Source: Polaribacter vadi (lineage in GTDB: Bacteria; Bacteroidota; Bacteroidia; Flavobacteriales; Flavobacteriaceae). Taken from it: a stretch of DNA of 64,000 bases. The notes under the pieces are model-generated. The model saw only the letters and a list, made by a program, of their open reading frames with translations. It was not told where the DNA came from and did no database searches. The first letter of the stretch is position 1, and every line of letters begins with the position of its first letter. Made by a program: the position numbers and the translations under genes. This document shows, in pieces, positions 1 to 64,000 of this stretch. Where the stretch lies: positions 305,459 to 369,458 of the forward strand of contig NZ_JAHKQL010000004.1 in the NCBI RefSeq assembly GCF_018861005.1, in the 5' to 3' direction.

Positions 1-205
1 GGAAGTTATGACCAGTATCTATATGCATTAAAGGAAATGGAATTTTTGCAGGATAAAATGCTTTTTGTGCCAAACGCACTAAAGTAATACTGTCTTTTCC
101 TCCAGAAAATAATAACACTGGTTTTTCGAACTGCGCAACTACTTCTCTAAAAATATAAATTGCTTCGCTTTCTAAAGCATCTACTTGTATTGTTGTATGA
201 CTCAT
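1..205 (-). CDS. cysD: Sulfate adenylyltransferase subunit 2 (N-terminal part)
   Basis: Only the first 68 codons lie in the window; the gene continues past position 1. CysD is the PP-loop subunit of ATP sulfurylase. With the GTPase CysN it makes adenylyl sulfate (APS) from ATP and sulfate in the cytoplasm. The translation from the ATG at 205-203 contains the PP-loop motif LFSGGKDS and then the stretch [11 protein letters not shown], both typical of CysD. It follows cysH by 10 bases on the same strand, so it is the third gene of the DUF2061-cysH-cysD operon. cysN is expected next but is outside the window. The family is certain from the motif and context. Confidence 0.93.
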
Positions 206-215
206 GTCTTATTTT

Positions 216-830
216 TTATATATGTAAACCACATTCGCGGTTACTTTCTACTTTTGTTGGATCGAAATAAGTGAATTCATTTGGTAAATTCTTTTCTTCT
301 AAATACGCATCTAATTGTTCATCTGACCAGTTGTAAAATGGACTTACTTTTACAATTCCGTCTTTACTTTGAGATACTATATCTATACTATTTCTGAATG
401 CAGTTTGCCCTTTTCTTAAATTTGTAAACCAAACATCTGGTTGATGTTCTTTCATTGCTCTTGCAAATGGCTCTAATTTTACTTGCTCTGTAAAAGTTGC
501 ATGTTTAGAATCTTCTATTGATGGCACTCCTAAAACTACATTTCTATGAGAAGCAGTTTGCTTTGGCACATATAATTGAATGTTTAAACTTAGTTTTTCA
601 ATTATATCTTCTGCGTGTTTATAGGTTTGTACAGTATTATAACCTGTATCGCACCAAATTACTTTTATATCTTTTTTCACTTCTGTTACTGCATTTAAAA
701 TTGCAACTTCATAAGGTCTAAAATTAGTAGTAATTACTGCATTTTTTGCTAAAGAAATAGCCCACGAAATAATTTCTGCAGGGCTTTTATCTTTTAATTC
801 TTTGTTTATTTTATCTAAATCTAGGCTCAT
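216..830 (-). CDS. cysH: Phosphoadenylyl-sulfate (PAPS/APS) reductase
   Basis: CysH reduces activated sulfate to sulfite using thioredoxin, in the cytoplasmic assimilatory pathway. The C-terminus ends in ECGLHI, the catalytic-cysteine motif of the family. The paired cysteines of the iron-sulfur APS reductases are absent, which points to the PAPS-type enzyme, though substrate cannot be proved from sequence. Start choice: an ATG at 842 would overlap the upstream gene by 13 bases, whereas the ATG at 830-828 overlaps its stop codon as TAATG, the usual coupled arrangement. I take the latter, giving 204 residues. It lies between DUF2061 and cysD in one operon. Confidence 0.93.
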   Translation of the reverse strand: MSLDLDKINKELKDKSPAEIISWAISLAKNAVITTNFRPYEVAILNAVTEVKKDIKVIWCDTGYNTVQTYKHAEDIIEKLSLNIQLYVPKQTASHRNVVLGVPSIEDSKHATFTEQVKLEPFARAMKEHQPDVWFTNLRKGQTAFRNSIDIVSQSKDGIVKVSPFYNWSDEQLDAYLEEKNLPNEFTYFDPTKVESNRECGLHI

Positions 831-1093
831 TATTTTCCCCATTTTATTTTATTCCAAATTCTTTCGTGAAAAAAGTATAAAACTAATTTCGTTAAAAAAT
901 CTACGGATGCTATTGATGCTGCTAAGGCTATTTTACCTGTTAAAAAATAAGATACTATTAAGGTATCTAAAGTACCAACAACTCTCCAACTTAATGCTTT
1001 TACAATACTTCTTACAGGTTTTTCTGAAGTTACATCTTCTTCGAAACTTTGTTTTGCTATCTTTTTGCTAAAAATCATTTGATCTGCAATCAT
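830..1093 (-). CDS. DUF2061 small membrane protein, first gene of the cys operon
   Basis: This 87-residue protein has the DUF2061 core: a basic, soluble start, then KALSWRVVGTLDT leading into a first membrane segment and a second one around ASIASVDFLTKLVLYFFHERIW. The family has no proven function, but it is often found beside sulfate-assimilation genes, which suggests a role in sulfate or sulfite handling at the membrane. It is the first gene of the operon, and its stop codon overlaps the cysH start (TAATG at 832-828), so the two are translationally coupled. A promoter and operator-like repeat lie just upstream at 1112-1145. Confidence 0.85.
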   Translation of the reverse strand: MIADQMIFSKKIAKQSFEEDVTSEKPVRSIVKALSWRVVGTLDTLIVSYFLTGKIALAASIASVDFLTKLVLYFFHERIWNKIKWGK

Positions 1094-1111
1094 AAGAATT
1101 CATTAATATTA

Positions 1112-1145
1112 ATACCCTATTTATTTAGTAGGGTATGCAAACATA
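1112..1145 (-). promoter_or_regulatory. Promoter and overlapping operator of the cys operon
   Basis: On the minus strand a TATGTTTG box (1145-1138) matches the Bacteroidetes -7 consensus TAnnTTTG. One base downstream begins a perfect inverted repeat, ATACCCTA, 9-base spacer, TAGGGTAT (1136-1129 with 1119-1112), covering the expected transcription start. A repressor bound there would block the polymerase. The Rrf2 regulator encoded at 2578-2991 is a natural candidate, but that link is inference. Confidence 0.6.
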
Positions 1146-1196
1146 CATCATTTACAAACAAAAAGTCGAGATAAAAACATAAAAATTACTTAAAGC

Positions 1197-1211
1197 CTAC
1201 TGAATTAGTAG
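1197..1211. repeat. Second operator-like inverted repeat upstream of the cys operon
   Basis: CTACT-gaatt-AGTAG is a perfect 5-base inverted repeat with a 5-base spacer. Its half site (A/T)TTAGTAG is also found in the right arm of the repeat at 1112-1136, about 80 bases away centre to centre. Two related sites at such a distance could be a main and an auxiliary operator. Confidence 0.35.
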
Positions 1212-1319
1212 ATTAATAATAAATGAAGCTAATAATTGTGAATATTTTATTACTAAAAGGTTGTAGTTGAAAATATTTTACCCTAATTTTATGAAAAATA
1301 TAGTGTAGGTATCAATGTT

Positions 1320-2537
1320 CTAAAAAGTTTTACCAAAAGTTAATTGAAGAGGTATTGCTACTCCATCATTTTTAGTAAAAATATTTCCATTAGAATAATG
1401 CATAATACGCAACTCTAAATTGTATTTTCTTTCTTTACCAAAAAACACACCAAAACCCATTGTATCTTGATAAGTGCTTTTGGGACCAGTTTCTGTGTTA
1501 TCTATATTACTTTTAGAAATATAAGTTGGTCCAATTATTGAATAATTTGTATAAAAATCATAATCTTTTTTTCTTAACAAATAGAAGCGCAAAACAGGAA
1601 AAATTGAAAATGCAAATACATCTGTTTTTCCTCTTGTAGATTGAAAATAAGTAGCACTCACACCCCAATCTAAAGAGAATATTTTCTCTGACCTATAAAT
1701 TAATCTCTGGTAAGTTAAAGATAAAGCATGCTTTGCTTTTATTTCTCCAACCCAAAAAACAGGAATCCCAAAACTATCGAAATTACCAACCTTCATACTC
1801 ATGCCAAAAAATTCATTTACACCAAAACCAATGTCTCCTGTACCATAACTCACTTGAAAAATGTTGTTCGGAAAAAAATAATCGTTATTTGAATACTCCT
1901 CTGCAATTTTATCATCAACCTGTTGTAAATGATATTCAAAACCTAAAGAAAACTGAGAAATTAATGGTTGATTTTGTTTTTCTGATTTTGGTAAAAAGGT
2001 TCCGTTTGCAGATAATCGCCATTTGTTGGTTAACTTATATTGTAAGCCAAGACCGTAAATTAAACTTGCATAATGTGCATCATTATAAATAACTTTATCA
2101 TCTATAGAAAAACCAAATCTGGTTAAATTAGCAATACCAGCTTCTGCATAAAAAGAGGTTTTGTTTGACAAATAAAAATCTTTTTTTAGTGATAGAAACC
2201 AAGCATTAATCCATACACTTCTATCATAACCAATATTATTTACATTATCGTATTTAAACCAAGAAGCAGGTCTCATTGTACCAAATTGTGCAGATAAATT
2301 GTCAGTTATTTTATGACCTAACATAAACCTACCAGAAAACCAGTTTTTACTAAAGCTATCTGTTTTATAACCATCAATTAAATTATCATTTGAAAAAGGA
2401 TAAAAAATACCACCGAAATTGACACTATAATAGGAGTTGGCTAAAAAATTAGTAAATTTTGTTCTTTGTTTTTCTTGACTAAAAAGAGAAAGTGAAATAA
2501 AGAAAATTAGGACTAGAGATCGATTTTTATTTTTCAT
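1320..2537 (-). CDS. Outer-membrane beta-barrel protein with PagL-like C-terminal half
   Basis: The 405-residue protein begins with a signal peptide ending near LSLFSQ and is rich in alternating aromatic and polar beta strands, ending in F as outer-membrane barrels do. The first half (about 20-200) resembles an outer-membrane barrel domain. The second half (about 220-405) resembles the lipid A 3-O-deacylase PagL (acyloxyacyl hydrolase) family, carrying HYSN (H380, S382) followed by NDG. In PagL a glutamate is expected 12 residues after the serine; here it is Ala394, so activity is uncertain. The gene is monocistronic between the cys operon and rrf2. It could be a plain porin-like barrel. Confidence 0.6.
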   Translation of the reverse strand: MKNKNRSLVLIFFISLSLFSQEKQRTKFTNFLANSYYSVNFGGIFYPFSNDNLIDGYKTDSFSKNWFSGRFMLGHKITDNLSAQFGTMRPASWFKYDNVNNIGYDRSVWINAWFLSLKKDFYLSNKTSFYAEAGIANLTRFGFSIDDKVIYNDAHYASLIYGLGLQYKLTNKWRLSANGTFLPKSEKQNQPLISQFSLGFEYHLQQVDDKIAEEYSNNDYFFPNNIFQVSYGTGDIGFGVNEFFGMSMKVGNFDSFGIPVFWVGEIKAKHALSLTYQRLIYRSEKIFSLDWGVSATYFQSTRGKTDVFAFSIFPVLRFYLLRKKDYDFYTNYSIIGPTYISKSNIDNTETGPKSTYQDTMGFGVFFGKERKYNLELRIMHYSNGNIFTKNDGVAIPLQLTFGKTF

Positions 2538-2577
2538 TTAATTTGTAGCAATTTCATCAAAAATAAAAAAACTAATA

Positions 2578-2991
2578 TTAATTATTGGTTAAATCTGCTA
2601 ATGTTGTATTTCTAAAAATTTGCAGAGTATTGTCTCTTACTTGGGTCATTAATTTATGAACTGTACAGGTATTTTCATCTGGACAATCGTCACATTTTTC
2701 ATAAAAATTAAGACTCACACAAGGCACCATTGCAATTGGCCCTTCTAAAATCCTCATAACATCTGTCATTTGAATTTCTGATGACTCTTTAATTAAATAA
2801 TAACCACCACCTTTTCCTTTTTTAGAACCTAAAAAACCATTTTTACGAAGTGTTAAAAGGATACTTTCTAAAAATTTAAGGGAAATATTTTCACTTTGAG
2901 AAATTGTAGCTATAGATACAGGTATTTTATCTTCCTGTTTTGCTAAATAAGTAAGCGCTTTTAACCCGTATTTTGTTTTTTTAGATAGCAT
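2578..2991 (-). CDS. Rrf2-family transcriptional regulator with cysteine cluster
   Basis: This is a 137-residue winged-helix regulator of the Rrf2 family (IscR, CymR, NsrR). The N-terminus MLSKKTKYGLKALTYLA and the wing KGKGGGYYL are diagnostic. Four cysteines (C91, C100, C103, C109) form a C-x8-C-x2-C-x5-C cluster where IscR-like members bind a [2Fe-2S] centre. It may therefore sense iron-sulfur, redox or sulfur status. Its closeness to the cys operon, which has an operator-like repeat at its start, suggests a sulfur-assimilation regulator, but the intervening barrel gene leaves this as inference. A TAGTTTTG box lies only 4 bases before the start codon. Confidence 0.9.
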   Translation of the reverse strand: MLSKKTKYGLKALTYLAKQEDKIPVSIATISQSENISLKFLESILLTLRKNGFLGSKKGKGGGYYLIKESSEIQMTDVMRILEGPIAMVPCVSLNFYEKCDDCPDENTCTVHKLMTQVRDNTLQIFRNTTLADLTNN

Positions 2992-2995
2992 ATTA

Positions 2996-3003
2996 CAAAA
3001 CTA
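2996..3003 (-). promoter_or_regulatory. -7 box of the rrf2 gene, leaderless transcript likely
   Basis: TAGTTTTG on the minus strand fits TAnnTTTG. Its last base is 4 bases from the ATG at 2991, so a normal start distance puts the first transcribed base at or next to the A of the start codon. That predicts a leaderless mRNA. Confidence 0.45.
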
Positions 3004-3103
3004 CATAATTTAATGCAATTACTATACTAAAACACTAGGATAAACTTTAAACCTAAAGTTATAACTAAATACTAATAAGAAAAATTGGTGTCTAAAAAAT
3101 TTC

Positions 3104-4309
3104 TTAATTTGTGGTATGAGATTTTTCTAATGCGTAAAAAGTAGCTTGCACATAGTCATCAGCATCACCAGAATTATTTTGGTTATAAACACCTGCCTTA
3201 AAATACATATATTGCCCACTTACATTAAACCCACTATCTTTCATATCAACAGTTTTAACAACATTTTCTTTACCTTCTCTAATAATTGTTACAGTTAAAC
3301 TATCTCCAATAACATTAATTGTGTAACTAAATTTTTCATTAAGCGCAATTCCATCAGAAGGATTAGAAGCACTACTACTTCTAGAACCGATCATTTCGTA
3401 CCATTGTTCATTTCCATTACCTTCTGTTGGTTCGTGAGCAAAGTAAATTGAGCCCAAAGTATTATTAGCTAATTTCCTATAATAAAGACGAATGGGTTCA
3501 TCATCATTTGCATGTATTTGCCCTACAATAACACGCCCTTGCTGACTAGAATCTCCTGTAGTCGTTACATAATTTACAGAAAGAGTTGCAGACATTTCTC
3601 CATCATAAGCAGCTGCAGCATTTATATCTGCTTGCGGTGCAGAACCAAAAACCCAATTATTTTTATTTACACCTTGCGTACTAATACTTGTATCTGTCCC
3701 TCTTAACATTTCTCTCAATTCAACCCTGGTGTAACTCGTATTTTCTGATGTTTTAAATCCATCTACTGGACATTTAAAAACCATACCTCCATCTTCTGCT
3801 GTATAAAAATAATTGCTATTTACATACGCACTATTAATTTCACTTACTGTAATTGTTGTTGCTATACCATTACCTTTATCTTCAGGAATACTTAAATTCC
3901 AAGTGGATAAATCAAAATTTTCTGATGGTGCTTTATTTGCATCCAACTCACCTGTATTTTCTTCTCTGGCAGCCTGTGTTACTGTTATCGTTTTTGTAAG
4001 ATTACCGCCTTTAACAGTAATGGTTCCTGTTCTTTTTTCGTAGATTGTATTTGATGATACAGTTACTTCTACTATAGCGTTATTGGTTCCATATCTTGGT
4101 TCTATTGATATCCAATTCACATCAATCTCTGTAAACCAATACATATTTGCAGTAATATTTAGTAATTGAGTTTCTTGATACGCAGAAAACTCATTAACTG
4201 TAGTTACCTCTAAAATTTCTGTTAACTCTTCTTCTGTTTCGCTAGAACCACAAGCAGAAAAAGACATTAATAAAAAACTAAGAAAAAGTAATCTGTAGGC
4301 ATTTTTCAT
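3104..4309 (-). CDS. BACON-domain lipoprotein alginate lyase, PL7
   Basis: This enzyme cleaves alginate by beta-elimination at the cell surface or in the periplasm. A lipoprotein signal peptide ends in SFSAC with Cys20 as lipidation site. A BACON-type domain covers about 35-113. The catalytic domain (about 125-400) carries all three PL7 signatures: RVELRE (195-200), QIH (264-266) and YFKAGVYNQ (369-377), with the His and last Tyr catalytic. Its length fits a BACON plus PL7 architecture. It stands alone, with an 18-base palindrome about 40 bases upstream of the start codon. Guluronate or mannuronate preference cannot be read from sequence; Ile at the middle of QIH is often linked to polyguluronate activity. 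Confidence 0.9.
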   Translation of the reverse strand: MKNAYRLLFLSFLLMSFSACGSSETEEELTEILEVTTVNEFSAYQETQLLNITANMYWFTEIDVNWISIEPRYGTNNAIVEVTVSSNTIYEKRTGTITVKGGNLTKTITVTQAAREENTGELDANKAPSENFDLSTWNLSIPEDKGNGIATTITVSEINSAYVNSNYFYTAEDGGMVFKCPVDGFKTSENTSYTRVELREMLRGTDTSISTQGVNKNNWVFGSAPQADINAAAAYDGEMSATLSVNYVTTTGDSSQQGRVIVGQIHANDDEPIRLYYRKLANNTLGSIYFAHEPTEGNGNEQWYEMIGSRSSSASNPSDGIALNEKFSYTINVIGDSLTVTIIREGKENVVKTVDMKDSGFNVSGQYMYFKAGVYNQNNSGDADDYVQATFYALEKSHTTN

Positions 4310-4350
4310 AAGACAAATAATAACTTTATAATTGATTTTTTAAAAATACA

Positions 4351-4368
4351 AAATTGGTTAACCAATTT
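4351..4368. promoter_or_regulatory. Perfect 18-base palindrome upstream of the PL7 lyase
   Basis: AAATTGGTTAACCAATTT is perfectly self-complementary and ends about 42 bases before the start codon of the lyase. Such a site suits a dimeric GntR- or LacI-type repressor. No second copy was seen in the window and no cognate regulator is adjacent. Confidence 0.5.
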
Positions 4369-4455
4369 ATGTTATTTTTAAATAAAATTATTATTTAGCT
4401 ATATAAAAACCTTATCATAGATACTTTACTTTGAGAAAAGTAATGTTGTAAATTA

Positions 4456-5622
4456 CTAATTTTCTAAAGCCTGACTTAAATCTGCTATAATATCACTTGC
4501 ATTTTCTAGACCAACAGAAACTCTTACCAAACCGTTTGTAATACCAACTTCTAATCGATCTTCTTCTGACAAACGTCCATGAGTTGTAGAAGATGGATGT
4601 GTGACAATAGTTCTAGTATCACCCAAGTTTGCTGATAAAGAACACATCTTAATTTTATTTAAGAATTTTCTACCAGCTTCAATTCCGCCTTTAATTTCGA
4701 AAGCAACAATATTGCCTCCTAATTTCATTTGTTTTTTGGCAGTTTTGTACTGTGGATGAGATTCTAAAAAAGGATATTTCACCAACTCTACATTATTATT
4801 TTCTTCTAAAAAAGAGGCAACTTTTAAAGCATTTTCTGAATGTTTTTCTACACGTAAAGACAACGTTTCTAAACTTTTTGATAACACCCAAGCATTAAAA
4901 GGAGACATTGCTGGCCCAGTATTTCTAGCAAATAAATAGATTTCACGAATCAAATCTTCTTTACCTACTGTAACTCCACCTAAAACTCTTCCTTGGCCAT
5001 CCATTAATTTAGTTGCTGAATGGACTACCAAATCTGCACCAAATTTTATGGGTTGTTGTATATAAGGTGTTGCAAAGCAATTATCAACAATAAAAATTAG
5101 ATTGTGTTTTTTGGCAATATTACCTATCAACTCTAAATCTAAAATATCAACAGCAGGATTTGTTGGTGTTTCTATATAAAGAATCTTTGTATTTTCTTTA
5201 ATTAAACTTTCTACCAAATCTACTTCATCAACCTTAAAATAAGAAGTTTCTATATTCCATTTTGGCAAATATTTGGTAAACATACTGTGTGTAGAACCAA
5301 AAACAGATCTACAAGAAACAATATGATCGCCTGCATTTAACAATGCTGCAAATGACGAAAAAATTGCAGACATACCAGTTGCAAATGCGTAACCAGCTTC
5401 TGCACCTTCCATTTTTACAACCTTATCTACAAATTCTGTTGTATTAGGGTTTGTAAATCTGCTGTATAGATTACGTTGTTTTTCTTCTGCAAAAGAAGCA
5501 CGCATGTCTTCTGCATCATCAAAAACAAAACTTGATGTTAAATATAAAGGTGTAGAATGTTCAGAAAATTGACTTCTTTCTGTTTGATTTCTAATTGCTT
5601 CTGTTTCGAAATGTTTACTCAT
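4456..5622 (-). CDS. metZ: Trans-sulfuration PLP enzyme (MetZ/cystathionine gamma-synthase type)
   Basis: This is a fold-type I PLP enzyme of the Cys/Met metabolism family, 388 residues. The PLP lysine is K205 in HSATKLMDGQGRVLGG, and YSRFTNPN and ETPTNP are family motifs. As the last gene after metY and the MetX-ThrA fusion, the best fit is O-succinyl/O-acetylhomoserine sulfhydrylase, making homocysteine from acyl-homoserine and sulfide. Cystathionine gamma-synthase or a lyase cannot be excluded, since these enzymes differ by few residues. It is on the same strand, 69 bases downstream of the fusion gene, and is presumably co-transcribed under the SAM-I riboswitch. Confidence 0.85.
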   Translation of the reverse strand: MSKHFETEAIRNQTERSQFSEHSTPLYLTSSFVFDDAEDMRASFAEEKQRNLYSRFTNPNTTEFVDKVVKMEGAEAGYAFATGMSAIFSSFAALLNAGDHIVSCRSVFGSTHSMFTKYLPKWNIETSYFKVDEVDLVESLIKENTKILYIETPTNPAVDILDLELIGNIAKKHNLIFIVDNCFATPYIQQPIKFGADLVVHSATKLMDGQGRVLGGVTVGKEDLIREIYLFARNTGPAMSPFNAWVLSKSLETLSLRVEKHSENALKVASFLEENNNVELVKYPFLESHPQYKTAKKQMKLGGNIVAFEIKGGIEAGRKFLNKIKMCSLSANLGDTRTIVTHPSSTTHGRLSEEDRLEVGITNGLVRVSVGLENASDIIADLSQALEN

Positions 5623-5691
5623 TATTATGATTTTTGGTTGATAGTTTTTGATTGATGGTTTTTACTAATAACCAAAAACTAAAACCCTTTT

Positions 5692-8600
5692 TTAGTTGTT
5701 ATGTTTTGCTAATCTTAATATGTCTCCAAAAACACCTCTTGCTGTTACACTTGCTCCTGCTCCTGCTCCTTGAATTACAATTGGTTGTTCTCCATAAGAT
5801 TCTGTATAAATTTCAAAAATTGCATCAGAACCTTTTAAAGAACCTAAAGGTGTATTTTTGTTTGTGGAAACTAATTTCACCTCTAAAGTACCTTTATTTT
5901 GTGATAAATCTCCACTTAATTCGCCAATATAACGTAAAACGTTGTTAGGTTCTTGATTTTCTTTTATGGTTTGATATTCATCGTTCAATAAGGCTAATTT
6001 CCCTAAGAAATCTTCTGCAGCACCTTCTCTTAAATTTTCGGGAATTAGGTTTTTAATTTTAACCTCATCAAACTCGTTTTCTAATTCTAACTCTCTTGCT
6101 AAAATTAATAATTTTCTGGCAACGTCATTTCCTCCTAAATCTTCTCTTGGATCTGGTTCTGTAAATCCTTTATCAATGGCTTCTTGCAAAGTTTCTGAAA
6201 AAGATACATCTTCAGCAGAAAAAGTATTAAAAAGATAACTTAAACTTCCAGAAAAAACACCTCTAATTTTAGTGATATTCTCACCAGATTCATGTAATAA
6301 ACGAATGGTATCTATTAAAGGTAAACCTGCACCAACATTGGTTTCGTATAAATATTGTTTTTTATATTCTTTTAATTTGGCTCTTACTTCTTTGTAAAAA
6401 TCAAAAGATAACGTATTGGCAATTTTATTACAAGAAACCAAATCGAAACCTGACTCTATTAACGGAATATAATTGCCTACAAAATTTACACTTGCTGTAT
6501 TATCAACCGCAATTAAATTTTCGAAATGATTGGCTTTTGCAAAAGCAATAATATCGCTAACTTTTACATTTTCTTCACCATTTTCTAAAAGATTTTCTTT
6601 CCAGTTTTTAGAAACTCCATTTTTATTTAACAATACTTTTTTAGAGTTTGCAACTGCAAAAACATTCAATTGTAATTTGCGTCTTTCTAAAACAGATTGT
6701 GTATTTTCTATAATTTGATCGATTAATGTTCCACCAACCAAACCTTTACCAAAAATAGCAATGTTTATCTTTTTGGTTACCCCAAAAACCTGACCATGAA
6801 TTACATTTACAGCTTTATACAATTGCTCTTTTTTAACCACCAAACTCACATTTTTACCTGTAACTGTGTTATTAAATAAAAGCGGTACAATTTGATTTTT
6901 AATTAAAGCATTGTATGGATGATGAAATTGACTTAAATCTTGTCCAATAATAGAAATTACAGAAACTTCATCAAAAACTGTTATTTGATTTACATCTTGT
7001 GCCTGAAAATCACTTTCAAACTCATCTTTTAATGCATTTACAGCTCGTAAAGTATTTTCGGCATTTATCACCAAACCAACACCTCTTTCAGAGGAACCTT
7101 GTGCAATAATATTAACACTAATATCTTCTTTACTTAATGCATTAAAAATACGAGCATCTACACCAACTTTACCTAATAAACCTCTACCTTCAAAATTAAT
7201 CATCGCCATATTTTCTATGGTAGAAATTGTTTTAATCCCTTGTGATGCAGAAGTAGATGAAATTAAAGTTCCTTTATCTTTTAAATTAAAAGTATTTAAA
7301 ATTCTAAGGTTTATGTTTTTTTCTATTAACGGAATAATTGTTTTAGCATGTAACAAATTTGTACCAAAAGTAGCTAGCTCATTAGCTTCATTAAAAGACA
7401 ATTGATCTATTTTTTTAGCATCTGCAACTAATTTTGGATCAGCAGTATAAATACCACTTACGTGTGTATAATTTTGAAGTTCATCTGCATCTAAATAATT
7501 TGCCAATAAAGCTGCAGTATAATTGCTTCCATTTCTACCTAAAGTGGTTGTTTCTCCTTTTTTGTTTGATGAAATAAAACCTGTAACAATGTTAATTGTA
7601 GATTTGTTTTCTTTAAAATATTGAATTACATTTTCTTTAGAAACTCCTTGAATAGGTTGTGCGTTACCAAAATTTTCATCAGTAATTATTAACGATCTTG
7701 CATCAACAGGGTTTACAGAAATAGATTCTTTTTCTATTAAACTAGCCACTAATTTTACTGATAATAATTCACCTTGCGCTAAAACTTCATCTTTAATTTT
7801 CTGGCTATAATCACCTAACAAAGAAACACCTTCAAAAATGGTTTCTAATTTAGAAAATTCTTGAGAAAAATCAACTGCCTTATTAGGTTCTTGTTGATAT
7901 TCTTTAAATGCTAAAAATTTAGATTTATATTCCTTTTTTGCAGCTGCATTTTGTAAAATAGCTTCTAAATCATTTGTAGAATTTCCTCTTGCAGAAGCAA
8001 CAACCGTAATTTTATCTCCGCTTTTAAACTTACTAACTATAATTTCTATAGCATTTTGTAAGCCTTTTCCATTCCCTAAAGATTTACCTCCAAACTTTAA
8101 AACTTTCATCTTCTTTTCTCTATAATCTTTATTAAAAATTGGTTCTATAATTTTTTGTAGTTGATCATATTCCATTAAAAATGCATCATGACCATGCACT
8201 GAATTTATCTCATTATAGGTAACATTGTCTTTTGTTAATGCTATTTTTTTATGCGTTTCTCTATTTTCTTCTGCTGTAAAAAACAAATCAGAATCTACAC
8301 CTATAATGTGAATATTAGCATCTATCTTATCCAAAATTTCATCAGACTTTACACCACCTTTTGTTACATCTATCGTTTTTAATAATTGATTCATTAATTT
8401 ATAAGATGATAATTGGTAACGTTCTTGTAAAGATTTACCATGATGTAATAACCAACTTTCTACATCAAAAATATCTGAATCTTCTTTTTTAGATCGATGA
8501 AAACGTTCTTTAAAACTTTCTGGCGTTCTGTAACATAACATCGCGTGCATACGTGCGTCATGAACAGGATTACTAGAATTTACCAAAAATTGTTCTTGAA

Positions 8601-9093
8601 TTTGACAATTGGCAATTAACCAATCTGTTGATTTCCAATCGGTTGCAATTGGTAAAAAATGTTGCGTTAATTTATTATTTAACACCATCATTTCCCAAGC
8701 AATTCCACCACCTAAAGAACCACCAATTAAAGCAAATAATTGCTTAATTTTTAAAACGGATAATCCTTGTAAAAAAAGTTTTGCAATATCTCTAGCAATA
8801 AAATCTTTGTAATTATCTATCAGAAACTCATCAAAACCATTACCAGGAATATTAAAAGATAATACTGTATAAACAGTTGTATCAATGGCTTTTTCTTTGC
8901 CTACAATGTCTTTCCACCAACCATTTTTACCACCAACTTCGCTATTACCTGTTAATGCATGATTGATTAAAACCACAGGAGCTGAACCTAATTCTTTACC
9001 AAAAACTTGATAACTTAAATTTAATTCAGAGATAAGTACACCAGCTTCTGTGGTAAAATCTTTTATTTTAATATGTTCTAATGGTTGTGTCAA
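5692..9093 (-). CDS. Fused homoserine O-acetyltransferase, aspartokinase and homoserine dehydrogenase
   Basis: One 1133-residue reading frame joins three enzymes. Residues 1-325 are an alpha/beta hydrolase of the MetX type: nucleophile Ser126 in GGSLGG, acid in GVDSD (267-269) and His302 in HGHDAF. Residues 329-770 are an aspartokinase (MKVLKFGGKSLGN) with ACT regulatory domains at about 640-770. Residues 774-1133 are a homoserine dehydrogenase with Rossmann motif IAIFGKGLVGG, DPREDLGGNDVARK and the terminal GAGAGASVTARGV. The protein would phosphorylate aspartate, reduce aspartate semialdehyde and acetylate homoserine. Met329 (ATG 8109-8107), preceded by a purine-rich stretch, could be an internal start giving a ThrA-like product alone. 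It sits between metY and metZ. Confidence 0.9.
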   Translation of the reverse strand: MTQPLEHIKIKDFTTEAGVLISELNLSYQVFGKELGSAPVVLINHALTGNSEVGGKNGWWKDIVGKEKAIDTTVYTVLSFNIPGNGFDEFLIDNYKDFIARDIAKLFLQGLSVLKIKQLFALIGGSLGGGIAWEMMVLNNKLTQHFLPIATDWKSTDWLIANCQIQEQFLVNSSNPVHDARMHAMLCYRTPESFKERFHRSKKEDSDIFDVESWLLHHGKSLQERYQLSSYKLMNQLLKTIDVTKGGVKSDEILDKIDANIHIIGVDSDLFFTAEENRETHKKIALTKDNVTYNEINSVHGHDAFLMEYDQLQKIIEPIFNKDYREKKMKVLKFGGKSLGNGKGLQNAIEIIVSKFKSGDKITVVASARGNSTNDLEAILQNAAAKKEYKSKFLAFKEYQQEPNKAVDFSQEFSKLETIFEGVSLLGDYSQKIKDEVLAQGELLSVKLVASLIEKESISVNPVDARSLIITDENFGNAQPIQGVSKENVIQYFKENKSTINIVTGFISSNKKGETTTLGRNGSNYTAALLANYLDADELQNYTHVSGIYTADPKLVADAKKIDQLSFNEANELATFGTNLLHAKTIIPLIEKNINLRILNTFNLKDKGTLISSTSASQGIKTISTIENMAMINFEGRGLLGKVGVDARIFNALSKEDISVNIIAQGSSERGVGLVINAENTLRAVNALKDEFESDFQAQDVNQITVFDEVSVISIIGQDLSQFHHPYNALIKNQIVPLLFNNTVTGKNVSLVVKKEQLYKAVNVIHGQVFGVTKKINIAIFGKGLVGGTLIDQIIENTQSVLERRKLQLNVFAVANSKKVLLNKNGVSKNWKENLLENGEENVKVSDIIAFAKANHFENLIAVDNTASVNFVGNYIPLIESGFDLVSCNKIANTLSFDFYKEVRAKLKEYKKQYLYETNVGAGLPLIDTIRLLHESGENITKIRGVFSGSLSYLFNTFSAEDVSFSETLQEAIDKGFTEPDPREDLGGNDVARKLLILARELELENEFDEVKIKNLIPENLREGAAEDFLGKLALLNDEYQTIKENQEPNNVLRYIGELSGDLSQNKGTLEVKLVSTNKNTPLGSLKGSDAIFEIYTESYGEQPIVIQGAGAGASVTARGVFGDILRLAKHNN

Positions 9094-9110
9094 ATCTTTT
9101 ATAATTAATA

Positions 9111-9137
9111 CTTACAAGATTTTAGAAACCTTGCAGG
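9111..9137. repeat. Imperfect intergenic inverted repeat
   Basis: In the short gap between the fusion gene and metY, the arms ACTTACAAG and CTTGCAGGT are complementary except at two positions. It looks like a small palindromic element; copy number elsewhere cannot be judged from this window. Confidence 0.3.
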
Positions 9138-9146
9138 TTATACAAT

Positions 9147-10421
9147 TTATATTTCTGAAAAAGCCGCTTTTAAATCTGCTTTTAAATCTTCTAAATCTTC
9201 AATACCAACAGACAAACGAATTAAATCTTGAGAAACCCCTGCACTTGCTTGTGCTTCTTCATCTAATTGTTGATGTGTTGTACTTGCTGGATGAATTATC
9301 AATGATTTTGTATCACCTATATTTGCTAATAAAGAGAAAACTTTTGTTTTATCTGCAATAGTTTTTGCTGCTTCAAAACCTCCTTTATGCCCAAAAGTTA
9401 CAATTCCACTTTGTCCTTTTGGTAAATATTTTTTAGCCAAACCATTGTACTTGCTGCTTTCTAATCCAGGATAATTAACCCAAGCCACTTCTTCTTGTGC
9501 TTCTAACCAAGTTGCTAAAGCCAATGCATTTTCTGAATGCTGTTTAATTCTAACTGATAAAGTTTCTAAACCTTGAATAATATTAAATGCATTTGTAGGA
9601 CTTAAAGCACCACCAAAATCACGTAATCCTTCTAAAATTAATTTAAACGTATAAGAGGCAGCACCCAAAACTTCGTGATATTTTAACCCATGATAACCTG
9701 CAGAAGGTTCTGTAAATTCTGGGAATTTTCCATTTGCCCAGTTAAAAGTTCCTGCATCTATTATTGCACCACCTAAAGAGGTTCCTTGACCACCAATATA
9801 TTTTGTTAAAGAGTGAATTACAATATTTGCTCCGTGTTTAATAGGATTTAATAACGCTGGTGTAGCCACAGTGTTATCAACAATAAAAGGCACTTCTGCA
9901 GCTTTAGAATGCTCAGCAATTGCTTCTAAATCTAAAACATCTAACTTCGGATTTCCTAAAGACTCTACAAAAAATGCTCTTGTATTTTCTTGAACAGCAT
10001 TCTTAAAATTATCAGGATTAGAAGCATCAACAAAAGTAGTTGTAATTCCGAATCTTGGTAAAGTAACACTTAATAAATTATAAGTTCCACCATACAAACT
10101 ACTAGAAGCCACAATATGATCTCCAGCTTTTAATAAAGTTAACAAACCTGTTGAAATCGCTGCTGTTCCTGATGCAAAAACTACAGCTCCAATTCCGTCT
10201 TCTACAGCTGCTAAACGATCTTGTAAAATTTGATTTGTTGGGTTGTTTAATCGCGTGTAAATAAAACCTAATTCTTTTAATGAAAAAAGATTAGCTGCAT
10301 GTTCTGAATTGTTAAAAACATAAGATGATGTTTGATAAATAGGCACAGCTCTTGTGCCTCCATTTGCTTTTACATCATGACCTGCGTGCAACGCATTTGT
10401 TGCTAATTTTTGAGTACTCAT
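9147..10421 (-). CDS. metY: O-acetylhomoserine aminocarboxypropyltransferase (sulfhydrylase)
   Basis: This cytoplasmic PLP enzyme makes homocysteine from O-acetylhomoserine and sulfide. At 424 residues it has the length of MetY, longer than cystathionine synthases, and the typical start LATNALHAGHD. The PLP lysine is K207 in HSLTKYIGGQGTSLGG. It is the first gene after the SAM-I riboswitch and is followed by the fusion enzyme that makes its acyl-homoserine substrate. A second sulfhydrylase-type gene ends the operon, so MetY and MetZ may differ in substrate or in regulation by methionine. The ATG lies about 190 bases below the end of the aptamer. Confidence 0.92.
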   Translation of the reverse strand: MSTQKLATNALHAGHDVKANGGTRAVPIYQTSSYVFNNSEHAANLFSLKELGFIYTRLNNPTNQILQDRLAAVEDGIGAVVFASGTAAISTGLLTLLKAGDHIVASSSLYGGTYNLLSVTLPRFGITTTFVDASNPDNFKNAVQENTRAFFVESLGNPKLDVLDLEAIAEHSKAAEVPFIVDNTVATPALLNPIKHGANIVIHSLTKYIGGQGTSLGGAIIDAGTFNWANGKFPEFTEPSAGYHGLKYHEVLGAASYTFKLILEGLRDFGGALSPTNAFNIIQGLETLSVRIKQHSENALALATWLEAQEEVAWVNYPGLESSKYNGLAKKYLPKGQSGIVTFGHKGGFEAAKTIADKTKVFSLLANIGDTKSLIIHPASTTHQQLDEEAQASAGVSQDLIRLSVGIEDLEDLKADLKAAFSEI

Positions 10422-10447
10422 TTTTCTATTTTTTTGAGTTAATTTAG

Positions 10448-10467
10448 ATTCCTACTTTCGTTGGAAT
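10448..10467. repeat. Small palindromic intergenic element
   Basis: The arms ATTCCTAC and GTTGGAAT around a TTTC loop pair with one mismatch, followed by GACA. It resembles short REP-like palindromes dispersed in flavobacterial genomes. It lies in the metY leader and might also act on the transcript. Confidence 0.3.
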
Positions 10468-10611
10468 GACATTTTCAAAAGAAACTCAATACGTTGTATT
10501 GTGAATCGCTTTGAGATTAAAACAAAAGTCAAATTCATCAATTTTTGTTGATGTTTTTACTAGAAAAATGTTATTAAGAAAACTAAATATTCAAACTTGG
10601 AATATTCTTTT

Positions 10612-10741
10612 TTGTTATCTATCCAACTAAAAATAGTTGAGTAGAATTTAGCACCTTCTTTAAAATACAGAATAGATTTCTGCATTACAAAGGGTTGCTA
10701 AGGCTTCATTGGGTCTAATCCCTTCACCTTTCTTGATAACA
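10612..10741 (-). promoter_or_regulatory. SAM-I (S-box) riboswitch of the metY operon
   Basis: The minus strand shows the S-box core in order: TGTTATCAAGAAAGGTG (10741-10725), AGGGA, GACCC, TGAAGCC, TTAGCAACC, then GGTGCTAAATTC (10655-10644). P1 closes with TGTTATC (10741-10735) and GATAACA (10618-10612), a perfect 7-base helix. The hairpin CAACTA/TAGTTG is P4. High SAM is expected to lower expression of metY, the MetX-ThrA fusion and metZ. The expression platform is not clear: a weak AATATTC/GAATATT hairpin follows at about 10579-10604. Confidence 0.95.
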
Positions 10742-10770
10742 TTTCAATAAGTTATTGAACTTTGTGAGTA

Positions 10771-10801
10771 CAAATATTGCAATAGAAAAATTTAATATCC
10801 A
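10771..10801 (-). promoter_or_regulatory. Promoter of the metY operon (candidate)
   Basis: On the minus strand AATATTTG (10778-10771) is one base off TAnnTTTG, with TTG about 21 bases upstream. The start would fall near 10765, some 24 bases before the SAM-I aptamer. Confidence 0.4.
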
Positions 10802-10911
10802 AGTAAAATGCAATTTATTTTATATTATTTAACAAATTGATAGTATTTTACGAATTAACCCTAAAAAAGAATATTTTTTTTATATAAATGCAATTATTTA
10901 TAAGAATGATG

Positions 10912-10919
10912 TAAATTTG
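10912..10919 (+). promoter_or_regulatory. -7 promoter box of metK
   Basis: TAAATTTG matches the Bacteroidetes -7 consensus TAnnTTTG exactly. The expected start, about 10925, is just before the first paired base (10931) of the SAM-II-like RNA, so the whole aptamer is at the 5' end of the transcript. Confidence 0.65.
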
Positions 10920-10930
10920 CATTTCAATAC

Positions 10931-11014
10931 AGAGGAAAAATTTGAACTGATTGCAACCTCTTAAAAAAAATGCTAAAGCAGTAATTACCTACTTCTTTTA
11001 GCGACAAAGCAATC
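10931..11014 (+). promoter_or_regulatory. SAM-II/SAM-V-type riboswitch upstream of metK (candidate)
   Basis: The plus strand reads AGAGG (10931-10935), a loop ending in ATTGCAA, then CCTCT (10957-10961), an A-rich linker, and TGCTAAAG (10971-10978). This is the layout of the SAM-II H-type pseudoknot, whose conserved pieces are ATTGCAA after the loop and GCTAAAG in the tail. The second helix is ACTG (10946-10949) with CAGT (10979-10982). Downstream sequence can form a rival structure: GATTGC (10949-10954) with GCAATC (11009-11014), and GCTAAA (10972-10977) with TTTAGC (10997-11002). The position between the promoter and metK supports SAM sensing. The class is by pattern only. Confidence 0.65.
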
Positions 11015-11052
11015 ATTTATTATTATAATTTATTTAAAATACATATAAATTT

Positions 11053-12309
11053 ATGTCGTATTTATTTACATCAGAAAGTGTTTCAGAAGGGCATCCAGAC
11101 AAAGTTGCAGATCAAATATCTGACGCTTTAATAGATAACTTTTTAGCTTTTGACAAAGAAAGTAAAGTGGCTTGCGAAACTTTAGTAACAACAGGTCAAG
11201 TAGTTTTAGCTGGTGAAGTTAAATCTAAAACCTATTTAGATGTTCAAAAAATTGCAAGAGATGTAATCAATAAAATTGGTTACACAAAAGGCGAATATAT
11301 GTTTGATGGAAATTCTTGTGGAGTTTTATCTGCAATTCACGAACAATCACCAGATATAAACCAAGGTGTAGACAGGTCTAGCCCAGAAGAACAAGGTGCA
11401 GGAGATCAAGGAATGATGTTTGGTTATGCTACTGACGAAACTGAAAACTATATGCCTTTGGCTTTAGAATTATCTCACAGATTGCTAAAAGAATTGGCAG
11501 AAATCCGAAGAGAAAATTCAGATATTACGTATTTAAGACCAGATGCAAAAAGTCAGGTAACTATAGAGTATTCTGATGATAACGTTCCACAAAGAATTGA
11601 TGCCATTGTAATTTCTACTCAACATGATGATTTTGATCCTTCAGAAGAAATAATGTTATCAAAAATCAAAAAAGACATTGTTGAAATTTTAATACCAAGA
11701 GTTATTGCAAAATTACCTGCTCATATTCAAAAATTATTTACTGATGATATTACGTATCACATAAATCCTACTGGAGTATTTGTTATTGGTGGACCACATG
11801 GAGATACTGGCTTAACAGGTAGAAAAATTATTGTAGATACTTATGGTGGAAAAGGCGCTCATGGAGGAGGAGCATTTTCTGGAAAAGATCCAAGTAAAGT
11901 AGATAGATCTGGAGCTTATGCAACAAGGCATATTGCTAAAAACTTAGTTGCTGCTGGCGTTTGTAAAGAAGTTTTGGTTCAGGTTTCTTATGCTATTGGT
12001 GTAGCAAAACCAACAAGTATAAATGTAGAAACTTACGGTACTTCTAATATTAATTTAACAGATGGAGAAATCAGTAAAAAAGTAGCTTCTATTTTTGACA
12101 TGCGTCCTTATTTTATTGAGCAACGTTTAAAATTAAGAACACCTATTTATTCAGAAACTGCTGCTTATGGACATATGGGAAGAACATCAGAAGTAAAAAC
12201 GGTTACTTTTTCAAATCCTATGGGAGAAACTGTTTCTGAAGAAGTAGAAACTTTTACTTGGGAAAAACTAGATTATGTTGACACAATAAAAGAAGCTTTT
12301 AATTTATAA
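11053..12309 (+). CDS. metK: S-adenosylmethionine synthetase
   Basis: MetK makes SAM from methionine and ATP in the cytoplasm. The 418-residue protein has the start [22 protein letters not shown], the central [18 protein letters not shown] loop and the KIIVDTYGG motif, all family hallmarks; the length suits the flavobacterial form. It is transcribed away from the methionine biosynthesis operon and carries its own SAM-sensing leader of a different class. A strong terminator follows. The ATG is preceded by an AT-rich stretch without a Shine-Dalgarno sequence, as usual here. Confidence 0.97.
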
Positions 12310-12339
12310 GTTTTACTACTATTTAGAACAATTATAAAG

Positions 12340-12376
12340 ACCCTTTAAAACAAAGTTTTAGAGGGTTTTCTCTTTT
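12340..12376 (+). terminator. Terminator after metK
   Basis: ACCCTTTAAAAC and GTTTTAGAGGGT pair with one mismatch around a 3-base loop, followed by TTTTCTCTTTT. Confidence 0.85.
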
Positions 12377-12450
12377 ATTCCTTTAACAAAAATTTAAGGT
12401 TTAGGTTTTTATAGTTTGCGTAATTTCGAAAACAATTCAAATCACACATT

Positions 12451-14946
12451 ATGACAAAAAAAATATTTTCGAGAGTACTTCTTTTTGCTCTTGTTTTAGG
12501 GTTCTCTGCTAATGCTGAAGCTCAAATTTTTAAGAAGAAAAAAAAGAAAGAAGAGCCTAAAAAAGTTGCTCCGAAACCAAAACCTAAAAAAGGTGCAATT
12601 CAGCCTTATGCTAAAGTTGTTACCAAAGAACACAAAACAGACGAAGGTTTATTTAAAGTTCATCAAAAAGACAACACTTACTTATTCGAAATTCCAGATT
12701 CTCTTTTAAAAAGAGAAATGTTAATGGTAACAAGAATAGCTAAAACTGCAACCGGAATTGGTTTTGGTGGTGGAAAAACAAACACCCAAGTTTTACGTTG
12801 GGAAAAGAAACAAAAACAAATTTTATTAAGAGTTGTTTCTCATAATATTGTTGCAGATACTATTTTACCTGTGCATGAAGCTGTTGTAAACTCTAACTTA
12901 GAACCTATTCTATTTGCTTTTCCTATTAAAGCATTTAGCAAAGATTCTACAGCAACTGTAATCGATGCAACTTCTTTATTTTCTACAGATGTAAAACCTC
13001 TTGGTTTCCCAGGGTTTTACAGAAAATTTTACCAAGCTACAAGATTAGACAACACTCGTTCTTATATTGATAGAGTAAGTAGTTATCCTCAAAATATAGA
13101 AGTAAGACACGTAAAAACTTATTTTGCTAACAAAGCACCTTCAAACAGTTCTTTAGGGTCTATTACTTTAGAAATGAGTAACTCTATGGTATTATTACCA
13201 AAAGTACCTATGAAACGTCGTTATTTTGATGAAAGAGTTGGTTGGTTTGCACGTGGACAAACAGATTATGGTTTAGATGCACAAAAAAGTAAAACTGTTG
13301 CTTATTTAGATAGATATCGTTTAGAAGTTAAAGATGAAGATATTGAGAAATTTAAAAGAGGTGAATTAGTTGAACCTAAAAAACAAATTGTTTATTATGT
13401 AGATAGAGCTACACCAGAAGAATGGGTTCCATATATTATACAAGGTGTAAATGATTGGCAAGTTGCTTTTGAAGCTGCAGGTTTTAAAAATGCAATTATT
13501 GCAAAAAGAGCACCTACTAAAGAAGAAGACCCAGAATATAGCCCAGAAGATGTTCGTTATTCTGTAATTAGATATTTAGCTTCACCTATACCAAATGCAA
13601 ATGGACCTCACGTAAGTGATCCACGTTCTGGAGAAATTTTAGAATCTGATATTAACTGGTATCATAATGTAATGACTTTATTACACGACTGGTTTTTTAT
13701 TCAAACTGCAGCAATCAATCCTGATGCAAGAAGTAATAATTTTAAGACAGAAACAATGGGTGAGTTAATTAAATTTGTTTCATCACATGAATTAGGGCAT
13801 ACTTTAGGTTTACCACATAATATGGGTAGTTCATCTGCTTTCCCTGTAGATTCTTTACGTTCTGCATCATTTACAAAAAAATATGGAACTGCACCATCAA
13901 TTATGGATTATGCTCGTTTTAACTATGTTGCACAACCAGAAGATAAAGATGTTGCATTAATGCCAAATATTGGGGTGTATGATAAATATGCCATTTCTTG
14001 GGGTTATAGACCAATTTTAGATAAAACTGCAAAAGAAGAAAAACCAATTTTAGATTCTTGGATATTAAAACATGCTGGAGACCCAATGTATAGATTTGGG
14101 CATCAGCAAGCAGGTGGTGTTGTAGACCCTAGTTCTCAAACAGAAGACTTAGGTGATGACGCAATGAAAGCTTCTATGTACGGAATTAAGAATTTACAGA
14201 GAATTTTACCAAGATTAGAAGAGTGGACATCTGAAAAAGGTGAAAACTACGAAAATCTATCTACTATGTATGGCCAAGTTTTAAGTCAGTTTAATAGATA
14301 TATGGGGCACGTTTCTGCTAATATTGGTGGTGTTTACGAACATTACAAAACTACAGACCAAGAAGGTGCAGTGTATACTCATGTAGATAAAGCGATTCAA
14401 AAAGAAGCTTTAAAGTTTGTAGTTGATGAATTGTTTAAAACTCCTACTTGGATGTTAGACGAAAATATTTTTAGCAAAACTGAATTTTCTGGTTCTGTAG
14501 AAAGAGTTCGTGGATTACAAGCTAGAACTTTAAACAATATTTTAGACGCTGGTAGAATGGCTAGAATGATAGAGAATGAAACTTTAAACGGTGCTTCTAA
14601 AGCATACACACTTGTAAATATGATGAGTGATGTAAGAAAAGGAGTTTGGTCTGAAATTTATTCTGGAGCATCTATAGATACATACAGAAGAAATTTACAA
14701 AGAGCACATTTAGATAGATTAGATTATTTATTGAATAAAGCACAAGATCAAAGAGGTACTAACAGTGGTTACAGAAAAAGATCTGGAATTACTATAAACC
14801 AATCTGATGTAAAATCTGTAGCAAGAGGTGAGTTAAAACGTATTCAGAGAGATGCTAAAAAAGCAGCTTATTCTGGTAATACTTTAAGACGTTACCACTT
14901 ACAAGATGTGATTGATAGAATTGATATGATTTTAGAACCTAAATAA
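12451..14946 (+). CDS. Secreted zinc-dependent metalloprotease (DUF5117/DUF5118 type)
   Basis: An 831-residue secreted protein with signal peptide (cleavage near ANAEAQ), then a lysine-rich stretch. The zinc site is HELGHTLGLPH (His446, Glu447, His450, His456), with a Met-turn SIMDY about 40 residues later, the metzincin pattern. The family, common in Bacteroidetes, carries DUF5118 and DUF5117 domains before the peptidase and a long C-terminal region. It is expected to act outside the inner membrane; its substrate is unknown. It is monocistronic with a clean terminator. Confidence 0.9.
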   Translation: MTKKIFSRVLLFALVLGFSANAEAQIFKKKKKKEEPKKVAPKPKPKKGAIQPYAKVVTKEHKTDEGLFKVHQKDNTYLFEIPDSLLKREMLMVTRIAKTATGIGFGGGKTNTQVLRWEKKQKQILLRVVSHNIVADTILPVHEAVVNSNLEPILFAFPIKAFSKDSTATVIDATSLFSTDVKPLGFPGFYRKFYQATRLDNTRSYIDRVSSYPQNIEVRHVKTYFANKAPSNSSLGSITLEMSNSMVLLPKVPMKRRYFDERVGWFARGQTDYGLDAQKSKTVAYLDRYRLEVKDEDIEKFKRGELVEPKKQIVYYVDRATPEEWVPYIIQGVNDWQVAFEAAGFKNAIIAKRAPTKEEDPEYSPEDVRYSVIRYLASPIPNANGPHVSDPRSGEILESDINWYHNVMTLLHDWFFIQTAAINPDARSNNFKTETMGELIKFVSSHELGHTLGLPHNMGSSSAFPVDSLRSASFTKKYGTAPSIMDYARFNYVAQPEDKDVALMPNIGVYDKYAISWGYRPILDKTAKEEKPILDSWILKHAGDPMYRFGHQQAGGVVDPSSQTEDLGDDAMKASMYGIKNLQRILPRLEEWTSEKGENYENLSTMYGQVLSQFNRYMGHVSANIGGVYEHYKTTDQEGAVYTHVDKAIQKEALKFVVDELFKTPTWMLDENIFSKTEFSGSVERVRGLQARTLNNILDAGRMARMIENETLNGASKAYTLVNMMSDVRKGVWSEIYSGASIDTYRRNLQRAHLDRLDYLLNKAQDQRGTNSGYRKRSGITINQSDVKSVARGELKRIQRDAKKAAYSGNTLRRYHLQDVIDRIDMILEPK

Positions 14947-14968
14947 TCATATTCAAAATATAGTTTAA

Positions 14969-14996
14969 AAACCTCGCAAATTGCGAGGTTTTTTTG
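14969..14996 (+). terminator. Terminator after the metalloprotease gene
   Basis: AACCTCGC and GCGAGGTT form a perfect stem with the loop AAATT, followed by a run of seven T. Confidence 0.9.
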
Positions 14997-15142
14997 TTCA
15001 AAAACAATTAATATTATTAAAATAATGATGAATAGGTTTCTAATAAAATGCAATTAACAAATGTATTTTTATCTTTGATAAGTAAAAACAAGAAATTTTA
15101 TATAAAACTCTTTAAATTTAATCAACTTATATAAATCACAAT

Positions 15143-17836
15143 TTGAACGAATTCCCTAAGAACATTAAGTTTAAATACAACTGGAGAAAATATCAAAAAC
15201 GGGTACTTAATGAATTACAAGAACATTTAACTGACCAACATTTACACGTAATTGCACCTCCTGGTTCTGGTAAAACAATTTTAGGTTTAGAAGTAGCATT
15301 AAGACTTAATAAACCTGTTTTAATTCTTGTACCAACAATTGCTATTCAAAATCAATGGATACAACGTTTTTGTGAACTTTTTTTACAAACAAATTCAACG
15401 CCAAACTGGATTTCTAGAAATATTAGAAATCCTGAATTTATGACTGTAGTTACCTACCAAGGCTTACACTCTGCTTGTAATGACTTTAACTCTAAAGAAA
15501 AACAAATTGAAGAAGAGGAAGAGTTTGTAGCAAATAATGAAGTTATTAATGCCTTAAAAACTAAAAATATAAAAACTATTATTGTTGATGAAGCTCATCA
15601 TTTAAAAAACGAATGGTGGAAAACATTAACAAAAGTAAAGGAACAGTTAAAACCTGTAATTGTTGGCTTAACTGCAACACCTCCTTATGATGTAACTTAT
15701 AATGAATGGAATAGATATATTGAATTAAATGGCCCTGTTGACTCTGAAATTTCAGTACCTGAATTGATAATTGAAGGTAATTTATGCCCACATCAAGATT
15801 ATGTTCATTTTACTTTACCTACAGACGAAGAGCACAAAATTATTATAGAATTTAGAGAAAATATAAAAAAAGTATTCAACGAAATAAAACAAGATGTAAT
15901 AATTATAAAAGCTATTGAACAACACCCAATTTGGATAGAGCCTACCAAACATTTAAATTGGATTTATAAAAATCTTTCTTTCTATTCTGCTTGCTTAATT
16001 TTTCTTTATGCTAACAAAAAAGAGATTCCTAAAATACATCTTGAAATTATTGGTGATTCTAAAATTAAAATCCCAGAACTTGACTATAATTGGCTAGAAA
16101 CACTTCTAGATTTCTATTTATTTCAAGACGAAAAACATTTTACACCATTTGAAGAACATCAAAAAATAATTTTAAATAAATTAAAGAGAAAAGGTGCTAT
16201 CGAAAAAAAACGCATTAACCTATCTCATAATAATCTTATTACAAACTCTTTAAAATCTAGTATAAGTAAACTTAATGGAATTCAAAAAATTGTAGATTTT
16301 GAACACGAACAACTTGGTAAAAACTTACGTATGGTTATTCTTTCTGATTACATACGTAAGGAGTTTTTTGTTAATGCTGATGAAAACAATTTAGAATTAA
16401 CTAAAATTGGAATTATTCCGATTTTTGAAAAATTAAGAAGAGAAAACCGTAACAATAAAAGAATAGGAGTATTAACTGGTTCTATAATCATTATTCCTAA
16501 AACAGCTTTTAAGGCTTTTAAAACGTTGGCTTATCAATATGGAATTACCAAAATAAACTCTTCTCAAGTACCTTATGATGATAACTATATTTTAATTCAT
16601 CAATCATCACAAATAAAAAATGATATTATTAATATAGTAACTGAAATTTTTAAAAATGGGGAAATTGAAATTTTAATAGGCACAAAATCCTTATTAGGTG
16701 AAGGTTGGGATGCACCTGCAATTAATACTTTAATTCTAGCAAGTTTTGTTGGTTCTTTTGTTTTATCAAACCAAATGCGTGGTAGAGCAATTAGAACACA
16801 GAAAGATAATTTAAAGAAAACTAGTAATATTTGGCATTTAGCAACTATAGACCAAACATCAGAAAATGGTGGAGATGATTTAGACATACTTAAAAGACGT
16901 TTTAAAAGTTTTGTTGGTGTTTCTTTTAAAGAAGAACCAAGTATAGAAAATGGAATTGGACGTTTAAACTTACCAAATAACATTACTTTTAAAGAAGCAA
17001 TAGAAAAAGAAAACTCAAAAATGTTTTTATTTTCTAAGGATAGAAAATCTCTTAAAAAAAGATGGGATACTGCTCTAGAATCTGGTATTACTCTTATAGA
17101 AGAAATAAAAATTCCTTTTTCTGAGAAAAAAGAATATCGAGCCGTAAAATCGATGTATTTAAATAAAACCATAGCAAATCTTATTGCGACCTTAAGTTCT
17201 AGTCTTATAGGTTTTACGCAAACAGGCTTAGATCTTTTGAATCGAATTTCTAGACATTTTAATTCTGTAGAACAGTATTACAATTTTCTTATTGCCTTGG
17301 GAATTGTTGGTGTAATAATTTACGGAAGGTTTACATTTGTTACTCTTCATCTTTATATTAAATACAGAGATATCTCTAAAGACATTCAAAAAATTGGTGA
17401 TGCTTTACTACATTCTTTAATTAAAGCTGAGTTATTGCATACAAATAATTCAGAACTAAAAGTAGAAACTACTATAGACAAATGGGGGGCTGTCTATTGT
17501 CATTTAGAAGGAGGTACTACATTTGAAAAATCAATTTTTATAAACGCTCTTCACGAAATTGTGGTTCCAATAGAAAATCCAAGATATGTTATTATCAGAA
17601 AAAACAAATTTATGTTATTCTTTAGCCAAAAAGATTATCATTCTGTACCAGAAATACTAGGCAGAAATAAAAAATTAGCTCAGTATTTTGAAAATCAATG
17701 GAAAAAACTAGTTGGTAATTGTTCCCTAATTTTTACGAGAACAATAGAAGGTAGAAAATCTTTACTTGAATTTAGAATAAAAGCTTTATCCTCACAGTTT
17801 CAAGATAAAGTAGATCATGTAAATAAATGGAGATAG
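15143..17836 (+). CDS. Membrane-anchored DEAD/DEAH-box SF2 helicase of unknown role
   Basis: The 897-residue protein has a complete SF2 core: Walker A APPGSGKT (38-45), DEAH (149-152), TATPP (177-181), a RecA2 domain with GEGWDAP (519-525) and motif VI QMRGRAIR (544-551). A helical insert (about 225-390) separates the two RecA lobes. After the core come two hydrophobic segments (about 674-692 and 714-738), then a soluble C-terminal domain of about 150 residues I do not recognise. Two membrane helices in a helicase are unusual and suggest anchoring at the inner membrane. No methylase, nuclease or phage gene is adjacent. Start: TTG at 15143, as no nearby in-frame ATG fits. A stand-alone defence or DNA-transfer role is possible but unproved. 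Confidence 0.8.
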   Translation: MNEFPKNIKFKYNWRKYQKRVLNELQEHLTDQHLHVIAPPGSGKTILGLEVALRLNKPVLILVPTIAIQNQWIQRFCELFLQTNSTPNWISRNIRNPEFMTVVTYQGLHSACNDFNSKEKQIEEEEEFVANNEVINALKTKNIKTIIVDEAHHLKNEWWKTLTKVKEQLKPVIVGLTATPPYDVTYNEWNRYIELNGPVDSEISVPELIIEGNLCPHQDYVHFTLPTDEEHKIIIEFRENIKKVFNEIKQDVIIIKAIEQHPIWIEPTKHLNWIYKNLSFYSACLIFLYANKKEIPKIHLEIIGDSKIKIPELDYNWLETLLDFYLFQDEKHFTPFEEHQKIILNKLKRKGAIEKKRINLSHNNLITNSLKSSISKLNGIQKIVDFEHEQLGKNLRMVILSDYIRKEFFVNADENNLELTKIGIIPIFEKLRRENRNNKRIGVLTGSIIIIPKTAFKAFKTLAYQYGITKINSSQVPYDDNYILIHQSSQIKNDIINIVTEIFKNGEIEILIGTKSLLGEGWDAPAINTLILASFVGSFVLSNQMRGRAIRTQKDNLKKTSNIWHLATIDQTSENGGDDLDILKRRFKSFVGVSFKEEPSIENGIGRLNLPNNITFKEAIEKENSKMFLFSKDRKSLKKRWDTALESGITLIEEIKIPFSEKKEYRAVKSMYLNKTIANLIATLSSSLIGFTQTGLDLLNRISRHFNSVEQYYNFLIALGIVGVIIYGRFTFVTLHLYIKYRDISKDIQKIGDALLHSLIKAELLHTNNSELKVETTIDKWGAVYCHLEGGTTFEKSIFINALHEIVVPIENPRYVIIRKNKFMLFFSQKDYHSVPEILGRNKKLAQYFENQWKKLVGNCSLIFTRTIEGRKSLLEFRIKALSSQFQDKVDHVNKWR

Positions 17837-17843
17837 TATTTTC

Positions 17844-18230
17844 TTATTTCCCTAAAATTTTAGTAAAATCTGGTTTAAAGTAATTAGGCCCTTTTAAAAC
17901 CTTACCATCTTCTCTGTAAATTGGCTGTCCATCTTCGCCTAATTTACTCATGTTAGAACGTTGAATTTCATTAAAAACTTCTTCGATTTTATCTTGCATA
18001 CCATGTTCTATAATTGTGCCACATAAAATATACAGCATATCTCCTAAAGCGTCTGCAACTTCAACTAAATCATTGTTTTTTGCTGCTCCTAAATATTCTT
18101 CGTTTTCTTCTTTCATCAACTCAAAACGTAGTTTTTTTCTATCATCAGAAATATCTACAGTTGGCTTATTCTGAATATTTAATTTAAACGCTGTGTGAAA
18201 TTCGTGAACTGCTGCTATTTTGTTTTTCAT
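17844..18230 (-). CDS. MazG-like nucleoside triphosphate pyrophosphohydrolase
   Basis: A 128-residue all-alpha NTP-pyrophosphatase fold protein. The metal-binding pattern is visible as ELMKEENEEY and, about 18 residues later, EVADALGDMLY, the EExxE plus ExxD arrangement of MazG/PRA-PH enzymes. It probably hydrolyses non-canonical or excess nucleoside triphosphates to monophosphates in the cytoplasm. A single domain of this size is typical of the smaller family members. It converges on the helicase gene with a gap of only 7 bases. No operon partner. Confidence 0.85.
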   Translation of the reverse strand: MKNKIAAVHEFHTAFKLNIQNKPTVDISDDRKKLRFELMKEENEEYLGAAKNNDLVEVADALGDMLYILCGTIIEHGMQDKIEEVFNEIQRSNMSKLGEDGQPIYREDGKVLKGPNYFKPDFTKILGK

Positions 18231-18334
18231 TTAGTCTACTTTTATTTGTAATTTTGCAAACACAAGATATAGAAACTTTATAATAATTTAAAGAGTTTTA
18301 TATTGGATTAATTTAATACTTATTAAGAATAAAG

Positions 18335-18544
18335 ATGATGTTTATAAATGCTTATTTTACTACTGGAAGAATAATTTTTATCGTCTTTTTTGTTTTAATT
18401 TTCGGTACCTTAATATTTATTAGCTACAAGAAAGATATTAAAAACCACGAGCGTTATTATAAAAATGCTGGTAAAAAAGTAGCAATTTACGGTGGATTGA
18501 TTATTGCTGTTTTTATCGCTATTCGTATTATTTTTGGTAATTAA
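18335..18544 (+). CDS. Small two-helix membrane protein, unknown function
   Basis: A 69-residue protein with two hydrophobic helices (about 9-28 and 49-67) and a basic connecting stretch KKDIKNHERYYKNAGKK. I do not recognise a named family, although small proteins of this layout are common in flavobacteria. Two ATG codons are adjacent at the start (18335 and 18338), either of which could be used. It converges on the DNA alkylation repair gene, 2 bases from its stop. Confidence 0.6.
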   Translation: MMFINAYFTTGRIIFIVFFVLIFGTLIFISYKKDIKNHERYYKNAGKKVAIYGGLIIAVFIAIRIIFGN

Positions 18545-18546
18545 TT

Positions 18547-19251
18547 CTAATTTCTATAAATACTTCTAGGATAATCAGACATTCTAATCTCTTCCTTTTT
18601 AAGTTCTGTTAAAGCATTTTTGGCAATCCAAATAGCAGATTTACTTTTCGTTTTTAAAAGTTCTTCTGCAATTTTTATGGCTTCTTTTTTTAAATCGATA
18701 TTTCTTTTACCTATATTTCTTAAAGCCCAATTAACTGCCTTTTTAACATACAATCTTTCATCTGATGATGCTTTTTTTATCAACCTAAAAAACTGACTAA
18801 AAAGTTCATTTTCAGATTTTTTATCTGCCATACAGTATGCAGCCATAATTGCAAATGCAGCTCTTTTCTCGAACTCTTTTTCCCTATCTGACCATTCTAA
18901 TATTTTGGTTAAAGCTAAATCACTTTTCGCAAAAACTCCCATAGAAAAGCTATCACAAACTTCCCAATTTTCAAAAGTTCTTACCCATTTTTCCATCAAG
19001 TTTTCAGTTAAACCTTTTGGATTAAATATTTTACTACACAATATTCTTGCTTCATAAATTCCGCTATCAAATAATTCAATAGCCAACTGATTATCTTTAC
19101 CAATTTGTTTAGCAATTAATCTCAAATCTTTATGATAGATTCCTAAAGAATTGTTAGAAATAATACCAAATTTTTGTGCTTTAAAAATCACTTTTTCTTG
19201 ATTCTCTAATTCGTAAAGCTTTTCTATTATTTCTTCGTAAGTCAAATTCAA
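18547..19251 (-). CDS. DNA alkylation repair protein (AlkD-like HEAT repeat)
   Basis: A 234-residue all-helical protein of the AlkD/AlkC type, built from HEAT-like repeats. Recognisable are IYHKDLRLIAKQIGKDNQLA, ENWEVCDSFS and the following KRAAFAIMAAYC. Such glycosylases excise bulky or cationic alkylated bases. The start is TTG at 19251, with no better ATG in frame nearby. The 3-methyladenine glycosylase gene tag lies upstream on the same strand, 242 bases away, so both could belong to one alkylation-repair unit, with a decayed ORF between them. Confidence 0.8.
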   Translation of the reverse strand: MNLTYEEIIEKLYELENQEKVIFKAQKFGIISNNSLGIYHKDLRLIAKQIGKDNQLAIELFDSGIYEARILCSKIFNPKGLTENLMEKWVRTFENWEVCDSFSMGVFAKSDLALTKILEWSDREKEFEKRAAFAIMAAYCMADKKSENELFSQFFRLIKKASSDERLYVKKAVNWALRNIGKRNIDLKKEAIKIAEELLKTKSKSAIWIAKNALTELKKEEIRMSDYPRSIYRN

Positions 19252-19261
19252 TTATTAATAT

Positions 19262-19464
19262 TTTTAAGTCTATTCCATGCTGTTTTATAGAGTGCCATAT
19301 AAAACACAAAACAACCAATATCTAAAATAGAATAATTTTATACCACTTAGTATATTGTGGTTTGGTTAAAAATCCAAAAACTATTTCTGGCCATTTCCAA
19401 CTCCCAAAAGGAGTACTTTCTATTTCTAAAATAACAATAAAAAAACAGTTATAATCTGTTTTAA
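19262..19464 (-). pseudogene. Decayed small membrane-protein ORF (candidate)
   Basis: Between tag and the AlkD-like gene the minus strand has a frame that reads like protein, with STPFGSWKWPEIVFGFLTKP, then a stretch ending at an in-frame TAG (19324-19322), and then ILVVLCFIWHSIKQHG after it. The hydrophobic stretch continues through the stop, as expected if a single nonsense change broke a small membrane-protein gene. No ATG opens the frame. It may instead be chance, because AT-rich sequence often gives hydrophobic translations. Confidence 0.35.
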
Positions 19465-19493
19465 TTCTGGTTTAAGGATTTGTAAAACCTTAA

Positions 19494-20051
19494 TTAATTC
19501 GGATATTTAAAGCAATCTGTTGTATGATCATTTACCATACCAACAGCTTGCATATAAGCATACATTATGGTTGAACCCGTAAATTTGAAACCACGTTTTT
19601 TTAGGTCTTTAGAAATTTTATCAGATATAGGAGTTGTAGCTGGTACATCTTCCTTTTTATGAAACTCATTTAGAATTGGTTTTCCATCAACATAACTCCA
19701 AATAAATTTAGAAAAAGAACCAAATTCATTTTGAATATCCATAAACAATTGTGCATTAGAAATAGCACTTCTTATTTTTAATTTGTTTCTAATAATACCT
19801 GCATCTTGCATTAATTCATTAAACTTACTTTCTGAATATGTGGCTATTTTTTTATAATCGAAATTATCAAAAGCTTTTCTAAAATTTTCTCTTTTATTTA
19901 AAATCGTAATCCAACTTACACCTGCTTGAAAAGTTTCTAAAATTAAAAACTCAAACAAAGTTGCATCATCAAAAACAGGTTCTCCCCACTCAAAATCATG
20001 ATAATCTTGATACAACTTACTATCTGTAACCCAAAAACATCTTTGTTTCAT
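19494..20051 (-). CDS. tag: DNA-3-methyladenine glycosylase I
   Basis: Tag removes 3-methyladenine from alkylated DNA. The 185-residue protein begins RCFWV with the zinc-binding Cys, followed by YHDFEWGEP, FEFLILETFQAGVSWITIL and the C-terminal VNDHTTDCFKY carrying the zinc His and Cys. All four zinc ligand regions of the HhH family member are present and the length matches E. coli Tag. It is upstream of the AlkD-like gene on the same strand. Confidence 0.95.
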   Translation of the reverse strand: MKQRCFWVTDSKLYQDYHDFEWGEPVFDDATLFEFLILETFQAGVSWITILNKRENFRKAFDNFDYKKIATYSESKFNELMQDAGIIRNKLKIRSAISNAQLFMDIQNEFGSFSKFIWSYVDGKPILNEFHKKEDVPATTPISDKISKDLKKRGFKFTGSTIMYAYMQAVGMVNDHTTDCFKYPN

Positions 20052-20268
20052 TTAGTTGATTTTAACTTAAAAATAAAAATTAAAGATTTAAAAATAATAC
20101 AATTTGGAATAACTTTTGAGCATTTATTTCTGTTTACTCATTAAAAAGTAGTTTTTACTCATTCTTGTTTTTCTTTACAAACAATCTAACCTACTTTTGA
20201 ATAAGATTAAATGGATGTATTATCCTTTTTAACAAAAAACCTATATAAATTTAATATATTTAGATATT

Positions 20269-20703
20269 ATGAAAACTTTAAAACAAATACTAGTATTATT
20301 CGCTGTTGGTGTCTTTTTTTGGGCCTGTGGATCATCACCCATAAATAAAACACTAACAAAAAAAGAAGAACCAGTTGTTATTGCAAATGACAGCTTAGAG
20401 TACGAAATTACAATTATTGATATTGGTTTTAATAACTTTTTAAATTCTGTTGCAAAACCAGAAGGTTTTTATTCGCAACAATATTTAGAAGCTAGAAATA
20501 AAATATGGGTAGTTACCTGGAACCAAAGAGCAAATAATCCTAGACAATTTAATGCGAGCATCTACGAAAATATTATTGATTACCAGTCATTTGTAGATTA
20601 TGGCTATGAAGTAAATTATAAACTATTCAATTACTTTTTATTTGCACAACAAAAATATAAAATGAATTTAGGTGGGGGTTTTAGACCCAATAGAATTAAT
20701 TAA
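20269..20703 (+). CDS. DUF6146 family lipoprotein
   Basis: A 144-residue lipoprotein with a signal peptide ending VFFWAC, Cys20 being the lipid site. The body, with YEITIIDIGFNNFL, GFYSQQYLEARN and VNYKLFNYFLFAQQKY, matches the DUF6146 family, known essentially from Bacteroidota and without assigned function. It is probably attached to the inner or outer membrane facing the periplasm. It converges on folA with their stop codons overlapping. Confidence 0.75.
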   Translation: MKTLKQILVLFAVGVFFWACGSSPINKTLTKKEEPVVIANDSLEYEITIIDIGFNNFLNSVAKPEGFYSQQYLEARNKIWVVTWNQRANNPRQFNASIYENIIDYQSFVDYGYEVNYKLFNYFLFAQQKYKMNLGGGFRPNRIN

Positions 20704-21188
20704 TTTTTTTCGAAACGTAAGAAACTAAAATCATACTTGTGTTTTTCGTCTGCTTTAAAATCTTCTTGTTTTACTACTTGCCAAACATCAGCATCAATTT
20801 CAGGAAAAAAAGCATCTGCTTCAAATTCATGATGTACTTTAGTTATATCTAAAGCATCAACTAAATTATTTTTCATGGCATAATTATACACTTGTGCACC
20901 ACCAATAATAAAAATTTCAGGTTTGTCTTGTACTAATTCTAAAGCTTCTTCTACACTATTAGCAATTAAACATCCGTCTTTTATATAATCTTTATTTCTG
21001 GTAATAATTACTGTAGTTCTGTTTGGTAAAGGTTTACCTATAGATTCAAAAGTATTTCTACCCATTAAAATGGGATGACCAGAAGTTACTTTTTTAAACC
21101 TTTTTAAATCTGCAGGTAAATGCCAAATTAAGTCATTATCTTTTCCTAAAGCATTATTTTCTGCAATTGCAGCTATTATTGTTACCAT
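20700..21188 (-). CDS. folA: Dihydrofolate reductase
   Basis: FolA reduces dihydrofolate to tetrahydrofolate with NADPH. The 162-residue protein shows IAAIAENNALGKDNDLIWHLPAD, MGRNTFESIGKPLPNRT and FIIGGAQVYNYA, all classic motifs; Asp in NDLIWHLPADL is the catalytic acid position. It lies close to thyA, which makes the dihydrofolate, with only a small CBM48 gene between. The start has an unusually good Shine-Dalgarno sequence (GAAGAGGA) for this genome. Confidence 0.97.
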   Translation of the reverse strand: MVTIIAAIAENNALGKDNDLIWHLPADLKRFKKVTSGHPILMGRNTFESIGKPLPNRTTVIITRNKDYIKDGCLIANSVEEALELVQDKPEIFIIGGAQVYNYAMKNNLVDALDITKVHHEFEADAFFPEIDADVWQVVKQEDFKADEKHKYDFSFLRFEKN

Positions 21189-21490
21189 ATAATCCTCTTC
21201 ATTTTACACAAAAATAACAGAAATGTTCATTTAAATTGATGTTTTAGGTTAATTTTAAACTATGTTTTGCTTACACGAATACGTTTTAGTAGTAAAAACC
21301 CTGAAAATCAAGTAAAAAGAACACCCCTCATTTTTATATAAACAATAATTAAGATATATAATTATTTTGAATTATCAATATTTTGTATGCTGTTATTATT
21401 AAACTGATAAATCTTAAATCTTATTGCCAAATAGTGTTTGCTATAAACATCTTCTTGCATATTTTTACACCATAATTTAACCTAATAATT
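21189..21490. other. 302-base gap between folA and the CBM48 gene
   Basis: Intergenic DNA between divergent genes. It holds the folA -7 box at 21209-21216. I see no convincing ORF, tRNA or structured RNA in the remainder, which is AT-rich. Confidence 0.5.
21209..21216 (-). promoter_or_regulatory. -7 promoter box of folA
   Basis: TATTTTTG on the minus strand matches TAnnTTTG and lies about 20 bases before the folA ATG. Confidence 0.5.
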
Positions 21491-21787
21491 ATGGCAATTA
21501 AAAAACAATTTTTAAAAAGTAAACCAGTTTGTAAAGTAACTTTTACTGTACCAGCTGAAGAAGCTAAAAGTGTTGCAGTTGTAGGAAGTTTTAATGAATG
21601 GAATGTTGAGGCAATGCCGCTTAAAAAATTAAAAAACGGATCTTTTAAAGGTACTGTTGATTTAGAATCTGGTAATTCTTACGAATTTAAATATCTAGTT
21701 GATGGTGAATATGTAAACGAAGAAGCTGCTGATAGTTTTGCTTGGAGCGATTTTGCAGGAGCAGATAACAGTGTTTTAAGTTTATAA
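21491..21787 (+). CDS. Small glycogen-binding (CBM48/AMPK-beta-like) domain protein
   Basis: The whole 98-residue protein is one immunoglobulin-like domain of the isoamylase N-terminal/CBM48 type. The pattern AKSVAVVGSFNEWNVEAMPLKKL, then GTVDLESGNSYEFKYLVDG and a final EEAADSF, is typical of glycogen-binding domains including those of AMPK beta. There is no catalytic part or signal peptide, so it is a free cytoplasmic carbohydrate-binding or scaffold protein. Function is unknown. Convergent with thyA, sharing a terminator. Confidence 0.85.
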   Translation: MAIKKQFLKSKPVCKVTFTVPAEEAKSVAVVGSFNEWNVEAMPLKKLKNGSFKGTVDLESGNSYEFKYLVDGEYVNEEAADSFAWSDFAGADNSVLSL

Positions 21788-21807
21788 TTAACTTATTATG
21801 ATAAAAT

Positions 21808-21848
21808 AAAAAAGAGCTTTCAATTATAAATTTTGAAAGCTCTTTTTT
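21808..21848. terminator. Shared bidirectional terminator (CBM48 gene and thyA)
   Basis: A 16-base perfect stem, AAAAAAGAGCTTTCAA with its complement at 21833-21848, has T runs in both directions and lies between the two convergent genes. Confidence 0.9.
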
Positions 21849-21855
21849 GTTTCTT

Positions 21856-22680
21856 TTAAACTGCAACCACACCTTTTATATGTGGATGTGGATTATAATC
21901 TAACAGCTCAAAATCATCGAAAGTAAAGTCTTCGATATTTTTGATAGATGGATTCATTTTCATTTTTGGTAAAGGTCTTATATCTCTAGACAATTGTAAA
22001 TTTAATTGTTCTTTATGATTATTATAGATATGTGCATCACCAAAAGTATGAATAAATTCGCCTGCTTCATAACCACAAACTTGTGCAATCATCATTGTAA
22101 ATAAAGCGTAAGAAGCAATATTAAAAGGAACTCCTAAAAATATATCTGCACTTCTCTGATATAGCTGACAGGATAGTTTACCATTAGAAACGTAAAATTG
22201 AAAAAATGCGTGGCAAGGTGGTAAAGCTGCTTTACCATTTGCTACATTTTCTGAAAATGATACTGAAGTATCTGGCAATACAGAAGGATTCCAAGCAGAA
22301 ACCAACATTCTTCTAGAATTTGGGTTTTTCTTTAAAGTATCAATAACTCCTTTTAATTGATCTACTTCATCACTATTCCAATTACGCCATTGATGACCAT
22401 AAACTGGACCTAAATCTCCATTTTCATCTGCCCATTCATTCCAGATTCTTACACCATTTTCTTGTAGATATTTAATATTTGTATCACCTTTTATAAACCA
22501 CAAAAGTTCGTAAACAATACTTTTTAAATGTAACTTTTTAGTAGTTACCATTGGAAAACCTTCACTTAAATCGAAACGCATTTGATAACCAAAAACACTT
22601 TTTGTACCTGTTCCTGTTCTATCGCCTTTTTCATTTCCGTTTTCTAAAACGTGTTTTACTAAATCGTGATATTGTTTCAT
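21856..22680 (-). CDS. thyA: Thymidylate synthase
   Basis: ThyA converts dUMP to dTMP using methylene-tetrahydrofolate, yielding dihydrofolate for FolA. The 274-residue protein shows [22 protein letters not shown] with the catalytic Cys, and [21 protein letters not shown] followed by [12 protein letters not shown]. The length is about ten residues above the E. coli enzyme, within the family range. No operon partner directly adjoins it. Confidence 0.98.
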
Positions 22681-22812
22681 AAAAGTGCGTATGCGTTTAA
22701 TTGAATATTATTGTAAGTTAAAAAAAACTGTTTGTAAAAATAGAAAAAGGTTGAAACCATTTAGGTAATTTTATTTTAAAAATATTTAAAAGTTATTAAC
22801 GGTAAGAAACTC

Positions 22813-25800
22813 CTAAATTTTAATTTTAGCAATAATTTCTTCTTTATCTTGTTTTGTTAATCTAATTACTCTAACTGTCTTTTCTTCATTTTCTTTTCCT
22901 TGATTTTTGTAAATCGTTACTTTCATAAAAGTTGGTGTTTCTATTTTTTGTTTTCTATCTCCATAATATTTGATCTTTATATAGTAAAACCCTTTTTTAG
23001 CTTTCTCTAATACAAATTCTTCTGGTCCAAAACCTTGCGTCATATCACTAGACATTCTACCTCCTTGTTGGGTTTTTGAATGTTTGTAAAAACATTCCTC
23101 TAGATTGGGGTCTATAATATGTAAATCTATATCAGTATCATTTTGATTCCAATCTAACACAACTCTTAAGTCTAACTTTTTAACATTTGATAAATATTCT
23201 TTAGGTATTTTTTCTAAATCTAAATCATCTTTATATTTATCTATCAAAAAAATTATTTCTTGCTTTGCAATATCTTGTAAACCCTTAAAAACTCCTCTGT
23301 GTTTATTGTTGTCATAAATGGTTTTATTAACAATATTTAAAAACAAATCAAATGCTTTCTGACATAAACCAACACTTTGATATGCCAAAGCTAAATCTCT
23401 GTAAGATTGTGCATCTTCTGGTCTTAGTTCTAATATTTGCTGATAAATAAAAAGTACAGCTTCTTTTTTGTCCCTTTCTTCTAATTTATAAGCAAAAGCT
23501 CTTAAAAGCTCATAATTACCCGCATCAAATTCTGCCACATTAGATAAAATTCGATCAGAATATTCCCTATCATTAAATTTTCTATAAAAAAAATCAGATA
23601 CATCAATATAGTAATGTGGAGTATCCTGATAACTTTGTCTCTGAGTAAGGTAAAATAAATACGCAGATTCTTTATCTTTAAAAAATGATAAAGAAGTTAA
23701 ATAAGGTGTTTTTAGAATTCTATCTACAACTTTTAAATCTCCTTTATATAATTTAAAAGGTTTTCTTTGAATTGATGTTCTTTGATTTTGTGTATTTGAA
23801 TAAAAAACAGGGCTTTGAATCTTTCCTGAATTATCGATTTGTATTGTTATAGGCATTGTATATTTTACATCTACAGGCATACCATTTTGTTTTCCTGGAA
23901 TCATTCGAGGCAATAAATTAAGAACTCTTATTATTTCATTCTTAATGCTAAGATGTGGTGCTCTAACTCTAATGTCTTGAATTAGCCCTGTTTTAGAAAT
24001 TTTAAAAAGAACATGAATTCTTTTTCTACCAGAAGTTAAATTTAATAAATTAATTAACTCTAAGTTCAAAGTATTTTGAATATGTCTTTGCAATTCTTCA
24101 TTAAAGCAGTCTTTCTTTTCTTGGTTATTACCTGTACAGTTAGGAAATGTTGGTGCTTCTTCGATTATCATAAAAGGAACATCATATATAACCTCTTCTT
24201 CTACTACTTCAACAATATCTTCAATATTAATAGACTTACCTTCATCACTTTCTGTCGATTCTATAACGGTTTCTTCAATTTCCCTTTCATCTTCAACAAC
24301 TTCTATTCTTTCTGAAAAGGAAAATGATAATTTATCATCAAGAGGTAAATTAGCTATATTTCTAAACTTTTTTTTAGTATTTTTTAGTCGATTATATTCA
24401 ACTAGTAATTCTTTTGGCGGAATAATATTATACTTAATATAATCTTGTACGTTCTCTAAAACAATTAAGGATGTATAATCAGTTACTAAGCTATAACTAG
24501 TAGCTAAATCAATAATTTTTGTTTTATTTTCTTTCTTTTTATCAAGTAAAGTTGCTAATTTATTTTTTGCCCAAATTCTATTTATTATATTTTCATCTTT
24601 TACTTTTTCTGTTTTTAAAATAACTTTAACTTCTTCTGAAACAACATTTCCATACCCAAATAAAAAAGATATTTTTTCTCCATTAAGATAATTTTTACCA
24701 GCAACCGAAAAATCTAATACTCCTTTAGATGATAATGATGGATATACTTCAATATTTTTGTTATTTGAATTAAATCCCAAATATTGAAAAGCTAAATTAT
24801 TTAATACTGATAAACCTTTTTTAATGCTAGTTATATTCAGGTTAACAATTCCTCCTTTAGACTTTTTTGCGATATAATTTAATGCATTATGTGCAACTTC
24901 TGTATTACTATTTATAAGAAAAACTGGTGTTTTTTTATTAAATGAAGGATTACTCAATGTGGTTAAGCCATCTGAACTCAATATGATTACATCAGATTTA
25001 GTATTTAGATTACTTATTTCTTTATAAGAGGTTGCTCCATCATAAATTGATTGCCCTAATTTATTTTTTAAAGTTGTCCAATTTCCATTTTTAATATGAT
25101 ATTTTTTATTACAGATAATTGTATTACTAAATAAAACTAATTGTACTTCAACATTTTCTAACTCTTTAAAATATGCTTCTAATAAATCAGTTTCTTTATC
25201 TAAATTTCTATTTTTCATAGATAAAGAAACATCCCAAAACAGGGAAACTGATTTTGGTTTATCACGCTTTTTAAGTTTTGGTTGTATCGTTTTATAGAAG
25301 TAAAAATAATTTGGTGTAGTAATTAATTTCTGTTTTTTTAAATCAACTGGTATTTTTATCAAAATACTTTTATTGGGTATATAATTTTCTTTTTTGAATG
25401 AAGTTTTAAATGAAGTTTGCCAAGTTGAAAAAGATATTGATTCTTCCCCTTCAACAACAATCGGTTTCTTTTTTTGATTTAACGCTACTATACTAAGATT
25501 AAAGGTATTTATAGCGTCTTTAAAATTAAAAGGTAAATGATAATAATATGCATTATCTTTAAATAACAATTCTTGCTCATAAGCAATAACAACTCTTTTG
25601 CTTCCTCTTGCAGGTATTGGATACACTCTCAAATTATAAGTATTGCCTTTCCCTTTTTCAAGCAAAGCAGGGTCTACTCTTCTTCTAACAATTTCTTCAA
25701 AAGCAATTCTACCTAACTCTTTTTCTACAACAACTGCTTCTCTTAATATACCATTCATCTCTAAAGCAAGCCTGGAAACTTCTTGATTTTCTCCTAAAGG

Positions 25801-26007
25801 GAATTTCAAGCTTCCTTCTAAAACTCTTGAACTAGCATTATAGAAAGACATATCAAAAGTTGTTGTAGCAATATTTCCTACAATTTTAACGCTTATATCT
25901 AAGTTAGAAAGTTCTAATTGTTTTTTACCAATGTATAAAGCTGGTGATTTTTGACTGTATCCTTTTATTACATAAATAAAAAGAAGTAATAAGGTTATCT
26001 TTTTCAT
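22813..26007 (-). CDS. VIT/von Willebrand A protein with TonB-C, TPR and DUF2135-like domains
   Basis: A 1064-residue exported protein (signal peptide ends near KGYSQ). Domains in order: VIT (about 22-150) with the DPALLEKG signature; vWA (about 250-400) with an intact MIDAS DVSLS (259-263); an acidic linker (560-615); a TonB C-terminal-like domain (630-725); TPR-like helices (830-900); and a DUF2135/YfaP-like domain (945-1035) starting DWNQNDTDIDLHI. VIT/vWA proteins bind partners through the metal site. The TonB-C domain points to the periplasm and perhaps to contact with outer-membrane partners. The combination is unusual. It is monocistronic; function unknown. Confidence 0.85.
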   Translation of the reverse strand: MKKITLLLLFIYVIKGYSQKSPALYIGKKQLELSNLDISVKIVGNIATTTFDMSFYNASSRVLEGSLKFPLGENQEVSRLALEMNGILREAVVVEKELGRIAFEEIVRRRVDPALLEKGKGNTYNLRVYPIPARGSKRVVIAYEQELLFKDNAYYYHLPFNFKDAINTFNLSIVALNQKKKPIVVEGEESISFSTWQTSFKTSFKKENYIPNKSILIKIPVDLKKQKLITTPNYFYFYKTIQPKLKKRDKPKSVSLFWDVSLSMKNRNLDKETDLLEAYFKELENVEVQLVLFSNTIICNKKYHIKNGNWTTLKNKLGQSIYDGATSYKEISNLNTKSDVIILSSDGLTTLSNPSFNKKTPVFLINSNTEVAHNALNYIAKKSKGGIVNLNITSIKKGLSVLNNLAFQYLGFNSNNKNIEVYPSLSSKGVLDFSVAGKNYLNGEKISFLFGYGNVVSEEVKVILKTEKVKDENIINRIWAKNKLATLLDKKKENKTKIIDLATSYSLVTDYTSLIVLENVQDYIKYNIIPPKELLVEYNRLKNTKKKFRNIANLPLDDKLSFSFSERIEVVEDEREIEETVIESTESDEGKSINIEDIVEVVEEEVIYDVPFMIIEEAPTFPNCTGNNQEKKDCFNEELQRHIQNTLNLELINLLNLTSGRKRIHVLFKISKTGLIQDIRVRAPHLSIKNEIIRVLNLLPRMIPGKQNGMPVDVKYTMPITIQIDNSGKIQSPVFYSNTQNQRTSIQRKPFKLYKGDLKVVDRILKTPYLTSLSFFKDKESAYLFYLTQRQSYQDTPHYYIDVSDFFYRKFNDREYSDRILSNVAEFDAGNYELLRAFAYKLEERDKKEAVLFIYQQILELRPEDAQSYRDLALAYQSVGLCQKAFDLFLNIVNKTIYDNNKHRGVFKGLQDIAKQEIIFLIDKYKDDLDLEKIPKEYLSNVKKLDLRVVLDWNQNDTDIDLHIIDPNLEECFYKHSKTQQGGRMSSDMTQGFGPEEFVLEKAKKGFYYIKIKYYGDRKQKIETPTFMKVTIYKNQGKENEEKTVRVIRLTKQDKEEIIAKIKI

Positions 26008-26117
26008 TTTCTGGGCTGGTTTAGGCTTATCAACTAAACAAAACGTATGCCAAAAAAATGTTAAAATATTTTATGAGGTAATAAAATGTTACAAAACAAA
26101 AAATTAGTAAGAACTAA

Positions 26118-27521
26118 TTATCCAATAATCATCCCAGCAATTGTTGCAGACATTAAAGAAGCAATTGTACCACCAATTAAAGCTTTTATACCAAATTCTG
26201 ACAATGTTTTACGCTGACCAGGAGCTAAAGAACCAATACCTCCAATTTGAATACCTATTGATGCAAAGTTTGCAAAACCACAAAGCATATAAGTAGCCAT
26301 AATTATAGATTTATTAAACGTTAAATGAGTAACACTAGTTACATTTTTTAATTCAGCTAGTTGTATGTAACCTACAAATTCACTTGCAGCTAATTTAATA
26401 CCTAATAATTGCCCCATTAAAGCCATATCTTCTGATGCAACACCAATTAACCACATTAAAGGCGCAAAAATATAACCTAAAATAAATTCTAATGAAAACT
26501 TGTCATAACCTGTATTTACTGCTATAATTTCATTTAAAGTTGTTATTTCTCCTGCCCAACCTAGAATTCCATTAATCATTGCAATTACAGCTACAAAAAC
26601 CAATAACATTGCACCAACATTTACTGCCAAACGTAAACCTTCTGTAGTACCGTTTGCAATTGCATCTAAAATATTAGAACCTATTTTTTCTTGAGAAACA
26701 GTTACATCTGTATTTACTTCTTCTGTTTGTGGATACAAGATTTTCGAAATTACAATTGCTCCAGGAGCTGCCATTACAGAAGCTGCTAATAAGTGTTTTG
26801 CAAAAATTAATTCTAAAGTTTTATCTCCACCTCCTAAAAAGCCTATGTAAGCTGCTAAAACTGCACCTGCAACTGTAGCCATACCTCCTATCATCACCAA
26901 AAGCATTTCTGACTTATTCATTTTTTCTAAATACGCCTTAATTAAAAGTGGTGCTTCTGTTTGACCTAAAAAGATATTACCAGCCACAGACAAACTCTCC
27001 ATACCAGAAATACCTAAAAACTTAGACAAACCAATTGCTAATATTTTTACTACTTTTTGAATGATACCTAAATAAAACAATAGAGAAGTTAATGCTGAAA
27101 AGAAAATAATAGTTGGTAAAACCTGAAATGCAAATATGTAACCAAATGTATTTGTATCTGCAACAATACCAGCAAATAAGAACTCGCTACCTGCTTTTGT
27201 ATATTCTAAAATTTCGATAAAAATACTACCAATAAATTCGAATATTTTCTGAATAAAGCTAACTTTTAAAACACCAATAGCAATTAATAATTGTAAAGCT
27301 AAACCAACACCTACTTTTTTCCAATCTATGGCTTTTTTGTTACTGCTAAATAAAAAAGCGATAAGAATAAGTACAAACATACCAAGAATTCCTCTCCATA
27401 AACTTGTAAATGAAAAACCTTGACTAGGTATTATTTCTGCGGTTGCTACTAAAGTTTCAGTCTCTTGAGCAAAGATTGAAGCTGAGAAAAAACAAAGAAA
27501 AACAATGAGTGTTTTTTTCAT
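26118..27521 (-). CDS. Concentrative nucleoside transporter (NupC/CNT family)
   Basis: An inner-membrane sodium- or proton-coupled nucleoside importer. The 467-residue protein has an extra N-terminal signal-like helix, then the CNT core with QVLPTIIFFSALTSLLFYLGIIQ, GQTEAPLLIKAYLEKMNKSE and LTFNKSIIMATYMLCGFANFASIGI, the conserved hairpin and helix motifs of the family. It starts 16 bases after the bifunctional nuclease gene on the same strand, so the two are likely co-transcribed. Confidence 0.93.
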   Translation of the reverse strand: MKKTLIVFLCFFSASIFAQETETLVATAEIIPSQGFSFTSLWRGILGMFVLILIAFLFSSNKKAIDWKKVGVGLALQLLIAIGVLKVSFIQKIFEFIGSIFIEILEYTKAGSEFLFAGIVADTNTFGYIFAFQVLPTIIFFSALTSLLFYLGIIQKVVKILAIGLSKFLGISGMESLSVAGNIFLGQTEAPLLIKAYLEKMNKSEMLLVMIGGMATVAGAVLAAYIGFLGGGDKTLELIFAKHLLAASVMAAPGAIVISKILYPQTEEVNTDVTVSQEKIGSNILDAIANGTTEGLRLAVNVGAMLLVFVAVIAMINGILGWAGEITTLNEIIAVNTGYDKFSLEFILGYIFAPLMWLIGVASEDMALMGQLLGIKLAASEFVGYIQLAELKNVTSVTHLTFNKSIIMATYMLCGFANFASIGIQIGGIGSLAPGQRKTLSEFGIKALIGGTIASLMSATIAGMIIG

Positions 27522-27537
27522 AATGAAGATATTTTTT

Positions 27538-28149
27538 TTAAGAACGTTTACTAATTTCGTCTCTTATTTTGGCTGCCAATTCATAATTTTCATTATCAAC
27601 TGCATTGTTTAATTGATTATTTAATTCACTTAAAGACAAGGTAGAAAAATCGCTCTTATCATCAGAAGATTCTAATTCAAAATCTATAGGAATTTCTTGT
27701 GACTCTTGTTTGTTTTCAATGGCCATTTCTTCCTCAACTTTTAAATAAATACCAGCTTTATCTAAAATGTTTTCATAAGTAAAAATAGGTGCATTAAAAC
27801 GAACAGCTATTGCAATTGCATCCGAAGTTCTAGTATCAATCACCTCTTCTACACCTTCTCTTTCACAAATTAAGCTAGAAAAGAAAACTCCATCTACTAA
27901 TTTATGAATGATAACTTCTTTTACTACAATAGTAAAAGTATCTGCAAAGGTTTTAAATAAATCGTGTGTTAATGGTCTTGGTGGTCTAATTTCAGTTTCT
28001 AAAGCTATTGCAATAGATTGCGCTTCAAAAGCACCAATAATTATAGGTAAAGTTCTTGTTCCTTCCATTTCACTCAAAACTAATGCATACGCACCACTTT
28101 GTGTTTGACTGTAAGAAATTCCTTTGATGGTTAGTTGTATTAAACTCAT
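27538..28149 (-). CDS. Bifunctional nuclease family protein (DUF151 plus UVR motif)
   Basis: A 203-residue protein whose first 135 residues are the DUF151/bifunctional nuclease domain (LPIIIGAFEAQSIAIALE, RPLTHDLF, IDTRTSDAIAIAVRFNAPIF). The end, LNNQLNNAVDNENYELAAKI, is a UvrB/UvrC interaction motif. Plant members degrade DNA and RNA, but the bacterial role is not settled. The UVR motif hints at protein contact as in nucleotide excision repair or Clp adaptors. It is upstream of the nucleoside transporter in a likely two-gene operon, which would fit nucleic-acid salvage. Confidence 0.9.
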   Translation of the reverse strand: MSLIQLTIKGISYSQTQSGAYALVLSEMEGTRTLPIIIGAFEAQSIAIALETEIRPPRPLTHDLFKTFADTFTIVVKEVIIHKLVDGVFFSSLICEREGVEEVIDTRTSDAIAIAVRFNAPIFTYENILDKAGIYLKVEEEMAIENKQESQEIPIDFELESSDDKSDFSTLSLSELNNQLNNAVDNENYELAAKIRDEISKRS

Positions 28150-28267
28150 ATATCTTCTACAAATCTAAAAAGTAATATCAAAAAAAAACAGATAATATTT
28201 TACACTTTTTAGAGGGCACAATTTAATAAAAATAATAGATTACTCCTTTATTTTTAATAGTTTTTAC

Positions 28268-28310
28268 TAAAAAAAGAAAAAACCTATTAGCTATTAAACT
28301 AATAGGTTTT
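28268..28310 (-). terminator. Terminator after etfA
   Basis: AAAACCTATTAG (28310-28299) and CTAATAGGTTTT pair perfectly around an 8-base loop; on the minus strand a T-rich tract follows. Confidence 0.85.
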
Positions 28311-28339
28311 CATTAAAAAACTGTGTTTGAATATTTGAA

Positions 28340-29296
28340 TTAAGCTTGCTTAAAAGCTTTGAGCTTCTCTATTAATTTAGGAACAACCTCAAAAGCATCA
28401 CCAACAATACCATAATCTGCAGCTTTAAAGAAAGGTGCTTCTGGATCTGTGTTAATAACAACTTTTACTTTTGATGCGTTAATACCTGCTAAATGCTGGA
28501 TTGCTCCAGAAATACCTATTGCAATATATAAATTAGATGCAACTGGCTTACCTGTTTGACCAACGTGTTCTCCATGAGGTCTCCATCCCAAATCTGAAAC
28601 TGGCTTAGAACAAGCTGTTGCAGCACCTAAAACGTCTGCTAACTCCTCTACCATTCCCCAATTTTCTGGTCCTTTTAAACCTCTACCTGCAGAAACAACT
28701 ATATCTGCATCTGCAATAGTTACTTTACCTGTAACTCTTTCTACTTTTGTTGATGTTACTCCTGAATCTGCAATTGTTGCCTCAAAAGTTTCTGTTGTAC
28801 CATCTACAGGGTTTTCAAAAACTCCATAAGAATTTTTAGCAACACCTATTACTTTATTTTCTGTTGATATTACTGTATTACTAAATCCTTTGTTAGAAAA
28901 AGTTTTTCTTTTTACTGTAAAAGGACTAGTAGAACTTGGCAAAGCCACCACATTTGATACATAACCTGCATCTAAAGCTACAGCCAAAATTGGTGCTGCA
29001 TATAAAGTATCTATACTTGAGTCTAAAATAACTACTGATGAACCTTCTGCTTCTGCAACTTGCTTTATTACAGATGCATAACTTTTTGCATTAAAGGTTG
29101 CCAAACTATCATTAGAAACAGTAACAACTTTTTCTGCACCATAGGTATATAATTCTTCGTTATTACTACTATTTATGGTTAAAGCAACTAAATTACTACC
29201 CAATTCTTCAGCAACTTTTTTTCCGTAAGAAACTACTTCAAAAGCACTTTTCTTAAATTTCCCTTCTGCTGAATCTGCAAAAACTAAAACTGACAT
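28340..29296 (-). CDS. etfA: Electron transfer flavoprotein alpha subunit
   Basis: EtfA binds the redox FAD and passes electrons from acyl-CoA dehydrogenases to ETF:quinone oxidoreductase. The 318-residue protein has the C-terminal FAD-binding pattern RGLKGPENW, HVGQTGKPVASNLYIAIGISGAIQHLAG and INTDPEAPFFKAADYGIVGD, all standard. It follows etfB with a gap of 118 bases on the same strand and ends in a clear terminator. Confidence 0.97.
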   Translation of the reverse strand: MSVLVFADSAEGKFKKSAFEVVSYGKKVAEELGSNLVALTINSSNNEELYTYGAEKVVTVSNDSLATFNAKSYASVIKQVAEAEGSSVVILDSSIDTLYAAPILAVALDAGYVSNVVALPSSTSPFTVKRKTFSNKGFSNTVISTENKVIGVAKNSYGVFENPVDGTTETFEATIADSGVTSTKVERVTGKVTIADADIVVSAGRGLKGPENWGMVEELADVLGAATACSKPVSDLGWRPHGEHVGQTGKPVASNLYIAIGISGAIQHLAGINASKVKVVINTDPEAPFFKAADYGIVGDAFEVVPKLIEKLKAFKQA

Positions 29297-29414
29297 ATTA
29301 TTTAAATTTTAGATTTTTAGACATTAGATTTTTAATTAGACTTAAAAACTATCCTAAAAAATTTTTATTAATTTATTAAATTCTGAAACAAGTTCAGAAC
29401 GATATAATTTACGA

Positions 29415-30161
29415 TTATATCACCTTTGCTTCATTATGTAATAAGCTAATTAACTCATCTACATTATCTGCATCTACTAATTTTACAGCTCCTTTTGGTG
29501 CAGGTTTTTCAAATGACTCTATAGATGTTGCACTTTCTACTGCAACAGGCTCAACAACATTTAAAGGCTTTTTACGAGCCATCATAATACCACGCATATT
29601 AGGTATACGTAAATCTTTTTCTTCTACAATACCTTTTTGGCCTCCAATTACTAAAGGAAAAGAAGTGCTTAAAGTTTCATTACCTCCATCAATTTCTCTT
29701 ATTGCTGTAACAGAAGTTCCATCAACTTCCATACCTACACAACCATTAACAAAATTAAAATCTACTAAAGCAGCTAACATACCAGGAACCATACCTCCAT
29801 TATAATCAATAGATTCTCTACCTGCTAAAACTAAATCGTAACTACCATTTTTAACTACTTCTGCAAGTTGTTTTGCAACAGACAAACCATCTGTAGCATC
29901 CATATTTACACGAATTGCATCGTCTGCACCAATAGCCAAAGCTTTACGTAAAGTTGGTTCTGTAGATGCACTACCTACATTAACAACAGTTACACTTGCA
30001 CCTTGCTTTTCTTTAAACCACATTGCTCTTGTTAAACTAAACTCATCATAAGGATTGATTACAAACTGCACTCCATTTGTATCAAACTTTGTATCATTTT
30101 CAGTAAAATTAATTTTTGAAGTTGTATCTGGAACGTGACTAATACATACCAATATTTTCAT
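29415..30161 (-). CDS. etfB: Electron transfer flavoprotein beta subunit
   Basis: EtfB is the partner of EtfA and carries an AMP. The 248-residue protein shows VCISHVPDT, FVINPYDEFSLTRA, AIGADDAIRVN and LAGRESIDYNGGMVPGMLA, the family signatures, and the LRIPNMRGIMMARKKPL region near the C-terminus. It is first in the etfBA unit, with its own promoter box upstream. Confidence 0.97.
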   Translation of the reverse strand: MKILVCISHVPDTTSKINFTENDTKFDTNGVQFVINPYDEFSLTRAMWFKEKQGASVTVVNVGSASTEPTLRKALAIGADDAIRVNMDATDGLSVAKQLAEVVKNGSYDLVLAGRESIDYNGGMVPGMLAALVDFNFVNGCVGMEVDGTSVTAIREIDGGNETLSTSFPLVIGGQKGIVEEKDLRIPNMRGIMMARKKPLNVVEPVAVESATSIESFEKPAPKGAVKLVDADNVDELISLLHNEAKVI

Positions 30162-30192
30162 AAATTCTATTTTTAGTTTAAATTATCTGTTA

Positions 30193-30200
30193 CAAAACTA
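30193..30200 (-). promoter_or_regulatory. -7 promoter box of etfBA
   Basis: TAGTTTTG on the minus strand matches TAnnTTTG, about 32 bases before the etfB ATG. Confidence 0.5.
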
Positions 30201-30307
30201 CGTCTTTTTTTTAAAAAATACTATGCATGCATAATAAATTTTTTGAAATAAAAATAAATCACTTTAAAATTGAGAATTATTTTAAAGTATGTTTTAAGTA
30301 TAAACCT

Positions 30308-31081
30308 TTACTCATAAATAAATTGAAATTTACTATAACTCACTTTAGTTTTTGGCCCTGAAACCTGAGTATATGCTCCTGCTTTAAAGTAAAAATTACC
30401 ATCCATCTCTTTCCAAAGATCACTTACATTATACGTTTTTGATTCTGCTTTATTTTGAGTTATATTTTTTACATAAACAGTAACTTTATCATCAGATTCA
30501 TTGATTTCTATTTTACATTCTACCTCATCTTTATTCTTAAATGATGTGAAAAAGTCATTTTCAACATTCCCTTCATTTTTAATATAACTATCTGTAACAA
30601 TTACTTTAATTGCATTTCCACCAGCAATTTCTACTCTTAAAAGCGGTCTTTTAACACCTTTTGTATCATTATGAATTTGCCCAATAGTAACTCCTTTTCT
30701 TTCATTAGAGTCTGGTGCATTTTCGAATTTTCCTTTAAAATACATTGCACTATAATCATTTAAACTCAAGTTTTTATCTTGTCTAATTTCTGTTCTATCA
30801 TTTTTATGTCCTGTAGAAATTAATACCATTAGATTATTACAGGTATAAAAATAATTTGCATCACAAACTTCTTCTGCTTTTTTTAAGTCTAATTTGGTTT
30901 TACCATTGTTTGTATAATAATGGAGTTTAGAATCTATTAATGCAGCTTCAAATTCTGAAATTTTACCTGGCAAAGTATCACATAAATTACACTTAGATTT
31001 TTCTGATTGATTTTGACCAAAACTTGAAAAAATCATTAATAGAAAAAAAGTAATTGACAAGTAAAATCTTGATTTATTCAT
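30308..31081 (-). CDS. Secreted PL7-like alginate lyase
   Basis: A 257-residue exported protein (signal peptide to about FSSFGQ) with the three PL7 signatures: RTEIR (96-100), QIH (135-137) and YFKAGAYTQ (231-239). It has no BACON domain or lipobox, and four cysteines (31, 34, 73, 81) near the N-terminus might form disulfides. It is distinct from the PL7 lipoprotein near position 3700 and shares only the catalytic fold, so the two may differ in location and substrate form. It is monocistronic, with no other alginate gene adjacent. Confidence 0.85.
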   Translation of the reverse strand: MNKSRFYLSITFFLLMIFSSFGQNQSEKSKCNLCDTLPGKISEFEAALIDSKLHYYTNNGKTKLDLKKAEEVCDANYFYTCNNLMVLISTGHKNDRTEIRQDKNLSLNDYSAMYFKGKFENAPDSNERKGVTIGQIHNDTKGVKRPLLRVEIAGGNAIKVIVTDSYIKNEGNVENDFFTSFKNKDEVECKIEINESDDKVTVYVKNITQNKAESKTYNVSDLWKEMDGNFYFKAGAYTQVSGPKTKVSYSKFQFIYE

Positions 31082-31287
31082 TGGATATAAATATTTAAAT
31101 TATTTTAATTTATCAGTAAATATAATTAATTGTAAAGTTATATCAACACCAAAATGCATACCAAAATTTTAAAATAGATTTTTAATCTAAGTAAATTTAA
31201 GGTTCCTTTTTTTTAGGAATCTAGTTCTTGAGTTACAATAAGTAGAAAACATATTAAAATCTAAAGATTTATAGCACAAAGAAGTGT

Positions 31288-31316
31288 TTTGTTTACATCA
31301 AAATTTCTTACTTTTG
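31288..31316 (+). promoter_or_regulatory. Promoter of pdhB
   Basis: TTTG (31288-31291) and TACTTTTG (31309-31316) are 17 bases apart, an essentially ideal Bacteroidetes promoter (TTTG plus TAnnTTTG). Confidence 0.75.
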
Positions 31317-31347
31317 TTTCTGAACAATAAACTACTAATTAAAACAA

Positions 31348-32325
31348 ATGAAAACAGTTCAATTTAGAGAAGCTATTTGCGAAGCAATGAGTGAAGAAAT
31401 GCGCAGAGATGAAAGCATTTATTTAATGGGTGAGGAAGTAGCAGAATATAATGGTGCTTACAAAGCTAGTAAAGGAATGTTAGATGAGTTTGGTGAAAAA
31501 AGAGTGATTGACACTCCTATTGCTGAACTTGGTTTTGCAGGTATTGCAATTGGTTCTGCTATGAATGGTAACAGACCTATTGTAGAATATATGACCTTTA
31601 ACTTCTCTTTAGTTGGAATTGATCAAATTATAAATAACGCCGCTAAAATTAGACAAATGTCTGGTGGGCAGTTCAATTGCCCAATTGTATTTAGAGGACC
31701 TACTGCTTCTGCTGGTCAATTAGGTGCAACTCACTCTCAAGCTTTTGAAAACTGGTTTGCAAACACACCTGGTTTAAAAGTAATAGTACCTTCTAATCCT
31801 TATGATGCAAAAGGTTTATTAAAAGCTGCTATTAGAGATGATGATCCAGTAATTTTTATGGAGTCTGAACAAATGTATGGTGATAAAATGGAAATCCCAG
31901 AAGGGGAATACATTATACCAATTGGTGTTGCAGATATAAAAAGAGAAGGTACAGATGTAACTATTGTTTCTTTTGGTAAAATTATTAAAGAAGCTTACAA
32001 GGCTGCAGATGAATTAGCAAAAGAAAATATTTCTGTAGAAATTATTGATTTAAGAACTGTAAGACCTATGGATCATGCAGCAATTTTAACATCAGTAAAA
32101 AAGACAAATAGATTAGTAGTTTTAGAAGAAGCTTGGCCATTTGCAAGTGTAGCATCAGAAATTACTTACAGAATTCAAGACGAAGCATTCGATTATTTAG
32201 ATGCACCTATTAAAAGAATAACTACTGCAGATACTCCTGCACCTTATTCTCCAGTTTTATTAGAAAAATGGATACCAAATTCTAATGATGTAGTTAAGGC
32301 TGTAAAAGAAGTTTTATACCTATAA
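31348..32325 (+). CDS. pdhB: Pyruvate dehydrogenase E1 component, beta subunit
   Basis: The beta subunit of the thiamine-diphosphate E1 enzyme, which with alpha, E2 and E3 turns pyruvate into acetyl-CoA. The 325-residue protein begins VQFREAICEAMSEEMRRD and has GEEVAEYNGAYKASKGM, RVIDTPIAELGFAGIAIGSA and VVLEEAWPFASVASEI, typical of PdhB. A branched-chain 2-oxoacid E1 beta is the main alternative but fits less well. The alpha and E2 genes are not adjacent. Strong promoter before, strong terminator after. Confidence 0.93.
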   Translation: MKTVQFREAICEAMSEEMRRDESIYLMGEEVAEYNGAYKASKGMLDEFGEKRVIDTPIAELGFAGIAIGSAMNGNRPIVEYMTFNFSLVGIDQIINNAAKIRQMSGGQFNCPIVFRGPTASAGQLGATHSQAFENWFANTPGLKVIVPSNPYDAKGLLKAAIRDDDPVIFMESEQMYGDKMEIPEGEYIIPIGVADIKREGTDVTIVSFGKIIKEAYKAADELAKENISVEIIDLRTVRPMDHAAILTSVKKTNRLVVLEEAWPFASVASEITYRIQDEAFDYLDAPIKRITTADTPAPYSPVLLEKWIPNSNDVVKAVKEVLYL

Positions 32326-32346
32326 GAGTTTAGTTTAAACAATATT

Positions 32347-32385
32347 AAAAAGACCTTTTTATTAAATAAAAAGGTCTTTTTTTAT
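32347..32385 (+). terminator. Terminator after pdhB
   Basis: AAAAAGACCTTTTT and AAAAAGGTCTTTTT form a perfect 14-base stem with a 7-base loop, followed by further T. Confidence 0.9.
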
Positions 32386-32466
32386 GATTAAAAAATATAT
32401 TATTTTTTAACTTTTTATAAAGAAAAAACTGTTTCTTTATTTGTTCTTTTATCCTTTTAAAAGTAA

Positions 32467-34977
32467 ATGAAAATTAAACTATTTTTAATCTTTACAATTC
32501 TACTAAGCACCTCATTACTAGCACAAACTAAAGTAAAAGGAATTGTATTAGACACTAACAAAGAACCAATACCTTATTGTAATATACAATTTAAAGGTTC
32601 TGCAGAAGGTACTACTAGTAATGACAATGGTTCTTTTTATTTAGAGTCTGATAAAACTTGGCAAGAAATAAGTATATCGTTTATTGGTTATAAAACTTTA
32701 GATTATAGATTAACTAGCAACATTCAGTTTAATTTAGTTCTTACTTTAGAAGAAGAACAAGAATCTTTAAACGAAATTACTATTGTTACTGGTAAACAAC
32801 CCAAAGAAAACAATCCTGCAATTGATATTCTAAGAAAAATCTGGGCTCAAAAGCGTAAAAACGGATTAAAACATTTTAATCAATATCAATATAAAAAATA
32901 TCAAAAAGTAGAATTTGATTTAAATACAATAGATGATAAATTAAAAGACAAAAGAATCTTTAAAAATTTAGAATTTATTTTTGATGATGTAGATACTTCT
33001 AACATTACAGGTAAAAGTTATCTACCAGTTTTCTTAAACGAATCTCTATCTAATGTTTATGGAGACAATACTTTAAATAAAGAAAAAGATATTTTAATAG
33101 CAAACCAAAACTCAGGTTTTAGTAACAATCAAGAACTAATTGCTTACATAGATGATTTGTATGCAGATTATAACATCTATGATAATTATATTAAAATTTT
33201 CGATAAAAGCTTTGTGAGTCCATTATCTAAAACAGGAATAAGCAACTATAATTATTACTTAGCAGATAGTGCTTTTATAGACAAAAAATGGAGTTATAAC
33301 CTAGTTTACTATCCAAGAAGAAAAAATGAATTAACCTTTAAAGGAGACTTTTGGGTAAGTGATACTACATTCGCCATAAAGAAAATTAATTTACAAGTTG
33401 TAAAAAATGCAAATATCAACTGGGTAAAAGATGTTTATATAGAACAAGAATATGACTTATTAAACGATTCTATTTTTGTACTAAAAAAAGATTATTTTTT
33501 ATCTGATTTTTCACTTTCAAAAAAAGAAAAATCAAGAGGAGTTTATGGTAAAAAAACAACAATTTACAAAGATTATGTTTTTAATAAACCTATCAAAGAC
33601 AAAGAGTTTTACGACAAAAAAGTGTACAATATAGGTAGTGATTCTCTTTATAATAAACCCAGAAGTTTTTGGGATGAAAACAGATTTGAAGATTTAAACA
33701 AAAATGAGCAAGGAATTTATCAGTTAATAGACACTTTAAAAACAGTTAAAAAATTTCAAACCATAAATAAAGTTGGACAATCTATCTATTCTAGATATTT
33801 TTTAATAGAATATTTAAACTTCGATTACGGACCTATTTTTTCTACTTTTGGTTATAATGATGTAGAAGGTTTACGTATTAGAGCTGGTGGTAGAACTTTT
33901 AAAACTTCTAACGATTTATTTAGAGTAGAAGGTTATGGTGCTTATGGTTTAAGAGATCAAAAATTTAAATATGGAGTACAAGCTAAATGGCTTTTAAATA
34001 AAAAAAATAGATTCACAATTTCTTTAGGTAAAAGAGATGATGTAGAACAGATTGGTACTTCTTTAACAGCTACATCAAATGTTTTAGGGCAAAGTGATGG
34101 ATCATCTTCTTTAGTAGGTACTGGCACAAATGACAAGCTTACTAAATTAAACTTAACTAATTTTACATTAGGTTTAGAGCCAATACCAAATATAGAATTT
34201 AAATTATCTGCAAATTACAAAACACTTAGTTCTGCATCTAGTACATTTAGTTTAGATTATAACGATTCTGATGCATCAACAGGCATCTCATCTCAAACCA
34301 ATCAATTTGAAACTATTTTTTCTGCAGGTTTTTATCCAGGGAGAAAAATGTCTGGTTATGGAGTTCATAGAGAATTTGCTAATCCATATTTCACAAAGTT
34401 TTATACACAAATTACCAAAGGATCCAAAAACCTATTTAATAGCGATTTCGATTATACCAAGGTTCAGTTTTCATTTTTTAGACTTTGGAAAATTGGTGGT
34501 TTTGGTAGATTAACCACTTCTTTAGAAACTGGTAAAACTTATGGTGCAGTTCCATTATCTTTATTAAGTGTAGCTCCAGGAAATCAAACTTATTTTATGT
34601 ATGAAAACACATTTAATTTGCTAGATTTCTATGAATTTGTATCAGACACTTATGCTTCTTTTCATTTAGAACACAATTTTAATGGTCGAATATTTTCGAG
34701 AATTCCTTTATTAAAAAAAGCCAACTTAAGAACAATTATTGGCCTTAAAACATTTTGGGGAAGTTTATCAGACCAAAATATAGCACTAAATACTACTGGT
34801 AATAATTTTGAAATTCCATTAATTGCACCAGATTCTGAACCATATTACGAATACAGTGTTGGTGTATCTAATATTTTTAAAATATTACGTGTAGATTTTA
34901 ATTTTAGAGGTAATTATTTAGAAAAACCAGATGCTAGAAATTTTGGTATTACAGCAGGTTTAAGGTTTAAATTTTAA
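32467..34977 (+). CDS. DUF5686 outer-membrane protein with carboxypeptidase-regulatory-like domain
   Basis: An 836-residue exported protein (signal peptide ends LLAQT). Residues about 22-105 are a carboxypeptidase regulatory-like domain (KVKGIVLDTNKEPIPYCNI, then SFIGYKTLDYRL), as found in front of TonB receptors. The rest is the DUF5686 barrel family, ending in an aromatic-rich strand with GLRFKF, consistent with outer-membrane insertion. There is no TonB plug. It may be an outer-membrane channel or assembly factor; function is unknown. Confidence 0.88.
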   Translation: MKIKLFLIFTILLSTSLLAQTKVKGIVLDTNKEPIPYCNIQFKGSAEGTTSNDNGSFYLESDKTWQEISISFIGYKTLDYRLTSNIQFNLVLTLEEEQESLNEITIVTGKQPKENNPAIDILRKIWAQKRKNGLKHFNQYQYKKYQKVEFDLNTIDDKLKDKRIFKNLEFIFDDVDTSNITGKSYLPVFLNESLSNVYGDNTLNKEKDILIANQNSGFSNNQELIAYIDDLYADYNIYDNYIKIFDKSFVSPLSKTGISNYNYYLADSAFIDKKWSYNLVYYPRRKNELTFKGDFWVSDTTFAIKKINLQVVKNANINWVKDVYIEQEYDLLNDSIFVLKKDYFLSDFSLSKKEKSRGVYGKKTTIYKDYVFNKPIKDKEFYDKKVYNIGSDSLYNKPRSFWDENRFEDLNKNEQGIYQLIDTLKTVKKFQTINKVGQSIYSRYFLIEYLNFDYGPIFSTFGYNDVEGLRIRAGGRTFKTSNDLFRVEGYGAYGLRDQKFKYGVQAKWLLNKKNRFTISLGKRDDVEQIGTSLTATSNVLGQSDGSSSLVGTGTNDKLTKLNLTNFTLGLEPIPNIEFKLSANYKTLSSASSTFSLDYNDSDASTGISSQTNQFETIFSAGFYPGRKMSGYGVHREFANPYFTKFYTQITKGSKNLFNSDFDYTKVQFSFFRLWKIGGFGRLTTSLETGKTYGAVPLSLLSVAPGNQTYFMYENTFNLLDFYEFVSDTYASFHLEHNFNGRIFSRIPLLKKANLRTIIGLKTFWGSLSDQNIALNTTGNNFEIPLIAPDSEPYYEYSVGVSNIFKILRVDFNFRGNYLEKPDARNFGITAGLRFKF

Positions 34978-35061
34978 GTATTTTTACCTATTAAAAAAAA
35001 TTACACTAAAACCATTGCGTAATTTATAACGTAAAATAATTGGATAAACTTCTTTATTCGT

Positions 35062-35069
35062 TATTTTTG
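35062..35069 (+). promoter_or_regulatory. -7 promoter box of ppa
   Basis: TATTTTTG matches TAnnTTTG and lies 31 bases before the ppa ATG. Confidence 0.55.
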
Positions 35070-35100
35070 TAATCTGATCAGTTAAATTTAAAAAGATATA

Positions 35101-35634
35101 ATGACTAAAGAACAAAAACAAGCAGTAACATTTGATGTGTTAATAGAAATCCCTAAGGGAAGTAGAAATAAATATGAATACGATTTTACTTTACATAAAA
35201 TTCGTTTTGATAGAATGTTATTTTCTTCTATGATGTATCCTGGTGATTACGGATTTATTCCAGAAACTTTAGCTTTAGATTCAGATCCATTAGATGTTTT
35301 AGTACTAGGTCATCAACCAACTTACCCAATGGTTGTAATGGAAGTAAGACCAATTGGTGTTTTTTATATGACTGATGAAAAAGGACCAGATGAAAAAGTA
35401 ATTTGTGTACCTGTTTCTGACCCTATTTGGAGTAAAAAAACAGATATTGCTGATATTAATCCTCATAGATTAAAAGAAATCGAACATTTTTTCCAAGTTT
35501 ATAAAGATTTAGAAAAGAAAAAAGTTGATACTGGTGGTTGGGGAAATGCAAAAGCTGCAATTAATATTTATCATGAATGTGTTAAACGTTATGATGAAAG
35601 TGAACACAAGAAAAAAAGAACGTTTACAATCTAA
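35101..35634 (+). CDS. ppa: Inorganic pyrophosphatase, soluble family I
   Basis: The enzyme hydrolyses pyrophosphate in the cytoplasm, pulling biosynthetic reactions. The 177-residue protein shows EIPKGSRNKYEYD, YPGDYGFIPETLALDSDPLDVLVL (with the Asp ligands of the magnesium ions) and VKRYDESE, typical of family I. It lies just before the gene for a membrane pyrophosphatase, so the cell can choose between wasting and conserving the energy of pyrophosphate. Confidence 0.96.
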   Translation: MTKEQKQAVTFDVLIEIPKGSRNKYEYDFTLHKIRFDRMLFSSMMYPGDYGFIPETLALDSDPLDVLVLGHQPTYPMVVMEVRPIGVFYMTDEKGPDEKVICVPVSDPIWSKKTDIADINPHRLKEIEHFFQVYKDLEKKKVDTGGWGNAKAAINIYHECVKRYDESEHKKKRTFTI

Positions 35635-35651
35635 AATAAACGAAAATTAAT

Positions 35652-35687
35652 AAAAAAACATCTTATTCATTAAGATGTTTTTTTTTG
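35652..35687 (+). terminator. Terminator after ppa
   Basis: AAAACATCTTA pairs with TAAGATGTTTT around a short TTCAT loop, followed by a run of T. Confidence 0.85.
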
Positions 35688-35922
35688 CAATAAACTTTTC
35701 TAAAGAATCTATATAGATAATAATTATCTAAACATTTATTTACCATATTTAAATTCAATATAACATATAAAAAAAACTGACTTTAATCATAGTTTTATTA
35801 ATATAATAATTTAAGTAGCTTATAAATAAATAATCTTTAAATTAAGTAAGCTTTTTTTATCAATTTAATTTTATTACTTTTAACATCGTTTTAAAATTTT
35901 TAATTAAAATCAACTAACTAAT

Positions 35923-38310
35923 ATGGAAACAGTAGTTAAATTTTTACCGCTTTTTGGTGTTCTAGCCTTGGCGTTTGTGTTCATTAAAAGCGCTTGGGTA
36001 TCCAAGCAAGATGAAGGTGGAGACCGAATGAAAAGAATAGCCAAAAATATTGCAGAAGGTGCAATGTCTTTTTTAAAAGCTGAATATAAAGTTTTGGCAA
36101 TTTTTGTGGTAGCTGTAGCTATCTTATTATACTTTAAAGGATCTTCTGAAGAAGGTTCTAGTGGTATTGTTGCAGTATCATTTATTATTGGTGCAATTTG
36201 TTCTGCATTAGCAGGTTTTATAGGAATGAAGGTTGCTACAAAAGCAAATGTTAGAACCACACAAGCTGCAAGAACATCATTAGGAAGAGCTTTAGAAGTA
36301 GCTTTTGCAGGTGGTGCTGTTATGGGGTTAGGTGTTGTAGGTTTAGGTGTTTTAGGCTTGAGTGGTCTATTTATTATCTATCAAAATATATGGCCAGGAG
36401 CAGAAAACCTAACACTAGTATTAAACGTACTTTCCGGTTTTTCATTAGGTGCATCATCAATTGCATTATTTGCTAGAGTTGGTGGTGGTATTTACACAAA
36501 AGCAGCAGATGTTGGTGCAGATTTAGTTGGTAAAGTAGAAGCTGGTATTCCAGAAGATCATCCTCTAAACCCTGCAACAATTGCAGACAATGTTGGTGAT
36601 AATGTAGGTGATGTTGCTGGTATGGGTGCAGATTTATTTGAATCTTATGTAGGTTCTATTATTGGTACAATGGTTTTAGGAGCTTTTATCATAACTCCAG
36701 ATTTAAATGGAATGGGAGCTGTTTATTTACCTTTAGTTTTAGCTGCAACAGGAATTATAATGTCTATTTTAGGATCATTTTTTGTTCGAGTAAAAGATGG
36801 TGGAAACCCACAAACTGCTTTAAATATTGGTGAGTTTGGTTCTGCTGGTTTAATGGTTGTTGCTTCTTATTTTATAATTAACGCTTTAATTCCAGAAGCT
36901 GTAGCAGGTTTACCTTTTGGTTCTATGGGTGTTTTCTGGGCAACAATTGCTGGTTTAGTAGCTGGTTTGGCTGTTGGTAAAGTAACTGAATATTACACTG
37001 CTACAGGTAAAAAACCTGTGCTTTCTATTGTTGAACAATCTAAAACTGGAGCTGCTACTAATATAATTGCTGGTTTAGGAGTAGGTATGATGTCTACAGC
37101 TATTCCTATCATTTTAATTGCAGCTGCAATTATTGTATCTCACCATTTTGCAGGTTTATATGGTATTGCAATTGCTGCTGTTGGTATGCTTGCAAATACA
37201 GGTATTCAATTAGCTGTAGATGCTTACGGACCAATTTGTGATAATGCTGGTGGAATTGCAGAAATGGCAGAATTACCAAGCGAAGTAAGAGAACGTACTG
37301 ATAAGTTAGATGCTGTTGGTAATACAACTGCTGCTGTTGGTAAAGGTTTTGCAATTGCTTCTGCTGCTTTAACTGCTTTAGCTTTGTTTGCTGCTTTTAT
37401 GAAAACTGCAAATGTTACTGCTATTGATGTTTCTCAGCCTAAAATTATGGCGGGTTTATTAGTAGGTGGAATGCTACCATTTGTATTTTCTGCATTATCT
37501 ATGAATGCTGTTGGTAGAGCTGCAATGGCTATGATTGAGGAAGTTCGTCGTCAATTTAGAGATATTCCTCAGTTAAAAGCAGCATTAGAAGTAATGAGAG
37601 CTGTAGATTCTGATATGACAAAAGCAACTAAAGAACAAAGAGCAATTTTTGATGCTGCAGATGGTGTTGCTGAATATGATAAATGTGTAGACATTTCTAC
37701 AAAAGCATCTATTAAAGAAATGGTTTTACCAGGTTTATTAGCAATTGCTGTACCTGTTGCTATAGGCTTTATAGGTGGTGCAGAGATGTTGGGTGGTGCT
37801 TTAGCAGGTGTTACAACTTGTGGTGTATTAATGGCCATTTTTCAATCGAATGCAGGTGGTGCTTGGGATAATGCTAAGAAAACGATAGAAGAACAAGGCA
37901 GAAAAGGGACAGATGCTCACAAAGCTGCTGTTGTTGGTGATACTGTTGGTGACCCTTTTAAAGACACATCTGGTCCTTCTTTAAATATACTTCTTAAATT
38001 AATGTCTGTTGTAGCTTTAGTAATTGCACCCAGTATTGCAATGAATTCTGCTGATGTTTCTAATTACAATACTAAAAAAGAAGTAAAAGTAGAAATCAAC
38101 AAAACTTCTGGAGATTTAGCTATGGCAACTATTACTACAACAAAAACTGTAAATGGAGAAGTTACTGAAGATGTTCAAAAAATAGAAGGCACTGTTGAAG
38201 AAATTGAACAAAAAGCAAAAGAAGCTGGTAAAATAATTACCGTAAACGTTTCTAAAAATAAAAAAGAAACTAAAGAAACAGTAGAAGTAATAATTGAAAA
38301 AGAAGAGTAA
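35923..38310 (+). CDS. hppA: Membrane ion-translocating pyrophosphatase
   Basis: An inner-membrane pump of about 16 helices that couples pyrophosphate hydrolysis to export of protons or sodium. The substrate motif [11 protein letters not shown] (196-206) and DNVGDNVGD (222-230) are intact. GNTTAA (466-471) has alanine where potassium-independent enzymes have lysine, so it should be potassium-dependent. The ion cannot be called with certainty. Unlike most members it has a C-terminal hydrophilic, Lys/Glu-rich tail of about 85 residues (710-795) after the last helix. The 288-base leader is AT-rich with no clear structure. Confidence 0.95.
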
Positions 38311-38330
38311 AAAACTCTATTAGAAAGAAC

Positions 38331-38358
38331 AAAAACACCTCTAAAAGAGGTGTTTTTT
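38331..38358 (+). terminator. Terminator after hppA
   Basis: AAAACACCTCT and AGAGGTGTTTT pair perfectly around an AAA loop, followed by more T. Confidence 0.9.
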
Positions 38359-38439
38359 GTTTTACATTATAGTAACCTAGAGTTAATAAAGTTCTTTTTA
38401 TAAGGTAGTAATTTTAAGCTTCTAAAAAATTAAACCATA

Positions 38440-41400
38440 ATGAAAAAAACTACTTTATTTATTGCTTTATTAACAAGCATTATCTCTTACTCTCAAATTA
38501 ATCTTAAAATAACAGAAATCTTTGCTGGTCAAGAAGGAACTGACTTAACAGAAGATTGGTTTGAAATTCAAAATACAGGAACAACAGCTTGGGTATCTGG
38601 CATAGACCCAGATTTATATTATGATGATGACTCAGCAGATGCTGATAAAGCAGTTCTAATTAACGGAATTACAGACTTACAACCAGGTGAAAGAGCAATT
38701 GTTCTAATAACTGATAATACAGGCAATGAAATTGATACTTTCAGTTCAATTTGGACCCCTGTAATTAACTTGTCTAATATAGAAATTGGTTACACAGATG
38801 GTTCTGGTTTAGGTGCAGGTGGTGATGCTGTTACACTATGGATAGGAAACCCAAATAATAGTACATTTATACTTGCAGATTTTGGCACTTACCCAGACAC
38901 AGCCGCTAATGATGGCCAATCTTACGATTTAGAATTAGCCGCTTTTAGTACTATAGGCAATACAAGTTACGCTTTTGAAACTTCTGCTTTAGGAGGTGAT
39001 GCCAATAACGTACCTAACATTGCTTCTCCAGGAAATGTTGTTAGCCTTGTAAACTTAGTAATTACAGAAATTTTTCCAGGTCAAAAAGGCACAGATTTAA
39101 CTGCAGACTGGTTCGAAATTCATAATACAGGAAACAAAGCTTGGGTTTCTGGTACAGATGATGATTTATATTATGATGACGATTCTGCAGATCCTACAAA
39201 AGCAGTTGTTATACAAGGTATCACAGATATTCAACCAGGAGAAAGAGCAATTGTTTTAGTTACAGATAATACTGGCAATGAAGTAAATACATTCAATACA
39301 GTTTGGTCTTCTGTAGTAGATTTAACAGGAATTAAAGTAGGGTATACAGATGGTTCTGGCTTAGGTGCTGGTGGAGATGCTGTTGCTCTTTGGATGGGAG
39401 ATCCTTCTACAACATCTACAATAGCAATAGGTGTTTACCCAGATACAGCTGCCAATGATGGGCAATCTTACGATTTAGAACTAGCATCTTTTAGTACAAT
39501 TAACAATACTAGTAATGCAATTGCTACACAAACTTTAGGTGGTGACAATAGTGATGTTCCTAATATAGCATCCCCAGGAAATATTTCACCTCCAATACAA
39601 CCAATAATTGAATTTAATGCAAGTTATATTTCAGTTTCTGAAGCTGATGCTAATGTAAACCTCACCTTAAAAATTTCATCTGCTCCTGCAACAACAGCAA
39701 CTGTAAATGTTTCTCTTTTACCTGTTGGTTCTGCAACAGAGGGTTCTAATTTTACATTTTCTACTTCGCAAACTGTAACTTTTTCTGCAGGTAACACAGA
39801 TTCACAAACGCTTACAATTCCTATTCTAAACAATAATACAGATGATTCTGATTTATATTTTATGGTAAAATTAGAAAATCAAACAAATAGTATTATTGGT
39901 AGTGCTGATACATTTTCTGTCTATATTTTAGATGATGATACTAATGTACCTACAAGTGATGACTCTATTTTAAACGCAAATTATTTAGATAGTTATATAG
40001 TTGATGCATCAGGAACTGCAGAAATTACTGCTTATGATGCAGTTTCACAACGCTTATTTGTTACCAACTCAAATAGTATAGAAATTTTAGACTTTTCAAA
40101 TCCAAGTGATATAAAACCTATTTCAACAATAACATTACCAGCAAACACTTCTGGCGTGCAAAGTGTAGCTGTTTATAATGGACTTTTAGCTGCTGCAATT
40201 GCTGCAAACCCAGCAACAGATAATGGTATAGTTTTATTTTCTGATATTGATGGTAGTAACCAAATATCTGTAACTGTTGGTTCTTTACCAGACATGTTAA
40301 CTTTTACACCTGATGGCACAAAATTACTTGTAGCAAACGAAGGACAACCAAATGATGATTACTCTTTTGATCCTGAAGGAAGCATTTCTATCATTGATGT
40401 TACTGGTGGTTTAAATGGCATTACACAAACAAATGTAAATACGCTAGATTTTAAAGCTTTTAATAACCAAGAAGCTGCCTTAAAAACTGCAGGAGTTAGA
40501 ATTTTTGGACCAGGATCTACAGTAGCTGAAGATTTAGAACCAGAATATATAACTGTTTCTGATGATAATTTAATGGCATATGTTTCTTTACAAGAAAACA
40601 ATGCATACGCAGTAATTGATTTATCAACAAATACAATTACCAAAATTTTGCCTTTAGGTTTAAAAGACCATAGTTTAGCAAAAAATTCTTTAGATACAAG
40701 TGATGAAACTGACTTTATCTTTAATGCTTCTTGGCCAATTTACGGAATGTATATGCCAGATGCTATTTCTTATTTTAATATAAATGGAACATCATACATA
40801 GCAACTGCAAACGAAGGTGATGCAAGAGAGTATGGAGGATTAGTAGAAGAACGTAAATTAAACGATTCTGATTACACTTTAGATCCTGCAGTTTTTGGTG
40901 ATGCAGATATTTTAGCTTTATCTACAAATCTTGGAGATATTAATGTTACTAATGCTTCTGGTAATACAGATGGTGATGCTGAGTTCGAAGAAATTCACGT
41001 ATTTGGCGGTCGTTCTTTTAGTATTTTTGAGGCAAATACTGGTAATATTGTTTACGATAGTGGAAACGATTTTGAAGTAATTACAGCTGCAGACAATACT
41101 TATGGTAGTATTTTTAATGCAAGTAACACCAACAATAGCTTTAAAAATAGAAGTGATAACAAAGGCCCAGAACCAGAAGGTATTTTGGTAAAAGAAATTG
41201 AAGGTTCTTATTATGCTTTTATTTTATTAGAAAGAATTGGTGGAATAATGATTTACGATGTAACCAACCCAACATCGCCTAAATTTTTACAATATCTAAA
41301 TAGCAGAGAAACCACAACTGATGGTGGTGATTTAGGCCCAGAAGGTATTGTTTTTGTTGATAAAAACGAAAGCCCTAATGGAACAGCTTTAATAATAGTT

Positions 41401-41679
41401 TCTAACGAAGTTAGTGGAACTTTGAGTATATATTCTTTAGACAACGTTTTAAATACAGGAGATTATATTGCAGGTAATAAAACTTTTAGCATGTTTCCAA
41501 ACCCTACAGATGGTTATGTAAGTTTTAGTAAAGAAGACGATTACAAAATTTATGATTTATCTGGTAGATTGGTAAAAGTATCTAAAAACACAAAATCTAT
41601 AGAAGTTAATAATTTAACATCTGGTATATATGTAGTAACAAATACTAAAGGTTTTAGTCAGAAACTTTTAGTAAAATAA
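38440..41679 (+). CDS. T9SS cargo: two lamin-tail domains, Calx-beta and choice-of-anchor I
   Basis: A 1079-residue secreted protein (signal peptide to about ISYSQ). Domains: two lamin-tail domains (about 20-195 and 206-385) that are close copies, sharing EIFxGQxGTDL, LYYDDDSAD, TDGSGLGAGGDAV and YPDTAANDGQSYDLELA; a Calx-beta domain (about 395-497); a choice-of-anchor I/phytase-like propeller (about 510-1000) with FNASWPIYGMYMPDAIS; and a type IX secretion sorting domain (about 1005-1079) with MFPNPTDGY. It should be exported by T9SS and anchored at the surface. It may be a surface phosphatase or adhesin. Monocistronic. Confidence 0.9.
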   Translation: MKKTTLFIALLTSIISYSQINLKITEIFAGQEGTDLTEDWFEIQNTGTTAWVSGIDPDLYYDDDSADADKAVLINGITDLQPGERAIVLITDNTGNEIDTFSSIWTPVINLSNIEIGYTDGSGLGAGGDAVTLWIGNPNNSTFILADFGTYPDTAANDGQSYDLELAAFSTIGNTSYAFETSALGGDANNVPNIASPGNVVSLVNLVITEIFPGQKGTDLTADWFEIHNTGNKAWVSGTDDDLYYDDDSADPTKAVVIQGITDIQPGERAIVLVTDNTGNEVNTFNTVWSSVVDLTGIKVGYTDGSGLGAGGDAVALWMGDPSTTSTIAIGVYPDTAANDGQSYDLELASFSTINNTSNAIATQTLGGDNSDVPNIASPGNISPPIQPIIEFNASYISVSEADANVNLTLKISSAPATTATVNVSLLPVGSATEGSNFTFSTSQTVTFSAGNTDSQTLTIPILNNNTDDSDLYFMVKLENQTNSIIGSADTFSVYILDDDTNVPTSDDSILNANYLDSYIVDASGTAEITAYDAVSQRLFVTNSNSIEILDFSNPSDIKPISTITLPANTSGVQSVAVYNGLLAAAIAANPATDNGIVLFSDIDGSNQISVTVGSLPDMLTFTPDGTKLLVANEGQPNDDYSFDPEGSISIIDVTGGLNGITQTNVNTLDFKAFNNQEAALKTAGVRIFGPGSTVAEDLEPEYITVSDDNLMAYVSLQENNAYAVIDLSTNTITKILPLGLKDHSLAKNSLDTSDETDFIFNASWPIYGMYMPDAISYFNINGTSYIATANEGDAREYGGLVEERKLNDSDYTLDPAVFGDADILALSTNLGDINVTNASGNTDGDAEFEEIHVFGGRSFSIFEANTGNIVYDSGNDFEVITAADNTYGSIFNASNTNNSFKNRSDNKGPEPEGILVKEIEGSYYAFILLERIGGIMIYDVTNPTSPKFLQYLNSRETTTDGGDLGPEGIVFVDKNESPNGTALIIVSNEVSGTLSIYSLDNVLNTGDYIAGNKTFSMFPNPTDGYVSFSKEDDYKIYDLSGRLVKVSKNTKSIEVNNLTSGIYVVTNTKGFSQKLLVK

Positions 41680-41700
41680 CACTACTTCTTTAAAATAATT

Positions 41701-41746
41701 AAAGCACTTTTTATATGAATTTAATATTCACATAAAAAGTGCTTTT
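41701..41746. terminator. Terminator between the T9SS cargo gene and the DUF1328 gene
   Basis: A 20-base stem with one mismatch (AAAGCACTTTTTATATGAAT with its partner at 41727-41746) has T runs on both strands and lies between convergent genes. Confidence 0.85.
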
Positions 41747-41805
41747 GTTTTATAGCTTTACTATTATTTGGATAATTGATAACTATATATAAATAAGCTT
41801 GTAAT

Positions 41806-41967
41806 TTATCTTACTGTTCTACCTCTAATTAATGATATAACAAATAATACTAAAAATACAAAGAATAAAATTTTTGCGATTCCTGCTGCAGCTCCTGCAA
41901 TTCCTCCAAAACCTAAAACTCCTGCAATTAAAGCGATTACTACAAATGTGATTGTCCAACGTAACAT
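41806..41967 (-). CDS. DUF1328 small membrane protein (YtjA-like)
   Basis: A 53-residue protein starting [20 protein letters not shown], followed by [20 protein letters not shown] and ending LIRGRTVR. This is the full DUF1328 family pattern: two membrane helices around a glycine-alanine hinge. Members are stress-induced in several bacteria; the function is unknown. It faces the AraC regulator gene, and a palindrome (42071-42086) lies between the two, suggesting joint control with the envelope-stress group encoded just beyond. Confidence 0.9.
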
Positions 41968-42057
41968 AATATATATTTTTTTAAGTGAGCATTTAATTCA
42001 TTTATAGATGCTAAATGCTTTACATCCTAAAAGTGTTTTATTACTTTTCTTACACTT

Positions 42058-42065
42058 CAAAGATA
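42058..42065 (-). promoter_or_regulatory. -7 promoter box of the DUF1328 gene
   Basis: TATCTTTG on the minus strand matches TAnnTTTG, leaving a leader of about 85 bases. Confidence 0.5.
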
Positions 42066-42070
42066 CTTTG

Positions 42071-42086
42071 ACAACAGACCTGTTGT
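42071..42086. promoter_or_regulatory. Inverted repeat between the DUF1328 and AraC genes
   Basis: ACAACAG-AC-CTGTTGT is a perfect 7-base inverted repeat immediately upstream of the DUF1328 -7 box. It could be an operator or activator site for this divergent pair. Confidence 0.4.
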
Positions 42087-42221
42087 TAGTGCATGCCATT
42101 TAGTTTTTAACTCATATCAAATAAATTATGATTTTATTTAAGAATTTAGAACTAATTTTAAACTACTTTTACTAAAATTAACTGATGCTATTCATTAGCA
42201 ATTATTTATATAGCCATTACT

Positions 42222-43250
42222 ATGTTACATATTGAAATTATTGCTGATAGTCCTAAGGACTTTTTAGAACAACTACAAGAAGCAATTGGAGGTGAAGTTA
42301 CAGAACGTTGGAGCGAATTTGTACTGAGAATAAATAATGAAAACGCTATTGGTAGCATAAGATTTATTCCTTTTGATTGGGGGGTAAATTTCATAGATTT
42401 TGATATAAAATTTCATAAAGAGATTTTTATGCACACAAAAGCGCATGACGAGTTTAATCCTATTCGTTTTATTTATCCTTCTTTAGGCAGTATAAAACAT
42501 AAATTTGGCATTCATAATAACATTAAAGAAGTTAGTCAATTTCAATCTTTAATTTATACAAATAAAGATGGTGGTTATAATGATATTATCTTTCCAAAAA
42601 ACGAACAATTAAAAATTAATGTAATTCAGATTGTTCGTAAACATTTCTTAAAAAAGAGAACTACAAACGTTTCTACTTTAAATCAAAAATTATATGAAGT
42701 TTTTGTAGATACAGATCATGATAACAGATTTTCGAGCTATGGTACTTTAGATCTTAAAATGGCAGAATTAATAAAAAAACTGCACAATATTAAGGCAAAA
42801 GGAATGTTAAGAATTTTAAAAATTGAAGCAAAAATTTATGAAATTCTTTCTATGCACATCCAACAACACAACAGACTTTTAGCTGGTGAATCTATACCTG
42901 AATCTATAAGTAAAAGTGATTTAAAATTGGTGCGTAAAATTGGAAACGATATTTTAAAAAATCCTTCAAAACCATATACTTTAAATCAGCTTTCTTTTAA
43001 ATCTGGTTTAACTCAAGCAAAATTACAAGAAGGGTTTAAGTTTTTATATAACAGAACTGTTACAGAATATATAAGACACGTTCGTTTAGAATCTGCAAGA
43101 GATATGCTAAAAAATAGCGATTTAAATATCTCTCAAATTGTGTATAGTATTGGTTTTAGTAGTAGAAGTTATTTTTCTAAAATATTTAAAGAAAAATATA
43201 ACATTACACCAAATCAATTTAAAAAGAAGTTAAAAGTAGTTTTACTATAA
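42222..43250 (+). CDS. AraC-family transcriptional regulator
   Basis: The 342-residue protein has a C-terminal AraC DNA-binding domain (about 245-340) with two helix-turn-helix units: TLNQLSFKSGLTQAKLQEGFK and ISQIVYSIGFSSRSYFSKIF, then KEKYNITPNQFKK. The N-terminal 240 residues are not a cupin I recognise, so the signal is unknown. It sits between the DUF1328 gene and the DUF6327-holin-YtxH operon, a grouping I take to be an envelope-stress set under its control, by inference. It has a perfect 13-base hairpin after its stop. Confidence 0.88.
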   Translation: MLHIEIIADSPKDFLEQLQEAIGGEVTERWSEFVLRINNENAIGSIRFIPFDWGVNFIDFDIKFHKEIFMHTKAHDEFNPIRFIYPSLGSIKHKFGIHNNIKEVSQFQSLIYTNKDGGYNDIIFPKNEQLKINVIQIVRKHFLKKRTTNVSTLNQKLYEVFVDTDHDNRFSSYGTLDLKMAELIKKLHNIKAKGMLRILKIEAKIYEILSMHIQQHNRLLAGESIPESISKSDLKLVRKIGNDILKNPSKPYTLNQLSFKSGLTQAKLQEGFKFLYNRTVTEYIRHVRLESARDMLKNSDLNISQIVYSIGFSSRSYFSKIFKEKYNITPNQFKKKLKVVLL

Positions 43251-43280
43251 AAGCCTTGGTATTATAAAATACCAAGGCTT
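43251..43280. terminator. Hairpin between the AraC gene and the DUF6327 gene
   Basis: AAGCCTTGGTATT and AATACCAAGGCTT form a perfect 13-base stem with the loop ATAA. T tracts are short on both sides, but its place between convergent genes supports termination. Confidence 0.7.
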
Positions 43281-43316
43281 AAAATCAACTAACCACTATT
43301 AAAAAAAATTAACTAC

Positions 43317-43517
43317 TTATTTTAATATTTTCTTTATCATAAGCAAAACACCATATTTACTTAACATTTTAAATAATGAATTAATCCAATTCATTGGTTC
43401 TAAAATACCTTCGAAATTGTGTTTTACAATTTTTAGTTCTTCTTTAGCAATTTCTCTTTCAAGTTCTAACTTTTTAAGATCTTTTTCTATTTCAATAAAA
43501 GAAGTATATGTTTTCAT
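43317..43517 (-). CDS. DUF6327-like small protein
   Basis: Starting at the ATG at 43517 the protein has 66 residues: MKTYTSFIEIEKDLKKLELE, a charged helix, then a hydrophobic end (SLFKMLSKYGVLLMIKKILK). This fits the flavobacterial DUF6327 family. A longer version from 43580 would overlap the holin-like gene by 56 bases, so I reject it. It is last in the YtxH-holin-DUF6327 operon, 7 bases after the preceding stop. Function is unknown. Confidence 0.75.
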   Translation of the reverse strand: MKTYTSFIEIEKDLKKLELEREIAKEELKIVKHNFEGILEPMNWINSLFKMLSKYGVLLMIKKILK

Positions 43518-43524
43518 AATGGTA

Positions 43525-43884
43525 CTATTTTTCTGATTCAAAAAATTGATTAGACATTTCGCTAATAATTTTTTTATCAATAATTCTTTTTCTCAGCAGG
43601 TAAATTAAAAATCCTAAGAAGGCTAAAAAAAGTCCTACAATTAAGTGTCCTAAAGCAATATTACCTAAATAATTACCTAGGGCAATTGCACCTGCCACAG
43701 ACACAAAAATTAATCCTATACTAAGTAAACTACCAATTAAAAGAAGTTTAGTAAATGCACTTAAAGAATAGGTTAGAATCTGAAAAGTTTTCAGTTTTCC
43801 GTATTCAAAAGAAGCATTTACATAATCTTTACCTGCATCTACTCCTTCTTCAGAATTACTTTTAAAAGCTTCAAAAATATTCAT
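43525..43884 (-). CDS. Holin-like/DUF1469 membrane protein
   Basis: A 119-residue protein with a soluble helical start (about 1-35), two to three membrane helices (about 42-66, 72-97) and a basic tail. It belongs to the broad 'phage holin family'/YqjE (DUF1469) group, which in bacteria is mostly chromosomal and linked to YtxH and YqjD-like proteins rather than to phage lysis. It sits between the YtxH and DUF6327 genes with gaps of 4 and 7 bases. Likely role: membrane or envelope stress, by context. Confidence 0.82.
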   Translation of the reverse strand: MNIFEAFKSNSEEGVDAGKDYVNASFEYGKLKTFQILTYSLSAFTKLLLIGSLLSIGLIFVSVAGAIALGNYLGNIALGHLIVGLFLAFLGFLIYLLRKRIIDKKIISEMSNQFFESEK

Positions 43885-43888
43885 ATTC

Positions 43889-44221
43889 TTAGGCTGTCTT
43901 TTGTAATTTTTTGTTTTTAGCTTTTAACTCTTTTAATTTTTGTTCTAAAGTTGTAATTACATCTTCTGTTTTATGACTTACATTAGAGACTACATTTTCT
44001 ATTTGCGTATCTAAACTTTCTTTTTGTACTTCTAAAGTACTTGCTGCTCTTTCTTTTAAATCTACTGCTGTATCAGCAATTATATCTTTTACATGTACAG
44101 CTTCATCAGCAATTTTTTTTCTAGTTTTTGTTCCTTTATCTGGCGCAAATAATATTCCTAATGTTGCTCCAATTGCTGTTCCTGCTAATATTCCGATTAA
44201 TGTGTTACTACTATTACTCAT
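43889..44221 (-). CDS. YtxH domain protein
   Basis: A 110-residue protein with one N-terminal membrane helix containing GILAGTAIGATLGILFAPDKG and KTRKKIADEA, the YtxH signature, followed by a long amphipathic helix likely to form a coiled coil and a basic C-terminus. Members are general-stress proteins. It is first in a three-gene operon with the holin-like and DUF6327 proteins. Confidence 0.9.
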   Translation of the reverse strand: MSNSSNTLIGILAGTAIGATLGILFAPDKGTKTRKKIADEAVHVKDIIADTAVDLKERAASTLEVQKESLDTQIENVVSNVSHKTEDVITTLEQKLKELKAKNKKLQKTA

Positions 44222-44288
44222 CTTATAATTTTTTAATGGTTAAACTTAATTTCTTTGCATTATTACTAAGTATGTAATAAATACACTA

Positions 44289-44296
44289 CAAAAGTA
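44289..44296 (-). promoter_or_regulatory. -7 promoter box of the YtxH operon
   Basis: TACTTTTG on the minus strand matches TAnnTTTG, leaving a leader of about 60 bases. Confidence 0.55.
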
Positions 44297-44342
44297 TAGG
44301 ATAAGTGAAGTTGAACTTAACTCAAATAAATTGAATATTAAC

Positions 44343-45194
44343 TCAGATACTAATTAATGAAAATTGAAAAACAGCACTCGTAGTTTTTTGTGCTAATTGA
44401 TTAACCGCTTTTTCAGTAAGCTGTAAAACTCTTGGGTAACCACCTGTTACTTGGCAATCTCTCATTAAAACAATTAATTTACCAGAAGGTGTTAATTGCA
44501 CAGTGCCAGGCAAAACTGCAGAAGTTAAAATTTGCGACAAACTATTTTCTATAGCTTCATTTAATTTATATCCCATTCTACTGTTATCTTTAGAAATAGT
44601 AAAAGTGGTGTTGAAGATTTCTTTTTGTTGATGGTTATTTAGCAAATCAAATTCAGGACCTTTATAACATTCGATTACCTTAGTCATAAAGTGATTTCTA
44701 TTTATTTTGATGGATGCTTTTGATGTTTCAATTCCATTATCTACCTCTTTATAAGGAATGGAATCTCCTTTTCTAAGTAAAAAATCTTTGGTAATATTTG
44801 GATAAAAACTTCTACTATTTAATTTCTCTTCTGATAAAAACCCATCTTTAACAGCCAAATAACAACGAATTCCATAGTTTATTTTACTAAAGGATAAAAT
44901 ATCATTTGGATGAATTAAAATTCTTTTATTTAGAGAAATTGCTACGTTATTAATCGTAGGTGAAAAATCGCCACCAGAAATACAGATTGTAGTGGATTTA
45001 GTAAATTCCAATTTACAAGCACCTAATGTAATTTCTATTACTGCACAATTAACAGAATTATTTAAAATACTATTTGCTAAATCTGCAGAATAACTATCCA
45101 TTGAACCAGAAATTGGTACACCAACTGAAGCAAAACCAACTCTACCTTTATCTTGAATAGTAGTAAAAAAACCTGATTTTAAAACCTTAAGCAT
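44343..45194 (-). CDS. pxpC: 5-oxoprolinase subunit C (biotin-dependent carboxyltransferase-like)
   Basis: PxpC, with PxpA and PxpB, forms the prokaryotic ATP-dependent 5-oxoprolinase that opens pyroglutamate to glutamate. The 283-residue protein begins LKSGFFTTIQDKGRVGFASVGVPISGSMDSYS, the KipA/DUR1-like hallmark, and continues with CISGGDFSP and LMRDCQVTGGYPRVLQL. It overlaps pxpB by 8 bases, so they are translationally coupled. A role as kinase-inhibitor antagonist (KipA) is known in B. subtilis, but the operon supports 5-oxoprolinase. Confidence 0.93.
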   Translation of the reverse strand: MLKVLKSGFFTTIQDKGRVGFASVGVPISGSMDSYSADLANSILNNSVNCAVIEITLGACKLEFTKSTTICISGGDFSPTINNVAISLNKRILIHPNDILSFSKINYGIRCYLAVKDGFLSEEKLNSRSFYPNITKDFLLRKGDSIPYKEVDNGIETSKASIKINRNHFMTKVIECYKGPEFDLLNNHQQKEIFNTTFTISKDNSRMGYKLNEAIENSLSQILTSAVLPGTVQLTPSGKLIVLMRDCQVTGGYPRVLQLTEKAVNQLAQKTTSAVFQFSLISI

Positions 45195-45918
45195 TGTGTA
45201 AAGTTTTAATAAGTTGATATTTCTTTACTTGTATTTCTTTTTCTAGTTGATAAAATTCATCCAAAGAAATGGATTTGAATTTGATAAAATCGCCAGCTTT
45301 TGCAAAACAAGGATTTTCTTTTTCTACATCAAAAAAATTAACAGGAGTTTTACCAATAATATTCCAACCACCAGCAGACTTATTTGGGTAAACCCCAGTT
45401 TGCTTACCTCCTATTCCTACAGCTCCTTTTGGCACATTTAATCTCGGATTTGGTTTTCTATCAAAATAAATTTTTGAATCTAAACCACCTAAATATAAGA
45501 AACCAGGTAAAAAACCAATAAAATAAATTTTATATAAAGCAGATGAATGCATTTGAATAATTTCATCAATTGCTAAATTTGATTTTTGAGAAATTTCTTC
45601 TAAATCAATTCCGAAAGTAACATCATAACAAACAGGAATTACCCATTGAAAATTGTTTTGTTTTTTTTTTTTTAAAGTTGATGCATAAATTAATTTTAAT
45701 TGATGAACCTCATCATTAAAATTCGAAACAAAGTGTTCATAAACGATGGTCAAAGAATTATAACCTTGAATAATATCGACAATTTCAGTATTATTTGTTG
45801 ATGTAATTTTTTGTTTAAAAAGTAAAATATCTTCTAATATTTTATCATCAATAATAGATTGCCATTCAATTAGAATTGCTTTTACACCAAAAGGTTTATA
45901 TGTAATATTTTTAATCAA
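45187..45918 (-). CDS. pxpB: 5-oxoprolinase subunit B (KipI-like)
   Basis: A 243-residue KipI-family protein: IPVCYDVTFGIDLEEIS, IYFIGFLPGFLYLGGLD, RKPNPRLNVPKGAVGIGGKQTGVYP and GGWNIIGKTP are family motifs. It overlaps pxpA and pxpC by 8 bases each. A run of 13 T on the plus strand (45661-45673), 13 A in the coding strand, encodes the KKKK stretch of residues about 83-86. Such a run is prone to slippage and could switch the reading frame or simply be a sequencing-error risk. Confidence 0.93.
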   Translation of the reverse strand: MIKNITYKPFGVKAILIEWQSIIDDKILEDILLFKQKITSTNNTEIVDIIQGYNSLTIVYEHFVSNFNDEVHQLKLIYASTLKKKKQNNFQWVIPVCYDVTFGIDLEEISQKSNLAIDEIIQMHSSALYKIYFIGFLPGFLYLGGLDSKIYFDRKPNPRLNVPKGAVGIGGKQTGVYPNKSAGGWNIIGKTPVNFFDVEKENPCFAKAGDFIKFKSISLDEFYQLEKEIQVKKYQLIKTLHNA

Positions 45919-46642
45919 TTTTAAACCCTTCTTTTTGAATTTCTTGATGAATAAATTTTACGATTTCAATAGCATTTTCAGTATCTCCATGCACACAAAA
46001 AGTATTTGATTTTATTGGTATTTCTAAGCCAGAAATTGTTTTTACTTTCTGATGTTTTATCATCTGTAAAACATGATTCACAACCGCTCTTTTATCAACT
46101 AATAAAGCATTTTTCTGTTTTCTAGGAACCAAAGTTAAATCGTTATTATAATTTCTATCAGCAAATGCTTCATACATAATCTTGATGTTATTTTTCAAAG
46201 CAACTTTCTCTATTACAGAATTATATGGCACATATAAATAAGTTTCTTTTAAATATGGTTTTATAACATCAATAAAGAAAATAGCCAATTTTTCATCTAC
46301 AGCAATTGCATTATACAAAGCTCCATGTGGTTTTATGTGATGTAATTTTGCATCAAACAAAGACAATCTTTCTAAAAATAAATTCATTTGATTTTGAATA
46401 CTCTTCTTTAAGTCTTCATCAGAAATTTGCATTAACACTCTGCCAAAATTTTCTTTATCAGGAAAGGAAGGATGTGCACCAATTTTCACCTTATTTTCTT
46501 TCGCTAATTTTATAGTTTTATCAATGGTTTTAACATCACCAAAATGGCCTCCACAAGCAATGTTACAGGATGAAATATAAGGCATTAGTAAATGCTCATT
46601 TACTACACCTTCTCCAACATCGCAATTAATATCAATAATCAT
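45911..46642 (-). CDS. pxpA: 5-oxoprolinase subunit A (LamB/YcsF family)
   Basis: The catalytic-barrel subunit of 5-oxoprolinase. The start IIDINCDVGEG, then ISSCNIACGGHFGD, KIGAHPSFPD and HIKPHGALYN are the LamB/YcsF motifs. I start at the ATG at 46642, one base after the Nramp stop codon; an ATG at 46654 lies inside the Nramp gene. It overlaps pxpB by 8 bases. With pxpB, pxpC and the upstream Nramp-type gene it mirrors the ycsGF-kipIA order of Bacillus. Confidence 0.93.
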   Translation of the reverse strand: MIIDINCDVGEGVVNEHLLMPYISSCNIACGGHFGDVKTIDKTIKLAKENKVKIGAHPSFPDKENFGRVLMQISDEDLKKSIQNQMNLFLERLSLFDAKLHHIKPHGALYNAIAVDEKLAIFFIDVIKPYLKETYLYVPYNSVIEKVALKNNIKIMYEAFADRNYNNDLTLVPRKQKNALLVDKRAVVNHVLQMIKHQKVKTISGLEIPIKSNTFCVHGDTENAIEIVKFIHQEIQKEGFKID

Positions 46643-46643
46643 T

Positions 46644-47870
46644 TTAGAATACATTAAACACTTTTAGAATACCTTTTACACCAAGAAAAACAGCAATTAA
46701 TAAAATTATAAATCCAAAAATATTCTGAGTTTTAGAATTTACAAAACCACCTAAAACATTCTTTTTATTCATAATCCATAATAAAATTCCGGCTATAATT
46801 GGCAATAACATACCATTTGCAACTTGCGCAAATTTTATAATTTCTATAGGTTTAATGCCAATTGAAGAAAACAAAACACCTAAAAACAGTACAACAATCC
46901 AAACAAATCGAAATGATTTAGATTGTAAACCACCTTTTAAACCCAAACATCCTTTTGCTACATAAGCTGCTGCTAAAGGTGCTGTAATTGCAGAAGTTAT
47001 ACCAGCAGCAAATAAGCCTAAAGCCAGAAAGTATTTGGCAAATTCGCCATATAAAGGCGCTAAACCTTCTGCTAAATCTGCAGCATTTAAAATATCTTTA
47101 GATGGTATTGAAGCTGCAGAAATAATGATTGCCATAGAAACCATTCCTCCTAAAATTATAGAAACTATTGTATCTTTTTTCGCGAATTTTAAATCCTCTT
47201 TTTTGTTCCATCTTTCTTTAACTAAAGAAGCATGTAAAAACAAATTGTAAGGCACAACAGTTGTACCAATTAAACCAATTATTGTTAATAAACTTTTCTC
47301 TGGAAACTTAGGAATAAACAATCCTCTTAAAATTTCTAATACATTGGGTTTGGTTACAATTGCTGTAATTACAAAAGAAAAACTCATTAATAAAACTAAA
47401 GCCACCAAAGCTTTTTCAAGAAATTTATAATTACCAATATATAAAAGCACAAAGGCAATTACACCAATTATTAAACTCATTAAATTAATGGTTAACTCAC
47501 CAAAAATGAGTTTAAACTCGCCAAAAACAGTTTCTAAACCTAAAATTCCTCCACTAATATTTCCTGCTTCATAAGAAGCATTACCAATAACAATAGCAGC
47601 TAAAATTAAAATGGTAACAAAGTATTTTAAAAACGGAATTTTAATTTCTTCACGAATAACTTCTGATAATCCTTTTTGAGAAATGATACCCAATCTTGCA
47701 GCCATTTCTTGCAAAACAATGGTTGCAATAATAGACAATAACATTGCCCATAGTAAATTAAAGCCAAAACTTACACCAGCCAAAGTGCAAAGTGTTACTG
47801 TTCCTGGACCAATAAAAGCAGCAGCTACTAAAGTACCTGGTCCAATATTTTGAAACCATTTTTTAATCAT
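46644..47870 (-). CDS. Nramp-fold transporter lacking canonical metal ligands
   Basis: A 408-residue, 11-helix transporter of the Nramp family, first gene of the 5-oxoprolinase operon. Canonical Nramps bind metals with DPGN in helix 1 and MPH in helix 6. Here these are GPGT (21-24) and VPY (206-208, in VVPYNLFLH), so the Asp, Asn and Met ligands are all gone. The protein is therefore unlikely to carry transition metals by the known mechanism. Its coupling to pxpABC suggests uptake of 5-oxoproline or a related amide, by inference. YcsG of B. subtilis holds the same operon place. Confidence 0.9.
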   Translation of the reverse strand: MIKKWFQNIGPGTLVAAAFIGPGTVTLCTLAGVSFGFNLLWAMLLSIIATIVLQEMAARLGIISQKGLSEVIREEIKIPFLKYFVTILILAAIVIGNASYEAGNISGGILGLETVFGEFKLIFGELTINLMSLIIGVIAFVLLYIGNYKFLEKALVALVLLMSFSFVITAIVTKPNVLEILRGLFIPKFPEKSLLTIIGLIGTTVVPYNLFLHASLVKERWNKKEDLKFAKKDTIVSIILGGMVSMAIIISAASIPSKDILNAADLAEGLAPLYGEFAKYFLALGLFAAGITSAITAPLAAAYVAKGCLGLKGGLQSKSFRFVWIVVLFLGVLFSSIGIKPIEIIKFAQVANGMLLPIIAGILLWIMNKKNVLGGFVNSKTQNIFGFIILLIAVFLGVKGILKVFNVF

Positions 47871-47918
47871 TCAAAAATAATTTTTTAGTTCTTTGACTAA
47901 AGATACTTTTTTAAATAG

Positions 47919-47944
47919 AAAAACACCTCAAAAGAGGTGTTTTT
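47919..47944 (-). terminator. Terminator after pckA
   Basis: AACACCTC and GAGGTGTT pair around a TTTT loop, with TTTTTC following on the minus strand. Confidence 0.8.
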
Positions 47945-47968
47945 TGTCTAAACAAACATTACTAAAAA

Positions 47969-49579
47969 TTAATGCGCATATCTTTGAGGTCCTCCTCTGC
48001 GAATTTCTTCATTAGCAAAATCTTCAAATTGTTTAAAATTATTTCTAAATGCATTCGATAATTTAAACGCAGTTTCATAATAAGCTTCATCATTATTCCA
48101 AGTTGCTCTTGGACTCAATAATTCTGTTGGCACACCAGGACAAGATCTTGGTTGTGCAACACCAAATACAGAATGAATGTGGTAATCTTCGTATCTATAA
48201 TCACCTAAATCTCCATTTAAAACAGCAGTAATCATGGCTCTTGTGTATTTTAATGGCATTCTTCTACCTACACCATATTTACCTCCAGACCAACCTGTGT
48301 TTATCAACCAAACATTTACACCTGCATCTGTCATTTTTTTGCTTAACATTTCTGCATATCTTGTTGGGTGTAAAGGCATAAAAGGCGCTCCAAAACATGC
48401 TGAAAAACTTGGCACTGGTTCAGTTACACCTGCTTCTGTACCTGCAACTTTTGCTGTATAACCAGAAATAAAATGATAGGCAGCTTGTGCAGGAGTCAAT
48501 TTTGAAATTGGAGGCAAAACACCAAAAGCATCTGCAGTTAAAAAGAAAATATTCTTCGGATTTTCGCCAATAGAAGGCTCTTTTATATTATCTATATGAT
48601 AAATAGGATAACTAACTCTAGTATTTTGAGTAATAGAAGTGTCTGAAAAATCGACAACTCCATTATCATCCATTACAACATTTTCTAAAATGGCTCCTTT
48701 TTTAATTGCTGCAAAAATTTCTGGTTCTTGTTCTTGAGATAAGTTAATCACTTTTGCATAACAACCACCTTCAAAATTAAAAACGGTGTTTTCGGCTGTC
48801 CAACCATGTTCATCATCACCAATTAAACTTCTGTTTGGATCTGTAGATAACGTTGTTTTTCCTGTACCAGATAAACCAAAGAAAATAGCAGTATCTCCAG
48901 CTGCACCAACATTTGCAGAACAATGCATAGGCAAAGTGTTTTTATACATTGGTAAAATGAAATTTAAAGCAGAAAAAATTCCTTTTTTAATTTCGCCTGT
49001 ATAACCTGTACCACCAATTAAAGCAATTTTTTTTGTGAAATTTAAAATTGCAAAATTGTGCTGTCGAGTTCCATCAACCTCAGCATCAGACATAAAACCT
49101 GGTGCATTAATTACGGTCCATTCTGGAGTAAAGTTTTCTAACTCTTCTTCTGTTGGTCGTAAAAACATATTGTAAGCAAACATATTACTCCAAGGATGTT
49201 CGTTTACAACTCTTATATTTAATTTGTAATTTTCATCTGCACAAGCATAACTATCTCTTACAAAAACTTCTTTTTCAGATAAATAATCTACAACTTTGTT
49301 ATATAATTTATCGAATTTATCTTGTTCAAAGGGTAAATTTATCTTGCTCCACCAAACTTCATTTTCTGTAATTGCATCTTTTACAATAAAACGATCCATA
49401 GGAGAACGACCTGTAAATTCACCCGTATTTATAGCAATTGCGCCTAAAGATGATTCTACTCCTAAATCTTTTTCTAAAATTTCTTTGTGTAATTCGCTAG
49501 AAGTTAATTGATAACGAATTGTTGCATTTTTAATTCCTAGACTATTTAACGAAATCGATTTCGTATTTGTATCTACCAT
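47969..49579 (-). CDS. pckA: Phosphoenolpyruvate carboxykinase (ATP)
   Basis: PckA turns oxaloacetate and ATP into phosphoenolpyruvate and CO2, the first step of gluconeogenesis. The 536-residue protein has the kinase-1a loop GLSGTGKT (235-242), FTGRSPMDRFIV near the start, YFxxGYTAKVAGTE-like FISGYTAKVAGTEAG and NTGWSGGKYGVGRRM. Length matches the family. Monocistronic, with its own promoter box and terminator. Confidence 0.97.
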   Translation of the reverse strand: MVDTNTKSISLNSLGIKNATIRYQLTSSELHKEILEKDLGVESSLGAIAINTGEFTGRSPMDRFIVKDAITENEVWWSKINLPFEQDKFDKLYNKVVDYLSEKEVFVRDSYACADENYKLNIRVVNEHPWSNMFAYNMFLRPTEEELENFTPEWTVINAPGFMSDAEVDGTRQHNFAILNFTKKIALIGGTGYTGEIKKGIFSALNFILPMYKNTLPMHCSANVGAAGDTAIFFGLSGTGKTTLSTDPNRSLIGDDEHGWTAENTVFNFEGGCYAKVINLSQEQEPEIFAAIKKGAILENVVMDDNGVVDFSDTSITQNTRVSYPIYHIDNIKEPSIGENPKNIFFLTADAFGVLPPISKLTPAQAAYHFISGYTAKVAGTEAGVTEPVPSFSACFGAPFMPLHPTRYAEMLSKKMTDAGVNVWLINTGWSGGKYGVGRRMPLKYTRAMITAVLNGDLGDYRYEDYHIHSVFGVAQPRSCPGVPTELLSPRATWNNDEAYYETAFKLSNAFRNNFKQFEDFANEEIRRGGPQRYAH

Positions 49580-49606
49580 ATCAATATTTTTTGGTTTTTA
49601 TAAGTA

Positions 49607-49614
49607 ACAAAACT
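49607..49614 (-). promoter_or_regulatory. -7 promoter box of pckA
   Basis: TAGTTTTG on the minus strand matches TAnnTTTG, with a TTG about 15 bases upstream and a leader of about 25 bases. Confidence 0.5.
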
Positions 49615-49663
49615 AATGAATATTTTAAAACAACCCATTTATTATATAACTTTTACGAATTAT

Positions 49664-50044
49664 TTAATTCTTCCTATTTTTTATTAAGAATATTATAATC
49701 ATTGAAATCCAAGCGATTATAAAGAATAATCCTCCTAAAGGAGTTATAAACCAAATTGATTTAGCTGTAATTTTTGTTAATTGAATTAAATAAATAGAGC
49801 CTGAGAAAAAAAGAATTCCTAAGAAAAAAAAGTAACTAATTGTATTTTTTTGTTTGATAGAAAACCCAACATACATATTTACAAATAACAAAACAATTGT
49901 ATGATACATTTGATAACGAACTGCAGTTTCGAAACTTTGTAACTCAGCAACAGTTAAAGTTTCTTTTAAAGCATGAGCACCAAAAGCACCTAAAATAACT
50001 GCTGATAAACCTAAAAAACAAGTAATTACTAAGTTTTTAAACAT
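49664..50044 (-). CDS. DUF423 membrane protein
   Basis: A 126-residue protein with four membrane helices. The segment LGAFGAHALKETLTVAELQSFETAVRYQMYHT is the DUF423 signature, followed by FSGSIYLIQLT and TPLGGLFFIIAWISM. The family is widespread (YwdK, YgdD) and uncharacterised. It faces away from the saccharopine dehydrogenase-like gene, with a 71-base gap that must hold both promoters. Confidence 0.92.
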   Translation of the reverse strand: MFKNLVITCFLGLSAVILGAFGAHALKETLTVAELQSFETAVRYQMYHTIVLLFVNMYVGFSIKQKNTISYFFFLGILFFSGSIYLIQLTKITAKSIWFITPLGGLFFIIAWISMIIIFLIKNRKN

Positions 50045-50115
50045 TTTTTAATGATTTTGTTAATTTTTAAACAATTATATTATCTTCGTTTAAAACAAAA
50101 ATACAGCTTTCTTTT

Positions 50116-51483
50116 ATGAAAAATATACTAATAATTGGCGCAGGAAAATCGAGCTCAGCTTTAATTAAATATTTATTAGATAAATCTGATGAAGAAAGCT
50201 TAAGATTAACTATTGGAGATATATCCACAGAAAATGTGCTAAAATTAATCAACAATCATAAAAATGCTAAGGCAATTATCTTGGATGTTTTTGATACGCA
50301 TCAAAGAGAAAAAGAAATCGAAAAAGCAGATCTTGTAATTTCGATGTTACCTGCAAGATTTCATTTAGAAGTTGCCAAAGATTGTATCAAACTTAAAAAA
50401 CATATGGTTACAGCTTCTTATGTATCCGAAGAAATGAAAGCACTAGATAATGCCGCCAAAGAAAATGGTTTGGTTTTTATGAATGAAATTGGTTTAGACC
50501 CAGGAATAGATCACATGAGTGCTATGCAAGTTATAGATAGAATTAGAGAAAGTGGTGCTAAAATGTTGTTGTTTGAGTCTTTTTGTGGTGGTTTGGTTAC
50601 CCCTGAAAGTGATTCAAATTTATGGAATTATAAGTTTACCTGGAATCCTAGAAATGTAGTTTTGGCTGGCCAAGGAGGAGCTGCCATGTTTATACAAGAA
50701 GGTACTTATAAATACATTCCATATCATAAATTGTTTCGAAGAACAGAATTTTTAAAAATTGATAACGAAAAATTTGAAGCTTATGCCAATAGAGATTCTT
50801 TAAAATATAGAAGTGTTTATGGTTTAGATGATATACCAACTATGTACAGAGGAACCATTAGACGAGTTGGTTTTTCTAGGGCTTGGAACATTTTTGTTCA
50901 GTTGGGTATGACTGATGATTCTTATACCATAGAAGATTCTGAGTATATGAGTTATCGTGATTTTACAAACTTATTTTTAGCTTATTCTCCTTCAGATTCT
51001 GTAGAATTAAAATTACGTTCTTATTTAAAAATTGATCAAGATGATATTATGTGGGAAAAATTAGTTGAACTTGATCTTTTTAATCCGAAGAAAAAAATAG
51101 CACTTAAAAACGCTACACCTGCTCAAATTTTACAGAAAATCTTAGAAGATTCTTGGACTTTACAAGAAAACGATAAAGATATGATTGTAATGCAGCACCT
51201 TTTTGGTTATGAAATTCATGGTAAAAAACTCCAAATTGAAAGCAGTTTGGTTGTTGAAGGCGAAAATCAGACCTATACAGCCATGTCAAAAACTGTGGGA
51301 TTACCTGTTGCAATTGCGGCTTTAAAAATTTTAAAAGGAGAAATAAAAACTCCTGGAGTTCAAATACCCATAACCAAAGAAGTTTATAAGCCTATTTTAA
51401 AGGAACTCGAAAATTATGGTATTAAATTTAAAGAAAGAAATGTAGAATATTTGGGTTATAATCCTAATCATGTAATGGGTTAA
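50116..51483 (+). CDS. Saccharopine dehydrogenase family protein
   Basis: A 455-residue NAD(P)-binding oxidoreductase. The start ILIIGAGKSSSALIKYLLDK is a Rossmann motif; MNEIGLDPGIDHMSAMQVID and the C-terminal domain (about 150-400) are typical of Lys9-type saccharopine dehydrogenases. It probably interconverts saccharopine and either lysine plus 2-oxoglutarate or glutamate plus aminoadipate semialdehyde. No second lysine-degradation gene is nearby, so substrate is uncertain; related enzymes act on carboxyspermidine and other secondary amino acids. Confidence 0.85.
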   Translation: MKNILIIGAGKSSSALIKYLLDKSDEESLRLTIGDISTENVLKLINNHKNAKAIILDVFDTHQREKEIEKADLVISMLPARFHLEVAKDCIKLKKHMVTASYVSEEMKALDNAAKENGLVFMNEIGLDPGIDHMSAMQVIDRIRESGAKMLLFESFCGGLVTPESDSNLWNYKFTWNPRNVVLAGQGGAAMFIQEGTYKYIPYHKLFRRTEFLKIDNEKFEAYANRDSLKYRSVYGLDDIPTMYRGTIRRVGFSRAWNIFVQLGMTDDSYTIEDSEYMSYRDFTNLFLAYSPSDSVELKLRSYLKIDQDDIMWEKLVELDLFNPKKKIALKNATPAQILQKILEDSWTLQENDKDMIVMQHLFGYEIHGKKLQIESSLVVEGENQTYTAMSKTVGLPVAIAALKILKGEIKTPGVQIPITKEVYKPILKELENYGIKFKERNVEYLGYNPNHVMG

Positions 51484-51573
51484 AAAATCAACAATAAAGT
51501 TTTTAAAATAAAAATCAAACTTTTTTATTTTACTGGTGTCTAATTAAAAACAACAAACTTTATTAGACAACTT

Positions 51574-52005
51574 ATGAAATTTCTAAAACACTTAACTACA
51601 ATAGTTTTAATAACATTATATACTTCTTGCACCACAAATACAACCATTGAAGAAATAGATGATGAAATAGAAGTTACAGCAAAAACTATAGAAATAGTAC
51701 TAACCACTTCTCAATTAGAATTCGATGAAATAATGGTATCTTATTATGATTTTGATTTGTCTGAATGGGTTTATGGGCCAATGCAATTTACTTATGATGA
51801 TGAAGGTAACCCAGAACCTATAGTTATTACATTAAATGATTACACATATAACACAATTGAAGGTGAAGCTTACAGAAAAAATAATTTAGAATTTTCTTTA
51901 AAAGTTCAAGTTTATATTGATGAAGTTTTGCACTTTGAAACCGAAAGTATTGGTACAGAGTTAGAATGGGCACATGTAGATTTTAATTATACAATTGATG
52001 AATAA
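51574..52005 (+). CDS. Lipoprotein of a paralogous pair, unknown function (copy 1)
   Basis: A 143-residue lipoprotein with a signal peptide ending LYTSC (Cys19), then an acidic, beta-rich domain. I recognise no named family. It is a paralogue of the lipoprotein at 52818-53240: shared are an acidic linker after the lipobox, a (N/S)YYD(F/Y) motif, a P(I/V)VITL(N/D)DY motif, YRKN, and the ending (V/I)(D/E)FNY. The two genes flank trmN6. Periplasmic or surface location is inferred from the lipobox. Confidence 0.65.
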   Translation: MKFLKHLTTIVLITLYTSCTTNTTIEEIDDEIEVTAKTIEIVLTTSQLEFDEIMVSYYDFDLSEWVYGPMQFTYDDEGNPEPIVITLNDYTYNTIEGEAYRKNNLEFSLKVQVYIDEVLHFETESIGTELEWAHVDFNYTIDE

Positions 52006-52006
52006 T

Positions 52007-52729
52007 TTACATTTTAAGATAAAAATCTTTGGTTAAATTAATATACTCTTTGGTGTATTGATGACGTTCGGTTTCTATAATTAAAAGTTCTTTATTTAGT
52101 GCGGTTTCAATAAAAGAAAACTCTAACAAACTTCTTTTTATTTCTGATGCAGGATTGCCTTGAACTTGACAAATTCTATTTAGAAACAAACCTTTAATAT
52201 TGGCTAGTTTAATAAAATTCACTTCCTCTTTATAAGGTATTATTGTTGTAAACTTTCCGTTTTTAGATAAGATTTTTATAACTCCAGATAGTAAATCTTC
52301 AAAAGATAGCGAACTTGTAAATCTTGCTTTATTCCTTGCTTTATCTTGGGTTTCAAAATCATCTGTATAAAAAGGCGGATTCGAAATAATTAAATCATAA
52401 GTTTCTTCTTCATCAGCAATTTCATCAGCAAATTCTTGAAAAGTGGCATTATAACAATACAAACGATCTCCCCAATCAGATTGCTCAAAATTTTCTACAG
52501 ATTGTTCGTATGCATTTTCTTCTATTTCTACAGCATCTATAGTCATTGCATCAGAACGTTGTGCCAACATTAACGCAACAACACCAGTGCCAGAACCAAT
52601 ATCTAGAATTGAATCTGGGTAAAAATTTACAGTGCACCAAGCACCTAACAAAACACCATCTGTGCCAATTTTCATAGCTGTTTTATCTTGATTTACTGAA
52701 AATTCTTTAAATTTAAAAATTGAATTCAT
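52007..52729 (-). CDS. trmN6: tRNA1(Val) (adenine(37)-N6)-methyltransferase
   Basis: A SAM-dependent N6-adenine methyltransferase of the YfiC/TrmN6 type, 240 residues. The SAM loop DIGSGTG (43-49) and the catalytic NPPF (117-120) are intact, and FKFKEFSVNQDKTAMKIGTDGVLLGAW is characteristic. It methylates A37 of tRNA-Val in E. coli. It lies between two paralogous lipoprotein genes and runs opposite to them, its stop codon touching the first one. Confidence 0.9.
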   Translation of the reverse strand: MNSIFKFKEFSVNQDKTAMKIGTDGVLLGAWCTVNFYPDSILDIGSGTGVVALMLAQRSDAMTIDAVEIEENAYEQSVENFEQSDWGDRLYCYNATFQEFADEIADEEETYDLIISNPPFYTDDFETQDKARNKARFTSSLSFEDLLSGVIKILSKNGKFTTIIPYKEEVNFIKLANIKGLFLNRICQVQGNPASEIKRSLLEFSFIETALNKELLIIETERHQYTKEYINLTKDFYLKM

Positions 52730-52785
52730 TCTGCAAAATTAACAATATTTATTTCTAATAATTCTTATTTTTACACTGTTTGCAG

Positions 52786-52793
52786 TATTTTTG
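52786..52793 (+). promoter_or_regulatory. -7 promoter box of the second lipoprotein gene
   Basis: TATTTTTG matches TAnnTTTG. The expected start near 52800 lies after an upstream in-frame ATG at 52791 and before the ATG at 52818, which fixes the latter as the start codon. Confidence 0.55.
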
Positions 52794-52817
52794 TACATTA
52801 CCCTAAAATCATTTAAT

Positions 52818-53240
52818 ATGAAGAGATTATTTCTTTTACTACTTGTTGTTTATAGTTGTACTACTGGCACTATACAAACAGAAGAAGAAACTACAGAAGT
52901 TTTAGATAAAACAGTTAGAATAGAAGTAAATACATTGCAAGAAAATGACGCAGTACAGATTAATTATTATGACTATATTGAAGACAAACATATTTTAAAT
53001 GAATATCTGTTTAATTATGATTCATCTGGCAACGCAATACCTGTAGTTATTACTTTAGATGATTACGATTTTAGATTTATTCAAGGAAATATTTATAGAA
53101 AAAACTCTATTCCTACACAACTTTCATTAAAAATTTATGTTGATGATGAATTGATTATTGATGAAAGCAAAACTGGTGATGGATCTGAGTGGATAAATAT
53201 TGAATTTAACTACGATATTTTAAAGGAAGAAAATATATAA
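52818..53240 (+). CDS. Lipoprotein of a paralogous pair, unknown function (copy 2)
   Basis: A 140-residue lipoprotein: signal peptide MKRLFLLLLVVYSC with Cys14 as lipid site, an acidic linker, then a beta-rich domain with INYYDY, IPVVITLDDYDF and YRKNS, ending IEFNYDI. It is the paralogue of the gene at 51574-52005. An ATG at 52791 would give a longer product, but it falls inside the -7 box and spoils the signal peptide, so I start at 52818. Function unknown. Confidence 0.65.
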   Translation: MKRLFLLLLVVYSCTTGTIQTEEETTEVLDKTVRIEVNTLQENDAVQINYYDYIEDKHILNEYLFNYDSSGNAIPVVITLDDYDFRFIQGNIYRKNSIPTQLSLKIYVDDELIIDESKTGDGSEWINIEFNYDILKEENI

Positions 53241-53262
53241 ACAAGTAATAACTTCAATTATA

Positions 53263-53308
53263 AAAAAGTAGAATTTTAAATAAAGATTTAAAATTCTACT
53301 TTTTTTTT
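53263..53308. terminator. Bidirectional terminator after the second lipoprotein gene
   Basis: An 18-base perfect stem, AAAAAGTAGAATTTTAAA with its complement at 53287-53304, has a T run on each strand and lies between convergent genes. Confidence 0.9.
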
Positions 53309-53356
53309 GGAGGAAAAATCCACAAAACTTTCTTACATTTTATTCATTTAATGCAA

Positions 53357-55093
53357 TTAAAAAACTAATTTATGATTTACACCTTTATCTAAATAAGAAA
53401 TACTAAAATTATAATTTTTTAAGTTTGCTTCTAAATATACCCAAGAATCTTTCTTTTGCCATTCTATACTTAAAATATCAGAAGATTTATTTAAAATATT
53501 AATATCTCCAGAAAATGCTTTTAATGTATTTCTTAATCGCATTATTTTAAGTTGATTTATTACAATATCAGATTTTAACCCGTTTTTTATATCATTATTT
53601 GTAAGCGTAGTTCTATTTATTTCTTTATGACCTCCTGAACCTCCTTTGTCGGCAGCTGCATAGTTATTTTTACCAGCAAAAATGTCTAAATACCAAACCT
53701 GTGGAATACCAGGCATAAACATTTGTATGGCTCTTGCCAATAATAATTTTTGTTCATTTTCGCCTAAAGCGCTAAAAAAAGTTGCGTTAATTTGATAGTA
53801 AGAAATTTTTTTACCTGATGGGTCATAAAGGTTTTTAACTCTTCCTCCACGATCCATAATGGTATTCATTATGGTTTCTATTTCTTCATTTTCTAAAAGA
53901 CCTTTATTGTAAATGCCATTTACTTCTTTTCCTTTTAAATCTAAAACCGGAATACCATCGTGGCAACCTAACATATTCACGGTTTTATAATCTTTTTCTA
54001 TGATTTCATAAATCCAACGTAAAAGTGCGTTATTATTACCCGTTTCTAAAGTATGAATCATTAAACCAGGTAGAAAAAAATCATAGATTTGATAATTTTC
54101 TTCAGCAACTTCATTATGCAAGTTTAACCCATATTCTGCGTGGATTTCTGGTAGTAGAATTAAATCGTTTTTCTTTGCAATTTCATTAATTCGATCTAAA
54201 TAATTCCAAGTGCCAGGTTTGTTAAAAAAATTGGTTTGCCCAATTTCTTTGTGCAAGTATGCAAAAGCATCTAAACGTAATATTTTACATCCAAAACTTT
54301 TTACTTTGGCCAGTGTTTCGTCGTAAAATTCCCAAACCAATTCAGATTTTGCATTCACATCCATTTGACCTAAATAGGTTGCTTTTCTATTTACAATTGA
54401 TAAAATTTCTTCTTTATATTCGTTACAATCTTCGAAATCTAACGAATTTAAGTCTAAATTATTAGTAATAGCTAAATTGATTTTGTTACAAATCAATTCA
54501 GCATTGTGAGAAATTTGGGGGGAAATTTCACTAATATCTTTACTAGAAATTTCGTTGTATTGTATATTTTGATAAAAAGTATTCCAATACGGTTTTTCAG
54601 ATCCGTCAGGAAAAGGAACTTTTAAAATTGGAAGTCCAGATTTTCTCATAAACAACTTATCTAAAAACTCTTTATTTGGAATTACAATATCATTTTCATT
54701 TTTAGTTCCATTGCCTTCCCAAAAAGTATTCCAGTTGATGAAAAAATCTTTGTATTTAGACTTTTCTCCGTTTTTTAATAAATCTTTAAATTGAGGAGAA
54801 GCTACTGATAAATGATTTAAAACAATATCAAATTTCAGCATAATGTTCAATTCTTCTAATGCTTTTAAATCTTCTTTAGAAACTAGATCTTTATTTAAAT
54901 TGTAATCTATAATAGAAAATCCTCTATCTAAATCACTATTAAAAAAAGTGGGCAACACATAAAATAAAGAAAATACATCTTTAAATTCTGGCATTTTAAG
55001 CATTGCAATTGTATCACTTAAATTACTGCCAATACTATCTGGGTATGCATTTAGCATTACTCCATTAGAAATTATTTTACTTTCTTTTTTCAT
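53357..55093 (-). CDS. GH13 sucrose phosphorylase-type enzyme
   Basis: A 578-residue family GH13 subfamily 18-like enzyme without signal peptide, so cytoplasmic. Catalytic residues are in place: nucleophile Asp275 in LRLDAFAY, acid Glu316 in LLPEIHAEYG and stabiliser Asp379 in GCHDGIPVLD. It should split sucrose with phosphate into glucose 1-phosphate and fructose. The fructokinase, MFS carrier and LacI genes upstream support sucrose. Related phosphorylases act on sucrose 6'-phosphate or glucosylglycerate, which cannot be excluded. It is last in the operon, 10 bases after the kinase. Confidence 0.85.
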   Translation of the reverse strand: MKKESKIISNGVMLNAYPDSIGSNLSDTIAMLKMPEFKDVFSLFYVLPTFFNSDLDRGFSIIDYNLNKDLVSKEDLKALEELNIMLKFDIVLNHLSVASPQFKDLLKNGEKSKYKDFFINWNTFWEGNGTKNENDIVIPNKEFLDKLFMRKSGLPILKVPFPDGSEKPYWNTFYQNIQYNEISSKDISEISPQISHNAELICNKINLAITNNLDLNSLDFEDCNEYKEEILSIVNRKATYLGQMDVNAKSELVWEFYDETLAKVKSFGCKILRLDAFAYLHKEIGQTNFFNKPGTWNYLDRINEIAKKNDLILLPEIHAEYGLNLHNEVAEENYQIYDFFLPGLMIHTLETGNNNALLRWIYEIIEKDYKTVNMLGCHDGIPVLDLKGKEVNGIYNKGLLENEEIETIMNTIMDRGGRVKNLYDPSGKKISYYQINATFFSALGENEQKLLLARAIQMFMPGIPQVWYLDIFAGKNNYAAADKGGSGGHKEINRTTLTNNDIKNGLKSDIVINQLKIMRLRNTLKAFSGDINILNKSSDILSIEWQKKDSWVYLEANLKNYNFSISYLDKGVNHKLVF

Positions 55094-55103
55094 AATTTAG
55101 TTA

Positions 55104-56042
55104 CTATAAAAGTTTAGATAAAATATTGATATTTTCTGGCAGTCTTCCTACATTTTGAAGTTTTAACGCTGCTAATTTTAAAGCTACTTGTAAACAATCT
55201 TGAATTGGTTTTTCTTTAATATAAGCGAATAAAAAACCTGACCAAAAAGCATCTCCTGCTCCAGTTGTATCCATTACTTTTTCAACTTTTATGGCAGGTA
55301 ATTGAATAATTTTTTTATTTTTTTCTGATAATTTTACACCATTTTCTCCTAAAGTTAAACAAACTGTTTCTACGCCAAGATTATGAAAAAACTCAAAAAT
55401 TTCTTGATGAGCTAATTCCTTTTCAAATAAACGCAACATATCATCTTCGCTAATTTTTATTAACGGATTAAAACTGCAGTAGGTTTTTATCACTTTTAGT
55501 GCTTCTTCTTGACTTTTCCACAACTTTTTAGCGTAATTTAAATCGATACTTAATTTACAACCTAAATTAAATGCTTCTTCTGCTTTCTTTAAAATAGTAG
55601 CCTGTGCTGGGCCTTTACTTAAGGCGAAACAAGTGGTATGAAAAATTTTAGTATTCGTTAAAGTATCTGTAGCAATCTGATCTTCTGTTATATAAGAATC
55701 AGCTTGGCGAAAAGGAATAAAATCAGGAGTTCCTTTAGATTTAGATACAAAAATTACACTTGTAGCTTTATCATCTAGTTTTTTTATATATTCTGTATTT
55801 ACATTAACTTCATTCAGTCGTTTTAAAATATACTCTCCAAAACCATCATTACCAACTGAAGAAATCATTATAGATTTTAAACCTAATCTAGCAGTATTCA
55901 TAGCCACATTTGTAGGTGAGCCTCCTAAATATCTATGGTAATCTCTAGTATTATTTATTAATACATCAGATTGATGACCAATAAAATCGATTAAGACTTC
56001 ACCAATACATAATATATCTATTTCTTTATTATCTTTTTTCAA
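55104..56042 (-). CDS. PfkB-family fructokinase
   Basis: A 312-residue ribokinase-family sugar kinase: GGSPTNVAMNTARLG near the start and DTTGAGDAF (258-266) with catalytic base Asp264. Placed between the sucrose carrier and sucrose phosphorylase genes, with gaps of 15 and 10 bases, it most likely phosphorylates the fructose released from sucrose. Other hexose or nucleoside substrates are possible within the family. Confidence 0.88.
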   Translation of the reverse strand: MKKDNKEIDILCIGEVLIDFIGHQSDVLINNTRDYHRYLGGSPTNVAMNTARLGLKSIMISSVGNDGFGEYILKRLNEVNVNTEYIKKLDDKATSVIFVSKSKGTPDFIPFRQADSYITEDQIATDTLTNTKIFHTTCFALSKGPAQATILKKAEEAFNLGCKLSIDLNYAKKLWKSQEEALKVIKTYCSFNPLIKISEDDMLRLFEKELAHQEIFEFFHNLGVETVCLTLGENGVKLSEKNKKIIQLPAIKVEKVMDTTGAGDAFWSGFLFAYIKEKPIQDCLQVALKLAALKLQNVGRLPENINILSKLL

Positions 56043-56057
56043 AATATTGTTTTGTTG

Positions 56058-57359
56058 TTATTGTTTTACTTGATTTTTACTTTTGATAAAAAGTGTAAAA
56101 ATTGCGCTTAAGACTAATAAAACTCCAGCAAAAGTGATTGCATTTCTGGGGTCATTGCCTAAAAAGTTTTTTAAGATGTAACCAAAGGAAACCGTTTGTA
56201 TAATCATAGGTATTACAATCATCATATTAATAATGCCCATATAAACGCCATATCGTTCTTTTGGAATATCTGAAACTACCATTAAATAAGGTATTCCCAT
56301 CATACTTGCCCAACCAATCCCGAAACCAGTTATAGCAAAAAATAATAAGTTTTTGTTTTCTATATGTGGAAATGCTAAAAAACCAATTGCTGCGATTATT
56401 AAACAAAATGCGTGTACTTTTTTAGGACTGTATTTTTTTGCAAAACCTACTAACGCAAAGGCAACTAAAAAGGTAACTACATTGTACCATCCATTTACTA
56501 AACCTGTCCAACTTACGGCTTCACTATATAATTCTTTGTTATCTGGAGTTGCTTTCCAAACGGATAATGCAACGCTTTTAGAGGAGTTTTGCCAATAGCA
56601 AAATAAGGCATACCATTGAAACAAGTAAACCAATGCTAATTGCCACATTACTTTTGGCATATCTTTTATTGCTGAAAAGATTTCGATTAAAGGTTCTAAA
56701 ACACTTCTTTTTTCTTTCAGTTTTATTAGTTCTTCTTTTGTAGGAGGTATTTCTTTTGTTTTTTTAATACTCCATAAAATTGTGGCTATTGAACAAACTG
56801 CGCCTAAAAAGAAAGATGCATATACCCAAGTTGGTAAAGAGCCTGTTGTGCCAATAAAAATTAATGGAAATATAAATAATGATAAATTTGCGAGTACTTG
56901 ACCTAAACCTGTAAAAAAGCTTTGCATCTGAAAACCTAAAGGCTGTTGCTTTTCTTCTAAATTATCTGCAATTAAAGCTCTGTAAGGCTCCATAGCTGTA
57001 TTGTTACCAACATCTAAAATCCATAATAAACCAGCAGCCATCCATAGAGAACTACTAAAAGGAAAAGCAAACAGTGTTAAACTGCAAAGAATTGCCCCAA
57101 TTAAGAAATAAGGTTTACGACGTCCAAATTTAGGACTCCAAGTTTTATCACTTAATGCTCCGATAATAGGTTGTACTAATAAACCTGTTACTGGACCAGC
57201 AAGATGTAGAATCGGAATTTGGTCTGGACTAGCTCCTAAAAAATCATAAATAGGTGTAACTGCACTTTGCTGAAGTCCGAAGCTATATTGAATTCCGAAA
57301 AATCCAACATTCATATTTAATATTTGCCAAAAGCTTAAAGTAGGTTTTTTAATTTTCAT
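56058..57359 (-). CDS. MFS sugar transporter (SLC45/sucrose-carrier type)
   Basis: A 433-residue, 12-helix major facilitator protein of the inner membrane. The GPH/SUC-like features are [20 protein letters not shown], then [22 protein letters not shown], the loop signature of sucrose and SLC45 carriers. It sits between a glutaredoxin-like gene (2 bases upstream) and fructokinase. By context it brings sucrose, already moved over the outer membrane by the TonB receptor, into the cytoplasm. Confidence 0.88.
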
Positions 57360-57361
57360 AA

Positions 57362-57715
57362 CTATTCGATTTTTTTGTGCAGTAGTTTTAGAAATTCCTT
57401 AAAATTACCGGTATTTAAAAAAACATCTCCTTTATTATCTATTACGGGAAGACTTAAAGTATACACAGGTATATTAGCTTTTTTTAATTTAACTAACATT
57501 TCTTGTTCTTTTGCTTTATTTATATCAATATCATAATACGTAAACTCTATATTTTTTTCTTTTAAAAAAGTTTTAGTATCTATACAATAGTGACAACTAT
57601 CACTACCATATACTATTATTTTTTCTGTTTTAGAACTTTTGTTTATCTCGCCTTTTTCTTGGCAATTGATTTGAAGTGTTGATAATAAAAGAACAACAAT
57701 CATTAATTTTTTCAT
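57362..57715 (-). CDS. Glutaredoxin/thioredoxin-like lipoprotein
   Basis: From the ATG at 57715 the 117-residue protein has a lipoprotein signal peptide ending TLQINC, and a glutaredoxin fold with the active site SCHYC, followed by LKEKNIEFTYYDIDINKA and NIPVYTLSLPVIDNKG. It would be a membrane-anchored thiol oxidoreductase in the periplasm. A longer version from 57808 adds a non-signal stretch and is rejected. It lies 2 bases before the sucrose carrier gene; its purpose there is unclear. A TAAATTTG box (57726-57719) immediately precedes the ATG and could give a leaderless message. Confidence 0.8.
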   Translation of the reverse strand: MKKLMIVVLLLSTLQINCQEKGEINKSSKTEKIIVYGSDSCHYCIDTKTFLKEKNIEFTYYDIDINKAKEQEMLVKLKKANIPVYTLSLPVIDNKGDVFLNTGNFKEFLKLLHKKIE

Positions 57716-57769
57716 AATCAAATTTATTTTAGAAATTAGTTGTAATGAGACGAAATTTTTAACTTTTAA

Positions 57770-57799
57770 AAATAGAGCCAATGTATTTGCATTGGCTCC
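57770..57799 (-). terminator. Terminator after the TonB-dependent receptor gene
   Basis: GAGCCAATG and CATTGGCTC form a perfect 9-base stem with a 6-base loop, followed by TATTTTT on the minus strand. Confidence 0.85.
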
Positions 57800-57839
57800 A
57801 TTTTTCATTCATATTAATAAACAATAAAAAACTTTTGTC

Positions 57840-60464
57840 TTAAAAACTGTATTGAAGCGTCATTGTTGTAGAACGACCAGAAATTGTTCTAGCTGCTGCT
57901 AATCCAGAGGCTATATTTCCATTTCCTTCAACTTCTGTAACACCTATTGTGTCAAATAAGTTATTTGCATTTACACTTAAAGATAAACCTTTAGTTAAAC
58001 TCACTTTTGCTACTGCATTTACGTATGCATAACCTGGCATTACTAAATCGTTATCATCTTGAGCAAAAGACTCTGAAGTACCTAATATTGTGATTCCTAA
58101 AAGGTGTTGTTTTGCAGCTCCAAAAGAATAGGTTGGAGCTATATTATATACAAAATCTGCTTGCCTTCTTGGTTTGTTACCTTCATTTGCACCGCCATCA
58201 ATTTCGGCTTTCGTATACGTAACAGAACCATTCAAACTAAAATCACCAAATCTATATGCTGATTCAACTTCTAAACCTAAAGCTTTAAAAGGGTTTCCTA
58301 CTGTTCTGTTTAATTCGTTACTAATTCCTTCATCGGTATTACTTAAGAAACCTGTTACGTTTAAAACACCATTATCTAATCTCTTTTTTAAACCAACTTC
58401 AAATTGAGAAATTTCATCAAATTGCACATCTCCTAAACCATCTGATCCATAAGTATTTCTATCTGCAGCTCTACCAGAAGCACCTTTACTATATCTACCA
58501 AAAACGGCTGCACCATCATTTATTTTATAATTTAAACCTGCTGAATAAGAAACAAAATTATAGTCGTCGCTTATTGCTTGTCCTGGATTACCGGCTATTG
58601 TTGGTATTGTAGATTCGAAAGGACTAATTACACCATCGCTATTGTAATCGAAACCGATTAAATCTCCATTTGCATCTAAATTACTTAGTTGTCCAGAATT
58701 TATGGTTCCGTTTACATTTACATTTTCAAAACGAACACTACCATCAAAGTTTAACTTTTCAGAAATTTCAGCATCTACCCCTACATAAGGCGAGTTTACG
58801 TTGTGTACTGTATTATATTTCCTTTGACAACAGTTACCCCAAACTGGCTGACCATAAGAATAGGCACCTCCTTGAGAAAAATCTTCGAAAACACCTAATC
58901 TTGCTTGTCCATCTCCTGCAACTTCAGAAATTGCAGAACTCCATTGCCAACCTATTTTAGTGTTTTGTGTAGCAGAGAACATACCAACAGTTACACCAAT
59001 ATTATCATTTATTGCTTTTGTAACTTTTACATCGCTAAAAAAGTTGCTTAAATCTTCGATAGTTACATCAAAATATCTTAAATCTTGTGCCAAGCCGTTT
59101 GCAGGATTAAAAGCTGTACCATCTTGATAAGTTAAAGCACCTGTTGCACCAGAAGCACCTCTTACTAAAGCTTCTATATCTGCAACTGTACCAACATTTG
59201 CCGTAAATGGAGCATTCCATTGTCCTGAATTATTAGAATATCTTGCTTTTCCGTTTACTTTCCAATCATCACCTAAATCAAAAGAAAATTCTGCACCAAT
59301 AGATTTACTAACAGGGTTATTACCACTTCTCATATCATTTTGAGTAGCATTTCCATCATACACACTATACGTATTTTGAATATTTACAGAATGAGGGGAA
59401 TCACTAGTAATATCAAATCCAGGAAGATTTCCAAAAGTAGGGTCAGAATTTGTTCCTGTTAAACTCACTGGCATTGGCATATACATTACAGATTTATCGT
59501 TTAAAAATTTAAAATAAGTACGTACGTAACCATTTTTAAACTCTTTAGTAATATTTGCTTTTATTTGCCCACCTTTATTACCTTGGTAACCTATATCTCT
59601 TGGTCCTTCCCCAGTTCTCATAAAACCACCAATATGATAATATAATCCTTCACCTATTGGCGTTCCATATTCGAAATCTAACCTTGTTGATTGAAAATCT
59701 AAACCATAAGTTGCACCTATTGTACCACCTTCAATTTTACCTGTTTTGCTAATCATATTAATAATACCTGCAGGACCATTAGATGTTTGTGTAGAAGCAG
59801 AACCTCCTCTAATAGCTTCTACTCTTCCAATATTAGAATCTATTCTTAAAAAATTATCTGCATTACCAAAAGAAGTATCTCCAAATAACATAATTGGAAG
59901 TCCATCTTCTTGTAATTGTAAATACCTAGATCCACCAGAAGAAACTGGCACACCACGTACATTAAAGTTTGCATTACCTTCACCTCCAGAAGATTCTGCT
60001 CTAATACCAGGAATGCTTCTAAATAGTTCTCCTGCAGATCTTGGTGAAGCCTGTTCCATTTGCTTTACACCAACTGTAGAAACAGATATACTAGATTCTA
60101 TTTTAGATTTAGGATTTACAACTCCAGTAACGATAATTTCATCTAGAGATTGTGCATTTTCTTTAATTATTATATCTAACTTTAAATTACCATTTATTGT
60201 TATTTCTTTTTTAAAACTATCATAACCAATATATGAGGCTATAATTGTGTAAGTACCATTGGTAACATTTTGAATTTCGTAGTTACCATCAAAATCAGTA
60301 ATAGCTCCCTTAGCGTTTTCCTTTAATATAATGCTTGCTCCAGGAATAAGATTTCCACTTTGATCTTTTACATTACCAGAAATTGTTGACTGAGCAACAA
60401 AAGCTGTTGTTGACAGTAAAATCATCATCAACATTGTAAATTTAATTTTTATTTGTTTTTTCAT
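57840..60464 (-). CDS. TonB-dependent receptor of the sucrose locus
   Basis: An 874-residue outer-membrane receptor. Signal peptide to about AFVAQS; carboxypeptidase-regulatory-like domain (about 27-105) with SGNVKDQSGNLIPGASIILKE; plug domain (about 115-235) with ELFRSIPGIRAES and EAIRGG; then the 22-strand barrel ending LQYSF. It probably imports sucrose or small saccharides using TonB energy. It is followed by the glutaredoxin-carrier-kinase-phosphorylase operon after a terminator and preceded by LacI operators. No SusD-like gene accompanies it, unlike typical polysaccharide loci. Confidence 0.92.
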   Translation of the reverse strand: MKKQIKIKFTMLMMILLSTTAFVAQSTISGNVKDQSGNLIPGASIILKENAKGAITDFDGNYEIQNVTNGTYTIIASYIGYDSFKKEITINGNLKLDIIIKENAQSLDEIIVTGVVNPKSKIESSISVSTVGVKQMEQASPRSAGELFRSIPGIRAESSGGEGNANFNVRGVPVSSGGSRYLQLQEDGLPIMLFGDTSFGNADNFLRIDSNIGRVEAIRGGSASTQTSNGPAGIINMISKTGKIEGGTIGATYGLDFQSTRLDFEYGTPIGEGLYYHIGGFMRTGEGPRDIGYQGNKGGQIKANITKEFKNGYVRTYFKFLNDKSVMYMPMPVSLTGTNSDPTFGNLPGFDITSDSPHSVNIQNTYSVYDGNATQNDMRSGNNPVSKSIGAEFSFDLGDDWKVNGKARYSNNSGQWNAPFTANVGTVADIEALVRGASGATGALTYQDGTAFNPANGLAQDLRYFDVTIEDLSNFFSDVKVTKAINDNIGVTVGMFSATQNTKIGWQWSSAISEVAGDGQARLGVFEDFSQGGAYSYGQPVWGNCCQRKYNTVHNVNSPYVGVDAEISEKLNFDGSVRFENVNVNGTINSGQLSNLDANGDLIGFDYNSDGVISPFESTIPTIAGNPGQAISDDYNFVSYSAGLNYKINDGAAVFGRYSKGASGRAADRNTYGSDGLGDVQFDEISQFEVGLKKRLDNGVLNVTGFLSNTDEGISNELNRTVGNPFKALGLEVESAYRFGDFSLNGSVTYTKAEIDGGANEGNKPRRQADFVYNIAPTYSFGAAKQHLLGITILGTSESFAQDDNDLVMPGYAYVNAVAKVSLTKGLSLSVNANNLFDTIGVTEVEGNGNIASGLAAARTISGRSTTMTLQYSF

Positions 60465-60543
60465 CTTTAATGTGAATTTAATAAAATTATAATTAGTTTC
60501 TTAGCAAAAATATAGTTTGAATCAAATATTTTATGAATAAAAT

Positions 60544-60581
60544 AAATCGAAAACGTTTTCGATTTTCCGAAAAGGTTTTCG
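60544..60581. promoter_or_regulatory. Tandem LacI-type operators between the TonB receptor and lacI genes
   Basis: Operator 1 is a 22-base perfect palindrome centred on CGAAAACGTTTTCG (60548-60561). Operator 2, CGAAAAGGTTTTCG (60568-60581), has the same arms with a central mismatch. Their centres are 20 bases apart, two helical turns, so two dimers could bind side by side. Operator 2 overlaps the -33 region of the lacI promoter, suggesting autorepression, and both lie just upstream of the receptor promoter. Confidence 0.85.
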
Positions 60582-60596
60582 AAAAAGTTAATTTAC

Positions 60597-60604
60597 TATA
60601 TTTG
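60597..60604 (+). promoter_or_regulatory. -7 promoter box of the lacI-type gene
   Basis: TATATTTG matches TAnnTTTG, about 45 bases before the start codon and 15 bases after operator 2. Confidence 0.65.
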
Positions 60605-60648
60605 CAAGGTAATAAAGCATACAATTAAATCAATATTAAAGTATTATT

Positions 60649-61677
60649 ATGGTTACGCTCAAACAAATAGCAGAAGAATTAGGTATTTCTATTACTACAG
60701 TGTCTAAAGCTTTAAAAGAATACCCAGATGTAAGTAAGAAAACAAGAAAACTAGTTAGAGAAACTGCCTCTTTATTAAATTATAAACCAAATTCTTTTGC
60801 CGTAAATCTAAGAACAAAGGAGTCTAAAACAATTGGCTTAATTATCCCTGTAATTGTGCACCACTTTTTTTCTAGTGTTATTAAAGGAATAATTTCTCAA
60901 GCAGAAAAAAAAGGATACTTAGTAATTATTCTTCAATCTGATGAATCTTACGAGTTAGAAAAAAAGCAAGTAGATTTATTATTAAGTAAAAGAGTTGATG
61001 GTATTTTAATTTCATTAGCAAATGGCACAGGAGATTATAAACATTTAACAGATATAATTGAGCAAGAAACACCACTGGTAATGTTTGATAAAATTGCTAA
61101 AATTGTAAAATGTTCTAAAGTAATTATTGATGATAGAAAAGCCGCATATACCGCAACTCAACATTTAATTGATATTGGCTGTAAACGAATTGCTCATTTT
61201 AGGGGAGCTTTATTACCTCAAAATTCTATTGACAGATTTCTGGGTTATAAAAAAGCATTACTAGATAATAACATAAAGTATGACCCTTCTTTAGTTTACG
61301 TTAATGAATGTGGAGATATGAGTTTTGAAGAAGGAAAGGAAAATGCAAGACAATTATTAAAAGACCATAAAGATGTAGATGGTATTTTTATTAACACAGA
61401 TTTAGTTGCCATTGGAGCAATGACAGAGTTTGTAAAATTAGGTGTTAAAGTACCTGAAGAAATAAGTATTGTTGGTTTTAGTAATTGGTTTATGTCTTCT
61501 GTAATATCTCCTTCATTAACAACTATTAATCAACCTGGATTTGATATGGGTAAAAATGCATTCAAATTATTATATAAAGAAATTAAAGCAAAAAAACAGA
61601 ATAAACTATTTGCTCATAAAGAAGTGGTTTTAGAAACAGATTTAATTATAAGAGAATCTACTAAAACCTTAAATTAA
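60649..61677 (+). CDS. LacI-family transcriptional regulator of the sucrose locus
   Basis: A 342-residue LacI/GalR regulator. The N-terminal helix-turn-helix is VTLKQIAEELGISITTVSKALKE, then the hinge helix NSFAVNLRTKES, and a periplasmic-binding-like sugar domain (about 62-335) with TIGLIIPVIVHHFFSSVIKGI and DGIFINTDLVAIGAM. It is divergent from the TonB receptor with tandem CGAAAA-type operators in between, so it most likely represses the sucrose genes until a sugar effector binds, and also itself. Confidence 0.93.
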   Translation: MVTLKQIAEELGISITTVSKALKEYPDVSKKTRKLVRETASLLNYKPNSFAVNLRTKESKTIGLIIPVIVHHFFSSVIKGIISQAEKKGYLVIILQSDESYELEKKQVDLLLSKRVDGILISLANGTGDYKHLTDIIEQETPLVMFDKIAKIVKCSKVIIDDRKAAYTATQHLIDIGCKRIAHFRGALLPQNSIDRFLGYKKALLDNNIKYDPSLVYVNECGDMSFEEGKENARQLLKDHKDVDGIFINTDLVAIGAMTEFVKLGVKVPEEISIVGFSNWFMSSVISPSLTTINQPGFDMGKNAFKLLYKEIKAKKQNKLFAHKEVVLETDLIIRESTKTLN

Positions 61678-61791
61678 ATTTTAAAACAAAATAGCTTAAA
61701 AATCATCATTATAGCAACAAATTTCTAATAAATTAGGAAGACAGCAATTTATTATGGTTCTGTAATTATATTTTTTTTCATTATAAATTTG

Positions 61792-61878
61792 CAGAGAGGA
61801 AGGGATTCGAACCCTCGATACAGTTACCCATATACTACCTTTCCAGGGTAGCTCTTTCGACCACTCAGACACCTCTCT
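61792..61878 (-). tRNA. tRNA-Ser (anticodon GGA)
   Basis: An 87-base class II tRNA. The acceptor stem is AGAGAGG with CCTCTCT, the anticodon arm is CTACC-CTGGAAA-GGTAG with anticodon GGA, there is a long variable arm, and the T arm is GAGGG-TTCGAAT-CCCTT. CCA is not encoded. It reads the serine codons UCC and UCU. Confidence 0.96.
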
Positions 61879-61936
61879 AATTTTTGTAATAACTGTAGAA
61901 GTTTTCTCTTTTTGTAAACTGTAGCAACATCATCTT

Positions 61937-61966
61937 AAAAAAGACAAGTTGTATTTATAAATACAA
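61937..61966 (-). terminator. Terminator overlapping the rimM stop codon
   Basis: TTGTATTT and AAATACAA pair around TA, with the stop codon TAA in the loop region; CTTGTCTTTTTT follows on the minus strand. Confidence 0.7.
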
Positions 61967-62479
61967 TTCGATTAATCCTTCTGGAGTTTCAACTTGTATT
62001 TGTTTGTTTTCTCTATCCACTTTTTTGATAAAATCATCAATCATTGGAATAAAGATTTCTTTACCATCTCTATCAATTTCAAAAAGTGGTTGTGCTGCTT
62101 TATCATTGATATGAACAATATTTCCAACTTCGCCAAAATTAACATCAACAACCTTAAAACCAATCACTTCGTGAAAGTAAAATTTATCTCCAGATAATTT
62201 TGGTAATAAGTCTAAAGGTAAATAAACTCCGCATTTTAAAATTGAATCTGCCTCTTCTTCAGAATACACATCTTCGAATTGAACACGTAATTGATTGCCT
62301 TTATGTAAAGAACTTTTATCAATAAAAAATGGAACCAGATTTGTGCCAAATTCGACATAAACTGATTCCATATTTTTATACAACTCAGGTTCGTCTGTAT
62401 CTAATTTGATAACAACCTCACCTTTAAAACTATATTTAGTTACGATTTTGCCTAAATAAAAACATTCTTCTTTACGCAT
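61955..62479 (-). CDS. rimM: 16S rRNA processing protein RimM
   Basis: RimM binds ribosomal protein S19 and helps 30S maturation. The 174-residue protein begins CFYLGKIVTKYSFKGEVVIKLDTDEPELY, the RimM signature, and has the PRC-barrel half FYFHEVIGFKVVDVNFGEVGNI with IPMIDDFIKKVD near the end. It follows rpsP by 19 bases in the usual rpsP-rimM order; trmD is not directly downstream here. Confidence 0.95.
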   Translation of the reverse strand: MRKEECFYLGKIVTKYSFKGEVVIKLDTDEPELYKNMESVYVEFGTNLVPFFIDKSSLHKGNQLRVQFEDVYSEEEADSILKCGVYLPLDLLPKLSGDKFYFHEVIGFKVVDVNFGEVGNIVHINDKAAQPLFEIDRDGKEIFIPMIDDFIKKVDRENKQIQVETPEGLIELYL

Positions 62480-62498
62480 TATCGTATCACTTTATAAT

Positions 62499-63035
62499 TT
62501 ACTCTGCTGCTTTTTCTGCTGCTTCATCAATAGTTTCAGCTGCTGCTTCAACTTCTTCAGATGCTTCTTCTGCAACTTCTTCTACAGCTGGTTTTGCTGC
62601 TTCAATTCTTGCTTCGTTAACCGCTTTTTCAGCTGCTAAAGCTTTCGCTTTTGCATCAGCTTCTGCTGCGCTTAAACCTTCTTCTTTTGCAGAAATTTTA
62701 GCTGCTTTTTCTTCTAACCAAGCAGTAAATTTAGCTTCTGCTTGCTCTTCTGTTAAAGCACCTTTTCTTACACCACCAACTAAATGATTCTTTAACATAG
62801 CACCTTTATAAGATAAAATTGCTTTTGCAGTATCAGTTGGTTGCGCACCATTTTGTAACCATTTTACAGCACCATCAACATCTAAGTTAATTTCTGCTGG
62901 GTTTACATTAGGATTGTAAGTACCAATTTTTTCTAAGTATTTACCATCTCTTTTTGCACGGGCATCTGCAGCAACGATCCAATAGAATGGTTTACCTTTT
63001 TTTCCGTGTCTTTGTAATCTGATTTTTACAGACAT
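62499..63035 (-). CDS. rpsP: Ribosomal protein S16 with Ala/Glu-rich C-terminal extension
   Basis: The first 85 residues are standard S16 (VKIRLQRHGKKGKPFYWIVAADARAKRDGKYLEKIGTYNPN). Residues about 90-178 form an extra region rich in Ala, Glu and Lys, ending in repeats like EEVAEEASEEVEAAAETIDE, likely helical and acidic. Total length is 178 against about 82 in E. coli; extended S16 proteins occur in Bacteroidetes. Its leader has two hairpins (63052-63098) that could be a feedback site. First gene of rpsP-rimM. Confidence 0.96.
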   Translation of the reverse strand: MSVKIRLQRHGKKGKPFYWIVAADARAKRDGKYLEKIGTYNPNVNPAEINLDVDGAVKWLQNGAQPTDTAKAILSYKGAMLKNHLVGGVRKGALTEEQAEAKFTAWLEEKAAKISAKEEGLSAAEADAKAKALAAEKAVNEARIEAAKPAVEEVAEEASEEVEAAAETIDEAAEKAAE

Positions 63036-63051
63036 AATTTGTTAATTTTTT

Positions 63052-63098
63052 AAGGTTCTCGACCTTGATTATTAAAAATCTTACCATCTCGTGATAAG
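63052..63098 (-). promoter_or_regulatory. Twin-hairpin leader of rpsP (candidate regulatory RNA)
   Basis: On the minus strand the leader forms CTTATC-acgagat-GGTAAG (63098-63080) and then AAGGT-cgaga-ACCTT (63066-63052). Both loops present CGAGA. The layout suggests a ribosomal-protein leader where S16 or another protein binds its own message. I cannot test folding or conservation here. Confidence 0.45.
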
Positions 63099-63104
63099 TG
63101 GGCG

Positions 63105-63112
63105 CAAAAATA
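63105..63112 (-). promoter_or_regulatory. -7 promoter box of rpsP
   Basis: TATTTTTG on the minus strand matches TAnnTTTG; the start near 63100 would place the first hairpin at the very 5' end of the message. Confidence 0.55.
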
Positions 63113-63174
63113 CTAACTTTTTTTGATACTAAATCACTAATAACCTATAAATTAATGATTTTTTCAACATAAAA

Positions 63175-64000
63175 TTATTTTATAAATTCTTCGAAAGACT
63201 TTAAATTTAACTCATCTAAGAATTTTACTTTCTTTTTTATTTTCTGATAATCTACTTTAGCTACTTCAAATCGTTCTTCAATTATAGATAAACTCTCTAA
63301 TTCAGAATTTGAAGGCTTATCATAACTAGTGGCAATTTTACTGTATAAATCAGACATTTTTTCTCTTAATTGAGGTTCTGCTGAGCCTACATAATTGTCT
63401 CCAGTTGTAATTACCAAAGTTTTCTTTAATGCTGTTAACTTTTCTACGATTTTTTTCTTTTTAAGCGTTTCTGCTTTTTCCAATATTGCATCTAACTCAT
63501 ATACCATATATGCCAATTCTTCTGTCATATTATACATTTTCATGGTGGTATTGTGTTTCACTTCTCTATCTGATGCTGATAAATTTGATTTAGGATCGTA
63601 GATTAACTCTATCTTCTGAGTAAAAGTCTCTTTACCTTTCTTTAAAACCACATTATAAGTACCTGCTTCTACTAAAGGCGAAGTAAATCCACCAAAACTA
63701 AACGTTTTCCCTTTTGCTACTTTTGGGTTTTTTAATCTATAATTCCAGTTTACAATGTTTATTCCTTTAGATTTCCCAGGACCTAATTTGCTAATTACTT
63801 TTCCATTATCATCTTGAATTTCTAAAGTCATTTTACCAAAAGTATGACGTCTGCTTAAATGATACTTTATTTGTGCAGCTCTACTTGGGTTTGCGCCTAC
63901 AAACTGAGTTTCTGCTCCAAAACTTCCAGCAAAACTGCCTTCTTCGAAAATTACAGTTGGTTTTGATGTAAAGAAATGTACTTTCTCTTTTAAAACCTCT
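63175..64000 (-). CDS. Sortilin/BNR-repeat glycosyl hydrolase-like protein, C-terminal part
   Basis: Only the C-terminal 274 residues are in the window; the frame is open to the window edge, so the real start lies beyond 64000. The visible part has KYHLSRRHTFGKMTLEIQDD, PGKSKGINIVNWNYRLKNPK and VEAGTYNVVLKKGKETFTQK, then a helical tail. These features match the C-terminus of the large VPS10/BNR-propeller proteins common in Bacteroidetes and usually annotated as glycosyl hydrolases. The propeller itself is outside the window, so function is not assigned. Confidence 0.75.
   Translation of the reverse strand, partial: EVLKEKVHFFTSKPTVIFEEGSFAGSFGAETQFVGANPSRAAQIKYHLSRRHTFGKMTLEIQDDNGKVISKLGPGKSKGINIVNWNYRLKNPKVAKGKTFSFGGFTSPLVEAGTYNVVLKKGKETFTQKIELIYDPKSNLSASDREVKHNTTMKMYNMTEELAYMVYELDAILEKAETLKKKKIVEKLTALKKTLVITTGDNYVGSAEPQLREKMSDLYSKIATSYDKPSNSELESLSIIEERFEVAKVDYQKIKKKVKFLDELNLKSFEEFIK

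What the first reader, a model, noticed from the sequence alone, without database searches (positions are those of the whole stretch)
10612..11014. Two unrelated SAM-sensing RNAs back to back: SAM-I for synthesis, SAM-II-like for metK
The minus-strand SAM-I riboswitch controls methionine synthesis (metY operon), and a plus-strand RNA with the SAM-II core precedes metK. They are divergent and 190 bases apart. One metabolite read by two RNA architectures in one intergenic region would allow different SAM thresholds for making methionine and for turning it into SAM.
Basis: partly seen in the sequence, partly recalled or inferred. Interest (0 to 1): 0.75.

Follow-up and report, generated by a model that had tools for sequence, protein, structure and literature searches.

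The report
Back-to-back SAM-I and SAM-II riboswitches
In a Polaribacter-like sea bacterium, two unrelated RNA sensors for the same molecule (SAM) sit back to back and appear to control methionine synthesis on one side and its conversion to SAM on the other; this pairing recurs across the flavobacteria and contradicts an old statement that no species carries both.

Summary
Covariance models find SAM-I (RF00162, 76.9 bits) at 10742-10612 minus and SAM-II "long loop" (RF01726, 72.5 bits) at 10926-10986 plus, 183 bases apart and divergent. SAM-I leads metY, a metX-aspartokinase-homoserine dehydrogenase fusion and an OSHS-like gene; SAM-II leads metK. The organism is Polaribacter-like. In one genome per genus of the family, SAM-II occurs in 114/120 and SAM-I in 94/120, 91 carrying both; 16 have the compact head-to-head form. 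A 2007 survey found no species with both (PMC2258182); SAM-II long loops in Bacteroidetes were listed in 2010. So both families are known; the pairing is a flavobacterial rule I did not find described. The new part is the predicted expression platforms. The metY leader has one strand complementary both to the SAM-I P1 5' strand and to the metY start codon (CAUUUUUCUA/UAGAAAAAUG), suggesting SAM-dependent start-codon masking without Shine-Dalgarno. SAM-II leaders carry a downstream strand complementary to the aptamer, with compensatory changes; its output step is unresolved. Different SAM thresholds are untested. Everything about mechanism is computed, not measured.

The parts
10612..10742 (-). 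SAM-I riboswitch aptamer of the metY leader
   Evidence: RF00162, 76.9 bits, E 2.6e-16, complete model
10926..10986 (+). SAM-II (long-loop) riboswitch aptamer of the metK leader
   Evidence: RF01726, 72.5 bits, E 4.2e-12, complete model
11053..12309 (+). metK, methionine adenosyltransferase (SAM synthetase)
   Evidence: TIGR01034, 516 bits, cut-off 309.4
9147..10421 (-). metY, O-acetylhomoserine sulfhydrylase
   Evidence: TIGR01326, 612.9 bits, cut-off 495.1
5692..9093 (-). fusion of a MetX-like domain and bifunctional aspartokinase/homoserine dehydrogenase, downstream of metY
   Evidence: NF006959 744.3 bits over residues 329-1131 (above cut-off); TIGR01392 MetX match over residues 10-318 at 178 bits, below its cut-off
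4456..5622 (-). O-succinylhomoserine sulfhydrylase-like gene
   Evidence: NF006003 518.1 bits, cut-off 522, so just below
10729..10742 (-). 5' strand of SAM-I P1 (AUGUUAUCAAGAAA), target of the anti-P1 strand
   Evidence: sequence; enforced and alternative folds
10568..10582 (-). anti-P1 strand UUUUCUUAAUAACAU, complementary to the P1 5' strand with one internal mismatch
   Evidence: counterpart significant (p<=0.05) in 23 of 31 metY-type and 27 of 30 metH leaders
10561..10570 (-). start-codon mask CAUUUUUCUA
   Evidence: 10 perfect pairs with 10428-10419; overlaps the anti-P1 strand by three bases
10419..10428 (-). metY initiation region UAGAAAAAUG, predicted to be masked when SAM is bound
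   Evidence: mask pairing probability 0.98 with the aptamer enforced, 0.26 with anti-P1 enforced
10948..10954 (+). SAM-II aptamer segment UGAUUGC that pairs with the downstream anti-aptamer strand
   Evidence: duplex -8.9 kcal/mol against -5.7 shuffled, p 0.05 in the window itself
11009..11015 (+). anti-aptamer strand GCAAUCA in the metK leader
   Evidence: the equivalent strand is found in most of 111 family leaders
10912..10919 (+). promoter -7 box TAAATTTG (TAnnTTTG) for the metK transcript
   Evidence: 110 of 111 family SAM-II leaders have TAnnTTTG within 42 nt, median 16 nt from the aptamer core
10771..10778 (-). probable -7 box AATATTTG (one mismatch to TAnnTTTG) for the metY transcript
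   Evidence: position and recurrence in other metY leaders

Best explanation
Two genuine SAM riboswitches of unrelated fold drive divergent transcripts and both most likely act as OFF switches. Minus strand: when SAM is low, the 5' strand of SAM-I P1 is captured by a downstream strand (10582-10568), leaving the metY start region open; when SAM binds, P1 forms, the strand is released, and its 3' part (CAUUUUUCUA, 10570-10561) pairs with UAGAAAAAUG around the metY start codon, stopping translation without any Shine-Dalgarno sequence. Plus strand: transcription starts just before SAM-II; when SAM is low the aptamer is pulled apart by a downstream strand (GCAAUCA, 11009-11015; in most relatives GUCAAAUC against GAUUUGAC), and when SAM binds the pseudoknot forms and that strand is released, lowering metK expression by a step not identified here. 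Shown by computation: both aptamers, genes, promoter box, complementarities, conservation. Inferred: SAM binding, direction of regulation, start-codon masking in the cell, and the output step of SAM-II.
For: Both models match end to end. Genes assigned by NCBIfam. Both aptamers are conserved in the family (114 and 94 of 120 genera) and in other Polaribacter. SAM-I: with the aptamer enforced, the mask pairs with probability 0.98 and the start region (-10..+3) is 21% unpaired; with anti-P1 enforced, 0.26 and 65%. Over 31 leaders of this type, start-region openness is 0.28 unconstrained and 0.20 with the aptamer blocked, higher in 22 and lower in 2 (Wilcoxon p 1.5e-5). Duplexes beat shuffles (p<=0.05) in 29/31 for the mask, 23/31 for anti-P1, and 27/30 for anti-P1 in metH leaders. 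SAM-II: aptamer/downstream duplex -14.2 against -8.7 kcal/mol shuffled over 111 leaders; own partners beat permuted partners in 2000 of 2000 permutations, also within each subtype; one helix position shows A-U in 28 and G-C in 14 (permutation p 0.0003). Flavobacteria lack Shine-Dalgarno sequences and tune initiation by structure near the start codon (PMC6847099).
Against: No SAM binding or expression data. The mask target (-10..+4) was chosen after the mask had been seen; an ungapped test over a wider target gave p<0.05 in only 3 of 34 metY leaders. The nine-base core of the mask never varies, so it gives no covariation; the next position gives p 0.064. Ten metY leaders of another subtype lack this mask. 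For SAM-II, start-region openness does not change between simulated states (0.51 and 0.49), and no consensus mask of metK is seen (13.9 against 13.8); in the window itself the anti-aptamer pairing is weak (p 0.05). Leaders are related by descent, so sequence counts are not independent.
Confidence: 0.6

Rival explanations
1. Both riboswitches act on transcription: SAM binding lets a hairpin followed by a U-rich tract (SAM-I), or Rho loading on an exposed pyrimidine-rich strand (SAM-II), stop RNA polymerase before the gene.
For: In several metY and metH leaders a local hairpin precedes a U-rich stretch after P1, for example L054, L061 and L050. The SAM-II platform is C-rich over G (C/G 1.86). 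SAM-II in proteobacteria often precedes terminators (PMC2258182, PMC1273637).
Against: No terminator-like site is found by consensus scan on the relevant strands after either aptamer in the window. The hairpin before the U-tract in the metY leader is not disrupted by anti-P1 pairing in the predicted folds. Pyrimidine richness also follows from complementarity to the purine-rich aptamer. No Rho data.
Confidence: 0.25
2. The two aptamers use different classes so as to respond at different SAM concentrations, metK and metY being shut off in sequence.
For: The class assignment is conserved: SAM-II on metK, SAM-I on synthesis genes.
Against: No affinity data here. In small-genome relatives SAM-II serves both functions, and SAM-I alone serves several synthesis operons, so a fixed difference is not essential.
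Confidence: 0.3
3. The pairing is historical only: an ancestral SAM-II on metK and an ancestral SAM-I on metY or metH came to lie side by side through clustering of met genes, with no joint function of the shared intergenic region. (Compatible with the best explanation of how each switch works.)
For: The same two leaders occur head to head, kilobases apart or co-directional in different genera (17 co-directional, 16 divergent under 350 bp, 11 divergent further apart). The two transcripts do not overlap and share only the promoter region.
Against: The compact head-to-head form recurs in 16 genera, eight of them with a gap of 125-128 bases, though that can be common descent.
Confidence: 0.6

Closest known systems
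SAM-II long-loop riboswitches (RF01726; Weinberg 2010, PMC2864571)
   Same: Aptamer matches the family model end to end; taxa listed there are Bacteroidetes and marine sequences, and this is a marine Bacteroidetes.
   Different: That paper defers details to supplements I could not read; I found no description of the anti-aptamer strand or of the pairing with SAM-I.
SAM-I (S box) riboswitches (RF00162), as in Bacillus subtilis
   Same: Complete aptamer, P1 as the switching helix, methionine genes downstream.
   Different: Those are mostly transcription terminators in Firmicutes; here no U-tailed terminator is evident by a consensus scan, the 5' strand of P1 is captured, and the predicted output is masking of the start codon in a group without Shine-Dalgarno sites.
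Tandem SAM-II/SAM-V (Pelagibacter) and SAM-II with SAM-I/IV tandems (PMC9481103, PMC11508383)
   Same: Two SAM aptamer classes in one intergenic region.
   Different: Those lie in series on one RNA before one gene; here they lie on two divergent RNAs before two operons with opposite roles in SAM supply.
S. meliloti metA SAM-II controlling translation at a distance (PMC9373788)
   Same: SAM-II acting on translation initiation of a methionine gene.
   Different: Alphaproteobacterial SAM-II (RF00521 type); the window element fails the RF00521 threshold.

Membership tests
SAM-I (RF00162) | Covariance-model score above the gathering cut-off over the whole model | tested here: met
   76.9 bits against 44.4, positions 1-108
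SAM-I (RF00162) | Located in the leader of a methionine/SAM-cycle gene on the same strand | tested here: met
   metY starts 190 bases after the aptamer
SAM-I (RF00162) | Binds SAM and discriminates against SAH | not testable with these tools
   needs in-line probing or ITC
SAM-II long loop (RF01726) | Covariance-model score above the gathering cut-off over the whole model | tested here: met
   72.5 bits against 44, positions 1-60
SAM-II long loop (RF01726) | Located in the leader of a methionine/SAM-cycle gene | tested here: met
   metK starts 66 bases after the aptamer
SAM-II long loop (RF01726) | Binds SAM through the pseudoknot | not testable with these tools
   needs in-line probing, SHAPE or ITC
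SAM-II, alphaproteobacterial (RF00521) | Score above gathering cut-off | tested here: not met
   18.4 bits against 36
SAM-V (RF01826) | Score above gathering cut-off | tested here: not met
   16.5 bits against 41
Intrinsic-terminator riboswitch | Stable hairpin plus U-run between aptamer and gene, mutually exclusive with an antiterminator | tested here: not met
   no terminator-like site on the relevant strand after either aptamer in 10380-11060 by a consensus scan; weak AU-rich hairpins are not excluded
Translational riboswitch with RBS/start sequestration | Ligand-bound fold pairs the initiation region, alternative fold frees it | tested here: inconclusive
   predicted for metY, not seen for metK; no experiment

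The most novel reading that the evidence does not exclude
Flavobacteria have evolved a shared platform logic for two unrelated SAM aptamers in which a downstream strand unmakes the aptamer when SAM is scarce, and in SAM-I the same strand masks the start codon when SAM is bound, giving riboswitch control of translation without a Shine-Dalgarno sequence; with SAM-II on metK and SAM-I on synthesis, the two RNAs balance supply and use of methionine from one locus.
Probability: 0.4. Interest if true: 0.68.

Novelty: new variant of a known kind. Interest (0 to 1): 0.5.

Why it matters
It corrects the picture that SAM-I and SAM-II do not share a genome (stated from 2007 data in PMC2258182): in this family the two are the rule, with a conserved division of labour. 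It also makes a concrete, testable proposal for an open question: how riboswitches control translation in Bacteroidetes, whose mRNAs lack Shine-Dalgarno sequences.

Tried and rejected
RF00521 and SAM-V as the identity of the plus-strand element: both below threshold. Intrinsic terminators: consensus scan finds none on the relevant strands. A start-codon mask for metK: a general search gives no excess over shuffles (13.9 against 13.8), apart from a small-genome marine subgroup with GUGUUGCUUU/AAAGCAACA-type helices and compensatory changes (L083, L105, L113, L127, L142, L156, L160). Simulated SAM-bound and SAM-free folds of metK leaders give no change in start-region openness. The local hairpin GCUAAAG/CUUUAGC after SAM-II is not significant overall (14 of 111 at p<=0.05). 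Ungapped tests of anti-P1 in metY leaders were negative; only energy-based duplexes that allow an internal loop were positive. A mask for the second metY subtype was not significant. Extending the anti-P1 test to other orders failed because my sequence pattern found only one usable leader. A structure-pair count was tried without an alignment and is not used.

Full report
OBSERVATION. Searching all of Rfam with the window gives four matches over threshold, two of them here: SAM-I (RF00162) at 10742-10612 minus, 76.9 bits, E 2.6e-16, and SAM-II long loop (RF01726) at 10926-10986 plus, 72.5 bits, E 4.2e-12, each over the whole model. The aptamers are divergent and 183 bases apart.

GENES. metK (11053-12309 plus) starts 66 bases after SAM-II. 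On the minus strand metY (9147-10421) starts 190 bases after SAM-I and is followed by a fusion of a MetX-like domain with aspartokinase/homoserine dehydrogenase (5692-9093) and an O-succinylhomoserine sulfhydrylase-like gene (4456-5622). The closest named metK is 94% identical, in Polaribacter sp. Hel1_85. The genome has one SAM-II and two SAM-I; the second SAM-I, about 20 kb away, precedes a split metH and metF. So in this genome SAM-I sits on making methionine and SAM-II on turning it into SAM.

DISTRIBUTION. In one genome for each of 120 genera of the family, SAM-II is found in 114 and SAM-I in 94; 91 have both (three genomes with SAM-I lack SAM-II). In the wider class the pattern is different: SAM-I in 178 of 247 genomes, SAM-II in 34 of 247. 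The compact form is also seen in other Polaribacter (L273, L275, L276). In small-genome relatives without SAM-I, metY follows metK behind one SAM-II, or has its own SAM-II. One complete genome, G118, has no recognisable SAM-II before metK.

STARTS OF TRANSCRIPTION. The flavobacterial -7 box TAnnTTTG (PMC9723704) lies at 10912-10919 just before SAM-II, and in 110 of 111 family leaders an exact TAnnTTTG lies a median 16 bases before the aptamer core (5-95%: 12-20). SAM-II therefore forms the very 5' end of the metK mRNA. For SAM-I the box is often off by one base (AATATTTG, here 10778-10771), about 27 bases before P1 where it is exact. The two leaders do not overlap.

SAM-I PLATFORM. After SAM-I, the metY leader carries UUUUCUUAAUAACAUUUUUCUA (10582-10561 minus). 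Its first part is complementary to the P1 5' strand AUGUUAUCAAGAAA with one mismatch; its last ten bases are a perfect complement of UAGAAAAAUG, which contains the metY start codon. The two parts overlap by three bases, so they compete. With the aptamer enforced, the mask helix forms with probability 0.98 and the start region (-10..+3) is 21% open; with the anti-P1 helix enforced these are 0.26 and 65% (20 C, no pseudoknots). In 31 leaders of this type the start region is more open without the aptamer constraint in 22 and less in 2 (Wilcoxon p 1.5e-5). Energy-based duplexes beat shuffled leaders (p<=0.05) in 29 of 31 for the mask, 23 of 31 for anti-P1, and 27 of 30 for anti-P1 in metH leaders, where it reaches 16 uninterrupted pairs in L039, L047 and L048. 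The caveats are real: the mask test was narrowed to -10..+4 after the mask had been seen, a broader test was weak, the nine-base core of the mask never varies, and a second subtype of ten metY leaders does not show it.

SAM-II PLATFORM. In most family leaders a strand 15-40 bases before the metK start is complementary to the 5' half of the SAM-II aptamer (GAUUUGAC/GUCAAAUC, or around GAUUGC/GCAAUC in the subtype to which the window belongs). Duplex energy averages -14.2 against -8.7 kcal/mol for shuffles; the mean pairing of aptamers with their own leaders beats that with permuted leaders in all of 2000 permutations, also within each subtype. The position next to GAUUUG shows A-U 28 times and G-C 14 times (permutation p 0.0003). 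In the window the pairing is TGATTGC/GCAATCA, -8.9 against -5.7 kcal/mol, p 0.05. How this changes metK expression is not resolved: the start region is equally open in both simulated states, and no general mask of the metK start is seen, except in a small-genome subgroup.

HOW IT MOST LIKELY WORKS. Low SAM: both aptamers are dismantled by their downstream strands, both operons are on. High SAM: both aptamers form; on the minus strand the freed strand covers the metY start codon; on the plus strand metK falls by an unidentified step. Shown here: aptamers, genes, conservation, complementarity. Inferred: ligand binding, direction of control, masking in cells. That flavobacterial mRNAs lack Shine-Dalgarno sequences and depend on structure and adenines near the start codon is from PMC6847099.

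WHAT IS KNOWN. SAM-II long loops were listed for Bacteroidetes and marine sequences in 2010 (PMC2864571). A 2007 survey saw both classes in Bacteroidetes but no species with both (PMC2258182). Two SAM classes in series on one RNA are known (SAM-II/SAM-V, and seven plus two cases with SAM-I/IV; PMC9481103). In the open-access library searched I found no account of SAM-I and SAM-II in divergent leaders or of these platforms; subscription papers and supplements were not available, so this is weak evidence of novelty.

VERDICT. Known parts in a conserved but apparently undescribed arrangement, with a specific and testable new proposal for the expression platforms.

Noticed in passing
10749-10762 (minus), between the probable promoter and SAM-I: AAGTTCAATAACTT, able to form a short 5' stem-loop, lies in a conserved stretch just before P1 and recurs before other SAM-I leaders of the family. 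It may protect the 5' end or help start the leader.
   Followed up: partly
10446-10470 (minus): GTCATTCCAACGAAAGTAGGAATCT, with an inverted-repeat look, sits inside the metY leader; a similar stretch is in the same place in L275. It occurs once in the window and looks like a dispersed repeat.
   Followed up: partly
L083, L105, L113, L127, L142, L156, L160, metK leaders: Small-genome relatives have a helix directly after SAM-II (GUGUUGCUUU with AAAGCAACA and variants with compensatory changes) that ends just before the metK start codon; several have metY directly after metK.
   Followed up: partly
G118 (L354), upstream of metK: A complete genome of the family keeps SAM-I elsewhere but has no recognisable SAM-II before metK.
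   Followed up: no
63042-63075 (minus): S16-Flavobacteria ribosomal protein leader, RF03138, 43.6 bits, over its cut-off.
   Followed up: no
2578-2991 (minus): A short ORF that reads like an Rrf2-type regulator lies between the methionine genes and the sulfate-assimilation genes (by eye only).
   Followed up: no
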